From NCBI RefSeq assembly GCF_030815975.1, contig NZ_JAUSXL010000002.1, forward strand, positions 1,240,001 through 1,304,000: a DNA stretch of 64,000 nucleotides, in the 5' to 3' direction. Origin of the DNA: Variovorax paradoxus. Its GTDB lineage: Bacteria > Pseudomonadota > Gammaproteobacteria > Burkholderiales > Burkholderiaceae_C. A program made the position numbers and the translations under genes. Positions within the stretch are counted from its first letter, which is position 1. Every line of letters begins with the position of its first letter. Shown here in pieces: positions 1-64,000 of the stretch. Under the pieces are notes generated by a model that saw nothing but the letters and a program-made list of their open reading frames with translations, made no database searches and was not told the DNA's origin.

Positions 1-425
1 ATGCACAGCGAAGAGGTCACGACCAGGTCGAACGCGATGGTGATGATCATCGGCCCCGCCGCCTGCGCACCCAGCAGCGCCACCAGCAGCGGCACGCCCA
101 TGAAGCCGGTGTTCGGAAAGGCCGCCACCAGCGCGCCGAATGCGCCGTCGTTCCAGCCGATGCGCTGGTTGCGGGTAAAGACAACCACGCCCACCACCAC
201 GGCCAGCGCGCTCGCGCCCCAGACCAGCGCCACGCTGCCATCGAGCAGCTGCCCGATCGGCGTGCCGGCGCCGAAGCGCAGCAGCATGCACGGCAGCGCG
301 AAGTACAGCACGAAGGTGTTGAGGCCGGGAATCGCATCCAGTGGCAGGACCCGGGCGCGCGCGGCGCCATAGCCAGCCGCGATCAGCGCGAAGAAAGGAA
401 AAGTTACGAGAAATACAGGCAGCAC
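1..425 (-). CDS. AEC-family (auxin efflux carrier-like) permease, C-terminus cut by window edge
   Basis: The visible 141 residues are the N-terminal part of an AEC-family membrane transporter, a family that exports or imports small organic acids such as malonate or auxin-like compounds across the inner membrane. Translation from the GTG at 425 gives hydrophobic helices beginning LPVFLVTFPFFALIAAGYGA, then helices around residues 35-50 and 60-80. The family signature AAFPNTGFMGVPLL, with the conserved Asn and Gly of the first crossover region, lies near residues 100-115. The start is uncertain: no good ribosome-binding site precedes this GTG, only a G run, and no better in-frame start is visible upstream. 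The gene points away from rep, with about 120 bp between them that should hold both promoters. The substrate cannot be told from this fragment. Confidence 0.85.
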   Translation of the reverse strand, partial: MLPVFLVTFPFFALIAAGYGAARARVLPLDAIPGLNTFVLYFALPCMLLRFGAGTPIGQLLDGSVALVWGASALAVVVGVVVFTRNQRIGWNDGAFGALVAAFPNTGFMGVPLLVALLGAQAAGPMIITIAFDLVVTSSLC

Positions 426-544
426 CCCCCGATTGTCGCCGCGTCCCGCATCGTGAACTCTGGCGCCGCGGCTGCGGACGGCGCCCCGTATCATTGCCCG
501 CTTTGCGCCAGCCGTTCCTCCGCGGCCTTCCGTTCCCATTCCCC

Positions 545-2659
545 ATGTCCTCCGGTCTCAATCTCGCGCAACAAGAAGCTGTCAATTACCTGCACGGCCC
601 CTGCCTGGTGCTGGCAGGCGCGGGTTCGGGCAAGACGCGCGTCATCACGCACAAGATCGGCCGGCTGATCCAGGCCGGGCTCGAGCCCAAGCGCATCGCG
701 GCCATCACCTTCACCAACAAGGCTGCGAGCGAAATGCGCGAACGCGCCAAGGGACTGATTGGGCGCGAGGCGAAGCATGTGGTGATCTGCACCTTCCACG
801 CGCTCGGCGTGCGCATGATGCGCGAAGACGGCGCCGTGCTCGGCCTGAAGCCGGCCTTCAGCATCCTCGACAGCGACGACGTCACCAAGATTCTGAAGGA
901 CGCGGGCGGCACCACCGATACCGCCACCGCGCGCATCTGGCAGTGGACCATCAGCAAGTGGAAGAACATGGGCCTGACCGCCGCGCAGGCCGAAGCGGCC
1001 GCGGCGGACGACAACGAGCGCATCACGGCGCGCATCATGGCGCGCTACGAAGAGCGGCTCACGGCCTACCAGAGCGTCGACTTCGACGATCTCATCGGCA
1101 TGCCGCTCAAGCTGCTGCGCGACTTCGACGAGGTGCGCGCCAAGTGGCAGGCCGCGCTGGGCCACATCCTGGTGGACGAATACCAGGACACCAACGCCAC
1201 CCAGTACGAAGTGCTGAAGGCGCTGGCCGGCGAGCGCGGGCGTTTCACCGCGGTGGGCGACGACGACCAGTCGATCTACGGCTGGCGCGGCGCCACGCTG
1301 GACAACCTGCGCAAGCTGCCGGTGGACTATCCGGCGCTCAAGGTCATCAAGCTCGAACAGAACTACCGCTCGACGAGCGCGATCCTGCGCGCGGCCAACA
1401 ACGTGATCGGCCCCAACCCCAAGCTGTTTCCGAAGACGCTGTTCTCCGAACTCGGCGAAGGCGAGCCGGTGCGCATCGTCGATGCCGACTCCGAGGCGCA
1501 CGAGGCCGAGCGCGCGGTGGCGCGCATCGTCAGCCTGCGCGCGGGCGAGGCCCTCATCCAGGGACCCCAGGGCAAGCAATACAAGGAATTCCGCGACTTC
1601 GCCATCCTCTACCGCGCCAACCACCAGGCGCGCGTGTTCGAGCAGGCATTGCGCAAGGCGCAGATCCCGTACAAGGTCTCGGGCGGCCAGAGCTTCTTCG
1701 ACCGCGCCGAGATCAAGGACCTGTGCGGCTGGTTCCGCCTCTGGGTCAACAACGACGACGACCCCGCGTTCCTGCGCGCCATCACCACGCCCAAGCGCGG
1801 CATCGGCCACACCACGCTCGCGAGCCTGGGCACCTTTGCGAGCCAGTACAAGCTGAGCCTGTTCGAGGCGCTCTTCAGCCCCTCGCTGCCGAGCGTGATG
1901 CCAAAGCGCACGCTCGAAGGCATCCACGAGTTCGGCCGCTACATCAACGACCTCGAATACCGCGCGCGCCGCACCATGGGCGCCGAGGCCTCGCGCACCT
2001 TCATGCTCGACTGGCTGAAAGAGATCGACTACGAGAAGCATCTCTACGACGGCGAGGACAGCGAGCAGGCTGCGGCCGCGCGCTGGACCAACGTGATGGA
2101 GTTCGTCGACTGGATGTCGCTGCGCGCGGGCGGCACCATCGACGATGCCTCGGGCGCCGACAGCAACATCGAGACCGAGCGCAAGAGCCTGCTCGAGGTG
2201 GCGCAGACCATCTCGCTGCTGTCGACCATCAGCGAGCGCGAGCAGGACCAGAACGTGGTCACGCTGTCGACGCTGCATGCCTCCAAGGGCCTCGAATGGC
2301 CGCACGTGATGCTGATCGGCGTGACCGAGGGCCTCTTGCCCTTCAAGCTCGAAGACGACAACGGCCGGCAGCTCAAAGTGAGCGACGAGACGCTGCAGCG
2401 GCTGCAGGAAGAGCGCCGCCTCATGTACGTGGGCATCACGCGCGCACAGCGCAGCCTGGCGGTGAGCTGGACCAAGAAGCGCAAGCAGGGCCGCGAAATG
2501 GTGCCCTGCGTGCCGAGCCGCTTCATCGCCGAGATGGGCCTCGACAAGACCACCACCCGGGAAGACCCGCGCGAGAAACTCAAGGCGCTGCGCGCCGAGT
2601 TCGCGCAAAAGGCACAGGACAGCGCGGCTGCGAAAGCGGCGGCGGCGGCGGCGCCATGA
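545..2659 (+). CDS. rep: ATP-dependent DNA helicase Rep (UvrD/Rep superfamily 1A)
   Basis: A 704-residue 3'-5' helicase that helps replication forks pass protein blocks. It resembles E. coli Rep (673 aa) along its whole length. Walker A GAGSGKT is at residues 25-31, the DEYQDT Walker B at about 211-216, motif III GDDDQSIYGWRGA near 238, and the LHASKGLEWPHV and VGITRA motifs in the C-terminal third. The start is the ATG opening MSSGLNLAQQEAVNYL, which aligns with Rep N-termini. The frame is open upstream for 68 codons, but that stretch has no helicase features. The C-terminus carries a short Ala-rich tail. The stop overlaps the start of the next gene (ATGA), so translation of the lipoprotein is probably coupled. 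No missing catalytic residue was seen. Confidence 0.95.
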   Translation: MSSGLNLAQQEAVNYLHGPCLVLAGAGSGKTRVITHKIGRLIQAGLEPKRIAAITFTNKAASEMRERAKGLIGREAKHVVICTFHALGVRMMREDGAVLGLKPAFSILDSDDVTKILKDAGGTTDTATARIWQWTISKWKNMGLTAAQAEAAAADDNERITARIMARYEERLTAYQSVDFDDLIGMPLKLLRDFDEVRAKWQAALGHILVDEYQDTNATQYEVLKALAGERGRFTAVGDDDQSIYGWRGATLDNLRKLPVDYPALKVIKLEQNYRSTSAILRAANNVIGPNPKLFPKTLFSELGEGEPVRIVDADSEAHEAERAVARIVSLRAGEALIQGPQGKQYKEFRDFAILYRANHQARVFEQALRKAQIPYKVSGGQSFFDRAEIKDLCGWFRLWVNNDDDPAFLRAITTPKRGIGHTTLASLGTFASQYKLSLFEALFSPSLPSVMPKRTLEGIHEFGRYINDLEYRARRTMGAEASRTFMLDWLKEIDYEKHLYDGEDSEQAAAARWTNVMEFVDWMSLRAGGTIDDASGADSNIETERKSLLEVAQTISLLSTISEREQDQNVVTLSTLHASKGLEWPHVMLIGVTEGLLPFKLEDDNGRQLKVSDETLQRLQEERRLMYVGITRAQRSLAVSWTKKRKQGREMVPCVPSRFIAEMGLDKTTTREDPREKLKALRAEFAQKAQDSAAAKAAAAAAP

Positions 2660-3108
2660 AAGCGCTGCTGACCGTCTTCGCGGCACTGGCCATCACGGGC
2701 TGCGCCACCCCGCAGGGCGGCACGCCCGACTGCCCCGCCGATGCGCGCGAGCTGCCGCTGCAGTCGCTCTACGGCCGCTGGGAAGCTCGCTTCGACGGCT
2801 CCCCCGCCGTGGCCGCGGTGCAGTTGGGCAAGCATCCCGAATACGCCGGCGTGCGCGGCACCATCACGCGCAGCGCGGGCGGCACCGCAAGGCCTTCGGT
2901 GGCGCAGCTCGCGGGCGACATCGACGACGAAGGCGCGCTCTCCATCGACGAATCGCTGGACGGCCGCGCGATCAGCGGCGTCTGGGCCGGCACCCTGCAA
3001 CCCGGCTCCTGCGGCCGGGAATTCAGGGGCACGTGGCGCAACGCCGCAGACCAAAGCACACATCCGTTCGTGCTGAACAAAACGGAAGGGACGCAAGGAA
3101 ACCAATGA
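2656..3108 (+). CDS. small predicted lipoprotein of unknown function
   Basis: A 150-residue protein with a typical lipoprotein signal: a charged start, a short hydrophobic stretch and the lipobox ITGC placing the acylated Cys at about residue 16. It should be membrane anchored on the periplasmic side. The mature part has a WEARFDG motif followed by a beta-rich region that resembles small calycin-like or uncharacterised barrel proteins, but I do not recognise a named family. Its start overlaps the stop of rep (ATGA) and its stop overlaps the start of the phospholipase gene (ATGA), so the three genes form a translationally coupled run. The pairing with an outer-membrane phospholipase suggests an envelope role; this is inference from position only. 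Confidence 0.75.
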   Translation: MKALLTVFAALAITGCATPQGGTPDCPADARELPLQSLYGRWEARFDGSPAVAAVQLGKHPEYAGVRGTITRSAGGTARPSVAQLAGDIDDEGALSIDESLDGRAISGVWAGTLQPGSCGREFRGTWRNAADQSTHPFVLNKTEGTQGNQ

Positions 3109-4277
3109 TCCAACGAACACATCCCATCTTCTCCGGGCTGGCCGCCCTCGCGGCCTGCCTCGGCGGCGCTGCGGCCGCGCATGCGCAAGCCGTCGACCGG
3201 CCGCGCAGCCCGCTGGCCGACGCGCAGCTGACGTGGCAGCAATGCGCCGCGCTCGGCAACAGCAACGAAGCGCGCCTGGCCTGCTTCGACCGCTGGGCCC
3301 AGCAGCAGACGCTGCCTTCGGTTTCGGTGCCCGTGGCGCCGCCGGTGCTGGCCAGCACGCAGCCGGCACCGCCGGTGGACGCCTCCATACCGGCCACGCG
3401 CGTGATTTCGGTCGACACCAACGAAGGCTGCCGCGACCGCCAGTACTCGGCGCTGTCGCGCTTCTGGGAGCTGGAGAACGGCACCGATTGCGGCACCTTC
3501 GGCTTCCGCGGCTATCGGCCGCTGAACGTGTCGGTCTCGGCCGCCACCCGCAAGCCCGAGACGCCCACCTCGCCGTCCGAAGGCCACTCCGGCAGCGCCG
3601 TGGCCTACCAGGCCAACGAGATGCGTATCGGCCTGTCGGTGCGCACCAAGATCGCACAGGGCCTGCTCACGCAGAACGAGCCGGCCAAGAAAGATTCGCT
3701 GTGGTTCGCGTACTCGCAGCAGTCGACCTGGCAGCTGTTCAACGGCTCGATCTCGCGGCCGTTCCGCACCACCGACCACGAGCCCGAGGTGATGTATGTC
3801 TACCCGCTCGACTTCAACCTGCCCGGCGGCTGGCGCTGGCGCTACGCGGGCGTGGGGCTGGTGCACCAGTCGAACGGCCAGAGCCTGCCGCTGTCGCGCA
3901 GCTGGAACCGCGTCTACCTGATGGGCGGCGCCGAACTCGACGACCGCTTCACCATCACCGGACGCATCTGGCAGCGGGTTTCGGAAGAGGCGGCAAAGGA
4001 CGACAACCCCGACATCTCCAACTACATCGGCCGCGCCGAAGTCACGGGCCGCTGGAACTTCAACCGCGACAACACCCTGGGCTTCACGGTGCGCAACAAC
4101 CTGCGCGAGAGCGGCCGCGGTTCGGTGCGGCTCGAATGGCTCAAGGCCATCGGCGATTCGACCAAGGGCAACCTGCGCTTCCACACGCAGCTGTTCCACG
4201 GCTACGGCGACACGCTGGTGGACTACAACCGCAAGCGCACGGTGCTCAGCATCGGCTTGAGCCTGGTGGATTTCTAG
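3105..4277 (+). CDS. pldA: outer-membrane phospholipase A1 (OMPLA)
   Basis: A 390-residue outer-membrane beta-barrel phospholipase that hydrolyses phospholipids accumulating in the outer leaflet. The signal peptide ends near AAAHAQA at about residue 28. It is followed by a roughly 80-residue N-terminal region with two Cys, a common extension in betaproteobacterial homologues. The barrel carries the OMPLA signatures QQSTWQLFN, PFRTTDHEPEVMY and the catalytic block HQSNGQSLPLSRSWNR, which contains the active-site His and Ser of the H-x-S-N-G motif. The family acts as a calcium-dependent dimer. The protein ends in VDF, a usual C-terminal aromatic outer-membrane sorting signal. The ATG overlaps the stop of the preceding lipoprotein gene, and nadE follows after 18 bp with its own ribosome-binding site. 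Confidence 0.92.
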   Translation: MIQRTHPIFSGLAALAACLGGAAAAHAQAVDRPRSPLADAQLTWQQCAALGNSNEARLACFDRWAQQQTLPSVSVPVAPPVLASTQPAPPVDASIPATRVISVDTNEGCRDRQYSALSRFWELENGTDCGTFGFRGYRPLNVSVSAATRKPETPTSPSEGHSGSAVAYQANEMRIGLSVRTKIAQGLLTQNEPAKKDSLWFAYSQQSTWQLFNGSISRPFRTTDHEPEVMYVYPLDFNLPGGWRWRYAGVGLVHQSNGQSLPLSRSWNRVYLMGGAELDDRFTITGRIWQRVSEEAAKDDNPDISNYIGRAEVTGRWNFNRDNTLGFTVRNNLRESGRGSVRLEWLKAIGDSTKGNLRFHTQLFHGYGDTLVDYNRKRTVLSIGLSLVDF

Positions 4278-4295
4278 GCCAGCAAGGATCGCTTT

Positions 4296-5141
4296 ATGGA
4301 TCAGGACCTGACTCCCGTCGACGCCACCCAGCGCGAGATCATCGCGGCGCTGCATGTCGCACCCGTCTTCGATGCCGCCGCGGAAATCGAGCGGCGCACC
4401 GCGTTCCTCGCGGACTACCTGCAGAGCACCGGCCTCAAGGCGCTGGTGCTCGGCATCAGCGGCGGCGTCGATTCGCTGACGGCCGGCTGCCTCGCGCAGC
4501 GCGCCGTCGAGCGGCTGCGTGCGCAAGGCTACGGCGCCACCTTCATCGCGATGCGCCTGCCCTACGACGTGCAGAAGGACGAGGATGAGGCACAGGCCTC
4601 GCTCGCGGTGATCAGGCCGGACCGCATCCTCAGCGTCGACATCCGCCCGGCGGCCGACGGCATGCTCGCGGCGCTCAAGAGCGGCGACTTGGCCTTCCGC
4701 GACGCGGCGCATGAAGACTTCGTGCTCGGCAACATCAAGGCGCGCCAGCGCATGATTGCGCAGTTCGCGGTGGCCGGCGCGCACGACGGCATCGTCATCG
4801 GCACCGACCATGCCGCCGAGGCGCTGATGGGTTTCTTTACCAAGTTCGGCGACGGCGCGGCCGACGTGACGCCGCTCACCGGCCTCGACAAGCGCCGCGT
4901 GCGCGCCATCGCGCAGCGGCTCGGCGCGCCCGACGAGCTGGTGTTCAAGGTGCCGACGGCCGATCTCGAATCGCTGGTGCCGGGCAAGCCCGACGAGGAC
5001 GCCTTCGGCGTCAGCTACGAACAGATCGACGATTTCCTCGAAGGCAAGCCGGTGCCCGCCGCGGCGCGCGAGATCATTCTTGCCACGCATCGCAGGAGCG
5101 CCCACAAGCGCGCGCTGCCGGTGGAGCCGCCGCAGGCCTAG
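4296..5141 (+). CDS. nadE: ammonia-dependent NAD+ synthetase
   Basis: A 281-residue cytosolic enzyme that amidates deamido-NAD to NAD with ATP and ammonia, the last step of NAD biosynthesis. The PP-loop motif SGGVDS is at residues 55-60, and [29 protein letters not shown] sequence follows in the C-terminal half. The length matches the short, ammonia-using bacterial form (about 275 aa); there is no N-terminal glutaminase domain as in the long form. AGCAAGGA lies 9 bases before the ATG. It is the last gene of the rep-lipoprotein-pldA-nadE run and is convergent with the hybrid kinase gene, with only 12 bp between the two stops. Confidence 0.95.
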
Positions 5142-5153
5142 CTTCGGCTGGCT

Positions 5154-7079
<1,926 letters not shown>

Positions 7080-7261
7080 TGCTCTTTCCCTTCAGTGGCC
7101 GCGCGATCGGTGCCACAGCCTGCGATGCCGGCCGCGAAACGGTAGTGGCAATTTAGGCCAGCAATGGTTGCTTTTCGCGTAGGACAAGGTCCAGATTGCG
7201 CACCGTACGCACGGTGTGCCGCGAGCCTCAGGCGCTCGACGGCTCTTCGCGCGGCGCGCGT

Positions 7262-10234
7262 TCAGTTCGCCATCTCGACATCCAGCTGCGCGTCGAACTG
7301 GTCGAGCGGCACAGGCCTGCTGAACAGATAGCCCTGGCACAGCATTGCGCCGTGCACCTGGAGAAATTCGAACTGCTGCTGCGTCTCGACGCCTTCCGCC
7401 ACGATTTCGAGATCGAGGTTGCGGGCCATTCCGATGATGGCCTGGATGATCAGTTCGACCTTCGGATCGATGCCGATGCTCTGCACGAAGAACTTGTCGA
7501 CCTTGATCTGGTTCAGCGGCAGCTGGGTCATGTAGGAGAGCGACGAGAAGCCGGTGCCGAAGTCGTCCATGGAAAAGCGCACGCCCAGGGCCGCGAGCGC
7601 CTGCATCTTGCTGATCGTCTCGCCGACCTTGTCCTGCAGCAGGCTTTCCGTGAGCTCGAGTTCGAGCCGCGTGGGGTCGGCGCCGGTCCTTGCGAGCACG
7701 TCGCGAACGCGGTCCACGAAGTCGTCGGTGCGGAACTGGCGCGCGCTGACATTGACCGCCAGCCGCAGGTGCCGGCGCCTCGAATCATGGCTCCAGCGCT
7801 CGAGCTGGATGCATGCGGTCTCCAGCACCCACATGCCGATCGGCACGATCAGACCGGTTTCTTCCGCCAGTTCGATGAAACCTCCGGGCTGCACCATTCC
7901 CCGCACCGGATGCTGCCACCGGATCAACACCTCGGCGCCCACGATGTGGCCCTCCGACGTCACCTGGGACTGATAGTGCAGCACGAACTGCTCGCCTGCC
8001 AGCGCCGCGTGGAGTTCGCTCTCCAACGTGGCGCGGGCGGTGATGGCGGTCTGCATCGAAGTCTCGAAGAAGCGCAGCGCGTCGCCGCCCGCCGACTTGG
8101 CGTAGTACATGGCGATGTCCGCCTGCTTCAGCAGGTCCTCCAGCGACTGCTGCGTGGCGCCGAACACCACGGCGCCAATGCTGCAGGTGCTGTGGTACTG
8201 ATGGTCCGCAAGCTGGAAGGAGCCGTTCAGTGCCGCGAGGATGGCCTCGCCGGCGGCATTGGTCTGCATCGCGGCAACGCCGGCGTCGTCGCTGAGGTTG
8301 TCCAGCAGCACCACGAATTCGTCGCCTCCAAGCCGTGCGACCGTGCCGCCCTCTTTCAGGTTGTCCTGGAGCCGGAGGGCGACCTGCTTCAACAGTGCGT
8401 CGCCGGTGGCGTTTCCGAGCGCATCGTTGAGCGTCTTGAAATCGTCCAGGTCCAGGAACAGCAGCGCACCATGCCGCGAGCGGCGCACGTTCGAGTCGAT
8501 GGTGGATTGCAGCCGATGCAGCAGGAGCCGGCGGTTGGGCAGGCCGGTCAGGCTGTCGTAGAAGGCCAGATGCTCGATCTCGCGGGCTGCCAGCTTGCTC
8601 TCGGTGATGTCGCGCAGGATCACGATGAACCGCGCGGCGGCGCCTTCGCCGATCACCTTGCGGGAGACGGAAATCTCGAACCACGTGGCGCCCCTGGCCG
8701 TTCTGATCTCGAATTGCCGCCCGGTGGAAAACCCGGTTTCGAAGGCATCGCGCAGCGCCACCATCACCTCGGCCGCAGCATTCGCCGGCAGCAGGTCCGA
8801 CATCAGCTTGCCGACGGGCTCCCGCACCTTGAACGCCGGCTTGGGGCGGCGCGGCGAATGGAAGCTGTAGCACCGGCCGTCGATGCCGGCGTCCATCAGC
8901 ACGTCGGGCAAGGCGTCCAGCGTGGCCTGCAGCTGCGCCTTGCCTTCGAGAATGTCGGCGATGTGGCGCTTCTTCTCGGTCACGTCGCGGTAGACGCACA
9001 CCAGGCCGCCGTCCGGCGTGGGGCTGTTCACCGCAACGATCACCTGGCCGTTCAGGAGCGTGAGCTCCTGTTCGTTCTGCGTCAGCAAGTGGCGCGAGTT
9101 CTGCTGTGCGATCTGCTGGAACGGCACCAGCGGGGCCAAGAGGGGCTCCGCCCAGGGAAAGAAATCCACAAAACGGCGGTTCCAGGTGACGACGCGGTCA
9201 TCGGGATCGAGCAGGACGAAGCCATCCACCATGGATTCGAGCGCCTGGTCCAGCGTGGCCTTGGAACGCATCAGTTCGGCGCGCGCGCGCCACTGCCGCC
9301 GCAGTTGCGCAAGGGCGAAATAGCTGACGGCGAGAATCATCAGCGTGAAGGCCAGGGCCGTCGCCAGAATGACATTGCGCTCCCCGCGCCAGTCCGCGAG
9401 CGCGACCTCGAGCGGAATGCCGGCAACGATCAGCAGGTTTCGATGCAGCGTGGGCCGGGCAACCACGATGGCGGGAGCGCCGCTGAGCCGGGAAAGCATG
9501 CGCCGCGGACGTCCGTCGATGGCCTGGTCCGTCAAGGCCGGGCTGATGACCCGCCCGGCCAGGGCATCGCGCGGCGGCATGCCGGCCAGCAACAGCCCGG
9601 TCTCGCGCTCCAGCGTGACTTCGAGTCCACGGATGCTGGCGCCCTGCGCAAGGATGGTGGTGAGCATCGAGACCTGCACCTCGGCCACGGCCACCACCTT
9701 GCCGCCGTCCGCAAGCGGGAGCACGCGCGCAAAGTACAGCACCTGCTGGGAGCTCTCCGGGCTGATCGAGGGTGCACTGATCGACAGCGCGGATGCAGGG
9801 CTGCCCAGAACTTCCTGCAGGAATCCCTGAGGCAATTGAAGCGCCAGCTTGGCCCCCCGCCGGCCGGAAGAGCCGATGACCGCACCCTCGGGGGACAGGA
9901 AGGCGACGTACCGCGCCAGAAGATTCTGGCGGATGCTGGTCTCGATCAGTTGCGCAGTCTCGGGTTGCCCGATGTCGGCCGCGATGCTGTCCTGGGTGGA
10001 CCTGCGCAGAGACTGTCCCACGCCCGCGAGCAGCGTGTTCACCCCCAGCAGGCTGCGGTTGAGCGCGGCCTCCGAGGTGGCGACGAACCGCACGGCCTGG
10101 GCTTCGCTGTCGGCAATGTCCTTCTCGCGCGTCTGCCATGCCATCAGTCCGGCAATGGTGAGCACGGCCACGAGAAACAGCGCCGCAACGCCATAGACGA
10201 AGCCGGTGAGCCGGCTGGACTGCGACTTGGTCAC
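7262..10234 (-). CDS. membrane GGDEF/EAL cyclic-di-GMP enzyme with periplasmic sensor and PAS domains
   Basis: A 990-residue bifunctional c-di-GMP protein. Transmembrane helix 1 is at about residues 8-30, a roughly 250-residue periplasmic domain follows, and helix 2 spans about 283-308. Then come two PAS-like regions (about 325-440 and 455-575), a GGDEF domain with an intact GGDEF at 636-640, and an EAL domain from about 745. The signature reads E768-V-L instead of EAL, but the catalytic Glu and the later DDFGTG, ELTES and EGVE motifs are present, so both activities are plausible. The chosen start is the GTG whose TG is shared with the stop of the upstream TRAP-type binding protein gene (GTGA overlap); the frame is open 29 codons further, but inside that gene. 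The overlap implies that the binding protein feeds its ligand state to this sensor. Confidence 0.92.
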   Translation of the reverse strand: MTKSQSSRLTGFVYGVAALFLVAVLTIAGLMAWQTREKDIADSEAQAVRFVATSEAALNRSLLGVNTLLAGVGQSLRRSTQDSIAADIGQPETAQLIETSIRQNLLARYVAFLSPEGAVIGSSGRRGAKLALQLPQGFLQEVLGSPASALSISAPSISPESSQQVLYFARVLPLADGGKVVAVAEVQVSMLTTILAQGASIRGLEVTLERETGLLLAGMPPRDALAGRVISPALTDQAIDGRPRRMLSRLSGAPAIVVARPTLHRNLLIVAGIPLEVALADWRGERNVILATALAFTLMILAVSYFALAQLRRQWRARAELMRSKATLDQALESMVDGFVLLDPDDRVVTWNRRFVDFFPWAEPLLAPLVPFQQIAQQNSRHLLTQNEQELTLLNGQVIVAVNSPTPDGGLVCVYRDVTEKKRHIADILEGKAQLQATLDALPDVLMDAGIDGRCYSFHSPRRPKPAFKVREPVGKLMSDLLPANAAAEVMVALRDAFETGFSTGRQFEIRTARGATWFEISVSRKVIGEGAAARFIVILRDITESKLAAREIEHLAFYDSLTGLPNRRLLLHRLQSTIDSNVRRSRHGALLFLDLDDFKTLNDALGNATGDALLKQVALRLQDNLKEGGTVARLGGDEFVVLLDNLSDDAGVAAMQTNAAGEAILAALNGSFQLADHQYHSTCSIGAVVFGATQQSLEDLLKQADIAMYYAKSAGGDALRFFETSMQTAITARATLESELHAALAGEQFVLHYQSQVTSEGHIVGAEVLIRWQHPVRGMVQPGGFIELAEETGLIVPIGMWVLETACIQLERWSHDSRRRHLRLAVNVSARQFRTDDFVDRVRDVLARTGADPTRLELELTESLLQDKVGETISKMQALAALGVRFSMDDFGTGFSSLSYMTQLPLNQIKVDKFFVQSIGIDPKVELIIQAIIGMARNLDLEIVAEGVETQQQFEFLQVHGAMLCQGYLFSRPVPLDQFDAQLDVEMAN

Positions 10235-11334
10235 TGCCCGACAGGCGCCTTGATTCCCACGACCGGGCCGGCGGTCTGGTCCCAGACCTCCGCGCACACG
10301 GCCCCGCAGCGCTGCACCCACCGGGTCAGCACGCTGGTGGCGAAGATTTCGCGCCTGCGCCTCTCGTCATCCGCCGAAGGGTGTGCCTCGACCATGGCGC
10401 CCTTGGTGCCCTTCATGCATGTCTCGGCGCCCGTGTTGCACGCAATGCCGTTTCCGGTGTCGCGCTCCGATTCGCTCCACACCGCGGCCTCCAGTTTCGG
10501 CAGCTCTGTCTTCAACAGGGCCTTCAAGTCCGCCGGAAGCGCGTTCCATGCGTCCGTGTTGGCGCCAAATACCGCGATGCCCCAGTTGATGGGCATCGTG
10601 TAGAGCGAACTTGCCACCTTGTGCAGGCCCAGCGTGTTGCCGGACATCGCACCGGTGATCGCGCATTCCGTATTTTCCGATTGCATGTTGGCCATGAGTT
10701 CCGCAAATTCGGTGTGGACGGGCACGCCGTTGAGCGCCCGCACGAAGTCGGCCTGGCTGCTGCCCGAAACGCGGATGCGCCGCCCCGCGAGGTCCGAAAG
10801 CTGCTTCACCGCCCGCTTGCAGAAGATCACCTGGGCCGGATAGACATACACCGCGAGAAGCTCGACGCCGTGCCGTTCGCGCAGCGTCTTGTCGAGGTAG
10901 GGCCGGAAGGCCGCGATCACCCGCCGCATCGTGGCCATGTCGGGATTCAGTCCGGCGATGTCGGGCATGCCCAGTTCCGGGTACTCGTTGCTGACCTGGC
11001 TGAGCAGCGCCGTACCGAATGGAATGACCCCCAGCCGCATGAGATTGAGCATCTCCTGCCCCGGGACGCCGGCTTGGTTGAACGGCACGATGCTCGCGCT
11101 GTACTTTCCGCCGCTCAGGCGGCGCAGGTCCTGGCTCCAGAAGCGCTCTTCATGGAGCGTGTACTGGCTCACGCTCGCCAGCCCGCCCACGATCCGCAGC
11201 CGCTGGGCAGACGGCGGCTGCTGCTGAGCCTCGCTGTGCGTGGCAGCGAAAACAAGAAAAAGAGCGGCAATATGCGTCCAGAGCGCACGTTGCCAAGCGG
11301 AAGATGCTTCGCCGGTCCTCATGGCCCGGATCAT
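10231..11334 (-). CDS. TRAP-type (DctP-like) periplasmic substrate-binding protein without a transporter
   Basis: A 367-residue exported protein of the DctP family. The signal peptide spans roughly residues 12-37, ending near AATHSEAQ. The family pattern is visible in F-N-Q-A-G-V-P-G-Q-E, in G-R-R-I-R-V-S-G with the Arg that normally salt-bridges a carboxylate ligand, and in the late GI-A-V-F-G region. DctP proteins deliver organic acids to DctQM permeases, but none is near. Instead its stop overlaps the start of a membrane GGDEF/EAL protein. The likely role is a ligand receptor for that signalling enzyme rather than uptake; this is inference from gene coupling. Two in-frame ATGs (11334 and 11322) are possible starts and neither has a strong ribosome-binding site. 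An AT-rich patch at about 11350-11377 probably holds the promoter. Confidence 0.88.
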   Translation of the reverse strand: MIRAMRTGEASSAWQRALWTHIAALFLVFAATHSEAQQQPPSAQRLRIVGGLASVSQYTLHEERFWSQDLRRLSGGKYSASIVPFNQAGVPGQEMLNLMRLGVIPFGTALLSQVSNEYPELGMPDIAGLNPDMATMRRVIAAFRPYLDKTLRERHGVELLAVYVYPAQVIFCKRAVKQLSDLAGRRIRVSGSSQADFVRALNGVPVHTEFAELMANMQSENTECAITGAMSGNTLGLHKVASSLYTMPINWGIAVFGANTDAWNALPADLKALLKTELPKLEAAVWSESERDTGNGIACNTGAETCMKGTKGAMVEAHPSADDERRRREIFATSVLTRWVQRCGAVCAEVWDQTAGPVVGIKAPVGQ

Positions 11335-11486
11335 GATGCCGAATTGGGCCTTAAGTCACAATTTTTTTACAAAAAGGCCGTTTCGGCGCCCCGCCGGTCG
11401 GAATCGCGAAAACACGTTGCGTACAGGGCACAGGAATACCATCCGCAGGCCCCGATTTCCGGCCCATTCCTCCAGACTCCAGACCG

Positions 11487-12398
11487 ATGCCAGCGCCCGA
11501 GCTTTCCAGCCGCCAACTGCGTGCGTTCACGGCCCTGGCCGAGCAGCGCAACTTCACGCGCGCGGCCCAGACCTGCCATTTGTCGCAGCCCGCCTTCAGC
11601 GCGCTGATCCGCACGCTCGAGGAAACGCTCGGCGCCCGGCTGTTCGACCGCGACACGCGCAGCGTGCAGCTCACGCCCGAGGGCCGGCTGTTCGAACCTT
11701 CGGCCCGGCGGCTGCTGGACGACATGCAGGGCGCCATCGGCGACTTGGCCGACCACGCCCAGCGGCGCAAGGGCCGCGTCAGCGTGGCGGCCCTGCCCTC
11801 GCTGGCGGCGGGCTGGCTGCCGGCCATATTGGCGGAGTTCATGCAGGCCTGGCCCGGCATCACGGTCGAGCTGCACGATGCGCTGTCGGACGCCTGCATT
11901 GCCCAGCTGCGCAGCCACCAGGCCGATTTCGCGCTCGCTGCAACGGGTGCCGGCGCGGCAGCGGCCAGCGACCTGCGCGGCCGCAAGCTCTGCGACGACC
12001 GCTTTCACCTGGTTTGCCGCAAGGACCATCCGCTCGCCAGCGCCGCCAGGCTCACGGCACGGCAGCTCGCGCCATGGCCCTTCATCCAGATGGCGCGCAA
12101 CAGCAGCGTGCGCCAGTCGCTCGACGCGGCGCTGCACCCGCTGCGGCTCAATGCGGTGTTCGAGGTCGAGCACCTGGCCACGGTGATGGGGCTGGTCGAG
12201 GCCGGCATCGGCATCAGCGTGGTGCCGGAGCTCACGCTCTTTCACTTCCGGCGCGAAACGCTGGTGACGCGCCCGCTGCCGCTGCCCGGCCTCACGCGCA
12301 CCATCTACCTGGTGCAGCGCCGGGAGGGAAGCCTGTCGGTGGCGGCGCAGACGCTGCATGACCTGATCCTTGCGCGGCTGGGCACGCTGCATCAATAA
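11487..12398 (+). CDS. LysR-family transcriptional regulator
   Basis: A 303-residue LysR-type regulator. The N-terminal winged helix-turn-helix covers residues 5-65, including SSRQLRAFTALAEQRNFTRAA and LSQPAFSALIRTLEE. A linker helix and a periplasmic-binding-like effector domain fill residues 90-295. The effector and target genes are not evident: the gene is divergent from the TRAP-type binding protein gene (152 bp apart), so that signalling pair is a possible target, while the HU-like gene converges downstream. It ends in a strong bidirectional terminator. Confidence 0.9.
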   Translation: MPAPELSSRQLRAFTALAEQRNFTRAAQTCHLSQPAFSALIRTLEETLGARLFDRDTRSVQLTPEGRLFEPSARRLLDDMQGAIGDLADHAQRRKGRVSVAALPSLAAGWLPAILAEFMQAWPGITVELHDALSDACIAQLRSHQADFALAATGAGAAAASDLRGRKLCDDRFHLVCRKDHPLASAARLTARQLAPWPFIQMARNSSVRQSLDAALHPLRLNAVFEVEHLATVMGLVEAGIGISVVPELTLFHFRRETLVTRPLPLPGLTRTIYLVQRREGSLSVAAQTLHDLILARLGTLHQ

Positions 12399-12399
12399 A

Positions 12400-12421
12400 A
12401 AAACGGCCCCAAGGCCGTTTT
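12400..12421. terminator. bidirectional rho-independent terminator
   Basis: An 8-bp perfect stem, AAACGGCC and GGCCGTTT, with a CCAA loop is flanked by an A run on the left and Ts on the right. It works in both directions between the convergent LysR gene (stop at 12398) and the HU-like gene (stop at 12456). Confidence 0.88.
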
Positions 12422-12455
12422 CTTGCATGGAGGCAGCCTTGCGGCCGCGAGCCAT

Positions 12456-12833
12456 TTACTTCTTGCTTGCCTTCTTGGCGGGTGCGGCCTTCTTGGCCGG
12501 CGCTGCCTTCTTGGCTGCAGGCTTGGCGGCTGCCTTGTCGGCCTTGCGCTTTGCAGCTTTGGGGTCGATGGCGGCTTTGAACGCTGCGCCCGGCACGAAC
12601 TTGGGCACCTTCTGCGCGGCGATCTTGATCTTTGCGCCGGCCTGGGGGTTGAAGCCGGTGCGCGCGGCGCGCGCCACTTGCTTGAAGGTGCCGAAGCCGA
12701 TGAGCTGCACGGGGTCGCCCTTCTTCACTGCGGCGACGATGGAGCCCGTGACGGTCTCCAGGATGCGGGCGGCTTCGGCCTTGCTGACGTTGTGGGCGGT
12801 GGCGATCTTTTCGACCAGTTCGATACGGTTCAC
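12456..12833 (-). CDS. HU-family DNA-binding protein with Lys/Ala-rich C-terminal tail
   Basis: A 125-residue nucleoid protein. Residues 1-90 are a normal HU/IHF fold: MNRIELVEKIA, the G-F-G-T-F turn, and the DNA-intercalating arm around R-T-G-F-N-P-Q. The last 35 residues are a low-complexity tail of repeated AAKPAAKK and AAPAKK units like the histone H1 C-terminus. Such tailed HU proteins are known in Comamonadaceae and related betaproteobacteria and should bind DNA more tightly or bridge it. The leader has AAAGGAAA about 5 bases before the ATG. The gene stands alone, with the terminator described at 12400 behind it. The DNA encoding the tail is internally repetitive, so length variation between strains is likely. 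Confidence 0.93.
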   Translation of the reverse strand: MNRIELVEKIATAHNVSKAEAARILETVTGSIVAAVKKGDPVQLIGFGTFKQVARAARTGFNPQAGAKIKIAAQKVPKFVPGAAFKAAIDPKAAKRKADKAAAKPAAKKAAPAKKAAPAKKASKK

Positions 12834-12935
12834 TTGAAAATTTCCTTTGGTTTGTTCTCGTCATGTTGCCAATGACGGCGCAGCGGCTCAGGCCCGCTGC
12901 AAGCGGCGCGGAGTGTAGCGCACGGGCGGCCGCCC

Positions 12936-13850
12936 TCAGGCCGTGGCCTGGATGGCATCCGTCAAAAACCGCACGAATGCCTTGCCTGCATCGGGCAATG
13001 ACCGGCCCGCGAGCGTCTCGACTTCGAGATGGCGCTCGTTCATTTCGCGGTCCTTCAGCGCAATGGCCACCAGCGCCTTCGACTTCAGCTGCGTGCGGAT
13101 CGACAGCTCGCCATAGAAGGCAATGGTGTCGCCCCCCGCGGCCGCAAAGCTCACCAGCGCATTGGCATGGTTGCTCGACATGGCCTGCACGTACTGCAGT
13201 CCCTGCCTGCTGCAGCTGATGTCGAGCAGCTGCCGGATGGAACTGTCCCGCGGCGGCAGGCCCAGCGGATAGGCCACCACCTGGCGCAGGGAGAGTTGCC
13301 GCTGCGCCGCCAGCGGATGGTCGCTGGCCATCACGGCGAGGATCGGGCTCGGATGGCGCAGCTCGATCCGGATGCCGGGCTCGGGCACCGCGCTCAGCGT
13401 GATGCCCACGTCCGCTTCGCCGTCGCGGATGCGGCCGGGAATTTCGCTCGGCGGGCAGACCTCGAGATGAAAGCGGATGCCTTCGTGCCTGGCGCGAAAA
13501 CGCGAGATCAGCGTGGGAAGAAAGTCGAACGCGAAGCCCTCCGTGCTCGCCACGCGCACGCGCCCGCTGCGCAGCCCGCGCAGGCCCTGGATCTCGCCGG
13601 CCACGCGCTCGATGTCCTGCTGCACCCGCTTGGCATGCGCGGCCAGCAGCTCGCCGGCCGCATTGGGCACCATGCCGCGCGCGTGCCGGTCGAACAACAG
13701 GGTGTCGAGCTCGCGCTCCAGGCGCGCCACCTGCCGGCTCACGGCGGAAGGCGCCACGTTGAGCTTGAGCGCAGCCTCCTTCACCGAACCGGTCCTGACC
13801 ACCTCCAGGAAGTAGCGGACCGCGGTCTCCTGCAGCGCATGAAGCGACAT
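12936..13850 (-). CDS. LysR-family regulator, divergent from a Bug-family binding protein
   Basis: A 304-residue LysR-type regulator. The DNA-binding domain is at residues 5-65 (YFLEVVRTGSVKEAALKLN and APSAVSRQVARLE), followed by the usual effector-binding domain. The start is MSLHALQ at 13850, preceded by AAGGAAG at a proper distance; the frame is open 24 codons further but without homology. It is divergent from the Bug/TctC gene at 13996, and a LysR-type palindrome lies between them at 13889, so it most likely controls that gene and the amidase behind it as well as itself. Confidence 0.92.
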   Translation of the reverse strand: MSLHALQETAVRYFLEVVRTGSVKEAALKLNVAPSAVSRQVARLERELDTLLFDRHARGMVPNAAGELLAAHAKRVQQDIERVAGEIQGLRGLRSGRVRVASTEGFAFDFLPTLISRFRARHEGIRFHLEVCPPSEIPGRIRDGEADVGITLSAVPEPGIRIELRHPSPILAVMASDHPLAAQRQLSLRQVVAYPLGLPPRDSSIRQLLDISCSRQGLQYVQAMSSNHANALVSFAAAGGDTIAFYGELSIRTQLKSKALVAIALKDREMNERHLEVETLAGRSLPDAGKAFVRFLTDAIQATA

Positions 13851-13888
13851 GTTTCTTCCTTGTCGCAGCGGGGCGACGCGTGTCGGTC

Positions 13889-13907
13889 GATTGCCGAATC
13901 GGCAATC
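13889..13907. promoter_or_regulatory. LysR-type operator between divergent LysR and Bug genes
   Basis: The sequence GATTGCCGAATCGGCAATC is a perfect inverted repeat with 9-bp arms around one base. It contains the LysR consensus T-N11-A (TGCC to GGCA). It lies 39 bp upstream of the LysR start and 89 bp upstream of the Bug-gene start, the usual place for a LysR recognition site serving both promoters. Confidence 0.7.
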
Positions 13908-13995
13908 CACAATTCTAAACATTGCGCTTGTGGCAGCGCGATGGCGCTCCTAGGATGAAGCTGCATCCCCGCTGTCTGTTCTCCAGGAGTCCTTC

Positions 13996-14979
13996 ATGAA
14001 ACGCCTCCCCGCACTGGCCCGCATGGTGCTGCTGTCCTGCCTTGGCCTGGCGCCGCTCGCGGCCCTGGCCGCCGACACCGGCTTTCCGTCGCGCCCGGTC
14101 ACGCTCGTGATTCCCTTTCCGCCCGGCGGCGCCACCGACGTGAACGGGCGCGTGATCGCCCAGCGCCTGGGCAAGGAACTCGGCCAGCCCGTGGTCATCG
14201 AAAACCGCGGCGGCGCCGGCACGGTGATTGGCGCAAGCTATGTCTCCAAGGCGGCGCCCGACGGCTACACGCTGCTGATCAGCTCGGGCACCACCTTCAC
14301 GGTGAATCCCGCCATCCGCCCGAACCTGCCCTACGACCCGGTCAAGGGCTTCGAGCCGATCGGCCTGGCCGGGCGGGTCGGCCTCATCCTGCTTGCGAAC
14401 AGCGAAGTGCCGGTGCAGACCGTCAAGCAGTTCGTCGACTACGTGAAGGCCTCGCCCGGAAAGTATTCGTACGCGTCCTATGGCACCGGCACCACCTCGC
14501 AGTTCGCCGGCGAAACCATCCTGCATGCCGCCGGCCTCAAGATGACGCACGTGCCCTACAAGGGCAGCGCTCCGGCCATGACCGACCTGATGGGCGGGCA
14601 GGTTCCGTTCAGCATCGACACCGTGAGCGCGGCCGTTCCCCAGCTCAAGAGCGGCAAGATCAAGGCCATCGCGGTGACCACGGCCAAGCGCTCGGCCCTG
14701 CTGCCCGACGTGCCCACCATGGCCGAGAGCGGCTATCCCGAAGTCAACACCGACACCTGGCTGGTTCTGGTGGCGCCGAAGGGCCTGCCCGCCGACGTGA
14801 AGGCCAAGCTCGAAAAGGCGCTGGCTGCGACCATGGCCGACGCTGACACGCGCGCCAAGCTCAGTGCCCAGGGCCTCGAGCCGGGCTACAGCAATTCGGC
14901 CGCGGTGAGCGAACTGATCGCCAAGGAATTGCCGCTGATGCGCGCCATTGCTGCGCGCGCCAACATCACAGCAGATTAG
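13996..14979 (+). CDS. Bug/TctC-family tripartite tricarboxylate transporter binding protein
   Basis: A 327-residue exported solute-binding protein. The signal peptide is residues 1-25, ending PLAALAA. The Bug-family marks are present: PVTLVIPFPPGGATDVNGR near residue 33, GAGTVIGA, SYVSKAAPDGYTLL, HVPYKGSAPAMTDLMGGQV and the ending region SELIAKELPLMRA. Bug proteins bind carboxylated ligands or amides for TctAB permeases; no TctAB pair is in the window, which is usual for this expanded family. A CAGGAG site precedes the ATG. The downstream amidase suggests that the ligand is an amide or the acid it releases; this is inference. The gene ends in the first arm of a perfect hairpin (14979-15029). 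Confidence 0.93.
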   Translation: MKRLPALARMVLLSCLGLAPLAALAADTGFPSRPVTLVIPFPPGGATDVNGRVIAQRLGKELGQPVVIENRGGAGTVIGASYVSKAAPDGYTLLISSGTTFTVNPAIRPNLPYDPVKGFEPIGLAGRVGLILLANSEVPVQTVKQFVDYVKASPGKYSYASYGTGTTSQFAGETILHAAGLKMTHVPYKGSAPAMTDLMGGQVPFSIDTVSAAVPQLKSGKIKAIAVTTAKRSALLPDVPTMAESGYPEVNTDTWLVLVAPKGLPADVKAKLEKALAATMADADTRAKLSAQGLEPGYSNSAAVSELIAKELPLMRAIAARANITAD

Positions 14980-15029
14980 GGCCTGTTAACGCCATGGAAG
15001 GGGTCGCCTTCCATGGCGTTAACAGGCCC
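14979..15029. repeat. perfect 23-bp inverted repeat at the stop codon of the Bug gene
   Basis: The two arms, 14979-15001 and 15007-15029, are exact reverse complements over 23 bp with a 5-base loop. The left arm begins GGGCCTGTTAACGCC and its first G is the last base of the Bug-gene TAG. No T run follows, so it is not a classical intrinsic terminator; it may stabilise the mRNA end, reduce expression of the amidase, or be a mobile palindromic unit. Confidence 0.85.
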
Positions 15030-15036
15030 TTAATGA

Positions 15037-15117
15037 CGCCCCCCGAAGCGCCTTCGGCGCCTCCCCCCACTGGGGGGCGCACCCGGCGGCCGGGCGGAGC
15101 CCGTTCCGCGGGTGCGC
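15037..15117. repeat. GC-rich compound palindromic intergenic element
   Basis: Three hairpins follow each other: GCGCC/GGCGC around TTC at 15048-15060; CCCCCC/GGGGGG around ACT at 15063-15077; and GCGCACCC (15077-15084) with GGGTGCGC (15110-15117). Similar C-run/G-run palindromes are, as I recall, scattered in intergenic regions of Comamonadaceae genomes. Only one copy is in this window. Confidence 0.6.
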
Positions 15118-15147
15118 TGGACTGAGCCCGATGGAACAACAACCGAC

Positions 15148-16671
15148 ATGAGCACTCGCACCGAATTGATCGAACACTCCGCCGTCGAACTGCGCCGGCT
15201 CATCGGCAGCAAGGCGATCTCGCCGGTCGAGCTGCTGGAAGCCTGCATTGCGCGCATCGAGCGCGTGAATCCTTTTGTCAACGCCGTGACCGCCACCTGC
15301 TTCGAGCGCGCGAGGGCCGAGGCCCGGGCGGCGGAGAGCGCCGTGATGCGCGGCGATGCACTGGGCCTGCTGCACGGCCTGCCGCTCGGCGTGAAGGACC
15401 TCGAGCCCACCGAAGGCCTGCTCACCACCTGGGGCTCCGCGATTTTCCGCGACCACGTGCCGCAGGAAGACATCGAGCTGGTGGCCCGCCTTCGCAAGGC
15501 CGGCGCCATCGTGGCCGGCAAGACCAACGTGCCCGAAATGGGCGCCGGCGCCAACTCGCGCAACGAGGTGTGGGGCGCCACCGGCAACCCCTTCAATCCG
15601 AACCTCAATGCCGGCGGTTCCTCCGGCGGCTCGGCGGCCGCGCTGGCCTGCGACATGCTGCCCGTGTGCACCGGCTCCGACACCGGCGGCTCGCTGCGCA
15701 TTCCGGCTGCCAAGTGCGGCGTGGTGGGCTTCCGGCCTTCGCCGGGCATCGTGCCGAGCGTGCGCAAGCTCCTGGGCTGGACGCCGATCTCGGTGGTTGG
15801 CCCGATGGGCCGCACGGTGGAGGACGCCTGCCTGCAGATGGCCGCCTCGGCCGGCATGCACGCGGGCGACCCGCTGAGCTATCCGCTCGATCCGTTGTCC
15901 TTCCTGAAGCCGGCCGACGTCGACCTCAGCCGGCTGCGCGTGGCGTGGACCGAAGACTTCGGCGCCTGCGCCGTGGACGAAGCCATCCGCGCCACGATGC
16001 GCCGCAAGATCGGCGCCATGCGGCACCTGTTCAAGTCTTGCGACGAAGTCGAGCTCGATCTCGGCGAAGCGCACCGCTGCTTCGACGTGCTGCGCGCCGA
16101 GGCCTTCGTGGCCGGCATGCACGCCGCCTACCAGCGCGATCCGGCCAGCCTGGGCCCCAACTCCCGCGCCAACTACGAGATGGGCGCGCAGATGAGCCTG
16201 CTCGACAGCGCCTGGGCCCAGGCCGAGCAGACCCGGCTCATCAAGCGCTTCCAGGCCACGTTCGCCGACTACGACCTGATCCTCTCGCCCACCACGCCCG
16301 TGTCGCCCTTTCCGTGGACGCAGCTGTACGCAGACACCATCAACGGCGAGAAGCAGGCGAACTACTACCGCTGGCTGGCGCTGACCTACGTGGTCACGCT
16401 GACCACGCACCCGGCGCTCTCGCTGCCCTGCGGCCTCGACCATGCGGGCATGCCGTTCGGGCTGCAGATCGTGGGTGCCTTCAGGGCCGACCACCAGGTG
16501 CTGGGCGCGGCACATGCGATGGAAAAGGCCTTTGCGGCCGACGCGCAATTGCGCCGCCCGCGGCCCGACCTCGCATCGCTGCGCGCGGCCGAACCTGCGC
16601 TCACCTCGATCGTCACGGCGCCGCCCGGGGCGGGCAGCAGCGCGCCGGCCGCCGCGGTCTCGGCCGTCTGA
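15148..16671 (+). CDS. amidase (amidase-signature family)
   Basis: A 507-residue cytosolic amidase that hydrolyses a C-N amide bond; the substrate is not known. The amidase-signature Ser-cisSer-Lys triad is visible: the Lys of GVKD near residue 88, the Ser pair of the [10 protein letters not shown] block near 160, and the nucleophile in [12 protein letters not shown] near 180. The protein has the family's usual length. The start MSTRTELIE is at 15148, after the palindromic element. It lies 168 bp behind the Bug gene on the same strand and is probably part of the same LysR-controlled unit, although the hairpins between may lower read-through. It could be a general aliphatic or aryl amidase; GatA is unlikely because gatB and gatC are absent. 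Confidence 0.92.
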
Positions 16672-16702
16672 GAAGGCTGCGCGGCCGGGCGCCGCGCCGG
16701 CC

Positions 16703-16733
16703 TTGACCTTGACACGGTGTCAACCTGGAAACT
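16703..16733 (+). promoter_or_regulatory. candidate CueR/MerR-type copper promoter
   Basis: A -35 box TTGACC (16703-16708) is separated from a possible -10 GAAACT (16728-16733) by 19 bases, the long spacer typical of MerR-family promoters. The spacer contains the dyad TTGACAC-G-GTGTCAA. It lies 57 bp before the copper ATPase. The -10 match is weak and no cueR gene is in the window. Confidence 0.55.
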
Positions 16734-16789
16734 GGCGATGCGCTGCGCAGGGTGCGCAGCATCTTCCTGTTTTCTCGTTGGAGCATTCG

Positions 16790-18991
<2,202 letters not shown>

Positions 18992-19059
18992 CCCAAGCGC
19001 TCCATCGACTGCGGGCCGGCAGCATTCGAATTCGGCCTACATACATTTCGCGCGGGTTC

Positions 19060-19293
19060 ATGCAAGTTGAATGGATGACCCAACCCATCGAACTCATCAT
19101 CGAGGAGCCAGCCCTCGGTTCATTTGTCTGGCGCCTGCTCGAAACCGATGCGGACGGAGCGAATCCCAAGATACTCCGGGACGCCTTCGATCCGGCGGAC
19201 ACCTATGAACTCGCGCTGGCCGCCGGACAGCGCGCGCTCCACAGCGAGATCCGCCGACGGGCGCCGGCCCAGCCCCGGGCGCAGAGCGCCTGA
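19060..19293 (+). CDS. small hypothetical protein
   Basis: A 77-residue acidic protein; an in-frame ATG at 19075 could give 72 residues. It begins MTQPIELIIEEPALGSFVWRLLE after that second ATG and contains DPADTYELALAAGQRAL, a plausible helical segment, then an Arg-rich end. I do not recognise a family. It lies 68 bp behind the copper ATPase on the same strand and converges with the CBS gene. Codon use fits a coding region, but no clear ribosome-binding site is seen. Confidence 0.5.
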   Translation: MQVEWMTQPIELIIEEPALGSFVWRLLETDADGANPKILRDAFDPADTYELALAAGQRALHSEIRRRAPAQPRAQSA

Positions 19294-19317
19294 GCAAAGC
19301 CTGCCTGCCGACCCGCG

Positions 19318-19752
19318 CTACAAGTGCCTGGGCCGCGCGGGCTCCGATATTTTTCCGAGCGGGTCAGCCGCCGCACCGGCCTCGCCCTTGGCCGCCACGT
19401 CGCCCAGCGACAGGATGCCCACGAGGCGCTTGTCGCGGTCGACCACCGGAAGCCTGCGGATCTGCACCGCGCTCATCTGGCTGAGCGCTTCGTCGACCGT
19501 GTCGTCGGCATAGCACCAGTAGGCATCGGCGGTCATGATTTGCCTGACCGGCGATGCGTTCAGGTCGATCTCCCGGGCCACGCCGCGCACGGCAATATCC
19601 CGGTCGGTCACCACGCCGACCAGCCGGTTGCCGTCGCAGACCGGCAGCACGCCCACTTCGAGTTCTTCCAAGGCCTTCGCCGCCTGCAAGATGGTGTCGC
19701 CCGGCGCCACAGTGCGAACGCCACGCGTCATCACTTCATGAACCTGAGTCAT
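19318..19752 (-). CDS. CBS-domain pair protein
   Basis: A 144-residue cytosolic protein made of two CBS domains (about residues 5-60 and 70-125), which as a Bateman module bind adenine nucleotides such as AMP, ATP or NADH. The characteristic VGVVTDRDIAVR and LVGILSLGDVA segments end the two domains. Stand-alone CBS proteins of this size are stress- or energy-responsive, but their partners are usually unknown. The start MTQVHEVMT has AAGGGA seven bases upstream; the longer open frame to 20064 lacks homology. It is divergent from the SMP-30-like gene; the 200 bp between holds the promoters and shows nothing else. Confidence 0.9.
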   Translation of the reverse strand: MTQVHEVMTRGVRTVAPGDTILQAAKALEELEVGVLPVCDGNRLVGVVTDRDIAVRGVAREIDLNASPVRQIMTADAYWCYADDTVDEALSQMSAVQIRRLPVVDRDKRLVGILSLGDVAAKGEAGAAADPLGKISEPARPRHL

Positions 19753-19954
19753 TGGATGTCCCTTCTGCAGCAGAGTCGGATCGGAAGCTCGCTGCAAATC
19801 CCAGCTTAGGCGGACGGCGGGTGGGCCGTGTCGGCAGTCTCGGGGACCGCAAGTAAGCCATGTCGCACTTCGCGCGGCGATGGCCGCTTGTGGCCGGCGG
19901 ATACGTAAGATTGGCGTCCGCCGGTTTTCCACAACGACAAAAGGAGATTCACAG

Positions 19955-21058
<1,104 letters not shown>

Positions 21059-21154
21059 CGGCTCTTTATTCCCGCACGCCATCCGGCCCCGCTGGGCGGC
21101 GCACCGCAACAGGCCGAGAATTGGGCCATAGACATCGCAGCACTCGACATCCTC

Positions 21155-21841
21155 ATGGCCTCCATCGAAGAGAAGAGTCTTTCGCGCGGAAGCGGCTCGG
21201 CCAGCGGCGTGCCCAGGATATGCCTGGTGGCCAACTCGTCCGCGGTGCAGCAGTTCCTGCCCTCGGAGATCGGCAGCTTCTCGCGCCGTGTGCCCGAGGC
21301 GCGCGTCGACCTGATGGAGGCCTTCAGCTACGACATTCCCCGCATCGTGGCCGCCGGCGAGGCGGACATCGGCGTCTACCATGCCGCGCATCCGGCCCCC
21401 GGCGTGGTGTCGCTGCCCTATCGCACGGACCGCGTCGGGCTCGTGGTGCCGGTGGGCCATCCGCTGTGCATGCGGGAGAAGCTGCGGCTGGAAGACGCAC
21501 TCGACTATGACTTCGTGGGCTATTTTCCGCGGCACAGCCTCGAAGAGTTCATGCAGCTGATCTCTCCGCCGCTGCCGCGCCCGCTGCGCGTGCGCGCGCA
21601 GGTGTCGAATACCGAGGCGCGATGCGACCTGGTGCGCGAAGGCCTGGGCCTGGCCATCGTTCCGGTCGGCATCGCGGTCCACTACGAAGCGCGCATGGGC
21701 CTGATCGTGCTCCCGCTGGACGATGACTGGGCACACCGGCAGCTCTGGGTCTGCGTGGCCGACCGGGCGGCACTGTCGCCGGCAGCGCAGGAGTTCCTGG
21801 CCCACCTGGTGTCCGATGGCAGTCTCGGCAAATCGGCCTGA
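21155..21841 (+). pseudogene. truncated LysR regulator: effector domain only
   Basis: A 228-residue frame that matches only the effector-binding half of LysR regulators: VPRICLVANSSAVQQFLPSEIGSF, the GEADIGVYHA segment, and a normal C-terminus ending AAQEFLAHLVSD. The N-terminal helix-turn-helix of about 80 residues is missing. Upstream in frame, a few codons (IDIAALDILM, 21125-21157) look like the end of the linker helix, and before that the frame runs into unrelated sequence and the stop of the SMP-30 gene. This suggests a deletion that removed the DNA-binding domain. It may be dead, or expressed from ATG 21155 as a free ligand-binding domain. Confidence 0.7.
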
Positions 21842-21880
21842 GGCCAGGCTGGACCCGGACCCCACCCGCGCGCATCGGCG

Positions 21881-24016
21881 CTAGGCCAGCGCCGCAATCT
21901 CCGCCGCGCTCAGCGCGCCCTGGTACACGCGGAAATCGTCGAGGCGCCCGGGCAGCGCCGGATCGTTCGGATACTGCGAACGCCCGAGGAAGTTCTGCGT
22001 CGTCTCGCCGAGTTCGAAGGGTGCGAAGCTCATCTGCGCATTGCTGCCGGCCACCGCGCCATCGACATAGAGCGTGCCGAGCGTGCCGGACAAGGTCACC
22101 GCCACATGCACCCAGCGGCCGGTCGGCAGCGGCGACGATCCCTCGATCATCTGCATGTCGTAGCCGTGGACCGGAGAGATGGCGTAGCGCACCGTGCCGG
22201 CGCTGCTGCGCGGCGTGAGCATCATGTAGCGCCGTTCGCCGGAGCCGAAGTCGAAGACGCGCGACCAGGTCGCGAGGCTGTCCAGGTACACGCGGCATGC
22301 GATGGTGAAGTCGGCCACGCCCTTCACCAGGCCCACGGGAAGGTTGGCGTAATCTGCCGCGCTCTGCGTTTCGCCGAAGCTGCGCTGCATCAGCAGCTCG
22401 GCCTTGAGCGCGGCCCTGGCTTCGTCGGAAGGGTCGCCTTCTCCGGCCGCGGCCACCGCAACCACCGCGTAGTGGTACACCGTGCCGGGCGTGACAGTGC
22501 TGTCGGTGAAGGTCAGCGTGTCGGCGATGCCCGTGGCCACGGTGGTGTACGGTCCGCCCGAAACGGTGGCGCGCTTGACCGAGTAGCTCAGCGCGCCGGC
22601 GCAGCCCCACCACGACAGCTCGACCTGCGATCCGTGCACCCACGCGGTGAGCCCGCTCGGCCGCACGGGCGTCGCGATCGGATCGCGCGTGTAGGTCAGG
22701 GTTCCGAAGCCGAGCTGGTCGCCATTGTTGCCGTCCGATTCAGGCCGCATCTGCGCGGCCTGCAGCGCGGTGTAGGGCGTGGCAATGCCCAGGCGGTTCG
22801 CATAGTGGTTGTAGACGCTTTCCCAGATGCCGCGCTGGTGGCCGAGGCCGTCCGACAGCACGGTCTTCGTTCCCTGGCGGTTGGCGCTGGTGAGGAACGG
22901 CACGGTGTAGAAGTTGCCGGCGCCGTCGCGCAGGTTGGACTTCGCCACGTATTCGGCGCCGGCAAGGAAGCGGCTGTTCTCGTAGCCGTAGATGTCGTCG
23001 CCCTGGTTCCACGCCATCTCGCAGAACGCGCCCGCCAGGCCGATGCCGAGCGTGCAGTGGCCCTGGTCGCGGCCGCTTTCCTGCCATTGGCCCAGGTAGC
23101 CGGGGTGCACGTGGTAGACCGCCTGCAGGCCGGCGCCGTTGCCCTGGCCCGCCTTGTAGTAGCTGATCGCCTCGTCGTAGATGTCCGCCCGGTCGCACAG
23201 CACGCCGATGGCCAGGATCGAGCCGATCGTGCACTGGTCCCAGTTGGCCCAGTAGTTGGTGATCTCGGCGCCGTTGTGGTTGGTGAGGAAGCTGTGGTTG
23301 AGCGGATAGAACACCGTGAGCATCATGTTCTGGAAGCGCGCGAGGTCGCTCGCCGCCCATCCCGGATAGGACCGCATGATCTCGGCCGCGTTCGCAAACT
23401 GCTGACCATAGATGCCCGCCGCCAGGAAGCGGTCGGCATTGCCCTGGATCGAGGTCAGCGTGGACGACCACTGGTTGAGGAACTCGACGGCAAGGTCGGC
23501 ATAGCGCGTGTCCTGCGACACCTTCCAGCGCAGCGCGAGCTGGTAGGCGCGCGCGATGTCGATGTACATCTGCGCGAAGTTCGATCCATCGCCGCCGCGG
23601 ATCACGGTGGCCAGCGGCCGCGGCTTGGCGCCGAGCTGCGAGCGGCCGTTGGAGGTGAGCGCATTCCACCCGGCGATCCAGGGCTGCGCATTGGCCGCGA
23701 CCTTCAGGCGCATGCGCTCGAAGTCGGCCTCGGTGTGCAGCAGGCCGGGATGCACGAACTTTCGCGCCTGCGGGTCCGAGGGAGCAGGCGCAGGCGCGGG
23801 AGCATCGGTCGTGGAAGCGGGAGCCGGGGCGGCCGGCAGGGCCGAGGCATCCTGCGCCGCACTGCCCAGCGCACCGAAGCTGCCCCCCACCGCGCCACCT
23901 CCGCCACCGCCACCCCCGCACGCAGTGGTGCCCAGGGCGACGAGGCTCACGGCGCCCACGCAGAATGCCCGGCGGTCCAGGGGATGGCTGTTGTTTTCGC
24001 TGTTTGATCGATGCAT
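21881..24016 (-). CDS. Tat lipoprotein: alginate-lyase-like catalytic domain with Fn3 and LamG-like modules
   Basis: A 711-residue exported protein. The N-terminus DRRAFCVGAVSLVALGTTAC combines a twin-arginine pattern with a lipobox, so it is probably a surface or periplasmic lipoprotein. A poly-Gly run directly after the Cys and a Pro/Ala linker (to about residue 85) act as a spacer. Residues 90-420 resemble the alpha/alpha-barrel alginate-lyase family (PF05426 type), with TNHNGAEITNYWANWDQ, HPGYLGQWQESGRDQGH and WESVYNHYANR. Residues about 450-535 form a fibronectin-III-like domain, and 545-711 a concanavalin/LamG-like carbohydrate-binding domain ending in RLDDFRVYQGALSAAEIAAL. The likely job is degradation of a uronate polysaccharide; the exact substrate is unknown. 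It stands alone with no transporter genes. Confidence 0.82.
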   Translation of the reverse strand: MHRSNSENNSHPLDRRAFCVGAVSLVALGTTACGGGGGGGGAVGGSFGALGSAAQDASALPAAPAPASTTDAPAPAPAPSDPQARKFVHPGLLHTEADFERMRLKVAANAQPWIAGWNALTSNGRSQLGAKPRPLATVIRGGDGSNFAQMYIDIARAYQLALRWKVSQDTRYADLAVEFLNQWSSTLTSIQGNADRFLAAGIYGQQFANAAEIMRSYPGWAASDLARFQNMMLTVFYPLNHSFLTNHNGAEITNYWANWDQCTIGSILAIGVLCDRADIYDEAISYYKAGQGNGAGLQAVYHVHPGYLGQWQESGRDQGHCTLGIGLAGAFCEMAWNQGDDIYGYENSRFLAGAEYVAKSNLRDGAGNFYTVPFLTSANRQGTKTVLSDGLGHQRGIWESVYNHYANRLGIATPYTALQAAQMRPESDGNNGDQLGFGTLTYTRDPIATPVRPSGLTAWVHGSQVELSWWGCAGALSYSVKRATVSGGPYTTVATGIADTLTFTDSTVTPGTVYHYAVVAVAAAGEGDPSDEARAALKAELLMQRSFGETQSAADYANLPVGLVKGVADFTIACRVYLDSLATWSRVFDFGSGERRYMMLTPRSSAGTVRYAISPVHGYDMQMIEGSSPLPTGRWVHVAVTLSGTLGTLYVDGAVAGSNAQMSFAPFELGETTQNFLGRSQYPNDPALPGRLDDFRVYQGALSAAEIAALA

Positions 24017-24138
24017 GTCGGAGTCGGGTTGTTGTCAGTATTTGTTACAGCAACATGCGTGCCCAATCTCCGGACGCATTCTTTCCTATTCGCCGCACGG
24101 CCGAATTCAGCACGCCGGGGCGCGGCGGATGACATTCG

Positions 24139-24489
24139 GTGTCACCCGTGGGCATCGATGCGCTCAGAAATGTCATGCCCGTGAAACTCCGCGTCACGCG
24201 GGCGCCGGGCAGCACCGGCGGACTGCGGGGCTTCGAGTTCGCGGCGCTCCATACGCGCTGGGACAGCAATGCCTATGGCTCCGTCGTCTGGACGCTGCTT
24301 TGCCTGCACACGGTGCATCTGCTCACCGACACCTACGACACCGCCGTGCTGGACGTGCTTCTCTTCACCGGCCCCATGGAAGGCCAGCGCTTCGTCGACG
24401 TGAGCGAGAACGCGCTCTACTGGTACTTCGTGGTGCTTTCCTGGCTGCCGATCTATGCGGTGATCTATGTCGTGCCGCGCCTTCACTGA
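24139..24489 (+). pseudogene. C-terminal remnant of cytochrome c oxidase subunit III
   Basis: The frame from about 24226 encodes RGFEFAALHTRWDSNAYGSV, LCLHTVHLLTDTYDTAVLDVLLF and ENALYWYFVVLSWLPIYAVIYVVPR. These are the last transmembrane segments of a haem-copper oxidase subunit III, including the ENALYW glutamate region. The first half of the protein (roughly 110-120 residues, four or more helices) is missing, and the 25-30 codons before RGFEF do not look membrane-spanning. No other cox gene is adjacent. It is therefore best read as a gene fragment left after deletion. A GTG at 24139 or ATG at 24175 could still start translation. Confidence 0.75.
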
Positions 24490-24571
24490 GCCCAGCGGGA
24501 ACAGGCCATGAGCAGTTATTCGTGGCAAAGCAATCTGCACCGCTCACGGGGCCAGTGTCTCTCGCGCCTTG

Positions 24572-25636
24572 TCAATCTTCCGAAACTTCCGTTGGATTGA
24601 CCAGCGACACCGGCGCCACCTTCGGCCGACCGGCCGCCGAGACGATCTCCTGGTCGATCGCGCCGAACAGCGAGCGGCCGTCCAGCCCCTTCATCTCGAT
24701 GCGGATGGCGTCGCCGAACTTCATGAACTCGGTCACGGGCTCGCCGCCCTGGATGGTTTCGATGCAGCGCTTTTCGGCAATGCACGAATAGCCTTTGGGC
24801 CAGTCCATCTGGCCGTTCTTTTCCACGCCCTTGTTGCTCACGGTGCCGCTGCCGACGATGCTGCCGGCGCGCACGTTGCGTGTCTTGGCGATGTGGGCGA
24901 TGAGCTGGCCGAAGTGAAAGGTCATCTCCGGGCCGGCATCGCACATGCCGACCTTGCGGCCGTTCCAGCTGCTTTGCAGCGTGAGGTGCACGCGGCCGCC
25001 CTGCCAGGCTTCGCCGATCTCGTCGAGCGTCACGGCCACCGGGCTGAAGGCGGTGGCCGGCTTGCTCTGGAAGAAGCCGAAGCCCTTGGCCAGCTCGGCC
25101 GGGATCAGGTTGCGCAGGCTCACGTCGTTGGCCAGCATCAGCAGGCGGATGCCGTCCAGCGCCTGGTCGGGCGTGGCGCCCATGCGGATGTCGCCGGTGA
25201 TGACCGCGATTTCGGCCTCGAAGTCGATGCCCATGGCTTCGCTGGGCACCACCACGTCGTCGGTCGGGCCCAGGAAGTCGTCGCTGCCGCCCTGGTACAT
25301 GAGCGGGTCGGTGTAGAAGCTCTCGGGCACTTCGGCGTTGCGCGCCTTGCGCACCAGCTCGACATGGTTCAGGTAGGCCGAACCGTCGGCCCACTGGTAG
25401 GCGCGCGGCAGCGGCGCCATGCACTGGGCGGGGTCGAACGGGAAGGAATGGCGCGCGCGGCCGGTGTTGACGGCGTCGTACAGGTCCTGCAACTGCGGGC
25501 TCATGAAGCCCCAGTCGTCCAGCACCTGCTGCAGCCGGCTGGCGATGCCGGTGGCGTAGTGGGCGAGCGTGAGGTCGCGCGAGACGACGACGAGCTGGCC
25601 GTCGCGCGAGCCGTCCTTCAGGGTGGCGAGTTTCAT
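24572..25636 (-). CDS. fumarylacetoacetate hydrolase (FAH) family protein
   Basis: A 354-residue cytosolic enzyme of the FAH superfamily, which cleaves C-C bonds in beta-diketo acids or hydrates or decarboxylates related oxo-acids using a divalent metal. The family core is visible in GIDFEAEIAVITGD (metal-binding Glu pair), MLANDVSLRNLIPAELAKGFGFFQSKPATAFSP and VGSGTVSNKG. An N-terminal domain of about 90 residues with LQQVLDDWGF is typical of the betaproteobacterial subgroup often annotated as fumarylacetoacetase-like. True fumarylacetoacetase is longer (about 420 aa), and no homogentisate genes are nearby, so the substrate is open. It is convergent with the COX III remnant and divergent from the DUF3108 gene. 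Confidence 0.88.
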   Translation of the reverse strand: MKLATLKDGSRDGQLVVVSRDLTLAHYATGIASRLQQVLDDWGFMSPQLQDLYDAVNTGRARHSFPFDPAQCMAPLPRAYQWADGSAYLNHVELVRKARNAEVPESFYTDPLMYQGGSDDFLGPTDDVVVPSEAMGIDFEAEIAVITGDIRMGATPDQALDGIRLLMLANDVSLRNLIPAELAKGFGFFQSKPATAFSPVAVTLDEIGEAWQGGRVHLTLQSSWNGRKVGMCDAGPEMTFHFGQLIAHIAKTRNVRAGSIVGSGTVSNKGVEKNGQMDWPKGYSCIAEKRCIETIQGGEPVTEFMKFGDAIRIEMKGLDGRSLFGAIDQEIVSAAGRPKVAPVSLVNPTEVSED

Positions 25637-25770
25637 GATGGCAAATGCGTGATGAAGGACACGGCGCGAACATGAGAGCCGGCGCCGCGCCCACTAAACT
25701 GGTTGAACGGGCGGCAGTGTACCGAGGTGCTTCTGGTGAACCTCGGCGTTGGTGCCCACTCCACCACCTC

Positions 25771-26973
25771 ATGCCGACGTCTGTCGCCTCCCCGCTGCCG
25801 TCCTCTGCCATCCCGCCAGGGCGTCCGTCGTGGCGCGCGCTGGCCGGGCTGACGCTGGCGGTGGCGCTGGCCCACGTGCTGCTGCTGGGGCTCGCGCCCA
25901 CGGCCATCGGCCCCGACCCTTCGCCGCTCGCGAACAAGTTCATCACCCGGACCATCGTGATCGCGCCGCCGGCCGCGGAAAAGCCGGCCGCGCCGGCTGC
26001 CGCGCCGCCGATGGCCGAGGCCAAGCCGCCGCCGCCCGCCAAGCCGCGGCGGCCGCGCGAGCCCTCCAGGCCCAAGCCGGCGGTGACGCCCGAGCCGGCG
26101 CCAGCGCCCCAGGTTTCAGAACAACCCCCGCCGGAAACACCCGAGCTCACAGCGCAGAATGCTCCTGATTCAGGAGCACCCGCTCCCGAGCAGGCGGCCA
26201 GCGCCCCGGCAGGCGCCGCACCGGGCGGCGCGGGCAGCTCGGCCAACGCCGGCACCGGGAACGGCGAAGCCGCGGGCGCTGCCAGCGCCGCGGCGGGCAA
26301 CGTCGTCGGGCCGGAGGCGCTGCGCATCCCCGGTTCGGTCAAGCTCGCCTTCGCGGTCACCGGCCAGCAGGGCGCCTCGCCGATGCAGGGTGTTTTCGGC
26401 GACCTGGCCTGGCTGCAGGATGGCAGCAGCTACGACGCCCGGCTGTCGCTCAAATTCCTGTTCAAGACCATCCGCAGCCAGCACAGCACTGGCCGGATCG
26501 GCCCCACCGGCATCGAGCCGGCGCGCTTTTCGGAGAGCCGCAAGGGCGAGCTCGCCTCGCATTTCCTGCGCGACCAGGGCCAGATCATGTTCAGCAACAA
26601 CGCGCCCAGCGTTCCCCTGCTGCCCGGCGCGCAGGACCGGCTCAGCGTGGTGATGCAGCTGGGCGGCATGCTGGCGGGCGACCCGGGCCGCTACCCGGCC
26701 GGCAGCCGCATTTCCATCCAGACGGCAGGGCCGCGCGATGCGGGCGTCTGGGTGTTCAACATCGAGGGCGAGGAGCAGATGAGCGTGCCGGCGGGCGACT
26801 ACGCGGTGCGCAAGCTCACGCGCAGCCCGCGGCGCGAGTTCGACGACAAGATCGAAATCTGGCTCGCGCCGGCGCTGGGGTACCTACCGGTACGGATGAA
26901 ACAGACACAGCCCAACGGCGATTTCGCCGACATGCAGTTGCGCGAATCCCTTCCCGCGGGGCCGTCCAGCTGA
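25771..26973 (+). CDS. DUF3108-domain protein with TonB-like proline-rich linker
   Basis: A 400-residue envelope protein. One transmembrane helix (about residues 20-42, LAGLTLAVALAHVLLLGLAP) is followed by a long Pro/Ala/Lys-rich spacer (about 60-150) similar in style to TonB, and a Gly/Ala-rich stretch. The C-terminal 200 residues match the DUF3108 fold (beta-rich, with FLFKTIRSQHSTGRIGP and RDAGVWVFNIEGEEQM), which is thought to sit in the periplasm. Its function is not established; the architecture suggests that it reaches across the periplasm. The start MPTSVASPLP is at 25771; the frame is open 42 codons further but overlaps the promoter region of the FAH gene. Next comes the DUF3567 gene, 120 bp away. 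Confidence 0.82.
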   Translation: MPTSVASPLPSSAIPPGRPSWRALAGLTLAVALAHVLLLGLAPTAIGPDPSPLANKFITRTIVIAPPAAEKPAAPAAAPPMAEAKPPPPAKPRRPREPSRPKPAVTPEPAPAPQVSEQPPPETPELTAQNAPDSGAPAPEQAASAPAGAAPGGAGSSANAGTGNGEAAGAASAAAGNVVGPEALRIPGSVKLAFAVTGQQGASPMQGVFGDLAWLQDGSSYDARLSLKFLFKTIRSQHSTGRIGPTGIEPARFSESRKGELASHFLRDQGQIMFSNNAPSVPLLPGAQDRLSVVMQLGGMLAGDPGRYPAGSRISIQTAGPRDAGVWVFNIEGEEQMSVPAGDYAVRKLTRSPRREFDDKIEIWLAPALGYLPVRMKQTQPNGDFADMQLRESLPAGPSS

Positions 26974-27026
26974 TAGTACAAAACAAGTAAAGAAACACCG
27001 TTGTGACCGCAATGCGACAACCCTTC

Positions 27027-27054
27027 TTGAAACTGGCGCGTTGATTGCTATCTA
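27027..27054 (+). promoter_or_regulatory. candidate sigma-70 promoter for the DUF3567 gene
   Basis: TTGAAA at 27027-27032 and TATCTA at 27049-27054 are 16 bases apart. Transcription would begin near 27061, which would make an ATG at 27061 leaderless and leaves a 33-base leader before the ATG at 27094. Confidence 0.5.
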
Positions 27055-27093
27055 ACCCTCATGAACGCCATCGACATCCTCACAGGCCCCGCA

Positions 27094-27372
27094 ATGAACA
27101 TGCTCTATGACTCGGAGTCCTTCGTCGTCGTGCACGTGCAGCCGAACGAAAGCGACACACCGGACCAGCCCAATGTCCCGGTGCTGGAACGCCACGGCTT
27201 CGAGATCGTCGACAAGCGCTCGGGCAAGGAGGTCTACCTCGACGGCTCCTGGGCCGAACTGTTCCAGCAGCAGATTGCCGCCTGGCAGCTCAATACGCCC
27301 ACGCAGGAAGAGGTCGAAGACACGCTCGAGGGCTATGCCGAGCTGGCGCACACGCCGGTGCTGGTGCACTGA
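27094..27372 (+). CDS. DUF3567 family protein
   Basis: A 92-residue small cytosolic protein of a family nearly confined to betaproteobacteria. It opens MNMLYDSESFVVVHVQ, then HGFEIVDKRSGKEVYLDG and an acidic C-terminal helix QEEVEDTLEGYAELA. Family members usually begin at the M-x-M-[LI]-Y motif, and the promoter at 27027 leaves a leader only for this ATG, so I chose 27094 over the upstream in-frame ATG at 27061 (103 residues). The function is unknown. The gene ends in a strong terminator and converges with the AbrB-family permease. Confidence 0.85.
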   Translation: MNMLYDSESFVVVHVQPNESDTPDQPNVPVLERHGFEIVDKRSGKEVYLDGSWAELFQQQIAAWQLNTPTQEEVEDTLEGYAELAHTPVLVH

Positions 27373-27399
27373 AAACCCGGGTCCTCCGCCCGCCCGATC

Positions 27400-27426
27400 A
27401 AAAAAGCGCCCGACAGGCGCTTTTTT
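27400..27426. terminator. bidirectional rho-independent terminator
   Basis: An 11-bp perfect stem, AAAAAAGCGCC and GGCGCTTTTTT, with loop CGACA and a further T. It serves both the DUF3567 gene (left) and the AbrB-family gene (right). Confidence 0.92.
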
Positions 27427-27449
27427 TGCGTCTTTTCAGCGCCCGCCGC

Positions 27450-28511
27450 TCATTTCCGTTGGTAAATCCATCGGTACATCGGCCTCACCAGCAGCAGCAC
27501 CGCCACCAGCCGGCAGACCTGGAACGCCGTCACCACCGGCACGCCCAGCTGCAGCACCTTGGCGGTGATCGACATCTCGGCAATGCCGCCCGGCGAGGTG
27601 CCCAGGATCATGGTGGCGGGATGCAGCCCCGTCGCCCAGGCCAGCAGCCAGGCGGCGCCCGCGCACAGCACCAGCATGCCGACGGTGCCCAGCGCCACCG
27701 ATCCCAGCCAGCGCGGCGCCGTGTGCAGGAACTCGCGGCTGAAGCGCACGCCCAGGCTCACCGCAATCACGAGCTGCGCGGTGTTCGACATCCAGCCGGG
27801 CACCGCAGACAGCGACTGGCCCGCAACGGTGAAAGCCATCGCCACTACCAGCGGCCCCATGAACCAGGGATTGGTGCGGCCCAGCGCACGCATTGCAAGC
27901 CCGCCGGCACCCGTGGCCAGCGCGAGCAGCAGGAGTCCGCCCGCATTCACTTCGCGCACCGTGGACGGATTGACTTCGAGCCCGTGCAGGCCGCTCCACT
28001 GCATCGCGAACGGAATGGCGATGGTCACCACCACGAGCCGCAAGCTGTGCGCCGCGGCCACGAGGTCGGTGCGCGCGCCGGCCGATTCGGACAGCAGCGT
28101 CATTTCGGAGGCACCGCCGATGGCGCCTGCGAAGTAAGTCGTGGCTCTCATGGATCTGGCCGGCACATGCGGCATCCGCTGGGCATGCAGTCCGTGCAGC
28201 CAGCGCCCGAAGCCCCAGCCGAGCAGCAGAGCCCAGGCAATGGCCAGCGCAATGGCCCACCAGACGCCAGCCACCAGCGCCACCACCTGCGGCGTGAAAT
28301 AAAGGCCCAGCACGGTGCCGATGGTCCATTGCCCGGCGTTGCGCAGCGGCGTGAAGCTGGCCGTAGGCGCGCCGGCAATCGACGCCAGCGACACCGCCAG
28401 CAGCGGGCCGATCATCCACGGCAGGGGTGTGTGCAGGGCGAGGCAGATTTGCGCCGCGGCGAGTGCAAGCAACAGCGTGGCCAGCACGCGAACCAGAAAG
28501 CGGAAAGACAC
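27450..28511 (-). CDS. AbrB-family membrane protein (ammonia-monooxygenase-like permease)
   Basis: A 353-residue inner-membrane protein with about ten helices, of the family PF05145 (AbrB / putative ammonia monooxygenase). Characteristic parts are LPWMIGPLLA near residue 30, YFAGAIGGASEMTLLSE in the middle and the mirrored NPWFMGPLVVA and ILGTSPGGIAEMSITAK in the second half, showing the internal two-fold repeat. The role is not settled; E. coli AbrB is linked to aidB regulation, and others are treated as transporters. The start is taken as the GTG at 28511 (MSFRFLVRVLATLL), because the only nearby ATG is out of frame; no strong ribosome-binding site is seen. It is divergent from the ChaN-like gene, 60 bp apart. 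Confidence 0.85.
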   Translation of the reverse strand: MSFRFLVRVLATLLLALAAAQICLALHTPLPWMIGPLLAVSLASIAGAPTASFTPLRNAGQWTIGTVLGLYFTPQVVALVAGVWWAIALAIAWALLLGWGFGRWLHGLHAQRMPHVPARSMRATTYFAGAIGGASEMTLLSESAGARTDLVAAAHSLRLVVVTIAIPFAMQWSGLHGLEVNPSTVREVNAGGLLLLALATGAGGLAMRALGRTNPWFMGPLVVAMAFTVAGQSLSAVPGWMSNTAQLVIAVSLGVRFSREFLHTAPRWLGSVALGTVGMLVLCAGAAWLLAWATGLHPATMILGTSPGGIAEMSITAKVLQLGVPVVTAFQVCRLVAVLLLVRPMYRWIYQRK

Positions 28512-28571
28512 GACAGGAAGAAGCGGAATTGGAGGGCGCTGCGTGCGAGCGCCAACGCATAGTATGGCGCG

Positions 28572-29417
28572 ATGCGACGACTTCCCTCCTCCCGGGCTTT
28601 CCGGCGCCTCTGCCCCCTGCTGGCGGCTCTGGCTCTTTCGGCCTGCACGGCCCTCCAGAACAATCCCGATGCGCCGGTAGCGCGGCGCGTCGCCGCGCTG
28701 CTGCCCACCGACGTGCTGATCCTCGGCGAACAGCACGACGCGCCCGAGCACCATGCCATCGAGCGCGAGACCGTCGAGGCGCTCGCGGCCCAGGGCAAGC
28801 TGGCCGCGCTGGTGCTCGAAATGGCAGAGGAAGGCACGGGCGCCGTCTTGCTCGGCCCAACAGCCACCGAGGTGCAGGTGCGGGGCTCGCTGGCCTGGAA
28901 CGACAAGGCCTGGCCCTGGCAGAGCTACGGCCCGGCGGTGATGGCCGCGGTGCGCGCCGGCGTGCCGGTCATCGGCGCCAACCTGCCGCGCGCGCGCATG
29001 AAGAACGCCATGGCCGACGTCTCGCTCGACGTGCAGCTCAATGGCGAGGCCTACACCGCGCAGCAGGATGCCGTGCGCGAAGGCCACTGCAAGCTGCTGC
29101 CCGAGCCCCAGATCGTACCGATGACGCGCATCCAGGTGGGACGCGACCGCGCCATGGCGCAGGCCATCGTCAAGGCCCGCCAGCCGGGCAAGACGGTGCT
29201 GCTGATCAGCGGCGCGGGCCATGCCACCAAGGTGCTGGGCGTGCCGCAGCACCTGCCGACCGAGGTGTCGGTCAAGACCGTGCGGCTGCAGGCCGGGGAA
29301 TCGCCGGGCGAGGAGGAAGGCAAGGAAGCCTACGACGCCGTCTGGCGCACGGCCGCGCTGCCGCCGAAGGACTACTGCGCGGACATGCGCATTCCAGCGC
29401 CGCGGCCTTCGCCTTGA
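28572..29417 (+). CDS. ChaN-like haem-binding lipoprotein
   Basis: A 281-residue lipoprotein: the signal ends in ALSAC, with the acylated Cys near residue 25. The mature domain belongs to the ChaN/DUF399 group (PF04187). It contains the GEQHDAPEHHAIE motif near residue 50, VLEMAEEG, and LLISGAGHATKVLGVP near the end. Campylobacter ChaN binds two haems as a dimer and is linked to iron uptake; EreA-like esterases share the fold. No haem receptor or TonB gene is adjacent, so the iron role is by family only. The gene converges with the aminotransferase gene, with 15 bp between the stops. Confidence 0.85.
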   Translation: MRRLPSSRAFRRLCPLLAALALSACTALQNNPDAPVARRVAALLPTDVLILGEQHDAPEHHAIERETVEALAAQGKLAALVLEMAEEGTGAVLLGPTATEVQVRGSLAWNDKAWPWQSYGPAVMAAVRAGVPVIGANLPRARMKNAMADVSLDVQLNGEAYTAQQDAVREGHCKLLPEPQIVPMTRIQVGRDRAMAQAIVKARQPGKTVLLISGAGHATKVLGVPQHLPTEVSVKTVRLQAGESPGEEEGKEAYDAVWRTAALPPKDYCADMRIPAPRPSP

Positions 29418-29432
29418 AGACCACGCGCCGGC

Positions 29433-30767
29433 TCAGGCAAACTTCTTGATCGAATCCGCCAGCGTGTTGACCAGCGTGTCGATGTGCTGCTTCTCCACGA
29501 TGTACGGCGGCGCGATCACCAGCACGTCGCCCGCGGGCCGCACCAGCGCGCCGTTGTGGAAGCAGTCCAGGAAGATGTCGTAGGCGCGCTTGCCCGGCGC
29601 GCCCGCGATGGGTGCGAGCTCCACCGCTGCGGCCAGGCCGAGGCTGCGGATGCTGATCACGTTCGGCAGGCCCTTGAAGGCACTGTGGAACGCATCGCCG
29701 AGCACCGTGCCCATTTCGCCGGCGCGGGCGAACAGGTTTTCCTGCTTGAACAGGTCGAGCGTGGCAATGGCCGCGGCGCAGGCCACCGGATGGCCCGAGT
29801 AGGTATAGCCGTGGAAGAACTCGACCACGTGCTCGGGCGCGTCGGTCTTCATCATCGCGTCGTAGAGCTTGTCGCGGCAGATCACGCCGCCCAGCGGAAT
29901 CACGCCGTTGGTCACGCACTTGGCAAAGTTGAGCATGTCGGGCACCACGCCGTAGTAGTCCGACGCGAAGTTGGTGCCCATGCGGCCGAAGCCGGTGATG
30001 ACCTCGTCGAAGATCAGCAGGATGCCGTGCTTGTCGCAGATCTCGCGCAGGCGCTTCAGGTAGCCCTTGGGCGGCAGGTACCAGCCGGCCGAACCGGCCA
30101 CCGGCTCGACGATGATCGCGGCGATGTTGCTCGGATCGTGCAGCGGCAGGATGCGCGTTTCGAGCTCGACCAGCGGGTCTTCGGCCCACACCGGCTCCTC
30201 GTTGTGGATGTAGGCATGGTTCACCGGGTCGTGGATGAAGCGCATGTGGTCCACGCGCGGCAGGAAGGCCGAGCCGAACACCTTGCGGTTGCCCGGAATG
30301 CCGCCCACCGACATGCCGCCGAAGCCCACGCCGTGGTAGCCCTTCTCGCGGCCGATGAACACGTTGCGGTGACCCTCGCCGCGTGCGCGGTGGTAGGCCA
30401 GCGCCACCTTCATCGAGGTGTCGGCCGCCTCGGAGCCCGAATTGCAGAACAGCACCTTGTTGAGGTCACCGGGCGCCAGCGCGGCGATCATCTCGGCCGC
30501 CTTGAAGGCCTTGTCGTTGCTGACCTGGAAGGCGGTGGCGTAGTCGAGCGTGTCGAGCTGCTTCTTGATCGCCTCGTTGATCGGTTTGCGGTTGTGGCCC
30601 GCGCCCACGCACCACAGCGACGAGATGCCGTCGATCACCTTCTTGCCGTCGTGCGTGGTGAACTCCATGCCGTCGGCGGCCACGAAGACGCGCGGGTCTT
30701 TCTGGAAGTGGCGGTTGGGAGTGAAGGGCAGCCACTGGTTGCCCATGTTGAAGTCCTGATAAGCCAT
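29433..30767 (-). CDS. beta-alanine/omega-amino-acid:pyruvate aminotransferase (class III)
   Basis: A 444-residue PLP enzyme of aminotransferase class III. It transfers an omega-amino group (beta-alanine or similar amines) to pyruvate, making alanine and a semialdehyde. Key parts are the SSLWCVGAGHNR start region, the phosphate-binding NSGSEAAD near residue 112, IFDEVITGFGR with the PLP-pyridine Asp, and the Schiff-base Lys in NFAKCVTNGVIPLGG. The length and the GNQWLPFTPNRHF N-terminus fit the omega-APT group. An AGGAG ribosome-binding site precedes the ATG; the frame is open further upstream but overlaps purU. It is divergent from purU, 67 bp apart. No methylmalonate-semialdehyde dehydrogenase gene is next to it in this window. 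Confidence 0.9.
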   Translation of the reverse strand: MAYQDFNMGNQWLPFTPNRHFQKDPRVFVAADGMEFTTHDGKKVIDGISSLWCVGAGHNRKPINEAIKKQLDTLDYATAFQVSNDKAFKAAEMIAALAPGDLNKVLFCNSGSEAADTSMKVALAYHRARGEGHRNVFIGREKGYHGVGFGGMSVGGIPGNRKVFGSAFLPRVDHMRFIHDPVNHAYIHNEEPVWAEDPLVELETRILPLHDPSNIAAIIVEPVAGSAGWYLPPKGYLKRLREICDKHGILLIFDEVITGFGRMGTNFASDYYGVVPDMLNFAKCVTNGVIPLGGVICRDKLYDAMMKTDAPEHVVEFFHGYTYSGHPVACAAAIATLDLFKQENLFARAGEMGTVLGDAFHSAFKGLPNVISIRSLGLAAAVELAPIAGAPGKRAYDIFLDCFHNGALVRPAGDVLVIAPPYIVEKQHIDTLVNTLADSIKKFA

Positions 30768-30834
30768 CGATTGCTCCTGCTTAACGCGCACCAAAAAACG
30801 GCATTCTGGCACCCCTGCGACAATCGTGCCCCTC

Positions 30835-31692
30835 ATGACGACCACTACGCCCGCTTACATCCTGACCCTCTCCTGCCCCGACCGGACGGGCATCGTGCAT
30901 GCCGTTTCGGGCTTTCTGCTCGAACGCGGCGGCAACATCGAGGAAGCCGCCCAGTACAACGACCACGACACGGGCCTGTTCTTCATGCGCGTGCGCTTCG
31001 CCTGCGGCGACCACACCGAGGCGGCCCTGCGCGAACAGCTCGCCACCTTCGCGGCCGGTTTCGGCATGAGCCTGCAATTGCATGCCGCGGCCGAGCCCAT
31101 GAAGACCGTGATCCTGGTCAGCAAGGAAGGCCACTGCCTGAACGACCTGCTGTTCCGCTGGAAGAGCGGGCTGCTCGCCATCGACGTGCGCGCGATCATC
31201 TCGAACCACCGCGACTTCTACCAGCTGGCCGCCAGCTACAACGTGCCCTTCCATCACATTCCCGTGACGGCCGCCACCAAGGCGCAGGGCGAAGCCAGGC
31301 AGCTGGAAATCATCGAGGCCGAAGGCGCCGAGCTCGTGGTGCTCGCGCGCTACATGCAGATCTTGAGCAACGGCCTGTGCAAGAGCCTGGCGGGCAGGGC
31401 CATCAACATCCATCACTCGTTCCTGCCGAGCTTCAAGGGCGCCAAGCCCTACTACCAGGCGCACGACCGCGGTGTGAAGCTGATCGGCGCCACCGCCCAC
31501 TACGTGACGGCCGACCTCGACGAAGGCCCGATCATCGAGCAGGACGTGGCGCGCGCCGACCACACCGACACGGTCGAAGACCTCACGGCCCGCGGCCGCG
31601 ACACCGAGAGCCAGGTGCTGGCCCGAGCGGTGAAGTGGCACAGCGAGCACCGCGTGCTGTTGAACGGGCATCGCACGGTCGTCTTTCGATAG
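30835..31692 (+). CDS. purU: formyltetrahydrofolate deformylase
   Basis: A 285-residue enzyme that hydrolyses 10-formyl-tetrahydrofolate to formate and tetrahydrofolate, balancing one-carbon pools. The N-terminal ACT domain (about residues 5-85, YILTLSCPDRTGIVHAVSGFL) is followed by a formyltransferase-like domain with SNHRDFYQLA, the catalytic Asn-His-Asp set in INIHHSFLPSFKGAKPY and TADLDEGPIIEQD. The start is taken at ATG 30835 (MTTTTPAYILT); a GTG three codons earlier is also in frame. It is divergent from the aminotransferase gene. Confidence 0.93.
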   Translation: MTTTTPAYILTLSCPDRTGIVHAVSGFLLERGGNIEEAAQYNDHDTGLFFMRVRFACGDHTEAALREQLATFAAGFGMSLQLHAAAEPMKTVILVSKEGHCLNDLLFRWKSGLLAIDVRAIISNHRDFYQLAASYNVPFHHIPVTAATKAQGEARQLEIIEAEGAELVVLARYMQILSNGLCKSLAGRAINIHHSFLPSFKGAKPYYQAHDRGVKLIGATAHYVTADLDEGPIIEQDVARADHTDTVEDLTARGRDTESQVLARAVKWHSEHRVLLNGHRTVVFR

Positions 31693-31720
31693 CGCGGAGC
31701 CCGTTCAGGAATACCGCGGA

Positions 31721-32095
31721 TCAGTTGCGGTTCGGATTGTCCGGACGGCGGTCGTAGCGGTTCGGCACGCCGTCGCGATCGCGGTCCCACTCGCCGCGGC
31801 GGTATTCCCAGCGGCCGTCGCGCTCGCGCCATTCCGGCGGACGGTAGGCATAGCCCCGGCGGGCGCGCACATACATGCCCCTGACCCACACATGTTGTCC
31901 ACCACGCCATTCATAGTGCCCCGGGGCCCACACGTAGCCGCGGCGCGGCGGCGGAGGGCGCTCGAAGCGGGGCGGCGGCGGCGGCACGTCGACGAATACC
32001 CCAGGCTGCGCCTGGGCGGCGGTCGGCACCATCAGTGCGCCTCCCATCGAGAGCAGCGAGGCAGCGATGGAAAGGGTGATTGCGAGTTTTTTCAT
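31721..32095 (-). CDS. exported YXWGXW-type repeat protein, Arg/Pro rich
   Basis: A 124-residue secreted or periplasmic protein. The signal peptide is residues 1-29, ending TAAQAQ. The mature part is very rich in Pro, Arg, Tyr and Trp: PPPPPRFERPPPP, then repeats of the type GYVWAPGHYEWRGGQHVWVRG and WEYRRGEWDRDRDGVPNRYD. The repeated Y-x-W-x-x-G pattern is that of the YXWGXW repeat family, common in betaproteobacteria with no known function. The ending D-x-D-x-D-G-x-P-x-x-x-D resembles a thrombospondin-type calcium-binding motif. GAGGGG precedes the ATG. It converges with purU. Confidence 0.85.
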   Translation of the reverse strand: MKKLAITLSIAASLLSMGGALMVPTAAQAQPGVFVDVPPPPPRFERPPPPRRGYVWAPGHYEWRGGQHVWVRGMYVRARRGYAYRPPEWRERDGRWEYRRGEWDRDRDGVPNRYDRRPDNPNRN

Positions 32096-32226
32096 GGGTG
32101 TCCCCTCATGAGTGGTTGGAGCCTTCATGCTGACCAAGCCATGTGAAGCGCCTGTAAGCACTCGACGGGACATTGTGTAGAGGTGTATCGCCAAAGCAGC
32201 GCCCTTGTTGGCGCTCACTCCTGCGA

Positions 32227-33564
32227 TTACTCCTGCAGTTCGCGAAGATCGATGGCCGCAGCCATGGCGGCATAGCCCGCCTTGTTGGGATGCAGGTGGT
32301 CGCCGTTGTCGTAGAGGGGATTGAACGTCGTCGGGTCGGCCGGGTTGCGCAGCACGGCGTCGAAATCGATCACGCCGTCCACGTCCTGGCGGCTGCGGAT
32401 CCAGCGGTTGACCTCGCCGCGCATGGCCTCGGTCGCCTCCGTCCAGTAGGGCGTGTTCCTGAACGGCGGCACGGTGCCGATCAGCACCTTCACGCCCTTG
32501 GCGCGGGCTTGCTTGATCAACTGCTGCAGGCCCTCGGTGATGCGCTCCGCCGTTGCGACCTCGTGCTCCGGCGTCGGCCGACCCGGCAGCACGAACACGC
32601 TGCGGCCGATGTCGTTGGTACCCAGCAGCACCATCACGTGCGTGACGCCGCTCTGCCCGAGCGCATCGCGCGCAAAACGAGAGAGGCCGTTGGGCCCGAT
32701 GCCGTCAACCAGCAAGCGGTTGCCGCCGATGCCCATGTTGAGCACCGAGACCGCCTGCGCCGCCGAAGGGCTGTTGCGCAGGCGCGTTGCGAGCAATTCG
32801 GGATACGACCCGTCGCCGGCCTCGCCGCCGCCCGCGGTGATCGAGTCGCCGAAGGCCACCACCGTGCGCACGGGCTGCGTGGTCATCACGTCCAGGCCCG
32901 TCACGATGTGGTTCAGCGGCAAGGGCGCGGCATCCTGCAGCCTGGGCGTTGCGACGGCATTGCCGCCGGCCACCCAGCTGGTGTCGGGCGACCGCAGGTG
33001 AATCGTCGCGAAGGGCACGGGGCGGTCGAAGAAGGCACTCACCGCCACCGCCTGTCCGGCCTGGACCTTCAGGTCGGCACCGTCGCTCCAGGCTTCGGCG
33101 CCCGGCGCCACAACCGTGCTGCCGCGCCCGCCGAAGCGCAGCTTGCGCAGCGTGGCTGGCGACACCGCGCCGCCACCGGTGCCGTGCCCCACGCTGGCTT
33201 CGGCGATGTGCAGGGGCGTCTTGCCGAATCGATTCGAAAAGCGGATGCGCACACGCTCGCCGCTCAATGCAGGCTCGAACTGCTGCCGCAGTGTCTGCCC
33301 GCGGAACGCATCACCGCCGGGCCGGGGTGCCGCAGCCGTGAGAAATGGATTCGCACTGAGCTCGCGGAAATCCACCGGCGCAGCCGCCCAGCCGGCCACC
33401 CAGTGCGCCTCGACGGGCTGCCTCGGCTGCTGCTGCGCATCGGCAGCGGGTTGAACGGCCTGCACGGCCACTGCAACGACGAGCAGCAGGCAGCCGACCG
33501 CGGCCATCCAATTCCGCAGCGCACCTTGGCGAAGAGCAGAGAGCCAATGCGAATCCAGTTTCAT
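32227..33564 (-). CDS. SGNH/GDSL-family esterase, exported
   Basis: A 445-residue hydrolase. A hydrophobic N-terminal segment (about residues 18-38) works as a signal or anchor. The first 180 residues are a beta-rich accessory domain (HWVAGWAAAPVDF to FDRPVPFATIH). The SGNH catalytic domain starts at about 195, with the nucleophile block VVAFGDSITAGGG, the Gly of block II, GTNDIG (block III) and the C-terminal DHLHPN holding the Asp and His. This two-part architecture is typical of secreted lipase/acylhydrolase-like enzymes acting on acetylated sugars or esters; the substrate is unknown. The ATG at 33564 (MKLDSHW) is used; a TTG two codons earlier is in frame. Confidence 0.88.
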   Translation of the reverse strand: MKLDSHWLSALRQGALRNWMAAVGCLLLVVAVAVQAVQPAADAQQQPRQPVEAHWVAGWAAAPVDFRELSANPFLTAAAPRPGGDAFRGQTLRQQFEPALSGERVRIRFSNRFGKTPLHIAEASVGHGTGGGAVSPATLRKLRFGGRGSTVVAPGAEAWSDGADLKVQAGQAVAVSAFFDRPVPFATIHLRSPDTSWVAGGNAVATPRLQDAAPLPLNHIVTGLDVMTTQPVRTVVAFGDSITAGGGEAGDGSYPELLATRLRNSPSAAQAVSVLNMGIGGNRLLVDGIGPNGLSRFARDALGQSGVTHVMVLLGTNDIGRSVFVLPGRPTPEHEVATAERITEGLQQLIKQARAKGVKVLIGTVPPFRNTPYWTEATEAMRGEVNRWIRSRQDVDGVIDFDAVLRNPADPTTFNPLYDNGDHLHPNKAGYAAMAAAIDLRELQE

Positions 33565-33627
33565 GCGCAAAGCGACTCAGTTTACGGAGCCCCCTTGCCA
33601 TCGCATGTGACAAGGTCCAGTGCATGG

Positions 33628-36600
33628 TTACCAAGTGTCTACATAGGGCGAAGCCGCCTGCGTGGAACGTCCCGCGGATGCGAGCCCGCGCACCAGCCAG
33701 GTGCGGGTTTCGGCGGGATCGATCACCGCATCGATCTCGAGCGTCTGCGCCATGTGGATCGCCTCGCCGTTGGTGTACTGCTGCGCCACCAGCTTCTTGA
33801 ACAGCGCGTCGCGCTCCGCGCCTTCGGGCACCGCGGCCAGCTCCTTGCGGTAGCCCAGGCGCACCGCGCCTTCGAGCCCCATCGCGCCGAATTCGCCGGT
33901 CGGCCAGGCCACCGTGAACACCGGCGCATCGAAGCCGCCGGCCGTCATGGCCTGCGCGCCGAGGCCGTAGCCCTTGCGCAGCACCACCGCGAAGAAGGGC
34001 ACGCGCAGGTGCGAGGCCACCATGAACATGCGGCACACATGGCGGACCTGCGCCTGCGCCTCGATCTCGGGACCGACCATGAAGCCGGGCGTGTCGCACA
34101 GCGAGACGATCGGCAGCCCGTGCGCATTGCACAGCTGCATGAAGCGCGCCGACTTGTCGGCCGCCTCCACGTCGATGGCGCCGCCCAGGTGGTGCGGGTT
34201 GTTCGCCATCAGCCCCACCGGTTTGCCCTCGATGCGCGCCAGCGCGGTGACGATGCCCGCGCCGAAGCCGGCGCGCAGTTCGAGCAGCGAGTCGGTGTCG
34301 GCCACGCCGCGCATCGCGGCACGCACGTCGTACACGCGCAGCCGGTTCTCGGGCACCACGTGGCGCAGCGCGCGCGGATCGGCGCATTGCCAGTCGGAAA
34401 CCGGCCCCTGGAAATACGAAAGGTATTGCTTCGCGGCAGCCACTGCCGCCGCTTCGTCTTCCACCAGGATGTCGATCACGCCGTTGCGCGACTGCACGCT
34501 GCTCGGCCCGATCTGCTCGGGCGCGAAGCTGCCGAGGCCGCCGCCCTCGATCATCGCGGGACCGCTCATGCCGATGTTGCTGCCGCGCGTGGCAATGATC
34601 ACGTCGGCGCAGCCCAGCAGCGCGGCATTGCCCGCGAAGCAGCGGCCATGCACGATGCCCACCACCGGCACCTTGCCCGACAGCGCCGCGAACTGGCTGA
34701 AGGTGTGGTTGTTGAGGCCCGCGACGATCGGCATGTCGGTATCGCCCGGCCGCCCGCCGCCGCCTTCGGCGAACAGCACCACCGGCAGCTTCAGCTGGTG
34801 CGCCACCGCCAGCAGCCGATCGGTCTTGTGGTGGTTGCGCATGCCCTGCGTGCCGGCCAGCACCGTGTAGTCGTAGGCCAGGACGGCGCAGCGCGATGCC
34901 TCGGGTTCGAACTGCTTCGCGTTGATGCTGCCCAGGCCCGTCACCATGCCGTCGGCCGGCGTGTTGGCGATCAGGTCTTCGAGCGTGCGGCGGCGCGTCT
35001 GCGCGGCGATGGCGAGCGCGCCGTATTCGATGAAGTTGCCGGGGTCGGAGGCGGTGTCGCACAGGTCGGCGATGTTCTCGCGCGCGGTGCGTCCGCCCTG
35101 CGCATGCCGCTTGTCGACGGCCAACTTGCGGTTGGCGTCCAGGGTCGGCGCATGGCGGTCGATCACCTTCTGCAGATCGGGGCGGATCGCGTCGAGGTCG
35201 TGGTCGGTGCGCGCCTCGGCTTCCACCGCCTGCGCATCGACCGCTTCCAGCCGCACCAGCGACTGGCCTTCGACGAGGTAGTCGCCAGGCTCGGCCAGCA
35301 GCGCGACCACGCGGCCGGCGACGGGCGCATGCAGCAGGTGTTCCATCTTCATGGCTTCGAGCACGCCGAGCTGTGCGCCGGCAGGGAGCACATCGCCCAC
35401 CGCCACTTCGAACTGCACCAGCTTCGCGGGCATCGGGGCCTTGATCGTCAGGTTGTCCGCATCGTCTTCGATTGCCGCTGCCTGCGCATCGGCAGGTGCG
35501 ATCTTCTTCGCATGCCTTTCAAGCGATGCCGCGGCGGCCAGCAGGTCGCCCAGATGAGCCTCGACGAAGCGCGTGTGCACCGCCTGCGTCGCGAACTCGG
35601 GCCGCGTGGCAATGGCGCGCAGCAATGCAAGGTTGGTCGCGATGCCGTCGATGTGGCATTCGTCGAGCGCGCGCAGCGAGCGCCGCAGCGTATCGGCAAA
35701 GTGCGGCGACGGCGAATGCACGATCAGCTTGGCAAGCAGCGTGTCGTAGTGCGGCGATGGCGCCAGGCCCGCGTAGCCGTGCGTATCCACACGCACACCC
35801 GGCCCGCTCGGCAGGTCGAAGCGCGCAAGCGTGCCGCCCGAGGGCCGCGCATTGCCATGGGCATCGAGCGTCTCCGCGTTGATGCGCCATTGCACCGCGA
35901 ACCCGCGCTGCACCGCCGTGCGATCGGCTTCCACGCCGAGTGTCTTCAAGGGCTGGCCGGCGGCCACCGCCATCTGCAGCTGCACAAGATCCAGGCCGGT
36001 CACCGCCTCCGTCACCGTGTGCTCGACCTGCAGCCGCGGGTTCGCCTCGATGAAGACGAAGGGGAGCGTGGCCGATTCGGCATCGACGAGAAATTCGAAG
36101 GTGCCCAGGCTGCGATAGCCCGCGGCCTTGGCCATGCGGAGCGCGGCCTGCGTGATGGCGGCCCGCAGCACATCGGACAGCGAAGGGCTGGGTGCGATCT
36201 CCACCAGCTTCTGGAAGCGCCGCTGCAAGGTGCATTCGCGCTCGCCGAGGCTGGCCACGGCCTGGCCATCGCCGAGCACCTGAATCTCGATGTGGCGCGC
36301 ATTGCGCATCAGGCGCTCGACATACACGCCTTCGACGCCGAAGGCCGCCTTGGCCTCGGACATGCAGCGCGCATGCGCTTCGGGCAGCTCGTCCGCATTC
36401 AGCACCGCGCGCATGCCGCGCCCGCCGCCCCCGCCAATGGCCTTGATCATCACGCCTGCAGCACCCTGCGCCTGCTGTTCGGCGAAGAAGGCCTGCGCCT
36501 GCGCGAGCGTCACCGCGCCGGCGCTGCCGGGCATCACCGGCACCTCGCATTGCGTGGCCAGCGCACGTGCGCGCGCCTTGTCGCCGAACAGCGCGAGCTG

Positions 36601-36921
36601 CTCGGGCGCAGGGCCGATGAAGACCAGCCCCGCGTCCGCGCAAGCCTGTGCGAAGTCCGCGCGTTCGCTCAGAAAGCCGTAGCCGGGATGCACCGCATCG
36701 CAGCCCTGGGCCTTCGCCACGCCGATCAGTGCGGCAACGTCGAGGTAGGCCGAGGGCCCGGCCGCATCGAGCGCGACGGCCGCGTCGGCCAGCTGCACAT
36801 GCAACGCCGACGCATCGTCGCGCGCATGTACCGCCACGCTGGCAATGCCCAGGTCGCGCAGCGCGCGCACCAGCCGCACCGCAATCTCGCCGCGGTTGGC
36901 AATCAGGACTTTGGAGAACAA
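33628..36921 (-). CDS. single-chain acyl-CoA carboxylase (biotin carboxylase, BCCP and carboxyltransferase fused)
   Basis: A 1097-residue enzyme carrying all three parts of a biotin-dependent carboxylase. Residues 1-450 are biotin carboxylase: KVLIANRGEIAVR, IKAIGGGGGRGMR (ATP grasp) and FIEANPRLQVEHTVTE. The biotin carrier domain has EAMKMEH with biotinyl Lys 525. Residues about 600-1090 are a carboxyltransferase with both oxyanion regions (GRCFAGNAALLGCAD and SLCDTPGFMVGPEIE). Most bacterial enzymes split these over two or more subunits; single-chain forms are known for long-chain and promiscuous acyl-CoA carboxylases. The start is a TTG at 36921, supported by AAAGG seven bases upstream and by the KVLIANRGEIA alignment. 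The acyl-CoA ligase gene ends 11 bp upstream, so the pair probably activates and then carboxylates one organic acid. Confidence 0.9.
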   Translation of the reverse strand: MFSKVLIANRGEIAVRLVRALRDLGIASVAVHARDDASALHVQLADAAVALDAAGPSAYLDVAALIGVAKAQGCDAVHPGYGFLSERADFAQACADAGLVFIGPAPEQLALFGDKARARALATQCEVPVMPGSAGAVTLAQAQAFFAEQQAQGAAGVMIKAIGGGGGRGMRAVLNADELPEAHARCMSEAKAAFGVEGVYVERLMRNARHIEIQVLGDGQAVASLGERECTLQRRFQKLVEIAPSPSLSDVLRAAITQAALRMAKAAGYRSLGTFEFLVDAESATLPFVFIEANPRLQVEHTVTEAVTGLDLVQLQMAVAAGQPLKTLGVEADRTAVQRGFAVQWRINAETLDAHGNARPSGGTLARFDLPSGPGVRVDTHGYAGLAPSPHYDTLLAKLIVHSPSPHFADTLRRSLRALDECHIDGIATNLALLRAIATRPEFATQAVHTRFVEAHLGDLLAAAASLERHAKKIAPADAQAAAIEDDADNLTIKAPMPAKLVQFEVAVGDVLPAGAQLGVLEAMKMEHLLHAPVAGRVVALLAEPGDYLVEGQSLVRLEAVDAQAVEAEARTDHDLDAIRPDLQKVIDRHAPTLDANRKLAVDKRHAQGGRTARENIADLCDTASDPGNFIEYGALAIAAQTRRRTLEDLIANTPADGMVTGLGSINAKQFEPEASRCAVLAYDYTVLAGTQGMRNHHKTDRLLAVAHQLKLPVVLFAEGGGGRPGDTDMPIVAGLNNHTFSQFAALSGKVPVVGIVHGRCFAGNAALLGCADVIIATRGSNIGMSGPAMIEGGGLGSFAPEQIGPSSVQSRNGVIDILVEDEAAAVAAAKQYLSYFQGPVSDWQCADPRALRHVVPENRLRVYDVRAAMRGVADTDSLLELRAGFGAGIVTALARIEGKPVGLMANNPHHLGGAIDVEAADKSARFMQLCNAHGLPIVSLCDTPGFMVGPEIEAQAQVRHVCRMFMVASHLRVPFFAVVLRKGYGLGAQAMTAGGFDAPVFTVAWPTGEFGAMGLEGAVRLGYRKELAAVPEGAERDALFKKLVAQQYTNGEAIHMAQTLEIDAVIDPAETRTWLVRGLASAGRSTQAASPYVDTW

Positions 36922-36932
36922 GAGGGAACCTT

Positions 36933-38546
36933 TCAGGCTTTGTCTTTCAGCAGGCGCCGCAGCACCTTGCCGGCGCCGGTGGTCGGCAGCGCATCGATGA
37001 AGCTCACGGCGCGCGGCGCCTTGTAGCTGGCCATGTTGTCGCGTGACCAGGCGATGAGCGCATCGGCCTCGAGCACCGCGCCGGGCCTGCGCACGATGAA
37101 GGCCCTGACCACCTCGCCCTTCTCGGCATCGGGCTGCGCAATGACCGCGGCCTGGGCCACCGCGGGATGCTTGATGAGGATGGTCTCGACCTCTTCGGGG
37201 AACACGCTGTAGCCCGAGACCTTGATCATCTCCTTGAAGCGGCCGATGAAGGTGAGATAGCCGTCTGCATCGAGCTTGCCCATGTCGCCGGTGTGCACCC
37301 ATCCATTGCGCAGCGTGGCCGCCGTGGCTTCGGGCTTGTTCCAGTAGCCCTTGAAGGTGCCGGGGCTGGCCAGCACGATCTCGCCGACCTCGCCCGCAGG
37401 CAGGTCGGCTTGCGTGTCGGGGTCGACGATGCGGATGCTCACGCCCGGCACCGCAACGCCCTGCGTCCCCCAGCGCGGCGCATGGTGCGGCGTGTAGGTG
37501 TCGCAGGTGTGGGTTTCGCTGAGCCCGTACGCGGCTTCGAACGACGTGCAATGGGGCGCGTGCGTGCGCCATTGCGCGGCCAGCGGCTCGGTGAAGGTGA
37601 TGCCGAAGCTCGTGACCGGATTGCGCCGCAGGCTCGAGAGGTCGAAGCCCGCGATGTCGGATACCTGCATGCAGGCCACGTTCATCGGCGCGATGCTGTA
37701 CCACCAGCTCACCCGGTAGCGCGCGATGGCCCGCAGCACCGCGCGCGGATCGAAGCGATGCAGCAGCACCGAGGCGGCGCCCGTGAGCACCGGCACGTTC
37801 ACGCCCATCAGCATGCCGGCAATGTGATAGAGCGGTGCGATCGAAAGCAGCACGTCGTCGCCGGCCACGCCGTTGCAGTCGGCTGCCGCGCGGGTCTTGA
37901 AGAGCGCATTGCCGTAGCTCAGCATCGCGCCCTTGGGCAGCCCGGTGGTGCCGGAGGTGTAGGTCATGAGCGCCACGTCGTCGAGGTCGATGGCCACCGG
38001 CTGCGGCGTGGCATCACCCTGCATCACTGCCAGGAAGTCTTCGCATCCCGCGGGCACGCTGCGCGGGGCGTTGCGCTCGGCGAGCAGTTCGGCGGGCAGG
38101 TCGAGCACGGGCTCTTCGGGCAACAGATCGGCGTAGTGCACCACGAACACGTGCGAGAGTGCGCTCTGCGGCTGCACCTTGCGCACCACCGGCAGCAGCG
38201 GCGCGGCGGCGACGATCGCGCGCGCCTTCAGGTCGTTGACCTGGTAGGCCAGTTCATGCTCCTTGTTGAGCGGACTGCTCGGGCAGACGATGGCGCCGAT
38301 CTTCTGGATGCCGAAATGCGCGACCAGGTACTGCGGGCAGTTGTTGAGGAACAGCACCACCGGCTCGCCCTTCTTCACGCCCAGGGCCTGCAGCCGCGCC
38401 GCGAAGGCGTCGCTTGCGCGGTCGAGCTGCGCCCAGCTCATGGCGTGGCCGTACCAGATGCAGGCCGCGCGGTCGCCGCGCTCGCGCGCATGGGTGCGCA
38501 GGTACTCGTGCAGGGGCTCGAGCGGACGGTCGGGCAATGTCTCCAT
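36933..38546 (-). CDS. AMP-forming acyl-CoA synthetase
   Basis: A 537-residue member of the ANL superfamily that joins a carboxylic acid to CoA using ATP. The P-loop TSGTTGLPKG is at residues 197-206; an A5-like YGLSETHT, the A7/A8 region HTGDMGKLDADGYLTFIGRFKEMIKVSGYSVFP and the catalytic C-terminal Lys in GAGKVLRR are all present. The sequence is closest in style to medium-chain or aromatic acyl-CoA ligases; the substrate is not predictable. It is the first gene of a two-gene unit with the fused carboxylase, and is divergent from a TetR gene 86 bp away that probably represses both. Confidence 0.9.
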   Translation of the reverse strand: METLPDRPLEPLHEYLRTHARERGDRAACIWYGHAMSWAQLDRASDAFAARLQALGVKKGEPVVLFLNNCPQYLVAHFGIQKIGAIVCPSSPLNKEHELAYQVNDLKARAIVAAAPLLPVVRKVQPQSALSHVFVVHYADLLPEEPVLDLPAELLAERNAPRSVPAGCEDFLAVMQGDATPQPVAIDLDDVALMTYTSGTTGLPKGAMLSYGNALFKTRAAADCNGVAGDDVLLSIAPLYHIAGMLMGVNVPVLTGAASVLLHRFDPRAVLRAIARYRVSWWYSIAPMNVACMQVSDIAGFDLSSLRRNPVTSFGITFTEPLAAQWRTHAPHCTSFEAAYGLSETHTCDTYTPHHAPRWGTQGVAVPGVSIRIVDPDTQADLPAGEVGEIVLASPGTFKGYWNKPEATAATLRNGWVHTGDMGKLDADGYLTFIGRFKEMIKVSGYSVFPEEVETILIKHPAVAQAAVIAQPDAEKGEVVRAFIVRRPGAVLEADALIAWSRDNMASYKAPRAVSFIDALPTTGAGKVLRRLLKDKA

Positions 38547-38610
38547 GGCGTCACTTTCTCAGGGTTATCGATAGCCGGCTGCAGGAGCCAAGCGCTTGCC
38601 AATGAGTGCA

Positions 38611-38639
38611 TGGTGCACCAACAATCCTACCCATGGGTA
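38611..38639. promoter_or_regulatory. two adjacent palindromes in the ligase-TetR divergent promoter
   Basis: TGGTGCACCA (38611-38620) is a perfect 10-bp palindrome and TACCCATGGGTA (38628-38639) a perfect 12-bp palindrome that includes the proposed TetR start codon. Either may be the operator through which the TetR protein controls itself and the ligase-carboxylase genes. Confidence 0.45.
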
Positions 38640-39319
38640 TAACTTCCGCGACACGGCACAAACCCTCTGGCAACGCCGCCGCCACTGCACAGCCGCACCT
38701 GCCCCAGGGCACGGGGCGCCAGCGCGCGGCCACGCAGGGCACCGACCTTCAGCGCGAGCGCATCCTGCAGGCGGCGGCGCAGCTCTTTGCGGCGCAGGGC
38801 TATGCCAACACCACCATGGCGCAGATCGTCCGCGCGCTGGGCGTGACCAAGCCGTTCGTCTACTACTACTTCCGCGACAAGCAGGAGATCTTCGAGACGC
38901 TTTCGTGGCGCCCCGCGGTCGATTGCTTCACGGCCCTCGATTTCGCGGCCGGCGATCCGCGCCGCGCGAGCGAGAAGGTGCTCGAAGGCATCGAACGCCT
39001 GATCCGCGCCACCATTGCGCACCACCCCTGCGCCTTCTTCCCCTACCGCGAGCCGCAGGTGTACCGGAGCGAATACATCGCGGCGCAGAAGAAGCTCGCG
39101 CACCACTTCTACGACCTGCTCTGCCCGCTGCTCGAAGAAGCGCGCCGCGATGGCGACCTGGACTTCACCGAAACCAAGATCACCGCGCTGGCGGCCTGCA
39201 GCCTGCCCGGTTTTCTCTACAGCTGGTACCGGCCGAACGGACGCCTCTCGCCCGACGAGGTGGTGGCCGAACTCACGAAGCTGGCGAGCCGGGTGATCGG
39301 CCTGCGCACCCAAGACTGA
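38633..39319 (+). CDS. TetR-family regulator
   Basis: A 228-residue TetR-type regulator. After a basic, disordered N-terminal stretch of about 35 residues, the helix-turn-helix domain spans about residues 38-88 (ILQAAAQLFAAQGYANTTMAQIVRALGVTKPFVYYYFRDKQEIFE). The rest is an all-helical ligand-binding domain. The start is uncertain: ATG 38633 or a GTG at 38606 in the same frame. It is divergent from the acyl-CoA ligase gene and 26 bp ahead of the ABC binding-protein gene, so it probably controls uptake and activation of one compound; the ligand may be the CoA ester. Confidence 0.9.
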   Translation: MGITSATRHKPSGNAAATAQPHLPQGTGRQRAATQGTDLQRERILQAAAQLFAAQGYANTTMAQIVRALGVTKPFVYYYFRDKQEIFETLSWRPAVDCFTALDFAAGDPRRASEKVLEGIERLIRATIAHHPCAFFPYREPQVYRSEYIAAQKKLAHHFYDLLCPLLEEARRDGDLDFTETKITALAACSLPGFLYSWYRPNGRLSPDEVVAELTKLASRVIGLRTQD

Positions 39320-39345
39320 CCACAAACCCGAGAGAGACAAGAACA

Positions 39346-40605
39346 ATGAAGTCCATGCACGCGCTCCTGGCGCCGGTCGCCCTCGCCTGCCTGCTGGCCG
39401 TTGCCGGCGGCGCCCAGGCCCAGCAGCAGCCCACCTACAAGATCGCCTACATCGACCCGCTCTCGGGTCCGTTCGCGAACGTGGGCGAACTGATGCTGAC
39501 GCACACGCAGTACGCCATCGAGGAGATCAACGCCAAGGGCGGCGTGCTCGGCGGCACGAAGCTGCAGCTGCTGCAGTTCGACAGCAAGCTCTCGGCGCAG
39601 GAAAGCCAGAGCGCGCTGCAGGCGGCCATCGACCAGGGCGCCAGGGCCATCGTCACGGGTGGATCGGGCTCCTCGGTGGTGACCGCGCTGGTTCAATCGG
39701 TGGCGCGCTGGAACCAGCGCAATCCCGGCAAGGAGCTGATCGTGCTGAACCACTCGTCGATCGACCCCGAGATGACGGGCAAGGGCTGCAGCTTCTGGCA
39801 CTTCCAGACCGAGGCCAACACCGCGATGAAGATGAAGGCGCTGGCCAACTACATCAAGAAGACGCCCGACGTGCAGAAGGTCTACCTGCTGAACCAGGAC
39901 TATGCCCACGGCAAGCAGTGGGCGAGCTACGGCAGGCAGCTGGTGGGCCTGGCACGGCCCGACGTGCAGTTCGTCGGCGAAACGCTGCATCCCATCGGCC
40001 GCGTGAAGGACTTCTCGCCCTACATCGCGAACATCAAGCAAAGCGGTGCCGATTCGGTCATCACCGGCAACTGGGGCCAGGACATGACGCTGCTGCTCAA
40101 GGCGGCGGGCGATGCGGGCTACAACCTGCGCTACTTCAACCACAGCGCGGGCTCGGTGCCGGGCACGGTGCTGGCGGTGTCGCAGGCCAAACTCGGGCAG
40201 CTGACCTGGGTGGCCGAGTGGCATCCGGGGCAGGCCGACACGCCGCGCGCCGATGCGCTCGCCAAGGCCTACAAGGCCAAGACGGGCAAGGACTTCCTCG
40301 CGCCGCGCATCGACTTCACGCCGCGCCTTTTGGCAGCCGCCATCAACAAGGCCGGCAGCACCGACACGGTGAAGGTGGCGCGTGCGCTCGAGGACATGAG
40401 CTTCGACTCGGTGGTGGGCCCGATCCGCATGCGCGCCGAGGACCATCAACTGCTGCTGCCGCAAGTGGTCAACACCATTGCGCCGGTCGATGGCAAGACC
40501 GTGAAGGCGGGCTGGGAAGGCACAAACTACGGCTTCCGGACGGACGCTGTCTACACGGGCAACGAGCTGGCACAGGGCTCTGAGTGCAAGATGGTTCGGC
40601 CCTGA
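39346..40605 (+). CDS. ABC-type branched-chain-amino-acid-like substrate-binding protein
   Basis: A 419-residue exported binding protein of the LivJ-like type I periplasmic family. The signal peptide is residues 1-25 (ending GGAQAQ). The two-lobe fold is shown by YKIAYIDPLSGPFANVGE, GGVLGGTKLQLLQFDSK, IVTGGSGSSVVTAL and VYLLNQDYAHGKQW. Homologues often bind aromatic or aliphatic carboxylates rather than amino acids. The permease and ATPase genes are absent from the window, so it must share a transporter elsewhere. Its place directly behind the TetR gene suggests that it imports the substrate of the divergent ligase-carboxylase pair. Confidence 0.9.
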   Translation: MKSMHALLAPVALACLLAVAGGAQAQQQPTYKIAYIDPLSGPFANVGELMLTHTQYAIEEINAKGGVLGGTKLQLLQFDSKLSAQESQSALQAAIDQGARAIVTGGSGSSVVTALVQSVARWNQRNPGKELIVLNHSSIDPEMTGKGCSFWHFQTEANTAMKMKALANYIKKTPDVQKVYLLNQDYAHGKQWASYGRQLVGLARPDVQFVGETLHPIGRVKDFSPYIANIKQSGADSVITGNWGQDMTLLLKAAGDAGYNLRYFNHSAGSVPGTVLAVSQAKLGQLTWVAEWHPGQADTPRADALAKAYKAKTGKDFLAPRIDFTPRLLAAAINKAGSTDTVKVARALEDMSFDSVVGPIRMRAEDHQLLLPQVVNTIAPVDGKTVKAGWEGTNYGFRTDAVYTGNELAQGSECKMVRP

Positions 40606-40628
40606 GGGCTTTGGTTTGAAGTCCTTCG

Positions 40629-40880
40629 GGGCGCGTGCACAGGCCACCGGGTACTCCCCTCCGCGAATGTCCCCCGGGGCTACGCCCCTCCTCCTTTATT
40701 TCGCTGCGGGGAGCACCCGATGCCCTGTGCACCAGGGCACGCTCTGGGTGCACAGCTGATCAACGACCGCTCTGCATAACGCTCCCGTCGATGGGGTGCC
40801 TTGCGCAGCGAAATAAAGGAGGAGGCCGCAGGCCGGGGGACATTCGCGGAGAAAGGTACCCCGTCGGCGGGAGCGCGCCC
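40629..40880. repeat. 252-bp imperfect inverted repeat with nested hairpins
   Basis: The gap between the binding-protein gene and the P450 gene (40606-41014) holds no gene. Its core arms, 40649-40718 and 40794-40861, are near reverse complements, with long exact blocks such as CTCCTCCTTTATTTCGCTGC (left) mirrored at right, and GGGTAC/GTACCC at the edges. An outer pair GGGCGCG (40629) and CGCGCCC (40874) extends the element. The 75-base centre holds its own dyad CTGTGCACC / GGGTGCACAG. No protein is encoded and no obvious target duplication is seen. It looks like a dispersed palindromic element or non-autonomous mobile unit. Confidence 0.75.
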
Positions 40881-41014
40881 TGAACAAGACACCGAACAAG
40901 ACCCAGAACGGGCCTAAGGGAAACCCCGTCCTGCCCCCCACCGGTGCCCTCGGGATACTCCGGAGTCACACGCCGGAATCTCCGAAGCGGGTCCACTCCA
41001 AAGGCACGACACCC

Positions 41015-44000
41015 ATGGCAGGCAAAAACTCGCTCCATCCGATCCCGCATCCTGCCAAGAAGCCGTTCGTCGGCAACCTGCTGTCGATCGGGTCCGACTC
41101 CCCCGTGCTCGACATGTGGAAGATCGCGCAGGAGCTCGGCGGCATCTACTGGCTCGACATGCCGGGCATGCCGGTGATCGTGGTGTCGTCGCCCGCGCTG
41201 GTCGACGAGCTCTGCGAAGAGGCGCGCTTCGACAAGAGCACGCGCGGTGCGCTGCGGCGGCTTCGCGCCGCATCGCACGGGCTCTTCACTTCGGACACGC
41301 ACGAGGAAACCTGGTCGAAGCCGCACAACATCCTCTTGGCCAACTTCAGCCAGCGCGCGATGCAGGCCTACCACCCGATGATGCTGGACATCGCAGGCCA
41401 GCTGGTCACCAAGTGGGAGCGGCTGAACTTCGACGAAGAGGTGGACGTGGTGCGCGACATGACGGCGCTCACGCTCGACACCATCGGCCTGTGCGGCTTC
41501 GGCTACCGCTTCAATTCGTTCTACCGCGAGGGCTTCCATCCCTTCGTCGATGCGATGGTGCGCACGCTGGAGACGGTGCAGAACCGCCGGGGCCTGCCGC
41601 TCGAAGAGTTCATGCTCAAGAAGGAGCTCGCCCAGCAGCGCAAGGACATCCGCTTCATGCACAAGATGGTGGAAGACATCATCGAGGAGCGCCGCGCGGG
41701 CGGGGCCGACATTGCCACCAAGCCCGACCTGCTGAGCTACATGATCGCGGGCGTCGACAAGAAGAGCGGCGAGCAACTCAGCGACAAGATGATCCGCGAC
41801 GAGTGCATCGAATTCCTCATCGCGGGGCACGAGACCACCAGCGGCCTGCTGTCGTTCGCGATCTACTTTTTGCTGAAGAACCCCGAGGCGCTGGCCAAGG
41901 CGCAGGCCGAGGTCGACAGCGTGTTCGGCCCCGACACCTCGCAGAAGCCGACCTATGCGCAGGTCAACCGGCTGCAGTACGTGATGCAGGTGCTGAAAGA
42001 GGCGCTGCGCCTGTACCCGACCGCGCCCGCAATCTCTATGCGAGCCAAGGAAGACACGACCATCGGCGGCCAGTACACGATCAAGAAGAACAACATGGTC
42101 ATCATGCATGCGCTGGCGCTGCATCGCGACAAGGGCATCTGGGGCGAGGACGCCGACCAGTTCAACCCCGACCACTTCAGCCGCGAAGCCGAGCGCGAGC
42201 GGCCGGTCAATGCCTTCAAGCCCTTCGGCAACGGACAGCGCGCCTGCATCGGGCGCCAGTTCGCTCTGCAGGAAGCGGTGCTCACGCTGGGCATGATCCT
42301 GCAGCGCTTCGATCTCGTCGACCACACGGGCTACGAGCTCAAGATCAAGGAGGCGCTCACGATCAAGCCGGAAGGCCTGAAGATCAAGGCGCTGCTGCGC
42401 GACCCGGCCACGCGGCCGCGCGGCAACGGGGAAGCGGCAGCAGCCACGCCAGCGACCCCGGCGAAACCCGCCGCGCGCAAGCCGCAGGCGGCGCGCCACG
42501 GCACCTCGCTGCTGGTGCTGCAGGGCTCCAACCTCGGCACGGCCGAAGACCTGGCGCGGCAGCTGGCCGAGGCCGGCGAGCTGCGCGGCTTCTCGACGCA
42601 GGTGGCCTCGCTCGACGACTACGCCGAGCGGCTGCCGGCCAACGGCGCCGTCGCCATCGTCTGCGCCTCGTACAACGGCGTGGCGCCCGACAACGCCGCC
42701 GAGTTCCACCGCTGGCTCGACAAGGCCGACGATTCGCTCAATGGCGTGCGCTTCAGCGTGTTCGGCTGCGGCAACACCGACTGGGCCGCCACCTACCAGG
42801 CGGTGCCGCGGCGCATCGACGAGCGGCTCGACGCACTCGGCGCCACGCGCGTGCATCCGCGCGGCGAGGGCGATGCGCGCGAAGACATGGACGGCGCCTT
42901 CCAGGACTGGAGCGACGCGCTCTGGCCCGAGCTGGTGAAGGCCTTCGGCATCCAGTCCGGCGCCGATACGCCCGCCGAGGCCGAGCCGCTCTACACGCTC
43001 GAGGAACTGCCGCCGCCGCAGAAGAACGCGCTCGTCGATGCACTGGGCGCGGTGGCGCTGCGCGTGATCGAGAACCGCGAGCTGCAGAAGAACCCCGGCA
43101 GCTACAGCGAAGCGGGCCGCTCCACGCGCCACGTCGAGTTGATGCTGCCCGAAGGCGTGAACTACCGCGCCGGCGACCACCTGAGCGTGGTGCCGCGCAA
43201 CAGCCCGGCCCAGGTGGAGCGCGCCATGGCGCGCTTCGGGTTCGACCGCTCCGCGCATGTGCGGCTGCATGCCGATCCGGGCCGCAAGACGGCCCTGCCG
43301 GTCGACCAGGTGATGGCGGTCGACCGCCTGCTCGGCGACTATGTCGAGCTGCAGGACGTGGCCACGCGCAAGCAGATCGCCACGCTCGCGGCCTATACCG
43401 AGTGCCCGGCCACCAGGCCAAAACTCGCCGCACTCTCGGGCAGCGACGAAGCCTCGCAGGCAGCCTACAAGGCCGAGGTGCTGCACAGGCGCAAGTCATT
43501 GCTCGACCTGCTCGAGGAACACCGTGCCTGCCAGCTGCCGTTCGCGGTGTTCCTCGAAATGCTGTCGCCGCTCTCGCCGCGCTACTACTCGATCTCTTCG
43601 TCGCCGACGATGACGCCGGGGCGCTGCAGCGTCACCGTGGGCGTGGTGAGCGCGCCGGCGCTTTCGGGCAACGGCAGCTTCGAGGGCGTGTGCTCCAACT
43701 ACCTGGCGCGCGCCGAAGCGGGCGACACGGTGCACGGCGTGATCCGCGAAACCACGGCCGAGGGCTTTCGCCTGCCCGAGGATGCGCAGCGCCCGCTCGT
43801 CATGATCGGCCCCGGCACCGGCCTGGCGCCGTTCCGCGGCTTCCTGCAGGAGCGCGCGGCGCAGGCCGAGCGCAAGGAAGCGCTGGGCGATGCGATGCTG
43901 TTCTTCGGCTGCCGGCATCCCGAGCAGGATTTCATCTATGCCGAAGAGCTCGAGGCTTGGTCGCACCGCGGCCTGATGAAGCTGCACACGGCCTTCTCGC

Positions 44001-44239
44001 GCGCCGGCGAACGCAAGGTCTATGTGCAGGACCTGATCCGCGAGCAGGGCGCGGCCGTGTGGAAGCTGCTCGAAGCCGGCGCGGTGATCTACGTGTGCGG
44101 CGACGGTTCGCGCATGGAGCCCGACGTGCGGCGCACGCTGGCCGACCTGGCGCGAGAGCATGGCCACGACGGCGCGGCGTGGATGGACAGGATGATTGCC
44201 GAGCAGCGCTACGTGCTCGACGTCTGGGCCGGAGCCTGA
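41015..44239 (+). CDS. CYP102-type self-sufficient cytochrome P450 / NADPH reductase fusion
   Basis: A 1074-residue P450-BM3-like enzyme. The haem domain (1-475) has the I-helix AGHETTS with catalytic Thr 274, the ExxR in KEALRLYP and the haem ligand C411 in FGNGQRACIG. An Ala/Pro linker leads to a flavodoxin (FMN) domain from about 495 (LLVLQGSNLGTAEDLA), then FAD and NADPH domains with RYYSISSSP, GPGTGLAPFRGF and FFGCRHPEQDF; the end VWAGA keeps the Trp that stacks on FAD. BM3 hydroxylates fatty acids, but its carboxylate-anchoring Arg47 and Tyr51 correspond to M52 and V56 here, so the substrate is probably not anchored by a carboxylate in the same way. It stands alone, next to the storage-lipid cluster. 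AAAGG lies 11 bases before the ATG. Confidence 0.96.
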   Translation: MAGKNSLHPIPHPAKKPFVGNLLSIGSDSPVLDMWKIAQELGGIYWLDMPGMPVIVVSSPALVDELCEEARFDKSTRGALRRLRAASHGLFTSDTHEETWSKPHNILLANFSQRAMQAYHPMMLDIAGQLVTKWERLNFDEEVDVVRDMTALTLDTIGLCGFGYRFNSFYREGFHPFVDAMVRTLETVQNRRGLPLEEFMLKKELAQQRKDIRFMHKMVEDIIEERRAGGADIATKPDLLSYMIAGVDKKSGEQLSDKMIRDECIEFLIAGHETTSGLLSFAIYFLLKNPEALAKAQAEVDSVFGPDTSQKPTYAQVNRLQYVMQVLKEALRLYPTAPAISMRAKEDTTIGGQYTIKKNNMVIMHALALHRDKGIWGEDADQFNPDHFSREAERERPVNAFKPFGNGQRACIGRQFALQEAVLTLGMILQRFDLVDHTGYELKIKEALTIKPEGLKIKALLRDPATRPRGNGEAAAATPATPAKPAARKPQAARHGTSLLVLQGSNLGTAEDLARQLAEAGELRGFSTQVASLDDYAERLPANGAVAIVCASYNGVAPDNAAEFHRWLDKADDSLNGVRFSVFGCGNTDWAATYQAVPRRIDERLDALGATRVHPRGEGDAREDMDGAFQDWSDALWPELVKAFGIQSGADTPAEAEPLYTLEELPPPQKNALVDALGAVALRVIENRELQKNPGSYSEAGRSTRHVELMLPEGVNYRAGDHLSVVPRNSPAQVERAMARFGFDRSAHVRLHADPGRKTALPVDQVMAVDRLLGDYVELQDVATRKQIATLAAYTECPATRPKLAALSGSDEASQAAYKAEVLHRRKSLLDLLEEHRACQLPFAVFLEMLSPLSPRYYSISSSPTMTPGRCSVTVGVVSAPALSGNGSFEGVCSNYLARAEAGDTVHGVIRETTAEGFRLPEDAQRPLVMIGPGTGLAPFRGFLQERAAQAERKEALGDAMLFFGCRHPEQDFIYAEELEAWSHRGLMKLHTAFSRAGERKVYVQDLIREQGAAVWKLLEAGAVIYVCGDGSRMEPDVRRTLADLAREHGHDGAAWMDRMIAEQRYVLDVWAGA

Positions 44240-44251
44240 CCCCGCGGAAAC

Positions 44252-45027
44252 TCAGGCCTTGCGGCCCGGATCGGGATAGACCAGCGGCCCCAGCAGGCCG
44301 CGGTTGAACGGCTTCCAGCCGTTCTCCGGCTGCGCAAGCCGATCGGCCACCGCATAGAGCACCGCCGGATGCGCGCCGAGCCCCAGATGGCTCGCCACCA
44401 CCTCGATGTTTTCCGCCTGCGGCCCCGGCTTCTCGAGGCTGCAGCGCCACGCGACGACGCCGTCGGTGCGGCTGAAGATCGAGGTCGTGGGCACCGGCGG
44501 CGCGTGGGCTGCACGAACTTCATGCGGCGCGGGTCGTGCGAGCTCTGGCCGCTCACGCCCTCGTACACGCGCCATGCGTTGGTGGCGCGCGGGCTGCCGG
44601 AGAACGGGCTGCCCAGGGTGATGACGTTGCGCACCAGTTCCGGCTGCGCCGATGCCAGCAGCCGCGCATAGACGCCGCCCAGGCTCCAGCCGATCACGCT
44701 GACCTTCTGGCCGCTCTTTTCAGAGAGCGACTTCAGCAGCGCGAGCATGCCGTCCTCCACGCCTTCGCGCGGGCCGAAATTGCGGCCCAGGCCCCAGCCG
44801 TGCGCGTCGTAGCCGCGGCTGCACAGGTAGCGGCGCAGCACCAGCGTCGAGCCGTCGCCCGCCACGAGGCCAGGCAGCACGAGCACCGGATGGCCGTCGC
44901 CGCGCGGCGCGAGCTGCAGCAGCGGCCACATGGCGATGCCGGCGCCCGTTTCCCAGAGTGCGCGCGCCTCGGCCAGCAGCAGCAGGCCCGACGGCGGCGC
45001 GATGGGGTCTCGGGTGGCGGAGGTCAT
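44252..45027 (-). pseudogene. lipase-like alpha/beta hydrolase broken by a frameshift
   Basis: The protein begins at 45027 (MTSATRDPIAPPSG) and shows an intact first half with the nucleophile elbow GWSLGG near residue 115 and the block VLVLPGLVAGDGST. At about 44490-44514 the reading frame changes: the rest of the conserved sequence (VPTTSIFSRTDGVVAW with the acid residue, and VASHLGLGAHP with the catalytic His) is in the next frame and ends at 44252. Restoring the frame needs one extra base (or two fewer) in the GC-rich run. The two halves together make about 258 residues, a normal length. It is either a real inactivating mutation or a sequencing error. It belongs to the storage-lipid cluster and would be a candidate depolymerase or esterase. 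Confidence 0.85.
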
Positions 45028-45112
45028 GGGGCGGCTTTCCTTGCTGTTCTTTGTTCTATAGGACGAGCATGGCGAACCGAAGTTTCACCGTCCCGTCGGA
45101 CAACAGCGATCT

Positions 45113-45748
45113 TTATCCGAGGTATTTGCCCCGCAGGTAATCGAGGTAAGCCCTCGATTCGCTGGAAACATACGGGGAAATCAAGGTCAGCGTGTAGAAC
45201 GCCGCCAACCCCGGGTCGGCCTGCGCGAGCGCATCGCGCCCCGGCACCAGGCGTTCGAACGAGAGCCAGCAGGTGGTGGTGAAGACCATCTGCAAGGCCA
45301 GGATGCGGGCCTGCTCGGCGCTGGTTTCGATCACGCCCGAGGCCACCAGCCCTTCGCACAGCGCCTGGGCCGCCAGCAGGTTCTGTGCGGTGAGCGCCTG
45401 CGCGCGCTGGCCGAGCGCAGGGTATTCGCCGGCCAGGAAGGCCATGTCGCGATAGATGAACCGGTACTGGTCGATGGCTTCGAAGCGCAGGTGCAGCGCC
45501 AGCCAGAGGTCGTCGATGGCGGCGATCGAACCCGAGGAGCCGTCGAGCACTTCGAGCCGCTGCTCGAAACGCCGGAACAGCCATTCGACGATCAGCTGCT
45601 TGGCCTTGAAGTGATAGTGCAGGTTGCCCGGGCTCATGCCGAGCTCGGCCGCGATCTTGTGCGTGGACACGGCCGCCAGGCCTTGCGCGTTGAACAGCGC
45701 GAGGCTGGCCTGCAGGATGCGATCGCGCGTGGTGTTGGAACTGGCCAC
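45113..45748 (-). CDS. TetR-family regulator of the storage-lipid cluster
   Basis: A 211-residue TetR regulator. The helix-turn-helix domain is residues 8-55 (RDRILQASLALFNAQGLAAVSTHKIAAELGMSPGNLHYHFKAKQ). The SPGNLHYHFK variant is found in a group of TetR regulators near PHA and fatty-acid genes. The C-terminal all-helical domain has no known ligand. It lies between the phasin genes and the frameshifted hydrolase on one strand. The hydrolase leader contains a near-palindrome around TTCTATAGGA (45056-45065) that could be an operator. Confidence 0.9.
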   Translation of the reverse strand: MASSNTTRDRILQASLALFNAQGLAAVSTHKIAAELGMSPGNLHYHFKAKQLIVEWLFRRFEQRLEVLDGSSGSIAAIDDLWLALHLRFEAIDQYRFIYRDMAFLAGEYPALGQRAQALTAQNLLAAQALCEGLVASGVIETSAEQARILALQMVFTTTCWLSFERLVPGRDALAQADPGLAAFYTLTLISPYVSSESRAYLDYLRGKYLG

Positions 45749-45795
45749 AACCGGCTGATGCTGCTGCGTGCGTCGGTGCTTCGCTGGGCCGAGGC

Positions 45796-46326
45796 TCAGC
45801 GCTTGCCGCTGCCGCGCGGGCCGGCGTTCCTGGGCTCGAGTTGCGCGAGGCGTTCGCGCAGCCGGATCACTTCTTCGCGCAGTGCCTGCACTTCTTCCGC
45901 GCTGGGCATGCCCAGGCGCTGCAGGGCGGTGGCCACGCGCTGGTCGAACACGTCCTCGAACTTGCGCAGGCCGAAGCTGTCGAGGCTCGGAAAGCCACGG
46001 GGAACCGCGGCCTTGGCCGCCGCCGGATCGAACTTGCCCTGGCCGATGCCCAGCAGGCCCTCGATCACATTGGCCTGGCGCTTGGCGACATCGTCGCGCA
46101 CGTTGCCGAGCACCTTGAGGCCCGCGCGCAGCAGGCCCTCGGCACCGCCGGCCTTTGCGCTCGGCCCGGCGTCCGGTGCGGCAGCAGCCGTTCTTTTTTT
46201 CTTCGATGCCGCAGACCTCTTCCCGGCTGCGGGCGCCTTCCTGGCCGCAGGAGTTTTCCTTGCAGGCTTCGCAGGCGCCGCCCTCTTCTTCTTGGAATCG
46301 TCCGTCGGATCGAGGCGGGTCGCCAT
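45796..46326 (-). CDS. PhaI/PhaF-like granule-associated phasin with basic N-terminal tail
   Basis: A 176-residue polyhydroxyalkanoate granule-associated protein. Residues 1-55 are Lys/Ala rich (KKKRAAPAKPARKTPAARK) and histone-like. Residues 60-130 are the amphipathic phasin region (GLLRAGLKVLGNVRDDVAKRQA). Residues 130-165 form a short coiled coil with the heptads FDQRVATALQRLGMPSAEEV and ALREEVIRLRERLAQLE. In Pseudomonas PhaF the phasin part binds granules and the basic tail binds DNA, so that granules are shared between daughter cells; here the order is reversed, with the tail at the front. It is 17 bp behind the next phasin gene and clearly co-transcribed with it. Confidence 0.85.
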   Translation of the reverse strand: MATRLDPTDDSKKKRAAPAKPARKTPAARKAPAAGKRSAASKKKRTAAAAPDAGPSAKAGGAEGLLRAGLKVLGNVRDDVAKRQANVIEGLLGIGQGKFDPAAAKAAVPRGFPSLDSFGLRKFEDVFDQRVATALQRLGMPSAEEVQALREEVIRLRERLAQLEPRNAGPRGSGKR

Positions 46327-46343
46327 GCGTTGTTGCTCCAGGG

Positions 46344-46907
46344 TCAGGCCGCCTTGCGGGCGGCGGTGCTGCGGCGAACCGGCTTCTTGGCGGCGGCGGC
46401 CTTGGCCTTCACGCTGCGCACGGGCTTGTTCGCTTCTTCGGTGCCGCTCACGCGCACTTCGATCTGTTTCGCACCGGCAGCGACCTTGTCGGCGATCTGC
46501 ACCGACACGTTGGCGATCGGCTGGTTCAGCGCGTTCAGCGTCTTGACCACCGAGCTGACGACGGGCGATTCGACGCGCGCCACGCGGCCGGCCACGGTTT
46601 CGATGCCGCTTGCGGTGCCGGCAGCCACGCGGTCCATCACCGAGACGATGCGGCCGGTATCGATGTCCAGGCGGTTGGCCAGGAAGCCGTTGATCTTTTC
46701 CTGCGCGCCGATCAGGTTGGCCTTGACCTGCTCGCTCACCAGCGGAATCTGGCGGCTGCCCAGGAATTCGCTGTAGCGCGAAGCAGCGCCGCCGAGCAGG
46801 CGATGAACGCCGGCGCGGTAGGCGCCCACCAGCGTCTTGCCGGCGTCGTTGTACTGGCCGATGACGTGGATGGCAGCGGAAGAGAAGGAAGCTTGCGTGG
46901 TGCTCAT
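46344..46907 (-). CDS. phasin-like granule protein with Lys/Ala-rich C-terminal tail
   Basis: A 187-residue protein. Residues 1-150 are amphipathic helices with few charged clusters (SSAAIHVIGQYNDAGKTLVGAYRAGV and TGRIVSVMDRVAAGTASGIETVAGRVA), in the style of phasins. The last 35 residues are basic: VRSVKAKAAAAKKPVRRSTAARKAA. It probably coats polyhydroxyalkanoate or neutral-lipid granules. It sits between the WS/DGAT gene (140 bp upstream) and the PhaI-like gene (17 bp downstream) on the same strand. I do not assign it to a named phasin family. Confidence 0.75.
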   Translation of the reverse strand: MSTTQASFSSAAIHVIGQYNDAGKTLVGAYRAGVHRLLGGAASRYSEFLGSRQIPLVSEQVKANLIGAQEKINGFLANRLDIDTGRIVSVMDRVAAGTASGIETVAGRVARVESPVVSSVVKTLNALNQPIANVSVQIADKVAAGAKQIEVRVSGTEEANKPVRSVKAKAAAAKKPVRRSTAARKAA

Positions 46908-47047
46908 GTGGATGTCCTGGAAGTTGATCGTCGGGTCGCGGGATTCGCGATGGAGTGATCTTCTTCCAGAGTGCCTAGGCCTGGAAAGCTAGAACGGTCG
47001 GAAAACTAGTCCAACTGCCCCAATTTTCGCGGCGGAGGGTCCGCCGA

Positions 47048-48742
47048 TCATGCCGCAGCGGCCACCCTGGCGCGTTTGGCGGGCGCGGCGGGCTTGCGGG
47101 GCGCGGCCTTGGGAGCGGCTGCCTTGGCCGGCGCTTTCCTCACGGCGGTCTTGGCGGCCGGTGCCTTGGCCGCGGGAGCTTTCGCTGCCGGCGGCTTCTT
47201 TGCGGCCGCCTTTTTCGCAACGGGTTCTGCGGCAGGTTTAGCGGCGGGCTTGGGCGCCGCCTTCACGGCGGGCGCCGGCTCGGGAGCAGCCGCAGCCTTG
47301 GCAGGCGCCGCGCCCGCCGCCGCGGGATGCGTCTGCGTCAGGCCCAGCAGCAGCTGGTGCTCGGCCAGCATGTAGTCGCCGATCTCGGTGATGTCGGGCA
47401 CCGCGCGGCGGCAGGCGATGAGGCCGTAGTCCATGCGGCCGTTGTAGCTCTGCACCGTGACGTTGAGGGCAGTGCCGTGGCTCGCGATCGACACCGGGTA
47501 GTAGCTGGTGACCAGCGCGCCCGCAAAGTACATCGGGAACGGCGCGCCCGCCACGTTGGAGATGGCCACGTTGGCGGCCGGCGGCAGCAGGTTCACCAGG
47601 CCCGAGCGCCCCACCATCGAGGCGATACCCGACACCAGCCAGGGCGCGGCAAAGGTCGGGAAGTCGTCGAGGATCACCGCCTTGAAGCGGTTCATGGTCG
47701 ACTTCGAGCTGGTCGACGATGCGTTGATCGCCTTCAGCCGCTGCACCGGGTCGGTGATGTCGGTGGCCAGGCTCACGAGGATCATGCTGGCCTGGTTGTT
47801 GGAGGTCTCGTCGCCAGCTTCGCGCAGGCTCACGGGCACGCCGGCCACCAGCGGCTTGGCGGGAAGCTCGTTGTTGTCGGCCAGGTAGTGGCGCAGCGCG
47901 CCGGCCACGGTGGCCATCACCACGTCGTTGAGCGACACGCCGAAATGCTTGGCGATGTGCTTGGTCTCGGCCAGCGAGATGGTGCGGCCCGCAAAGGTGC
48001 GCTGGTTGGTGATCGACACGTTGAGCGAGGTGCGCGGCGCAAACAGGTTGAACTTTTTCGGCGCGGTGGCGGTGTTCTTCTCGGCCGCCTTCTCGTCGGG
48101 CTTGGCCAGGCCGCCGAGCGCCCGCGCGATGGCCGGTGCCATCTTGAAGAGCTTGACGTACTGCTGCGCCGTGTTGCGCAGCGCCGCGGTCGCGAGCTCG
48201 GCCATGCCCAGCTGGTAGCCGCTGCTGCGCGGACGCGCGCGCGGCGGCTTCACCACACGGCCCGCGGGCTCGAGGTCGAAAATGGCCTTGCCGAGCGCCA
48301 CGCCGGCCTGCCCGTCGATGCCCGCATGGTGCACCTTGGTGTAGAGCGCCACCTGGCCGCTCTTCAGGCCGTCGATGATGAAGAACTCCCACATCGGACG
48401 GCTGCGGTCGAGCAAGGTGGAATGCAGCCGCGCCACGTACTGCTGCAGCTGCCGGTTGGTGCCGGGCCGGGGCAGCGTGATGTGGCGCACGTGGTAGTCG
48501 AGGTCGATGTCCTCGTCGGCCACCCACACCGGGTTGGTCATGTCGAAGGGCATCAGCGCGAGCTTGCGCGTGAACACGTCGGCCAGGTGAATGCGGCTGG
48601 CCATGAACTGCTTGGCGTCCTCGTAGAAATCGCCCTTGTAGCCCTGGGGCAGGTCGAGCACGTTGAGCGAGCCCACGTGCATCGGCATCTCGGGGGTTTC
48701 CAGGTGCAGGAAGGTGGCATCAAGACCGCTCAGGTGTTTCAT
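47048..48742 (-). CDS. wax ester synthase / diacylglycerol acyltransferase with histone-like tail
   Basis: A 564-residue WS/DGAT enzyme that esterifies acyl-CoA to fatty alcohols or diacylglycerol, making wax esters or triacylglycerol. The active-site motif HHAGIDG (HHxxxDG) is at residues 138-144. The start MKHLSGLDATFLHLE, the PLWEF-like block MWEFFIIDGL, the ND motif SLNDVVMATVAGALR and the NVAG motif are all typical. The catalytic part ends near residue 460; the remaining 100 residues are Ala/Lys/Pro repeats (PAAKPAAEP, KAPAAK, APKAAPRK) not found in Acinetobacter or Mycobacterium enzymes. The tail is histone-H1-like. It heads the cluster with two phasins. Codons of the tail are GC-rich but continue the same frame without interruption. 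Confidence 0.93.
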   Translation of the reverse strand: MKHLSGLDATFLHLETPEMPMHVGSLNVLDLPQGYKGDFYEDAKQFMASRIHLADVFTRKLALMPFDMTNPVWVADEDIDLDYHVRHITLPRPGTNRQLQQYVARLHSTLLDRSRPMWEFFIIDGLKSGQVALYTKVHHAGIDGQAGVALGKAIFDLEPAGRVVKPPRARPRSSGYQLGMAELATAALRNTAQQYVKLFKMAPAIARALGGLAKPDEKAAEKNTATAPKKFNLFAPRTSLNVSITNQRTFAGRTISLAETKHIAKHFGVSLNDVVMATVAGALRHYLADNNELPAKPLVAGVPVSLREAGDETSNNQASMILVSLATDITDPVQRLKAINASSTSSKSTMNRFKAVILDDFPTFAAPWLVSGIASMVGRSGLVNLLPPAANVAISNVAGAPFPMYFAGALVTSYYPVSIASHGTALNVTVQSYNGRMDYGLIACRRAVPDITEIGDYMLAEHQLLLGLTQTHPAAAGAAPAKAAAAPEPAPAVKAAPKPAAKPAAEPVAKKAAAKKPPAAKAPAAKAPAAKTAVRKAPAKAAAPKAAPRKPAAPAKRARVAAAA

Positions 48743-48934
48743 GTGTCATGTCTCCTTGTTGCGCCAAGCGCCGTCCGTCCGGCAGGATACCCGTGGGAGC
48801 CCCGCGCATCGAGGCCAAACGGCGGAACACGGGTTTGTCACTAGACCCGCGCCCGGTGCGCTATGAATTCAATAGCTTTGGCCGACCCTGCCGGCGGCAT
48901 GCCTTTCTTCACGCCGGCTTCGTACACTGCGCCC

Positions 48935-50995
48935 ATGACATCCACCACCTCTTCCACGCAGCCCGACGAGCACCAGTGGCTCGAAGACATCGACGGCGCC
49001 GAACAGCTCGCATGGGCGCGCGAGCACAACGCGAAGACCGTGCAGCGCTACGCGCAGTCGCCCGCCTTCGAGCGCATGGAGCAGGGCATCCTCGAAGTGC
49101 TCGACTCCGAGGCCCGCATCCCGATGGTGCGCAAGATCGGCCCGCTGTTCTACAACTTCTGGCGCGACAAGAAGAACCCCAAGGGCCTGTGGCGGCGCAC
49201 CACGCTGGCCGAATACCGCAAGCCCCAGCCCGACTGGGAAACCGTGCTCGACCTCGACGCGCTGGCCGAGGCCGACAAGGAGAACTGGGTCTGGCACGGC
49301 GCCGATTGCCTGCAGCCCGGCTACAAGCGCTGCCTGATCTCGCTCTCGCGCGGCGGCGCCGACGCGAACGTGGTGCGCGAGTTCGACCTCGAGCTCAAGC
49401 AGTTCGTCGCCAGCGGCTTCACATTGCCCGAGGCCAAGAGCAACGTGGCATGGAAGGACATCGACCACCTCTACGTGGCCACCGATTTCGGCCCCGGCTC
49501 GATGACCAGTTCGAGCTATCCGCGCATCGTCAAGGAATGGAAGCGCGGCACACCGCTTGCGAGCGCGGCCATGGTCTACGAAGGCGGCGAGGACGACATG
49601 ACGGTCAGCGCCTGGCGCGACAACACGCCGGGCTTCGAGCGTGACTTTGTCTCGCGCCAGATGGACTTCTACGACAGCGAGACCTGGCTGCGCACGAGCG
49701 ACGGCCGGCTGGTGAAGATCGACGTGCCCGACGATGCCAGCGCCGAGGTCACGCGCGAGTGGATGCTGGTCGAGCCGCGCAGCCCCTGGACCGTGGGCGG
49801 CGCCACCTACCAGCCGGGCTCGCTGCTGGCGGCGCGCTTCGACGACTACATGGCCGGCCAGCGCGAGATCACCGTGCTGTTCGAGCCCGACGACACCACC
49901 GCGCTCGACGACTATTCGTGGACCCGCCACCACCTGATCCTCAACGTGATGCACGACGTGGTGAACCGGCTCGAAGTGCTCACGCCGCAGGCCGGCGCCA
50001 AGGAATGGAAGCGCGAGAGCCTGGGCGGCGCGCCCGAGCTCTCGACCATCGAGGCCGGCGGCATCGACGAAGACGAGAACGACGACTATTTTCTGACCGT
50101 CAGCGGCTTCCTGCAGCCGACCACGCTTTACATCGGCACCATCGGCCAGGGCGAACCCGAACCGCTGAAGGACAGCCCCGCCTTCTTCGACGCCTCCGGC
50201 TATCGCGTGAGCCAGCATTTCGCCACCTCGAAGGACGGCACGCGCGTGCCCTACTTCGAGATCGCGCCCAAGAGCCTGCAGGCCGACGGCCGCAACCCCA
50301 CACTGCAATACGCCTATGGCGGTTTCGAGATCTCGCTGCAGCCCAGCTACAGCGGCGCCATCGGCCGCGCCTGGCTCGAGCAGGGCGGCGTCTACGTGGT
50401 CGCCAACATCCGCGGCGGCGGCGAGTACGGGCCGCGCTGGCACCAGGCCGCGCTGCAACACAACCGCCTGCGCACCTGCGAAGACTTCGCCGCGGTTTCG
50501 GAGCACCTCGTCGCGCGCAACATCACCTCGCCGCGGCACCTGGGCGCCATGGGCGGCAGCAACGGCGGGCTGCTGATGGGCAACATGCTCACGCTCCATC
50601 CCGGGCTCTACGGCGCCGTCGTGAGCGAGGTGGCGCTGCTCGACATGAAGCGCTATACCCACCTGTCGGCCGGCGCCTCGTGGATTGCCGAATACGGCGA
50701 CCCCGAGCAACCGGAGGAATGGGCCTGGATCCAGGCCTTCTCGCCCTACGAGAACGCCAAGCCCGGGCAGCCCTATCCGCCGGCGCTCTTCACCACATCG
50801 ACGCGCGACGACCGCGTGGGGCCGGTGCATGCGCGCAAGATGCATGCGAAGCTGGCCGCCATGGGCTACGACAGCAGCTTCTACGAGAACATCGAAGGCG
50901 GCCACAGCGCGGCCACGGACAACAAGGAAGCCGCCTTCATGGACGCCCTCGGCTATGCCTATCTGTGGAAGCACATCGGACGAACATCGACATGA
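48935..50995 (+). CDS. S9 (prolyl-oligopeptidase family) serine peptidase
   Basis: A 686-residue cytosolic peptidase with an N-terminal beta-propeller and C-terminal alpha/beta-hydrolase domain. The catalytic Ser lies in GAMGGSNGGLLMG, the Asp in the TSTRDDRVGPVHARK block and the His in ENIEGGHSAATDN. The family cuts short peptides after Pro or basic residues; this subgroup's specificity is not clear. The start MTSTTSSTQPDEHQW (48935) aligns with the family; an ATG-less extension to 48863 is in frame. The stop overlaps the arginase start (ATGA), so peptide cutting and arginine breakdown are probably co-expressed. Confidence 0.92.
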   Translation: MTSTTSSTQPDEHQWLEDIDGAEQLAWAREHNAKTVQRYAQSPAFERMEQGILEVLDSEARIPMVRKIGPLFYNFWRDKKNPKGLWRRTTLAEYRKPQPDWETVLDLDALAEADKENWVWHGADCLQPGYKRCLISLSRGGADANVVREFDLELKQFVASGFTLPEAKSNVAWKDIDHLYVATDFGPGSMTSSSYPRIVKEWKRGTPLASAAMVYEGGEDDMTVSAWRDNTPGFERDFVSRQMDFYDSETWLRTSDGRLVKIDVPDDASAEVTREWMLVEPRSPWTVGGATYQPGSLLAARFDDYMAGQREITVLFEPDDTTALDDYSWTRHHLILNVMHDVVNRLEVLTPQAGAKEWKRESLGGAPELSTIEAGGIDEDENDDYFLTVSGFLQPTTLYIGTIGQGEPEPLKDSPAFFDASGYRVSQHFATSKDGTRVPYFEIAPKSLQADGRNPTLQYAYGGFEISLQPSYSGAIGRAWLEQGGVYVVANIRGGGEYGPRWHQAALQHNRLRTCEDFAAVSEHLVARNITSPRHLGAMGGSNGGLLMGNMLTLHPGLYGAVVSEVALLDMKRYTHLSAGASWIAEYGDPEQPEEWAWIQAFSPYENAKPGQPYPPALFTTSTRDDRVGPVHARKMHAKLAAMGYDSSFYENIEGGHSAATDNKEAAFMDALGYAYLWKHIGRTST

Positions 50996-51915
50996 GCAAC
51001 GGCAACGGCACCACCCTCGAACTGATCGGCGCGCCCACCGACATCGGCGCCAGCGTGCGCGGCGCCGGCATGGGCCCCGATGCGCTGCGCGTGGCCGGGC
51101 TCCCGGAGGCGCTCGCGCGGCAGGGCTTTACTGTCATCGACCGCGGCAACCTCGCGGGCCCCGCCACCCCCTGGACCGCGCCGGCCAACGGCCTGCGCCA
51201 TCTCGATGAAGTGATTGCCTGGAACCGCTCCGTCTACGCCGCCGTCGACACCGCCCTGGGCACCGGCCACGTGCCGCTCATGATGGGCGGCGACCATTGC
51301 CTGGCCATCGGCTCGATCAGCGCCGTGGCCTGGCATGCGCGCAAGCGGGGCAAGAAGCTGCGCGTGCTGTGGCTCGACGCGCACTCCGACGTCAACACCG
51401 AAACCACCAGCCCGAGCGGCAACCTGCACGGCATGCCCGTGTCCTGCCTGCTGGGCCACGGGCCCGCGGCGCTCACCGGCTGGAGCGGCGAGCGCGCCGC
51501 ACTGGAGCACGACGCCATCCGCTTCATCGGCATCCGCAGCGTCGACGAGGACGAGAAGGACGCCATCCGCACGCTGGGCCTGCATGTGTTCGACATGCGC
51601 CACATCGACGAGCACGGCATGCGCACCACCATGACCGAGGCGCTGCAGGACGTGGACGAAGACACCCACCTGCACGTGAGCTTCGACCTCGACTGCCTCG
51701 ACCCCGGCATCGCGCCCGGCGTGGGCACCGGCGTGCGCGGCGGCCCCACCTACCGCGAGATGCAGCTGTGCATGGAAATGGTCGCCGACACCCGCCGCCT
51801 CGGCTCGGTCGACGTGGTGGAGCTGAATCCGGCGCTCGACGTGCGCAACCAGACCGCCGAAGTGGCGGTGGAGCTGATCGAGAGCCTGTTCGGCAAGTCG
51901 ACGCTGGTGCGCTGA
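50992..51915 (+). CDS. rocF: arginase
   Basis: A 307-residue Mn2+ enzyme that hydrolyses L-arginine to ornithine and urea. The metal ligands are in place: H102 in GGDHC, D129/H131/D133 in DAHSD, and D232/D234 in DLDCLDP. The N-T-E-T-T-S-P-S-G-N-L-H-G segment after DAHSDV is the arginase substrate loop, which separates it from agmatinase. It overlaps the S9 peptidase gene by four bases. The permease-like FUSC gene converges 6 bp beyond its stop. No ornithine aminotransferase gene is in the window, but putA and gdhA downstream fit the same degradation route. Confidence 0.93.
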   Translation: MSNGNGTTLELIGAPTDIGASVRGAGMGPDALRVAGLPEALARQGFTVIDRGNLAGPATPWTAPANGLRHLDEVIAWNRSVYAAVDTALGTGHVPLMMGGDHCLAIGSISAVAWHARKRGKKLRVLWLDAHSDVNTETTSPSGNLHGMPVSCLLGHGPAALTGWSGERAALEHDAIRFIGIRSVDEDEKDAIRTLGLHVFDMRHIDEHGMRTTMTEALQDVDEDTHLHVSFDLDCLDPGIAPGVGTGVRGGPTYREMQLCMEMVADTRRLGSVDVVELNPALDVRNQTAEVAVELIESLFGKSTLVR

Positions 51916-51921
51916 GCGGCC

Positions 51922-52971
51922 TCAGGCCGCGGATGCTGTGGCCGCGGCCGCGGCCACGCAGCGCTGCATGCGCTGCAGGTCTTCGAACAGCAGGCACACC
52001 GGCGCCGCCAGCAGCAAGGCGGACGAATCGCCCGGCACCTCATGCCGCCTTGCGATCTGCGCAAGCTTCGCGAGATCGGGCGCGCCCTTGCCATCGAGCG
52101 CATCGGCCATGGCGGCGAGCGCGGCGGCCGCGGTCCGCGCGGTGTCCTGCCACACGGGATCGGCAGCCGGCGCCCGGCGGAACATGCGTTCAAGCACGGT
52201 GGCGTCCTGGAAGATCCGCGCCGCGAGCCGCGCCTTGCTGCGGCAGGACTGCGCCGCCGGCACGGCAGCGCCGCGGCGCCGCCAGCGGGCTTCCAGGTCG
52301 GCACTGCCCGCGAGCACCGCCAGGCGGGCGAGCGCCGCGCGCGCCGCGGCATTCACGCGCTCGGCCTCGGTTTCGGCTGGCGGCCCGGCAGCACCGCCGC
52401 TCCCCAGCGCCAAAAGACGCTTTGCCATACCGCGCAGCAATGCGGCACAACCCGCATCGAAACGCGGACCCGCGCGGTACTCCGACGCGACGACGGAAAC
52501 CGCCAGCGCCACCCCCACCCCGATGCCGATCTGCAGCATGCGCAGCAGCGCCACCTCGAGCGCCGAGTGGCCGGGAATGGCGCTGGCCGAAAGGACGATC
52601 AGCGCGGCCACGGGCGCACTGCGCAAGCCCGGCAGCGCAGCGCCGGCGAAAGCCAGCAGCATGACGGTGGCCAGCGTGGTCGCGAGCACTGGCGCGCCCA
52701 GGTGCTGCAGGTAGACCCCCGCGAGTCCGCAGAGCGCGCCGGCGGCCGTGCCGCGCACGCGCTCCCAGCCGGCGTCGAGCGTGGCGCCGGCGCTCGGGCG
52801 CATGACGATCAGCACGCTCATCACGGCCCAGAAGCTTTCGGGCAGCCGCATCGCCACCGCCACCCCCCATGCCAGCGCCACCGCGGCCGCCAGCTGTGCG
52901 CCCGCGCGCCAGCGGCCCTCGCGCCAGAAGCTGCCGATGCGCCGCAGGGCCGGTGCCGTGGGCATCATCAT
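51922..52971 (-). CDS. FUSC-family inner-membrane protein (aromatic-acid-exporter-like)
   Basis: A 349-residue membrane protein with about six helices in the first 165 residues (AGAQLAAAVALAWGVAVAM, FWAVMSVLIVMRP, GTAAGALCGLAGVYL and so on) and a helical soluble C-terminal half. The FWA-x-x-x-V-x-x-V-M-R-P-S-x-G-A-T-x-x-x-G-x-x-R-x-x-G-T motif is typical of the FUSC/YccS/AaeB group, which is linked to export of aromatic acids or other toxic compounds. It is half the length of AaeB, with a single transmembrane unit. Its ATG overlaps the stop of the MarR gene (ATGA), so the pair is a repressor-exporter unit. Confidence 0.82.
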   Translation of the reverse strand: MMMPTAPALRRIGSFWREGRWRAGAQLAAAVALAWGVAVAMRLPESFWAVMSVLIVMRPSAGATLDAGWERVRGTAAGALCGLAGVYLQHLGAPVLATTLATVMLLAFAGAALPGLRSAPVAALIVLSASAIPGHSALEVALLRMLQIGIGVGVALAVSVVASEYRAGPRFDAGCAALLRGMAKRLLALGSGGAAGPPAETEAERVNAAARAALARLAVLAGSADLEARWRRRGAAVPAAQSCRSKARLAARIFQDATVLERMFRRAPAADPVWQDTARTAAAALAAMADALDGKGAPDLAKLAQIARRHEVPGDSSALLLAAPVCLLFEDLQRMQRCVAAAAATASAA

Positions 52972-53459
52972 CGCGGCCGGGCCGCGCCCGCCGAGGGCTC
53001 GCCGCCGCCTTCGAGCGCGCCGGCAATGCGGTCGAGCAACCCGCAGGCCTGCAGCAGCAGCGCGCGCTGCTCGGCGCTCAGCGTGGCGCCGATGGCGCGG
53101 GCCAATGCGGCCTCGCGCGAGCGCATCAGCGCCTTGAGCCGGCGCAGGCCCTCGGGCGTGAGCGACAGCACCCACTGGCGCCCGTCGGTGACATGCGGCG
53201 CGCGCCCGATCCAGCCCTCGGTTTCGAGTTCGGCCAGCAGCCGGGTCAGCGACTGCAGCTTGACGCGTTCATGCCCCGCGAGCGCGGTGGGCGTGCACGG
53301 CCCGTGCCGGTGCAGCTGGCCCAGCACGCTGAGCTTGGCTACGCTCGGGCCGTCGGGCGCGGCCGCGCCGCTGCGCAGCTGGCGCGACAGCTGCGACACC
53401 GCGGTGCGGACATGCGAGGCGCACTGCGCCGCGTCAGGAGAATCGATCTTGGAAGCCAT
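52968..53459 (-). CDS. MarR-family repressor
   Basis: A 163-residue MarR-type regulator. The winged helix-turn-helix includes LSVLGQLHRHGPCTPTALAGHERVKLQSLTRLLAELETEGWI and the wing DGRQWVLSLTPEG. MarR proteins repress efflux genes and release DNA when they bind small aromatic compounds. It is coupled to the FUSC gene by a four-base overlap, and a strong 30-bp imperfect palindrome (53461-53490) sits directly before its start codon, so autorepression is very likely. It may have no leader, because a -10-like TACAAT lies about 6 bases before the ATG. Confidence 0.92.
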   Translation of the reverse strand: MASKIDSPDAAQCASHVRTAVSQLSRQLRSGAAAPDGPSVAKLSVLGQLHRHGPCTPTALAGHERVKLQSLTRLLAELETEGWIGRAPHVTDGRQWVLSLTPEGLRRLKALMRSREAALARAIGATLSAEQRALLLQACGLLDRIAGALEGGGEPSAGAARPR

Positions 53460-53460
53460 G

Positions 53461-53490
53461 CCAGATTGTAAGACATGTCTTGCTATCTGG
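53461..53490. promoter_or_regulatory. MarR operator candidate overlapping the promoter and start
   Basis: A 30-bp dyad in which 13 of 15 base pairs match. The centre AAGACATGTCTT is a perfect 12-bp palindrome and the outer arms are CCAGAT and ATCTGG. The -10-like TACAAT on the minus strand (53466-53471) is inside it. It ends one base before the marR ATG. Confidence 0.78.
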
Positions 53491-53510
53491 CGGCGCGGCG
53501 CAGCGCGCGC

Positions 53511-54203
53511 TCAACCCGGGTTCGGCACCGGCTTCACGGGAAAGGTGAGGGCTGGCGCCGCGGGCGCCGGCGGCGCAGAGGGTCGTGGCATCTCAGGCGC
53601 CACGCTCGGCACCTCGGGCTCTTCGCCGCCCTGGCCTTCGAGAAAGCGATCGAGCAACGCGAAGAAGCGGTCGTAGAACAGCTCGTCGGTGAGCGTTTCG
53701 CTGGCCACCTTGACCATCGCGTCGTCGCTGCCGGCAAAGGGCAGCGAGAGCGAGCCGAAGGCGCCCACGCCCACGCTGGCCGAGTTGTTGACCTTCTTGA
53801 TGCCGTAGCGGTCCTGCAGCGCGGTCGCGAAGGCCACGGTGCTGCGCTTGCCGGCCTTGCCGCCGCCTTCGCGCGCACACACCACGCGGAACTCGACCTC
53901 CACATGCACCTCGGACGCCGGCTGGAAGCTCTTGCGCCCGGTCACCAGGTCGGTGTTGGCCGCGCTGATCATGTAGCCCTGGCTCAGCAGCGCGCGGCGC
54001 GCGGCTTCGCAGGTCTGGGCTTCCGTGGCGGAGTAGGTGCGCGTGTGGGTGGTGGTGGAATCGAACTCCTCGGTCTCGTACGACACGCGGCGCGTGCTGC
54101 TGCTGCCGCAGCTGGCGAGCACCAGCATGGACGCGAGGCCGAGAACCAGAACGGGCGTGCGAAGGACGGAAGAGGCAGGAGTGGAAAAGGGAGGCAGGGT
54201 CAT
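53511..54203 (-). CDS. DUF2242 lipoprotein
   Basis: A 230-residue lipoprotein; the signal ends with LVLASC, acylated Cys near residue 33. The domain contains YETEEFDSTTTHTRTYSATEAQTCEAARRALLSQGY, then a beta-rich region with VEVEFRVVCAREGGGK and an SLPFAG segment near the middle. It ends in a Pro-rich tail. This is the DUF2242 family, found in betaproteobacteria without an assigned function. The start is the ATG at 54203 (MTLPPFSTPASSV), 16 codons inside the open frame, with GAGGCAGGG upstream. Confidence 0.82.
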   Translation of the reverse strand: MTLPPFSTPASSVLRTPVLVLGLASMLVLASCGSSSTRRVSYETEEFDSTTTHTRTYSATEAQTCEAARRALLSQGYMISAANTDLVTGRKSFQPASEVHVEVEFRVVCAREGGGKAGKRSTVAFATALQDRYGIKKVNNSASVGVGAFGSLSLPFAGSDDAMVKVASETLTDELFYDRFFALLDRFLEGQGGEEPEVPSVAPEMPRPSAPPAPAAPALTFPVKPVPNPG

Positions 54204-54287
54204 GGAGCGGCGAATCCTAACCGGCGTGCCCGCCGGCGAAGCTTCGAGCATGGCCCGGCGCCGGCGTTCCCCTCGCGCCGCAAATTT

Positions 54288-54941
<654 letters not shown>

Positions 54942-54972
54942 CCCCCGAGCGTACAACCTTGGCTTCAGTGGA

Positions 54973-56244
54973 TCAGGGGTACAAACCGCGTTCCTGGCGG
55001 GCCATCAGGATACGTTCGCAAGCAACGGCGTATGTCGCCGTGCGCAGCGAGATCTTGTGCCTGTCGGCCGTATCCCAGATCTGGTTGAGCGCCTTCATCA
55101 TGATGCGGTCGAGGCGCACGTTGATCTCGTCCTCGTCCCAGAAGAAAGACGAGAAGTCCTGCACCCATTCGAAGTACGAGACCGTCACGCCGCCGGCATT
55201 GCAGATCACGTCGGGCACCACCAGCACGCCGCGCTCGGCCAGGATGTCGTCGGCCGTGGGCACTGTGGGGCCGTTGGCGCCTTCGAGCACCAGCTTGGCA
55301 CTCGTCTTCTGTGCACGCTCGGCGGTGATCTGGCCTTCGAGCGCCGCGGGAATCAGGATGTCGCAGGCCACCTCCCAGAAGTCTTCGTTGGGCACCACGT
55401 CGCCGCCCTTGAAGGCGATCACGCCCTCCTTGTTGGCCACCGGAATCAGCGTCGCGAGGTCGAGGCCGTTGGAATTGACGATGGTGCCGGTGTGGTCCTG
55501 CACCGCGACGATCTTGGCGCCCGCCTCGGCAAAGAGCTCGGCCGCGACCGAACCCACGTTGCCGAAGCCCTGCACCGCGATGCGCGCGCCGTGCAGATCG
55601 AGGCTCAGCCGGCGCGCCGCTTCGCGGCCCGTGACGAACACGCCGCGGCCCGTGGCCTTGACGCGGCCCAGCGAGCCGCCCAGGTGCAGCGGCTTGCCGG
55701 TGACCACGCCGGTGGCGGTGCCGCCGGTGTTCATCGAGTAGGTGTCCATCATCCACGCCATGATCTGCGCGTTGGTGTTCACGTCGGGCGCGGGAATGTC
55801 GGTGTGCGGGCCGATGATGATGCCGATCTCGCTGGTGTAGCGGCGCGTGACCTTCTCCAGCTCCTGCAGCGACAGTTTCTTGGGGTCGACGCGGATGCCG
55901 CCCTTGGCGCCGCCGTACGGCAGGTTGACGGCGGCCGTCTTGATGGTCATCCAGGCCGACAGCGCCATCACTTCTTCCAGCGTGACGTCAGGGTGGAAGC
56001 GCACGCCGCCCTTGCCCGGGCCGCGGCTCATGTTGTGCTGCACGCGGTAGCCCTCGAAGTGGGCGATGGTGCCGTCGTCCATCTCGATCGGCACGTCGAC
56101 GATCAGCGCGCGCTTGGGGCGCTTGAGCGTTTCCACCCAGCGGGCCAGCGGGCCGAGATAGGGCACCACGCGGTCGACCTGCGAGAGGTAGGTGCCCCAG
56201 GGGCTGTCGGCGGTCGGATTGACGAAGGAGAGCTTTTCACTCAT
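54973..56244 (-). CDS. gdhA: glutamate dehydrogenase
   Basis: A 423-residue enzyme that interconverts glutamate with 2-oxoglutarate and ammonia. The catalytic region has [11 protein letters not shown], the Lys of PYGGAKGGI and the substrate Asp region [10 protein letters not shown]; the nucleotide fold shows [15 protein letters not shown]. The length and style fit the NAD-preferring catabolic type found with amino-acid degradation genes. The ATG at 56244 follows AAGGGA; the frame is open 11 codons further. The 200 bp upstream holds a direct repeat around GCATAA and CCAT motifs (56301-56336) that may be a regulatory site. It works with PutA and arginase. Confidence 0.95.
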
Positions 56245-56445
56245 GGGAGATCCCTTGGTTTGAATGGATGCCCGCAACGATAGACCTCTCGCGCCCGCCG
56301 CGCCATGGCTTATGCGCGCCGCGATGGCGGTTATGCAAGAGAGGTTTGGCCGGACATGACAAAACGGTCATCGCCGGGTCATCGGCACCCGAGCTGCGGT
56401 TTCTAGAGTGGAGGCTACCAACCACCGATCGAAAGGACCGATTCC

Positions 56446-56901
56446 ATGACCCGCTCTTGCACCCGCCTGCTCGCCACGGCCGCCGTCTCGTCGCTGCTGG
56501 GCCTGGCCGCCGCGCCGAGCCATGCCGGCAACTATGCGGAGGGCGACCCGCGGCCCGTGCCGTTCAGCTCGTCCACCACGCGTGCCGCCGTCTCGGCCGA
56601 GGCGCGGCAGTGGCTCGCGACCGCGTCGGCGCCGGGCTATGCCGAGGGCTCGCCGCAGCCCGAGCCGCGCGTGTCGGCGAACAGCCGCGCGGCGGTGGCC
56701 GCGGACACGCAGCTGTGGATGCGCTCCGGCCTGGCCGCGCGGCAGAATGGCGAAGCAGGCGCCGATCCGTCGAGCCCCGCCTACCGGCAGGCCGCCGCCG
56801 AATACGCGCGGCTGCGCACGAGCCCGGCCTACGGCGCGCTGATCGACGAGTTCAACAGCCGGCAATCGTCGGCGCGCGCAGACGGCAATCCCTTGCGTTG
56901 A
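56446..56901 (+). CDS. exported hypothetical protein, DUF4148-like style
   Basis: A 151-residue exported protein. The signal peptide covers residues 1-27 (AAPSHA). The mature part has two similar segments: NYAEGDPRPVPFSSSTTRAAVSAEARQWLA and GYAEGSPQPEPRVSANSRAAVAADTQLWM, an internal duplication of about 35 residues. This kind of short, repeated A-x-V-x-A-[ED]-x-x-x-W-x pattern occurs in DUF4148-like exported proteins of betaproteobacteria, of unknown function. AAAGGA lies 6 bases before the ATG. It converges with putA. Confidence 0.7.
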   Translation: MTRSCTRLLATAAVSSLLGLAAAPSHAGNYAEGDPRPVPFSSSTTRAAVSAEARQWLATASAPGYAEGSPQPEPRVSANSRAAVAADTQLWMRSGLAARQNGEAGADPSSPAYRQAAAEYARLRTSPAYGALIDEFNSRQSSARADGNPLR

Positions 56902-56919
56902 AGATGGACGGCCGCAGCC

Positions 56920-59904
56920 TTATGCAATCGCGCTCAGCAGCGCCGCATTGCCGCCGGCCGCCGTGGTGTTGACCGTGACCGTCTGCTCGGCACAGAAGCG
57001 GTACAGGTAGTGCGGCCCGCCGGCCTTGGGCCCGGTGCCGCTCAGGCCCTCGCCGCCGAAGGGCTGCACGCCGACCACCGCGCCGATGATGTTGCGGTTC
57101 ACGTAGATGTTGCCCACATGCGCGCGCGTGGCAAGCGCCTGGGCGCGCGAATCGATGCGGGTCTGGAGGCCGAGCGTGAGGCCGTAGCCGAGTGCATTGA
57201 TGCGTTCGATCACCTCCGCCGGGTCGCTCAGCGCGCCCTGGCCCCAGCGCGCGATCTGCAGCACGGGCCCGAAGATCTCGCTGGTCACGCTGTCGATGGA
57301 GGGCACCTCGTAGGCCTGTGGCGCGATCCGGTTGCCTTCGGTTGAAGAGGAAGAAGAAGAAGAAGCCGGCGCGAGCAGGCGCTTTGCTTCCGAATCCAGG
57401 CGCTTCAGATGGCGCCGGATGTTGTCGGCCGCCTCGGCGTCGATGACCGGTCCCACGTCGGTCGACAGCATCGCCGGGTCGCCCGCGGCCAGCTCTGCGG
57501 CCGCGCCGCGGATCATCTCGATCACCGCGTCGGCGATGCCCTCGTGCAGCACCAAAAGCCGCAGCGCCGAGCAGCGCTGGCCGGCCGAGCGAAACGCGCT
57601 CTGCACCACGGCGTCGACCACCTGCTCGGGCAGCGCGCTCGAATCGACCAGCATCGCGTTGATGCCGCCGGTCTCGGCGATCAGCGGCACGATCGGGCCC
57701 TCCTTGGCCGCGAGCGCGCGGTGGATGATGCGCGCCACCTGGGTCGAGCCGGTGAACACCACGCCCGCCACGCCTGGCGCGGCCACCAGCGCGGCACCCA
57801 CCGTTTCGCCCGGGCCGTGCAGCAACTGCAGCGCGTCGGCCGGCACGCCCGCGGCGTGCAGCAGCTTCACGGCTTCGAGCGCGACGGCCGGCGTCTGCTC
57901 GGCCGGCTTGGCCAGCACCGTGTTGCCGGTGGCCAGCGCGGCCGCCACCTGCCCCATGAAGATCGCGAGCGGAAAATTCCACGGGCTGATGCACACCCAG
58001 GGCCCGCGCGCCGTGAGCCGCAGTTCGTTGCTCTCGCCCGTGGGACCGGGCAGCGCCACGGGCTGCATGATGCGTTCGGCCTCGTCGGCGTAGTAGCGCA
58101 GGAAGTCGACGGCCTCGCGCACTTCGGCCACCGCGTCGCCCCAGGTCTTGAAGGCCTCCTTGACCAGCAGCGCGCAGAAGCGCGGCAGCTCGCGTTGCAG
58201 CGCGTCAGCGGCCTGGCGCAGCATGGCGGCGCGCGCCTCGACCGGCGTCTTGCGCCAGCTGCGGAAAGCGGCGGCGCTGGCGGCAACGGCCTTGGGCGCG
58301 CTCGCGGCATCGAACACTTCGACAGCGGGCACCGCGGTGGTCGCAAGGGCCGCGAGCAGCGGCGCACGCATCGGCTCGACGGCCAGGTCGACGCCTTCGC
58401 TGTTGCGCCGCGCCGGCGCCGGGCCGTAGAGCGCGGGCGGCAGCGGCAGGGCGGGGTTCGCCTCCTCGAGCCAGAGCGGCGACATGAGCAGTTCGCCGAT
58501 GTCGACGTGCTCGTCGCCCAGCTGGTTCACGAACGACGAATTGGCACCGTTTTCCAAGAGGCGCCGCACGAGGTAGGCGAGCAGGTCCTTGTGCTGGCCC
58601 ACCGGGGCATACACGCGCACCGGCGCGGTGGTGCTCTTCATGACTTCGCGGTAAACGCCCTCGCCCATGCCATGCAGGCGCTGCAGCTCGAAGGGCGCCC
58701 GGGCCGCTTCGGCCATCTGCAGGATGGCCGCGATGGTGCCCGCGTTGTGGGTGGCGAACTGCGGATAGACCGCATCGGGCGCCGACAACAGCGCGCGCGC
58801 GCAGGCCAGGTAGCTGACGTCGCTGTGGTGCTTGTGCGTGAAGACCGGGTAGTGCGGCAGGCCGAGCTCCTGGGCGCGCTTGATCTCGGCGTCCCAGTAG
58901 GCGCCCTTCACGAGGCGGCACATCAGCCGCAGCTGGTGCCGGCGCGCCACCGCCGTGACATGCGCGATGAGTTCCAGCGCCCGCGTCTGGTAGGCCTGCA
59001 GCGCCAGGCCGAAGCCGCGCCACTGCGGCCGTTCGGCGGCCACGCGCGCGGCCAGCGCCTCGAACACGTCGAGGGAGAGTTCGAGCCGGTCGACCTCTTC
59101 CGCATCGATGGTGAGGTTGAGGTTGGCATCGGCCGCGAGTTCGCAGAGCTGCCACACGCGCGGCACCAGTTCGCGCATCACGCGCTCGCGCTGCGCGTCC
59201 TCGTAGCGCGGATGCAGCGCGCTGAGCTTGATGGAGATGCCGTCGTTGTGCTCGGGCGCACGCGCCGCATCGGCGCCGGCCGCGATGGCGCCGATGGCAT
59301 GCGTGTAGCTGTCGAGATAGCGCAGCGCATCGGCGTCGGTGCGCGCGCCTTCGCCGAGCATGTCGTAGCTGAACCGCAGGGCGTCCTGCCTGCGATGCGC
59401 CGAGCGGGCCTCGTCCATGGCTTCGGCGATGGTCTGTCCCAGCACGAACTGGCGCCCGAGCAGTTGCACCGCGCGCAGCGTCGCGGCCACCACCGTGCGC
59501 GCGCCGAGCTTGGCCATGAGGCCGGGCGGATGGTCGCCTTCGGGCAGGAACTTCTTCGACATCGCGATCGCGGCGGAAGACAGCCGCGACAGCGTGGAAT
59601 CGGCCGTGCCCTCGAAATCGGCGCGGCCGAGCTGGTCGGCGGTGAGCGCGATGGCGGTGGCGGCATCGGGCACGCGAAGCAGCGCCTCGGCCAGGCGCAT
59701 CAGCGCCAGGCCCTCGGCGCTCGAAATGGGGTATTCGCGCAGCAGGCTTTCCATGGCCCAGAACGGCGGCGGATGGCGGCGCACCGCCTCCACCCAGGGC
59801 GTGGCGGCGGCGGCCGCGGCGCTCCAGTCGAGCGCGCCTTCGAGCGAGGCGAGGCGGTGCGAGACGACATCCGCTTCAGGGCGGTACGGGTTGGGCAGGT
59901 GCAT
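56920..59904 (-). CDS. putA: bifunctional proline dehydrogenase / P5C dehydrogenase
   Basis: A 994-residue two-domain enzyme that oxidises proline to glutamate: FAD proline dehydrogenase (about residues 60-480, with LSALHPRYEDAQRER, MCRLVKGAYWDAEIK, PVFTHKHHSDVSYLACA and RVYAPVG) and NAD P5C dehydrogenase (about 530-985, with SPWNFPLAIFMGQ, GSTQVA, AETGGINAM and the catalytic Cys of SAGQRCSALR). It lacks the N-terminal ribbon-helix-helix DNA-binding domain of E. coli PutA, so it is not its own repressor. An unusual run of seven Ser (encoded by a TCT repeat at 57339-57361) lies in the second domain. It is divergent from an Lrp-type regulator. Confidence 0.95.
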   Translation of the reverse strand: MHLPNPYRPEADVVSHRLASLEGALDWSAAAAAATPWVEAVRRHPPPFWAMESLLREYPISSAEGLALMRLAEALLRVPDAATAIALTADQLGRADFEGTADSTLSRLSSAAIAMSKKFLPEGDHPPGLMAKLGARTVVAATLRAVQLLGRQFVLGQTIAEAMDEARSAHRRQDALRFSYDMLGEGARTDADALRYLDSYTHAIGAIAAGADAARAPEHNDGISIKLSALHPRYEDAQRERVMRELVPRVWQLCELAADANLNLTIDAEEVDRLELSLDVFEALAARVAAERPQWRGFGLALQAYQTRALELIAHVTAVARRHQLRLMCRLVKGAYWDAEIKRAQELGLPHYPVFTHKHHSDVSYLACARALLSAPDAVYPQFATHNAGTIAAILQMAEAARAPFELQRLHGMGEGVYREVMKSTTAPVRVYAPVGQHKDLLAYLVRRLLENGANSSFVNQLGDEHVDIGELLMSPLWLEEANPALPLPPALYGPAPARRNSEGVDLAVEPMRAPLLAALATTAVPAVEVFDAASAPKAVAASAAAFRSWRKTPVEARAAMLRQAADALQRELPRFCALLVKEAFKTWGDAVAEVREAVDFLRYYADEAERIMQPVALPGPTGESNELRLTARGPWVCISPWNFPLAIFMGQVAAALATGNTVLAKPAEQTPAVALEAVKLLHAAGVPADALQLLHGPGETVGAALVAAPGVAGVVFTGSTQVARIIHRALAAKEGPIVPLIAETGGINAMLVDSSALPEQVVDAVVQSAFRSAGQRCSALRLLVLHEGIADAVIEMIRGAAAELAAGDPAMLSTDVGPVIDAEAADNIRRHLKRLDSEAKRLLAPASSSSSSSTEGNRIAPQAYEVPSIDSVTSEIFGPVLQIARWGQGALSDPAEVIERINALGYGLTLGLQTRIDSRAQALATRAHVGNIYVNRNIIGAVVGVQPFGGEGLSGTGPKAGGPHYLYRFCAEQTVTVNTTAAGGNAALLSAIA

Positions 59905-59919
59905 GGCAGTTCCTTGGTT

Positions 59920-59945
59920 CTATCCCCTATGGTCTTTGGATATAG
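59920..59945. promoter_or_regulatory. candidate Lrp-type operator between putA and the lrp-like gene
   Basis: An imperfect inverted repeat, CTATCC (59920-59925) and GGATATAG (59938-59945), lies in the 88-bp divergent intergenic region, which is AT-rich compared with its surroundings. Lrp proteins often bind such short dyads upstream of proline-degradation genes. Confidence 0.4.
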
Positions 59946-59992
59946 GCTGAATCTTTTGCCAAAAAATATGGGCTCAGCCGGATAATTCACCA

Positions 59993-60466
59993 ATGTCTGA
60001 CCTGGACCTGGATCGCATCGACCTCCGGCTGCTGAAGATTCTTCAGGAAGATGGCCGCATCACCAACCTCAAGCTGGCCGAGATGGTGGCGCTCTCGCCC
60101 ACCGCGGTGCTGGCGCGGGTGCAGCGGCTCACGCGCGACGGTTTCATCCAGGGCTACGAGGCGCGGCTCGATCCGCACAAGCTCGGTCGCGGCCTCACGG
60201 TGTTCGTCGAGATCCTGCTCGACCGCACCACACCCAACGTGTTCGACCAGTTCAAGGCGGCCGTGCAGGTGCGCGACGAAATCATGGAATGCCACATGGT
60301 CGCGGGCGGCTTCGACTACCTGCTCAAGACCCGCATGGCCGACATGACGGCCTATCGCGACTTCGCGGGCACGGTGCTGTGGCAACTGCCCGGCGTGCGC
60401 GAAACCCGCACCTACGCGGTGATGGAAGAAATCAAGAGCAGCGCCCGGCTGCCGCTGGCCGTTTAG
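59993..60466 (+). CDS. Lrp/AsnC-family regulator, probably PutR
   Basis: A 157-residue regulator with an N-terminal helix-turn-helix (DRIDLRLLKILQEDGRITNLKLAEMVALSPTAVLARVQRL) and a C-terminal RAM/ACT ligand domain (YLLKTRMADMTAYRDF and RETRTYAVMEEIKSS). It is divergent from putA with 88 bp between. In alphaproteobacteria and betaproteobacteria such a neighbour (PutR) activates putA in response to proline, so that role is inferred from position. It is followed by yggS in the opposite orientation. Confidence 0.92.
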   Translation: MSDLDLDRIDLRLLKILQEDGRITNLKLAEMVALSPTAVLARVQRLTRDGFIQGYEARLDPHKLGRGLTVFVEILLDRTTPNVFDQFKAAVQVRDEIMECHMVAGGFDYLLKTRMADMTAYRDFAGTVLWQLPGVRETRTYAVMEEIKSSARLPLAV

Positions 60467-60472
60467 CGCCGG

Positions 60473-61174
60473 TCAGGCGGGTTTGCGGAGCCGGCCACCG
60501 AAGATGGCTGTGCCGATGCGCACCATCGTGCTGCCGGCGCTGATGGCTGCTTCCAGATCAGCGCTCATGCCCAGCGAGAGCGTGTCGATGTCGATGCCGG
60601 CGGCGCGAATGGCGTCGTACACGGCGCGGGCACGCAGGCACAGTTCGCGCTGCGCGGCGAAATCCGGCGCCGGTTCCGGAATGGCCATGAGCCCGCGCAG
60701 CCGCAAATGTGGCAACGCCGCCACAGCGCGCGCGAGCGGCAATGCCTCGTCCGGCGGCACGCCGGACTTGTTGGCGCCGCCGTCCACATTGACCTGCAGG
60801 CACACCTGAAGCGGGGGCAGATGCGGCGGCCGCTGCGCCGAAAGACGCTCGGCAATCTTGAGCCGGTCGATGCCGTGCACCCAGTCGAACTGCTCGGCCA
60901 CGGGCCGCGTCTTGTTGCTCTGCAGAGGGCCGATGCAGTGCCATTCGAGTTCCGCGCGCAGATCCGCAAGCGCCGCGATCTTGTCCAGCGCCTCCTGCAC
61001 ATAGTTCTCACCGAAGGCCCGCTGCCCTGCCGCATGGGCCTCGCGCACGGCCTCGGGCCCAAAGGTCTTGGACACCGCCAGCAGCCGGACTTCGGCCGGG
61101 TTGCGCCCGTGTTCAGCGCAGGCCAATGCGATCCGGTTCTTTACTTGCTGGAGGTCGTCGCCAATCATCGTCAT
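60473..61174 (-). CDS. YggS-family PLP-homeostasis protein
   Basis: A 233-residue PLP-binding protein of the alanine-racemase N-terminal fold without racemase activity. It controls the pools of vitamin B6 and some amino acids. The PLP Lys lies in LLAVSKTF near residue 36; other family blocks are FGENYVQEALDKI, WHCIGPLQSNKTR, CLQVNVDGGANKSG and SLGMSADLEAAI with MVRIGTAIFG at the end. The ATG at 61174 (MTMIGDD) is used; 61168 is a second in-frame ATG. It is divergent from pilT with 51 bp between, the arrangement usual in many proteobacteria. Confidence 0.94.
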   Translation of the reverse strand: MTMIGDDLQQVKNRIALACAEHGRNPAEVRLLAVSKTFGPEAVREAHAAGQRAFGENYVQEALDKIAALADLRAELEWHCIGPLQSNKTRPVAEQFDWVHGIDRLKIAERLSAQRPPHLPPLQVCLQVNVDGGANKSGVPPDEALPLARAVAALPHLRLRGLMAIPEPAPDFAAQRELCLRARAVYDAIRAAGIDIDTLSLGMSADLEAAISAGSTMVRIGTAIFGGRLRKPA

Positions 61175-61225
61175 AATCTTCCAAAATCGTATCAAAACGT
61201 CACCGAACTCGAGCCGAGGACCCCC

Positions 61226-62269
61226 GTGGACATTACCCAACTGCTGGCATTCAGCGTCAAGAACAAAGCCTCCGACCTGCACTTGTCGGCCGGCCTGCCG
61301 CCGATGATCCGCGTCCACGGCGACGTGCGGCGCATCAACGTCGATGCGCTCGACCACAAGTCGGTGCACGCCATGGTGTACGACATCATGAGCGACACGC
61401 ACCGCAAGCACTATGAAGAGTTCCTGGAGGTCGACTTCTCGTTCGAGATCGACGGCTTGGCGCGCTTCCGCGTGAATGCCTTCAACCAGGCGCGCGGCGC
61501 GGCGGCGGTGTTCCGGACCATTCCCTCGAAGATCCTCTCGCTGGAGCAGCTCAACGCGCCGAAGATTTTCGCGGAACTGGCGCTCAAGCCGCGCGGGCTG
61601 GTGCTGGTGACGGGGCCCACCGGCTCGGGCAAGTCGACCACGCTGGCCGCGATGGTCAATTACCTGAACGAAAACGAGTACGGCCACATCCTCACGGTGG
61701 AAGACCCGATCGAGTTCGTGCACGAATCCAAGAAGTGCCTGATCAACCAGCGCGAGGTCGGTCCGATGACGCTCTCGTTCTCCAACGCCCTGCGCTCGGC
61801 GCTGCGCGAAGACCCGGACGCCATCCTGGTGGGCGAGCTGCGCGACCTGGAAACCATTCGCCTGGCCATGACCGCGGCCGAAACGGGCCACCTGGTGTTC
61901 GGCACGCTGCACACCTCGTCGGCCGCCAAGACCATCGACCGGATCATCGACGTGTTCCCGGGCGAGGAAAAGGAAATGATCCGCGCCATGCTGTCCGAAT
62001 CGCTGCAGGCCGTGATCTCGCAGACGCTGTGCAAGACCAAGGACGGCCAGGGCCGCGTGGCGGCGCACGAGATCATGCTGGGCACGCCGGCCATCCGCAA
62101 CCTGATCCGCGAGGCCAAGGTGGCGCAGATGTATTCGGCCATCCAGACCGGCCAGGGTGCGGGCATGCAGACGCTGGACCAGAACCTGACCGAGCTCGTG
62201 CGCCGCAATGCCATTTCGGCGGCGGAAGCGCGCGGCAAGGCCAAGATCCCCGAGAATTTCCCAGGCTGA
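61226..62269 (+). CDS. pilT: type IV pilus retraction ATPase PilT
   Basis: A 347-residue hexameric ATPase that retracts type IV pili for twitching motility and DNA uptake. Walker A GPTGSGKST is at residues 130-138, with LTVEDPIEFVHESK (Asp box) and the His box GHLVFGTLHTSSAA following. The C-terminal AIRNLIREAK motif needed for retraction is present. The start is a GTG at 61226 with GAGGA five bases upstream. The frame is open much further upstream but overlaps yggS. pilU follows after 27 bp. Confidence 0.96.
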   Translation: MDITQLLAFSVKNKASDLHLSAGLPPMIRVHGDVRRINVDALDHKSVHAMVYDIMSDTHRKHYEEFLEVDFSFEIDGLARFRVNAFNQARGAAAVFRTIPSKILSLEQLNAPKIFAELALKPRGLVLVTGPTGSGKSTTLAAMVNYLNENEYGHILTVEDPIEFVHESKKCLINQREVGPMTLSFSNALRSALREDPDAILVGELRDLETIRLAMTAAETGHLVFGTLHTSSAAKTIDRIIDVFPGEEKEMIRAMLSESLQAVISQTLCKTKDGQGRVAAHEIMLGTPAIRNLIREAKVAQMYSAIQTGQGAGMQTLDQNLTELVRRNAISAAEARGKAKIPENFPG

Positions 62270-62296
62270 TCCACAGCCCTTCGGAGCACCGACATC

Positions 62297-63433
62297 ATGG
62301 AACGCGATCAAGCCAGCCAATTCATCAACGACCTGCTCAAGCTCATGGTGAGCCGCAACGGCAGCGACTTGTTCATCACCGCCGACTTCCCGCCCGCGAT
62401 CAAGGTCGACGGCAAGGTCACCAAGGTGTCGCAGCAGGCATTGGGCGCGCAGCACACGCTGGCGCTCACGCGCTCGGTCATGAACGACCGCCAGACGGCC
62501 GAGTTCGAGCGCACCAAGGAATGCAACTTCGCGATTTCGCCCACCGGCATCGGCCGCTTCCGCGTGAACGCGTTCGTGCAGCAGGGCAAGGTCGGCATGG
62601 TGCTGCGGACCATCCCGGCCAAGCTGCCGACCATCGACGGCCTGGGCATGCCGCAGGTGCTGAAGGACGTGTCCATGACCAAGCGCGGCCTCACCATCCT
62701 GGTGGGCGCCACGGGCTCGGGCAAGTCGACCACGCTGGCGGCGATGGTCGACTGGCGCAACGAGAACTCCTACGGCCATATCGTGACGGTGGAAGACCCG
62801 GTCGAGTTCGTGCATCCGCACAAGAACTGCGTGGTGACGCAGCGCGAAGTGGGCATCGACACCGACAGCTGGGAAGCCGCGCTCAAGAACACGCTGCGCC
62901 AGGCGCCCGACGTGATCCTGATGGGCGAAATCCGCGACCGCGAGACCATGGAGCACGCGGTGGCTTTCGCGGAAACCGGCCACCTGTGCATGGCCACGCT
63001 GCACGCCAACAGCGCCAACCAGGCGCTGGACCGGATCATCAACTTCTTCCCCGAAGAGCGCCGCGCCCAGCTGCTGATGGACCTGTCGCTGAACCTGCGC
63101 TCGCTGATCTCGCAGCGCCTGGTGCCCACCGAGGACGGCCAGGGCCGCGTGGCGGCAGTGGAAGTGCTGCTGAACACGCCGCTGATCTCCGACCTGATCT
63201 TCAAGGGCGAAGTGGGCGAGATCAAGGAGATCATGAAGAAGAGCCGCAACCTCGGCATGCAGACCTTCGACCAGGCGCTGTTCGACCTGTTCGAGAGCCA
63301 CTCGATCACCTTCGAGGACGCGATCCGCAACGCCGACTCGGCCAATGACCTGCGCTTGCAGATCAAGCTCAACAGCCAGCGTGCGCGCAGCACCGACTTG
63401 TCGGCCGGCACGGAGCATTTCGCGATCGTATAG
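62297..63433 (+). CDS. pilU: PilT-dependent retraction ATPase PilU
   Basis: A 378-residue PilT homologue. Walker A GATGSGKST is at residues 137-145, followed by VTVEDPVEFVHPHKN, GEIRDRETM and a His box GHLCMATLHANSANQ. PilU is an accessory motor that supports PilT in retraction under load. The C-terminal tail after residue 345 is longer than in PilT, as usual for PilU. It lies 27 bp behind pilT in the same operon. The ribosome-binding site is weak (CGGAGCACC). Confidence 0.94.
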   Translation: MERDQASQFINDLLKLMVSRNGSDLFITADFPPAIKVDGKVTKVSQQALGAQHTLALTRSVMNDRQTAEFERTKECNFAISPTGIGRFRVNAFVQQGKVGMVLRTIPAKLPTIDGLGMPQVLKDVSMTKRGLTILVGATGSGKSTTLAAMVDWRNENSYGHIVTVEDPVEFVHPHKNCVVTQREVGIDTDSWEAALKNTLRQAPDVILMGEIRDRETMEHAVAFAETGHLCMATLHANSANQALDRIINFFPEERRAQLLMDLSLNLRSLISQRLVPTEDGQGRVAAVEVLLNTPLISDLIFKGEVGEIKEIMKKSRNLGMQTFDQALFDLFESHSITFEDAIRNADSANDLRLQIKLNSQRARSTDLSAGTEHFAIV

Positions 63434-63476
63434 ACGCGGATGACGCGGGCATCGGGTTGGCTTTAAGCTCTCGCCC

Positions 63477-64000
63477 ATGAGCAGCATCAACCCCCGAACC
63501 TACGAATCCACCCCCTCCCAGACGGTGGCCTTCCTGGGCCTTGGCGTCATGGGCGGCCCGATGGCCGGGCACCTGGCCAAGGCCGGCCACAAGGTCACGG
63601 TCTACAACCGCACACCGGCCAAGGCCGAGGCCTGGGTCGCCGAATTCGGCGCGCCCGGCCGCCATGCCGCCACCCCGCGCGAAGCGGTCGCGGGCGCCGA
63701 CATCGTCTTCAGCTGCGTGGGCAATGACGACGACCTGCGCGCCGTGGTGCTGGGCCCGAACGGCGCCTTCGCGGGCATGAAGAAGGGCAGCGTGCTCGTC
63801 GACCACACCACCGCTTCGGCCGACGTGGCACGCGAACTGGCGAATGCGGCGGCGTCGGCCGGACTGCAGTTCATCGACGCGCCCGTGTCCGGCGGCCAGG
63901 CCGGCGCGCAGAACGGCGCGCTCACCGTGATGTGCGGCGGCGACAAGGCGAGCTTCGAACGCGTCAAGCCGGTGATGACCGCCTTCGCGCGCGCCGTCAC
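63477..64000 (+). CDS. 3-hydroxyisobutyrate-dehydrogenase-like NAD(P) enzyme, 3' end cut by the window
   Basis: The first 174 residues of a beta-hydroxyacid dehydrogenase. The Rossmann motif GLGVMGGPMAGHLAKAGHKVTVYNRTPAKA is at about residues 21-50. The substrate-binding signature PVSGGQAGAQNGALTVMCGGD follows at about 140-160, and a disordered N-terminal extension of about 15 residues (SSINPRTYESTPSQT) precedes the fold. The family reduces or oxidises 3-hydroxyacids such as 3-hydroxyisobutyrate, tartronate semialdehyde or related. The catalytic Lys lies beyond the window. It is 43 bp behind pilU on the same strand, but belongs to a different function. Confidence 0.92.
   Translation, partial: MSSINPRTYESTPSQTVAFLGLGVMGGPMAGHLAKAGHKVTVYNRTPAKAEAWVAEFGAPGRHAATPREAVAGADIVFSCVGNDDDLRAVVLGPNGAFAGMKKGSVLVDHTTASADVARELANAAASAGLQFIDAPVSGGQAGAQNGALTVMCGGDKASFERVKPVMTAFARAV

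Follow-up and report, generated by a model that had tools for sequence, protein, structure and literature searches.

The closest precedent for the gene cluster described here is MLDS of Rhodococcus jostii, a protein described as binding DNA through its Lys-rich C-terminus on neutral-lipid droplets, with DNA binding abolished by exchange of Lys for Glu and droplet-DNA contact lowered by loss of MLDS (PMC5504291). Among further tethers, PhaM of Ralstonia eutropha is reported to link granules to the nucleoid and also to bind the synthase (PMC3556143, PMC13052382), PhaF carries AAKP-like repeats (PMC5658603), and PhaH and AlgP are listed in addition (PMC13052382). The original prediction for our locus had drawn the analogy to PhaF and PhaM; we consider this analogy apt and add MLDS, which it did not name, as the closer one.

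The cluster lies in a stretch of 64,000 nucleotides of the Variovorax paradoxus genome that was analysed as a whole (the window; Table 1). As predicted, the genes for a WS/DGAT, a phasin-like protein, a PhaI/PhaF-like protein, a TetR-family regulator and a hydrolase are all found on one strand, and a tailed HU protein is encoded elsewhere in the window. The hydrolase had been called lipase-like, and an alpha/beta-hydrolase gene is indeed present, but it is not one open frame and breaks near 44503. Its residues 1-175 are 88.6% identical to residues 22-196 of a one-frame relative in another locus (L036), and the second piece aligns at 90% identity with residues 196-277 of that protein; the two pieces match consecutive parts of this one 278-residue chain, and the end of the second piece (44252) is the start of the region to which the prediction referred. 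Locus comparisons identify alpha/beta-hydrolases as frequent partners of WS/DGAT genes. Scans found eight terminator-like sites, seven of them on the opposite strand, and no promoter-like site.

Table 1. Features of the storage-lipid cluster and the tailed HU gene, in window coordinates
Feature	Position	Strand	Basis or remark
WS/DGAT, 564 aa	47048..48742	-	TIGR02946, PF03007 and PF06974 above cut-offs; motif HHAGIDG
WS/DGAT histone-like C-terminal tail, 96 codons + stop	47048..47338	-	net charge +18
Phasin-like protein, no named family, 187 aa	46344..46907	-	139 homologues; AlphaFold2 model
PhaI/PhaF-related protein, 176 aa	45796..46326	-	PF05597 C-terminal helical part; basic N-terminus
TetR-family regulator, 211 aa	45113..45748	-	PF00440, PF13972
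Alpha/beta-hydrolase (lipase-like), first piece, residues 1-175, before frame change	44503..45027	-	identity to L036 relative
Alpha/beta-hydrolase, second piece, other frame, up to stop codon	44252..44503	-	identity to L036 relative
Tailed HU protein	12456-12833	-	PF00216

Family scores (TIGR02946, 454 bits vs a cut-off of 310; PF03007, 236 vs 23.6; PF06974, 98.7 vs 20.7) and the active-site motif HHxxxDG (residues 138-144) identify the largest product as a WS/DGAT, with synthesis of wax ester or triacylglycerol as its predicted function, and it is the single PF03007 match across the whole genome. The Lys/Ala/Pro tail, predicted at roughly 100 residues, measures 96 (residues 469-564; 16% Lys, 47% Ala, 18% Pro), and GC3 falls from 0.94 in the core to 0.76 in the tail. 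The WS/DGATs with solved structures, 7nxg and 6chj, share the catalytic and C-terminal domains over nearly their whole length and have no such tail (chains of 463 and 455 residues that align up to query residues 468 and 462 at most), which argues that the tail is not needed for catalysis.

Such an end is unusual for this genome. A survey of 353 called genes, each 100 or more residues long and located in the window or in a further 400 kb of this genome (not a random sample, since 4 of its 20 stretches were picked around PHA genes), found a 60-residue stretch with net charge of at least +10 and at least 50% K+A+P in only 4 genes, namely those for HU, the WS/DGAT, the PF05597 protein and RpoD. 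By charge alone, the last 60 residues reach at least +10 in 15 of the 353 and at least +12 in 4. The tail is also kept in each of the 120 closest homologues listed (the best 120 of 6264 matches, all close relatives, with 107 distinct tails), at 84-112 residues and net +15 to +24, and it is read with the same make-up in all of them, so that we reject an artefact of the reading frame. Its Lys content is held at 14.6-19.6% among these 120 although the gene is GC-rich. Among the rows printed for them, core identity is 92.7-95.3% vs 57.8-66.2% for the tail; by sequence comparison, the tail thus holds its length, charge and make-up while its sequence drifts.

More distant WS/DGATs show how far the trait extends. 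For these counts, a tail was called basic if it spanned 20 or more residues with a net charge of +5 or higher overall and 0.15 or higher per residue, and for the loci a stricter criterion was applied to the final 45 residues; these rules were set after the first tails had been inspected. Among the best 80 of at least 590 loci, ranked by similarity to the tailed query with search patterns in the core (tails may therefore be over-represented), 35 of 85 WS/DGAT genes have a strongly basic C-terminus vs 2 of 825 other genes, the latter from a simple gene caller and possibly including false open reading frames. The 85 are what remains of 95 calls after removal of 10 opposite-strand frames inside WS/DGAT genes, and Fisher's test, computed with the looser 35 of 95, gives 2.6e-35, a P-value that is too small, like all those given here, because the genomes compared are related. 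Tailed loci make up 31 of 32 in the genus (our own genome included) and 22 of 29 in the family, in both cases among the best-scoring loci and not in an even draw. An even sample of Burkholderiales (72 of 79 rows are near-full complete proteins, the rest being split, partial or not fetched) has a basic tail on 22 of 72 WS/DGATs, of which 18 fall among the 27 proteins with an active-site motif ending in ADG or GDG vs 4 among the 45 others, motif-less proteins included (Fisher's test, 4e-7). This split within one order argues against lineage-wide drift of C-termini, and several Burkholderiales genomes carry a WS/DGAT of the mostly tail-less class beside a tailed one.

No basic-tailed copy was found in 26 of 42 WS/DGAT genomes of the Burkholderiales or in 29 of 38 genomes of a draw across the phylum, in which 9 of 60 WS/DGAT proteins from 9 of the 38 genomes have a basic tail (two weak matches, and four genomes that the Burkholderiales sample already covered, are not counted); all 11 named WS/DGAT proteins of Hyphomicrobiales are without one. 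On a tree of 217 WS/DGAT cores, the trait needs 34 changes, 26 of them forced by well-supported branches, vs 64 with shuffled labels, so by this sequence-based measure it is recurrent, not random, and often gained or lost. The counts for homologues, loci and Burkholderiales therefore describe a recurrent trait of a WS/DGAT branch that this genome shares with others. Confinement of the trait to this one genome is rejected by the frequent basic tails on WS/DGATs of other genera, and chance or GC drift of C-termini by the homologue tails, the 353-gene survey, the class split and the 80-locus counts.

These results bear on the original prediction in different ways. The tails it described exist, keep their composition, stand out in this genome and sit on proteins expected at a lipid granule, and the survey of WS/DGAT homologues that it had proposed does find recurring basic tails. 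The idea that the arrangement is particular to this cluster is not supported: among the 34 named loci whose WS/DGAT is strongly tailed, just one contains a further gene with a C-terminus of this kind, and basic tails are frequent on the WS/DGATs of other genera.

The two small proteins of the cluster are less easily placed. The PhaI/PhaF-related protein matches PF05597 with 38 bits (cut-off 28.8), yet only over profile positions 82-124 of 126, leaving the N-terminal granule-binding part unmatched, and with 35.9 bits it does not reach the cut-off of NCBIfam TIGR01837 (94.7 bits). Its predicted basic N-terminal tail is present within the first 60 or so residues (about 10-60), and the structural model has low confidence (pLDDT 59, and below 50 over most of residues 5-59). 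The basic part is N-terminal in Variovorax and C-terminal in Aquabacterium terrae, from the one other genus found, as if charge and not place mattered in these sequences.

The phasin-like protein has the predicted basic C-terminal end, but this end is short (about 24 residues, roughly 164-187, with a net charge of +9 over the final 30), does not satisfy the K/A/P rule, and belongs to a protein that matches no phasin family. Searches with it and 32 members of its family against Pfam at E-values up to 1 returned no phasin family and no match below E 0.0095, and the window protein matched no NCBIfam family. The best AlphaFold2 model (pLDDT 72.5, pTM 0.58) has three long helices (residues 5-51, 59-111 and 115-154) followed by the disordered basic end, and because Foldseek found no match for it among solved structures in the PDB (best E 1.2), the name "phasin" is a label by context that draws on the helical model, the gene neighbourhood and one database name (P0183). 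The family occurs in 30 of 299 genomes of the taxonomic family, all of them among the 166 with a WS/DGAT, while PhaC occurs in 296; the hypergeometric P-value is 6e-9 by genome and 2.7e-5 by genus (19 of 19 genera within 85 of 141). When the 166 genomes are split into 111 and 55 by best E-value, 29 of the 30 are among the 111 (presence by genome and this split were matched by eye from tables). The family therefore goes with neutral lipid and not with PHB. In the genomes G264, G856 and G860, with both genes on one contig, a distance of over 100 kb separates the phasin-like gene from the WS/DGATs among the matches listed. A PHB-granule cluster is made unlikely both by this company of WS/DGAT instead of PhaC and by the fact that the single PhaC match and both PF09361 matches of the genome lie elsewhere. 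Our literature search found no work on triacylglycerol or wax ester in Variovorax.

We propose that the products of the cluster make and coat droplets of neutral lipid (triacylglycerol and/or wax ester) and that the WS/DGAT tail tethers these droplets to nucleoid DNA, a model that, taken as a whole, we hold to be about evenly balanced between right and wrong. The WS/DGAT would make the lipid, and its basic, presumably disordered tail would bind chromosomal DNA without sequence preference, such that droplets would start and stay on the nucleoid and, when the cell divides, be distributed to the daughter cells. The helical phasin-like protein would coat the droplet, the PhaI/PhaF-related protein could act as a second tether that joins the coat or the enzyme via its C-terminal helices, TetR may control the gene set, and the alpha/beta-hydrolase may degrade or edit the stored ester. 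The recurrence of the tails suggests that the fat-making enzyme itself may link droplets to the chromosome.

The main rival to DNA binding is binding to lipid, with the Lys-rich stretches as anchors that fix the enzyme and the coat proteins to acidic phospholipids, either in the inner membrane or in the monolayer around the droplet, and bring small droplets together. This would suit a tail on an enzyme that must act at a membrane or droplet surface, and forms of mycobacterial HBHA without methylated Lys-rich C-terminal repeats are described as failing both to bind phosphatidylinositol lipids and to restore lipid inclusions; the lysines needed in that case were methylated, however (PMC6176652). 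We regard lipid anchoring as unlikely, though the strongest of the alternatives, since solved WS/DGATs do without such a tail and since the 2-12% of large hydrophobic residues in the 120 homologue tails listed seem more typical of H1-like DNA-binding tails than of amphipathic membrane helices.

Considerably less probable is a general affinity of the tail for polyanions (RNA, ribosomes or polyphosphate) or the formation of condensates by it, such that lipid synthesis would be gathered there and not on the chromosome. AlgP has a basic low-complexity tail of such a kind. The conservation of make-up but not of sequence among the 120 homologues listed would fit, as would the listing of AlgP as an organelle- and nucleoid-binding protein of polyphosphate granules (PMC13052382), but nothing in this locus speaks for it positively, and MLDS as the nearest tested droplet case is described as binding DNA (PMC5504291). 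Slightly more improbable still is that the tail has no function and is a low-complexity extension spread through slippage of repeats: the variable length (84-112 in the near relatives) and the coming and going of the trait on the core tree speak for it, but charge and Lys content stay within narrow limits in 107 distinct tails, and the other genes of the same loci lack such C-termini (2 of 825).

With slightly less than even confidence, we suggest that the synthase of neutral lipid doubles as the nucleoid tether across Betaproteobacteria and, by independent origin, in some other Proteobacteria. Droplets would then be born on DNA because an H1-like tail keeps the enzyme there, and in Variovorax and related bacteria this would be aided by a phasin-like family that, across the 299 genomes searched, occurs only with WS/DGAT. 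No report on tailed WS/DGATs was found among the literature matches listed, and a 2025 review on organelle positioning treats PHB and polyphosphate granules without an occurrence of "lipid droplet" or "triacylglycerol" (PMC13052382); placement and sharing of bacterial neutral-lipid droplets at division seem little studied. The synthase tail is a simple, removable part for experiments in many species, genomes with both a tailed and a mostly-tail-less-class WS/DGAT offer a natural control, and the cluster provides candidate droplet-coat proteins for bacteria with both PhaC and WS/DGAT.

Compared to known systems, the cluster shares most with MLDS of R. jostii RHA1, likewise a neutral-lipid droplet protein with a Lys-rich, H1-like C-terminus and with a known regulator, MLDSR, where our cluster contains a TetR gene. 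MLDS has a targeting domain and is a protein of the droplet, not a synthase, whereas the tail here sits on the synthase itself and is without an exact PAKKA, the motif named for MLDS; DNA binding is described for the MLDS tail (PMC5504291) and would be expected of the WS/DGAT tail. HBHA/TadA of actinobacteria likewise comprises a lipid-inclusion protein with a Lys-rich C-terminus, but HBHA is described as belonging to a coiled-coil adhesin family that binds phosphoinositides and is not an enzyme (PMC6176652). PhaF of Pseudomonas shares the C-terminal part of PF05597 with our PhaI/PhaF-related protein and, like it, has a basic Ala/Lys/Pro segment attached, but at the C-terminus and not, as here, at the N-terminus of a protein with a partial profile match; a full-length PF05597 protein with a C-terminal basic end is encoded elsewhere in the same genome. 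PhaM is a separate PhaC-binding protein, whereas the basic part here is fused to the synthase, and that synthase makes neutral lipid. The basic, low-complexity, H1-like segment that marks granule-nucleoid tethers is present in the WS/DGAT tail, and its location at the granule is predicted. On the best reading of these analogies, the cluster would be the lipid-droplet counterpart of PhaF, PhaM and MLDS, with a putative DNA-binding tether on the synthase itself.

The Variovorax genome containing the window (6.09 Mb on two contigs) has a single match to PF03007, the wax ester synthase / diacylglycerol acyltransferase (WS/DGAT) of the storage-lipid cluster; its PHA synthase is encoded outside the cluster, as are a second PF05597 protein and two PF09361 matches. 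For the three proteins searched, nearly all named homologues come from Variovorax. The gaps along the cluster measure 140, 17, 47, and 85 bases by coordinates, so that a single transcript is possible; a scan of the cluster gave no promoter or terminator evidence. Convergent with it lies a fused cytochrome P450-reductase of 1074 aa (41015-44239, +), presumably CYP102-like by its domain order, and the fetched locus L036 carries on the same side the end of a protein resembling this fusion.

Genes of the storage-lipid cluster (window coordinates)
Feature	Coordinates	Strand	Place in transcription order
WS/DGAT	47048-48742	-	first
Phasin-like protein	46344-46907	-	second
PF05597 protein	45796-46326	-	third
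TetR regulator	45113-45748	-	fourth
Alpha/beta-hydrolase	45027 down to 44252	-	fifth

The original prediction of five genes on one strand holds for the strand, but the hydrolase frame is broken near 44503. Residues 1-175 and part of the next ORF match consecutive stretches of a relative's one-frame protein, and the four closest Variovorax fetched have the hydrolase in one frame (94-98% identical over the first piece), pointing to either a recent loss of this lipase-like partner in the strain or an assembly error. Across the 80 named loci (the best 80 of 590 by similarity to the tailed query), the hydrolase is the steadiest partner of WS/DGAT, with a match in 57 (at least 100 bits in 56) and in 0 of 20 control stretches of 20 kb from the window's own genome. 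WS/DGAT exceeds the cut-off in 48 of 61 Variovorax genomes, and strong hydrolase matches (E <=3e-47) occur in 46 of these 48 versus 1 of the 13 others (Fisher 7e-10).

The predicted Lys/Ala/Pro tail of about 100 residues on WS/DGAT is borne out: alignments to the relatives with solved structures, 7nxg and 6chj, end at residues 468 and 462, at most 11 residues short of those chains' ends, and the 96 residues beyond residue 468 are 81% Ala, Lys, and Pro with a net charge of +18. Equally, the first 60 residues of the PhaI-like PF05597 protein are basic in the alignment, as predicted, and probably unstructured according to a low-confidence model; the proposed basic C-terminal tail of the phasin is Lys/Arg-rich and unstructured in its model but short (about 24 residues). 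Of the 353 genes with products of 100 residues or more examined in the window plus 400 kb of the same genome, four (HU, RpoD, and two cluster proteins) have a Lys/Ala/Pro-rich stretch with net charge of at least +10, while by charge alone 15 reach at least +10 over their last 60 residues. The extension of RpoD is N-terminal, preceding region 1.1 (L134:10104-12458), and the full-length PF05597 protein of this genome (L123:10214-10717) has its basic end at the C-terminus, unlike the cluster copy.

The best 120 of 6264 homologues have 107 distinct WS/DGAT tails, which are 84-112 residues long, carry a net charge of +15 to +24, and contain 14.6-19.6% Lys. In those rows listed where core identity is 92.7-95.3%, the tails are 57.8-66.2% alike, a pattern that selection on make-up rather than sequence would give.

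An even draw of 300 Burkholderiales genomes contained WS/DGAT in 42, with 72 near-full proteins, and basic tails (at least 20 residues, net at least +5 and at least 0.15 per residue) on 22 of these from 16 genomes. Tails are concentrated in the motif class not ending in ADG or GDG (18/27, versus 4/45 in the other class; Fisher 4e-7). A phylum draw of 398 genomes (38 further WS/DGAT genomes counted) gave 9 tailed proteins of 60, some of them from a family (f85) that belongs to a different class than Variovorax. Near-full WS/DGATs in the best 80 of 590 loci are basic in 50 of 89 cases (Burkholderiales 35/55, Rhodocyclales 5/6, Nitrosomonadales 5/5, Kordiimonadales 2/2, Lysobacterales 1/1, Hyphomicrobiales 0/11, the rest 2/9), and in the best-scoring Variovorax loci in 31 of 32. 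A tree built from 217 cores, with basic tails on 79, needs 34 changes of the tail label versus 64 when shuffled, so that tails cluster yet were gained or lost many times; well-supported branches force 26 of the 34. A stricter rule (last 45 residues) marks 35 of 85 WS/DGAT genes versus 2 of 825 other genes in the same 80 loci. The survey suggested by the original prediction finds recurrent tails; under the stricter rule, 1 of 34 loci with a tailed WS/DGAT has another tailed gene.

In some Variovorax, second WS/DGATs with weakly basic tails (29-33 residues, net +3 to +5) lie just past the hydrolase on the opposite strand in L036:12712-14427, L040:12526-14253, and genome G874 (locus L259). Seven named loci (L088, L093, L098, L105, L106, L110, and L115) have a WS/DGAT-like protein without HHxxxDG near the first, with its own basic tail in six. 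Beside a WS/DGAT of one MAG, an iron-containing alcohol dehydrogenase has a similar basic C-terminus (L076:4531-5832); since fatty alcohol is a wax-ester substrate, this link may not be due to chance.

The phasin-like family occurs in 30 of 299 Burkholderiaceae_C genomes (19 of 141 genera), all 30 with WS/DGAT versus 166 of 299 overall (hypergeometric 6e-9; by genus, P 2.7e-5), and these P-values are too small because the genomes are related, though the genus-level count agrees in direction. PhaC is present in 296 of the 299. The phasin-like gene lies 0.3 kb from WS/DGAT in genome G954 and 3 kb in G885; among the matches listed, WS/DGATs of G264, G856, and G860 are on the same contig more than 100 kb away. 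Together with PF05597 and TetR it is found in 8 of the best 80 of 590 loci, from Variovorax and Aquabacterium terrae, whose PF05597 protein has a C-terminal basic stretch and an uncertain start codon. In two further loci, L041 and L057, PF09361 phasins are encoded no more than about 4 kb from WS/DGAT, and an earlier metagenome study describes a putative phasin in the vicinity of a WS/DGAT from Betaproteobacteria (PMC10351704).

The observation is upheld, with corrections: the analysis establishes the gene set, the tails, their conservation, and the co-occurrence. The proposed tie of lipid bodies to the nucleoid is partly supported. As judged from its family, WS/DGAT would make triacylglycerol or wax ester, the helical phasin-like protein may coat the droplet (from its model and context), and the tails may bind DNA by analogy to precedents. 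In R. jostii, gel shifts show that the Lys-rich end of MLDS, a droplet protein, binds DNA and that Lys to Glu exchange abolishes this binding; the share of DNA at droplets is about 45% with MLDS and about 20% without it (PMC5504291). The main rival explanation is that the tails bind lipid, as in HBHA (PMC6176652).

Among the open-licence papers listed by the literature searches, including passages of PMC3556143, PMC5504291, PMC13052382, PMC6176652, PMC5658603, and PMC10351704, we found no report of a tailed neutral-lipid synthase or a WS/DGAT-tied phasin-like family; the main text of the last, the only paper found that treats WS/DGAT loci of Betaproteobacteria, never uses the word "lysine". 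Granule tethers with H1-like tails are of a kind already known, with PhaF and PhaM playing a comparable role for PHA granules (PMC5658603, PMC3556143, PMC13052382). The new step is that, unlike in these precedents and MLDS, the synthase itself carries the tail.
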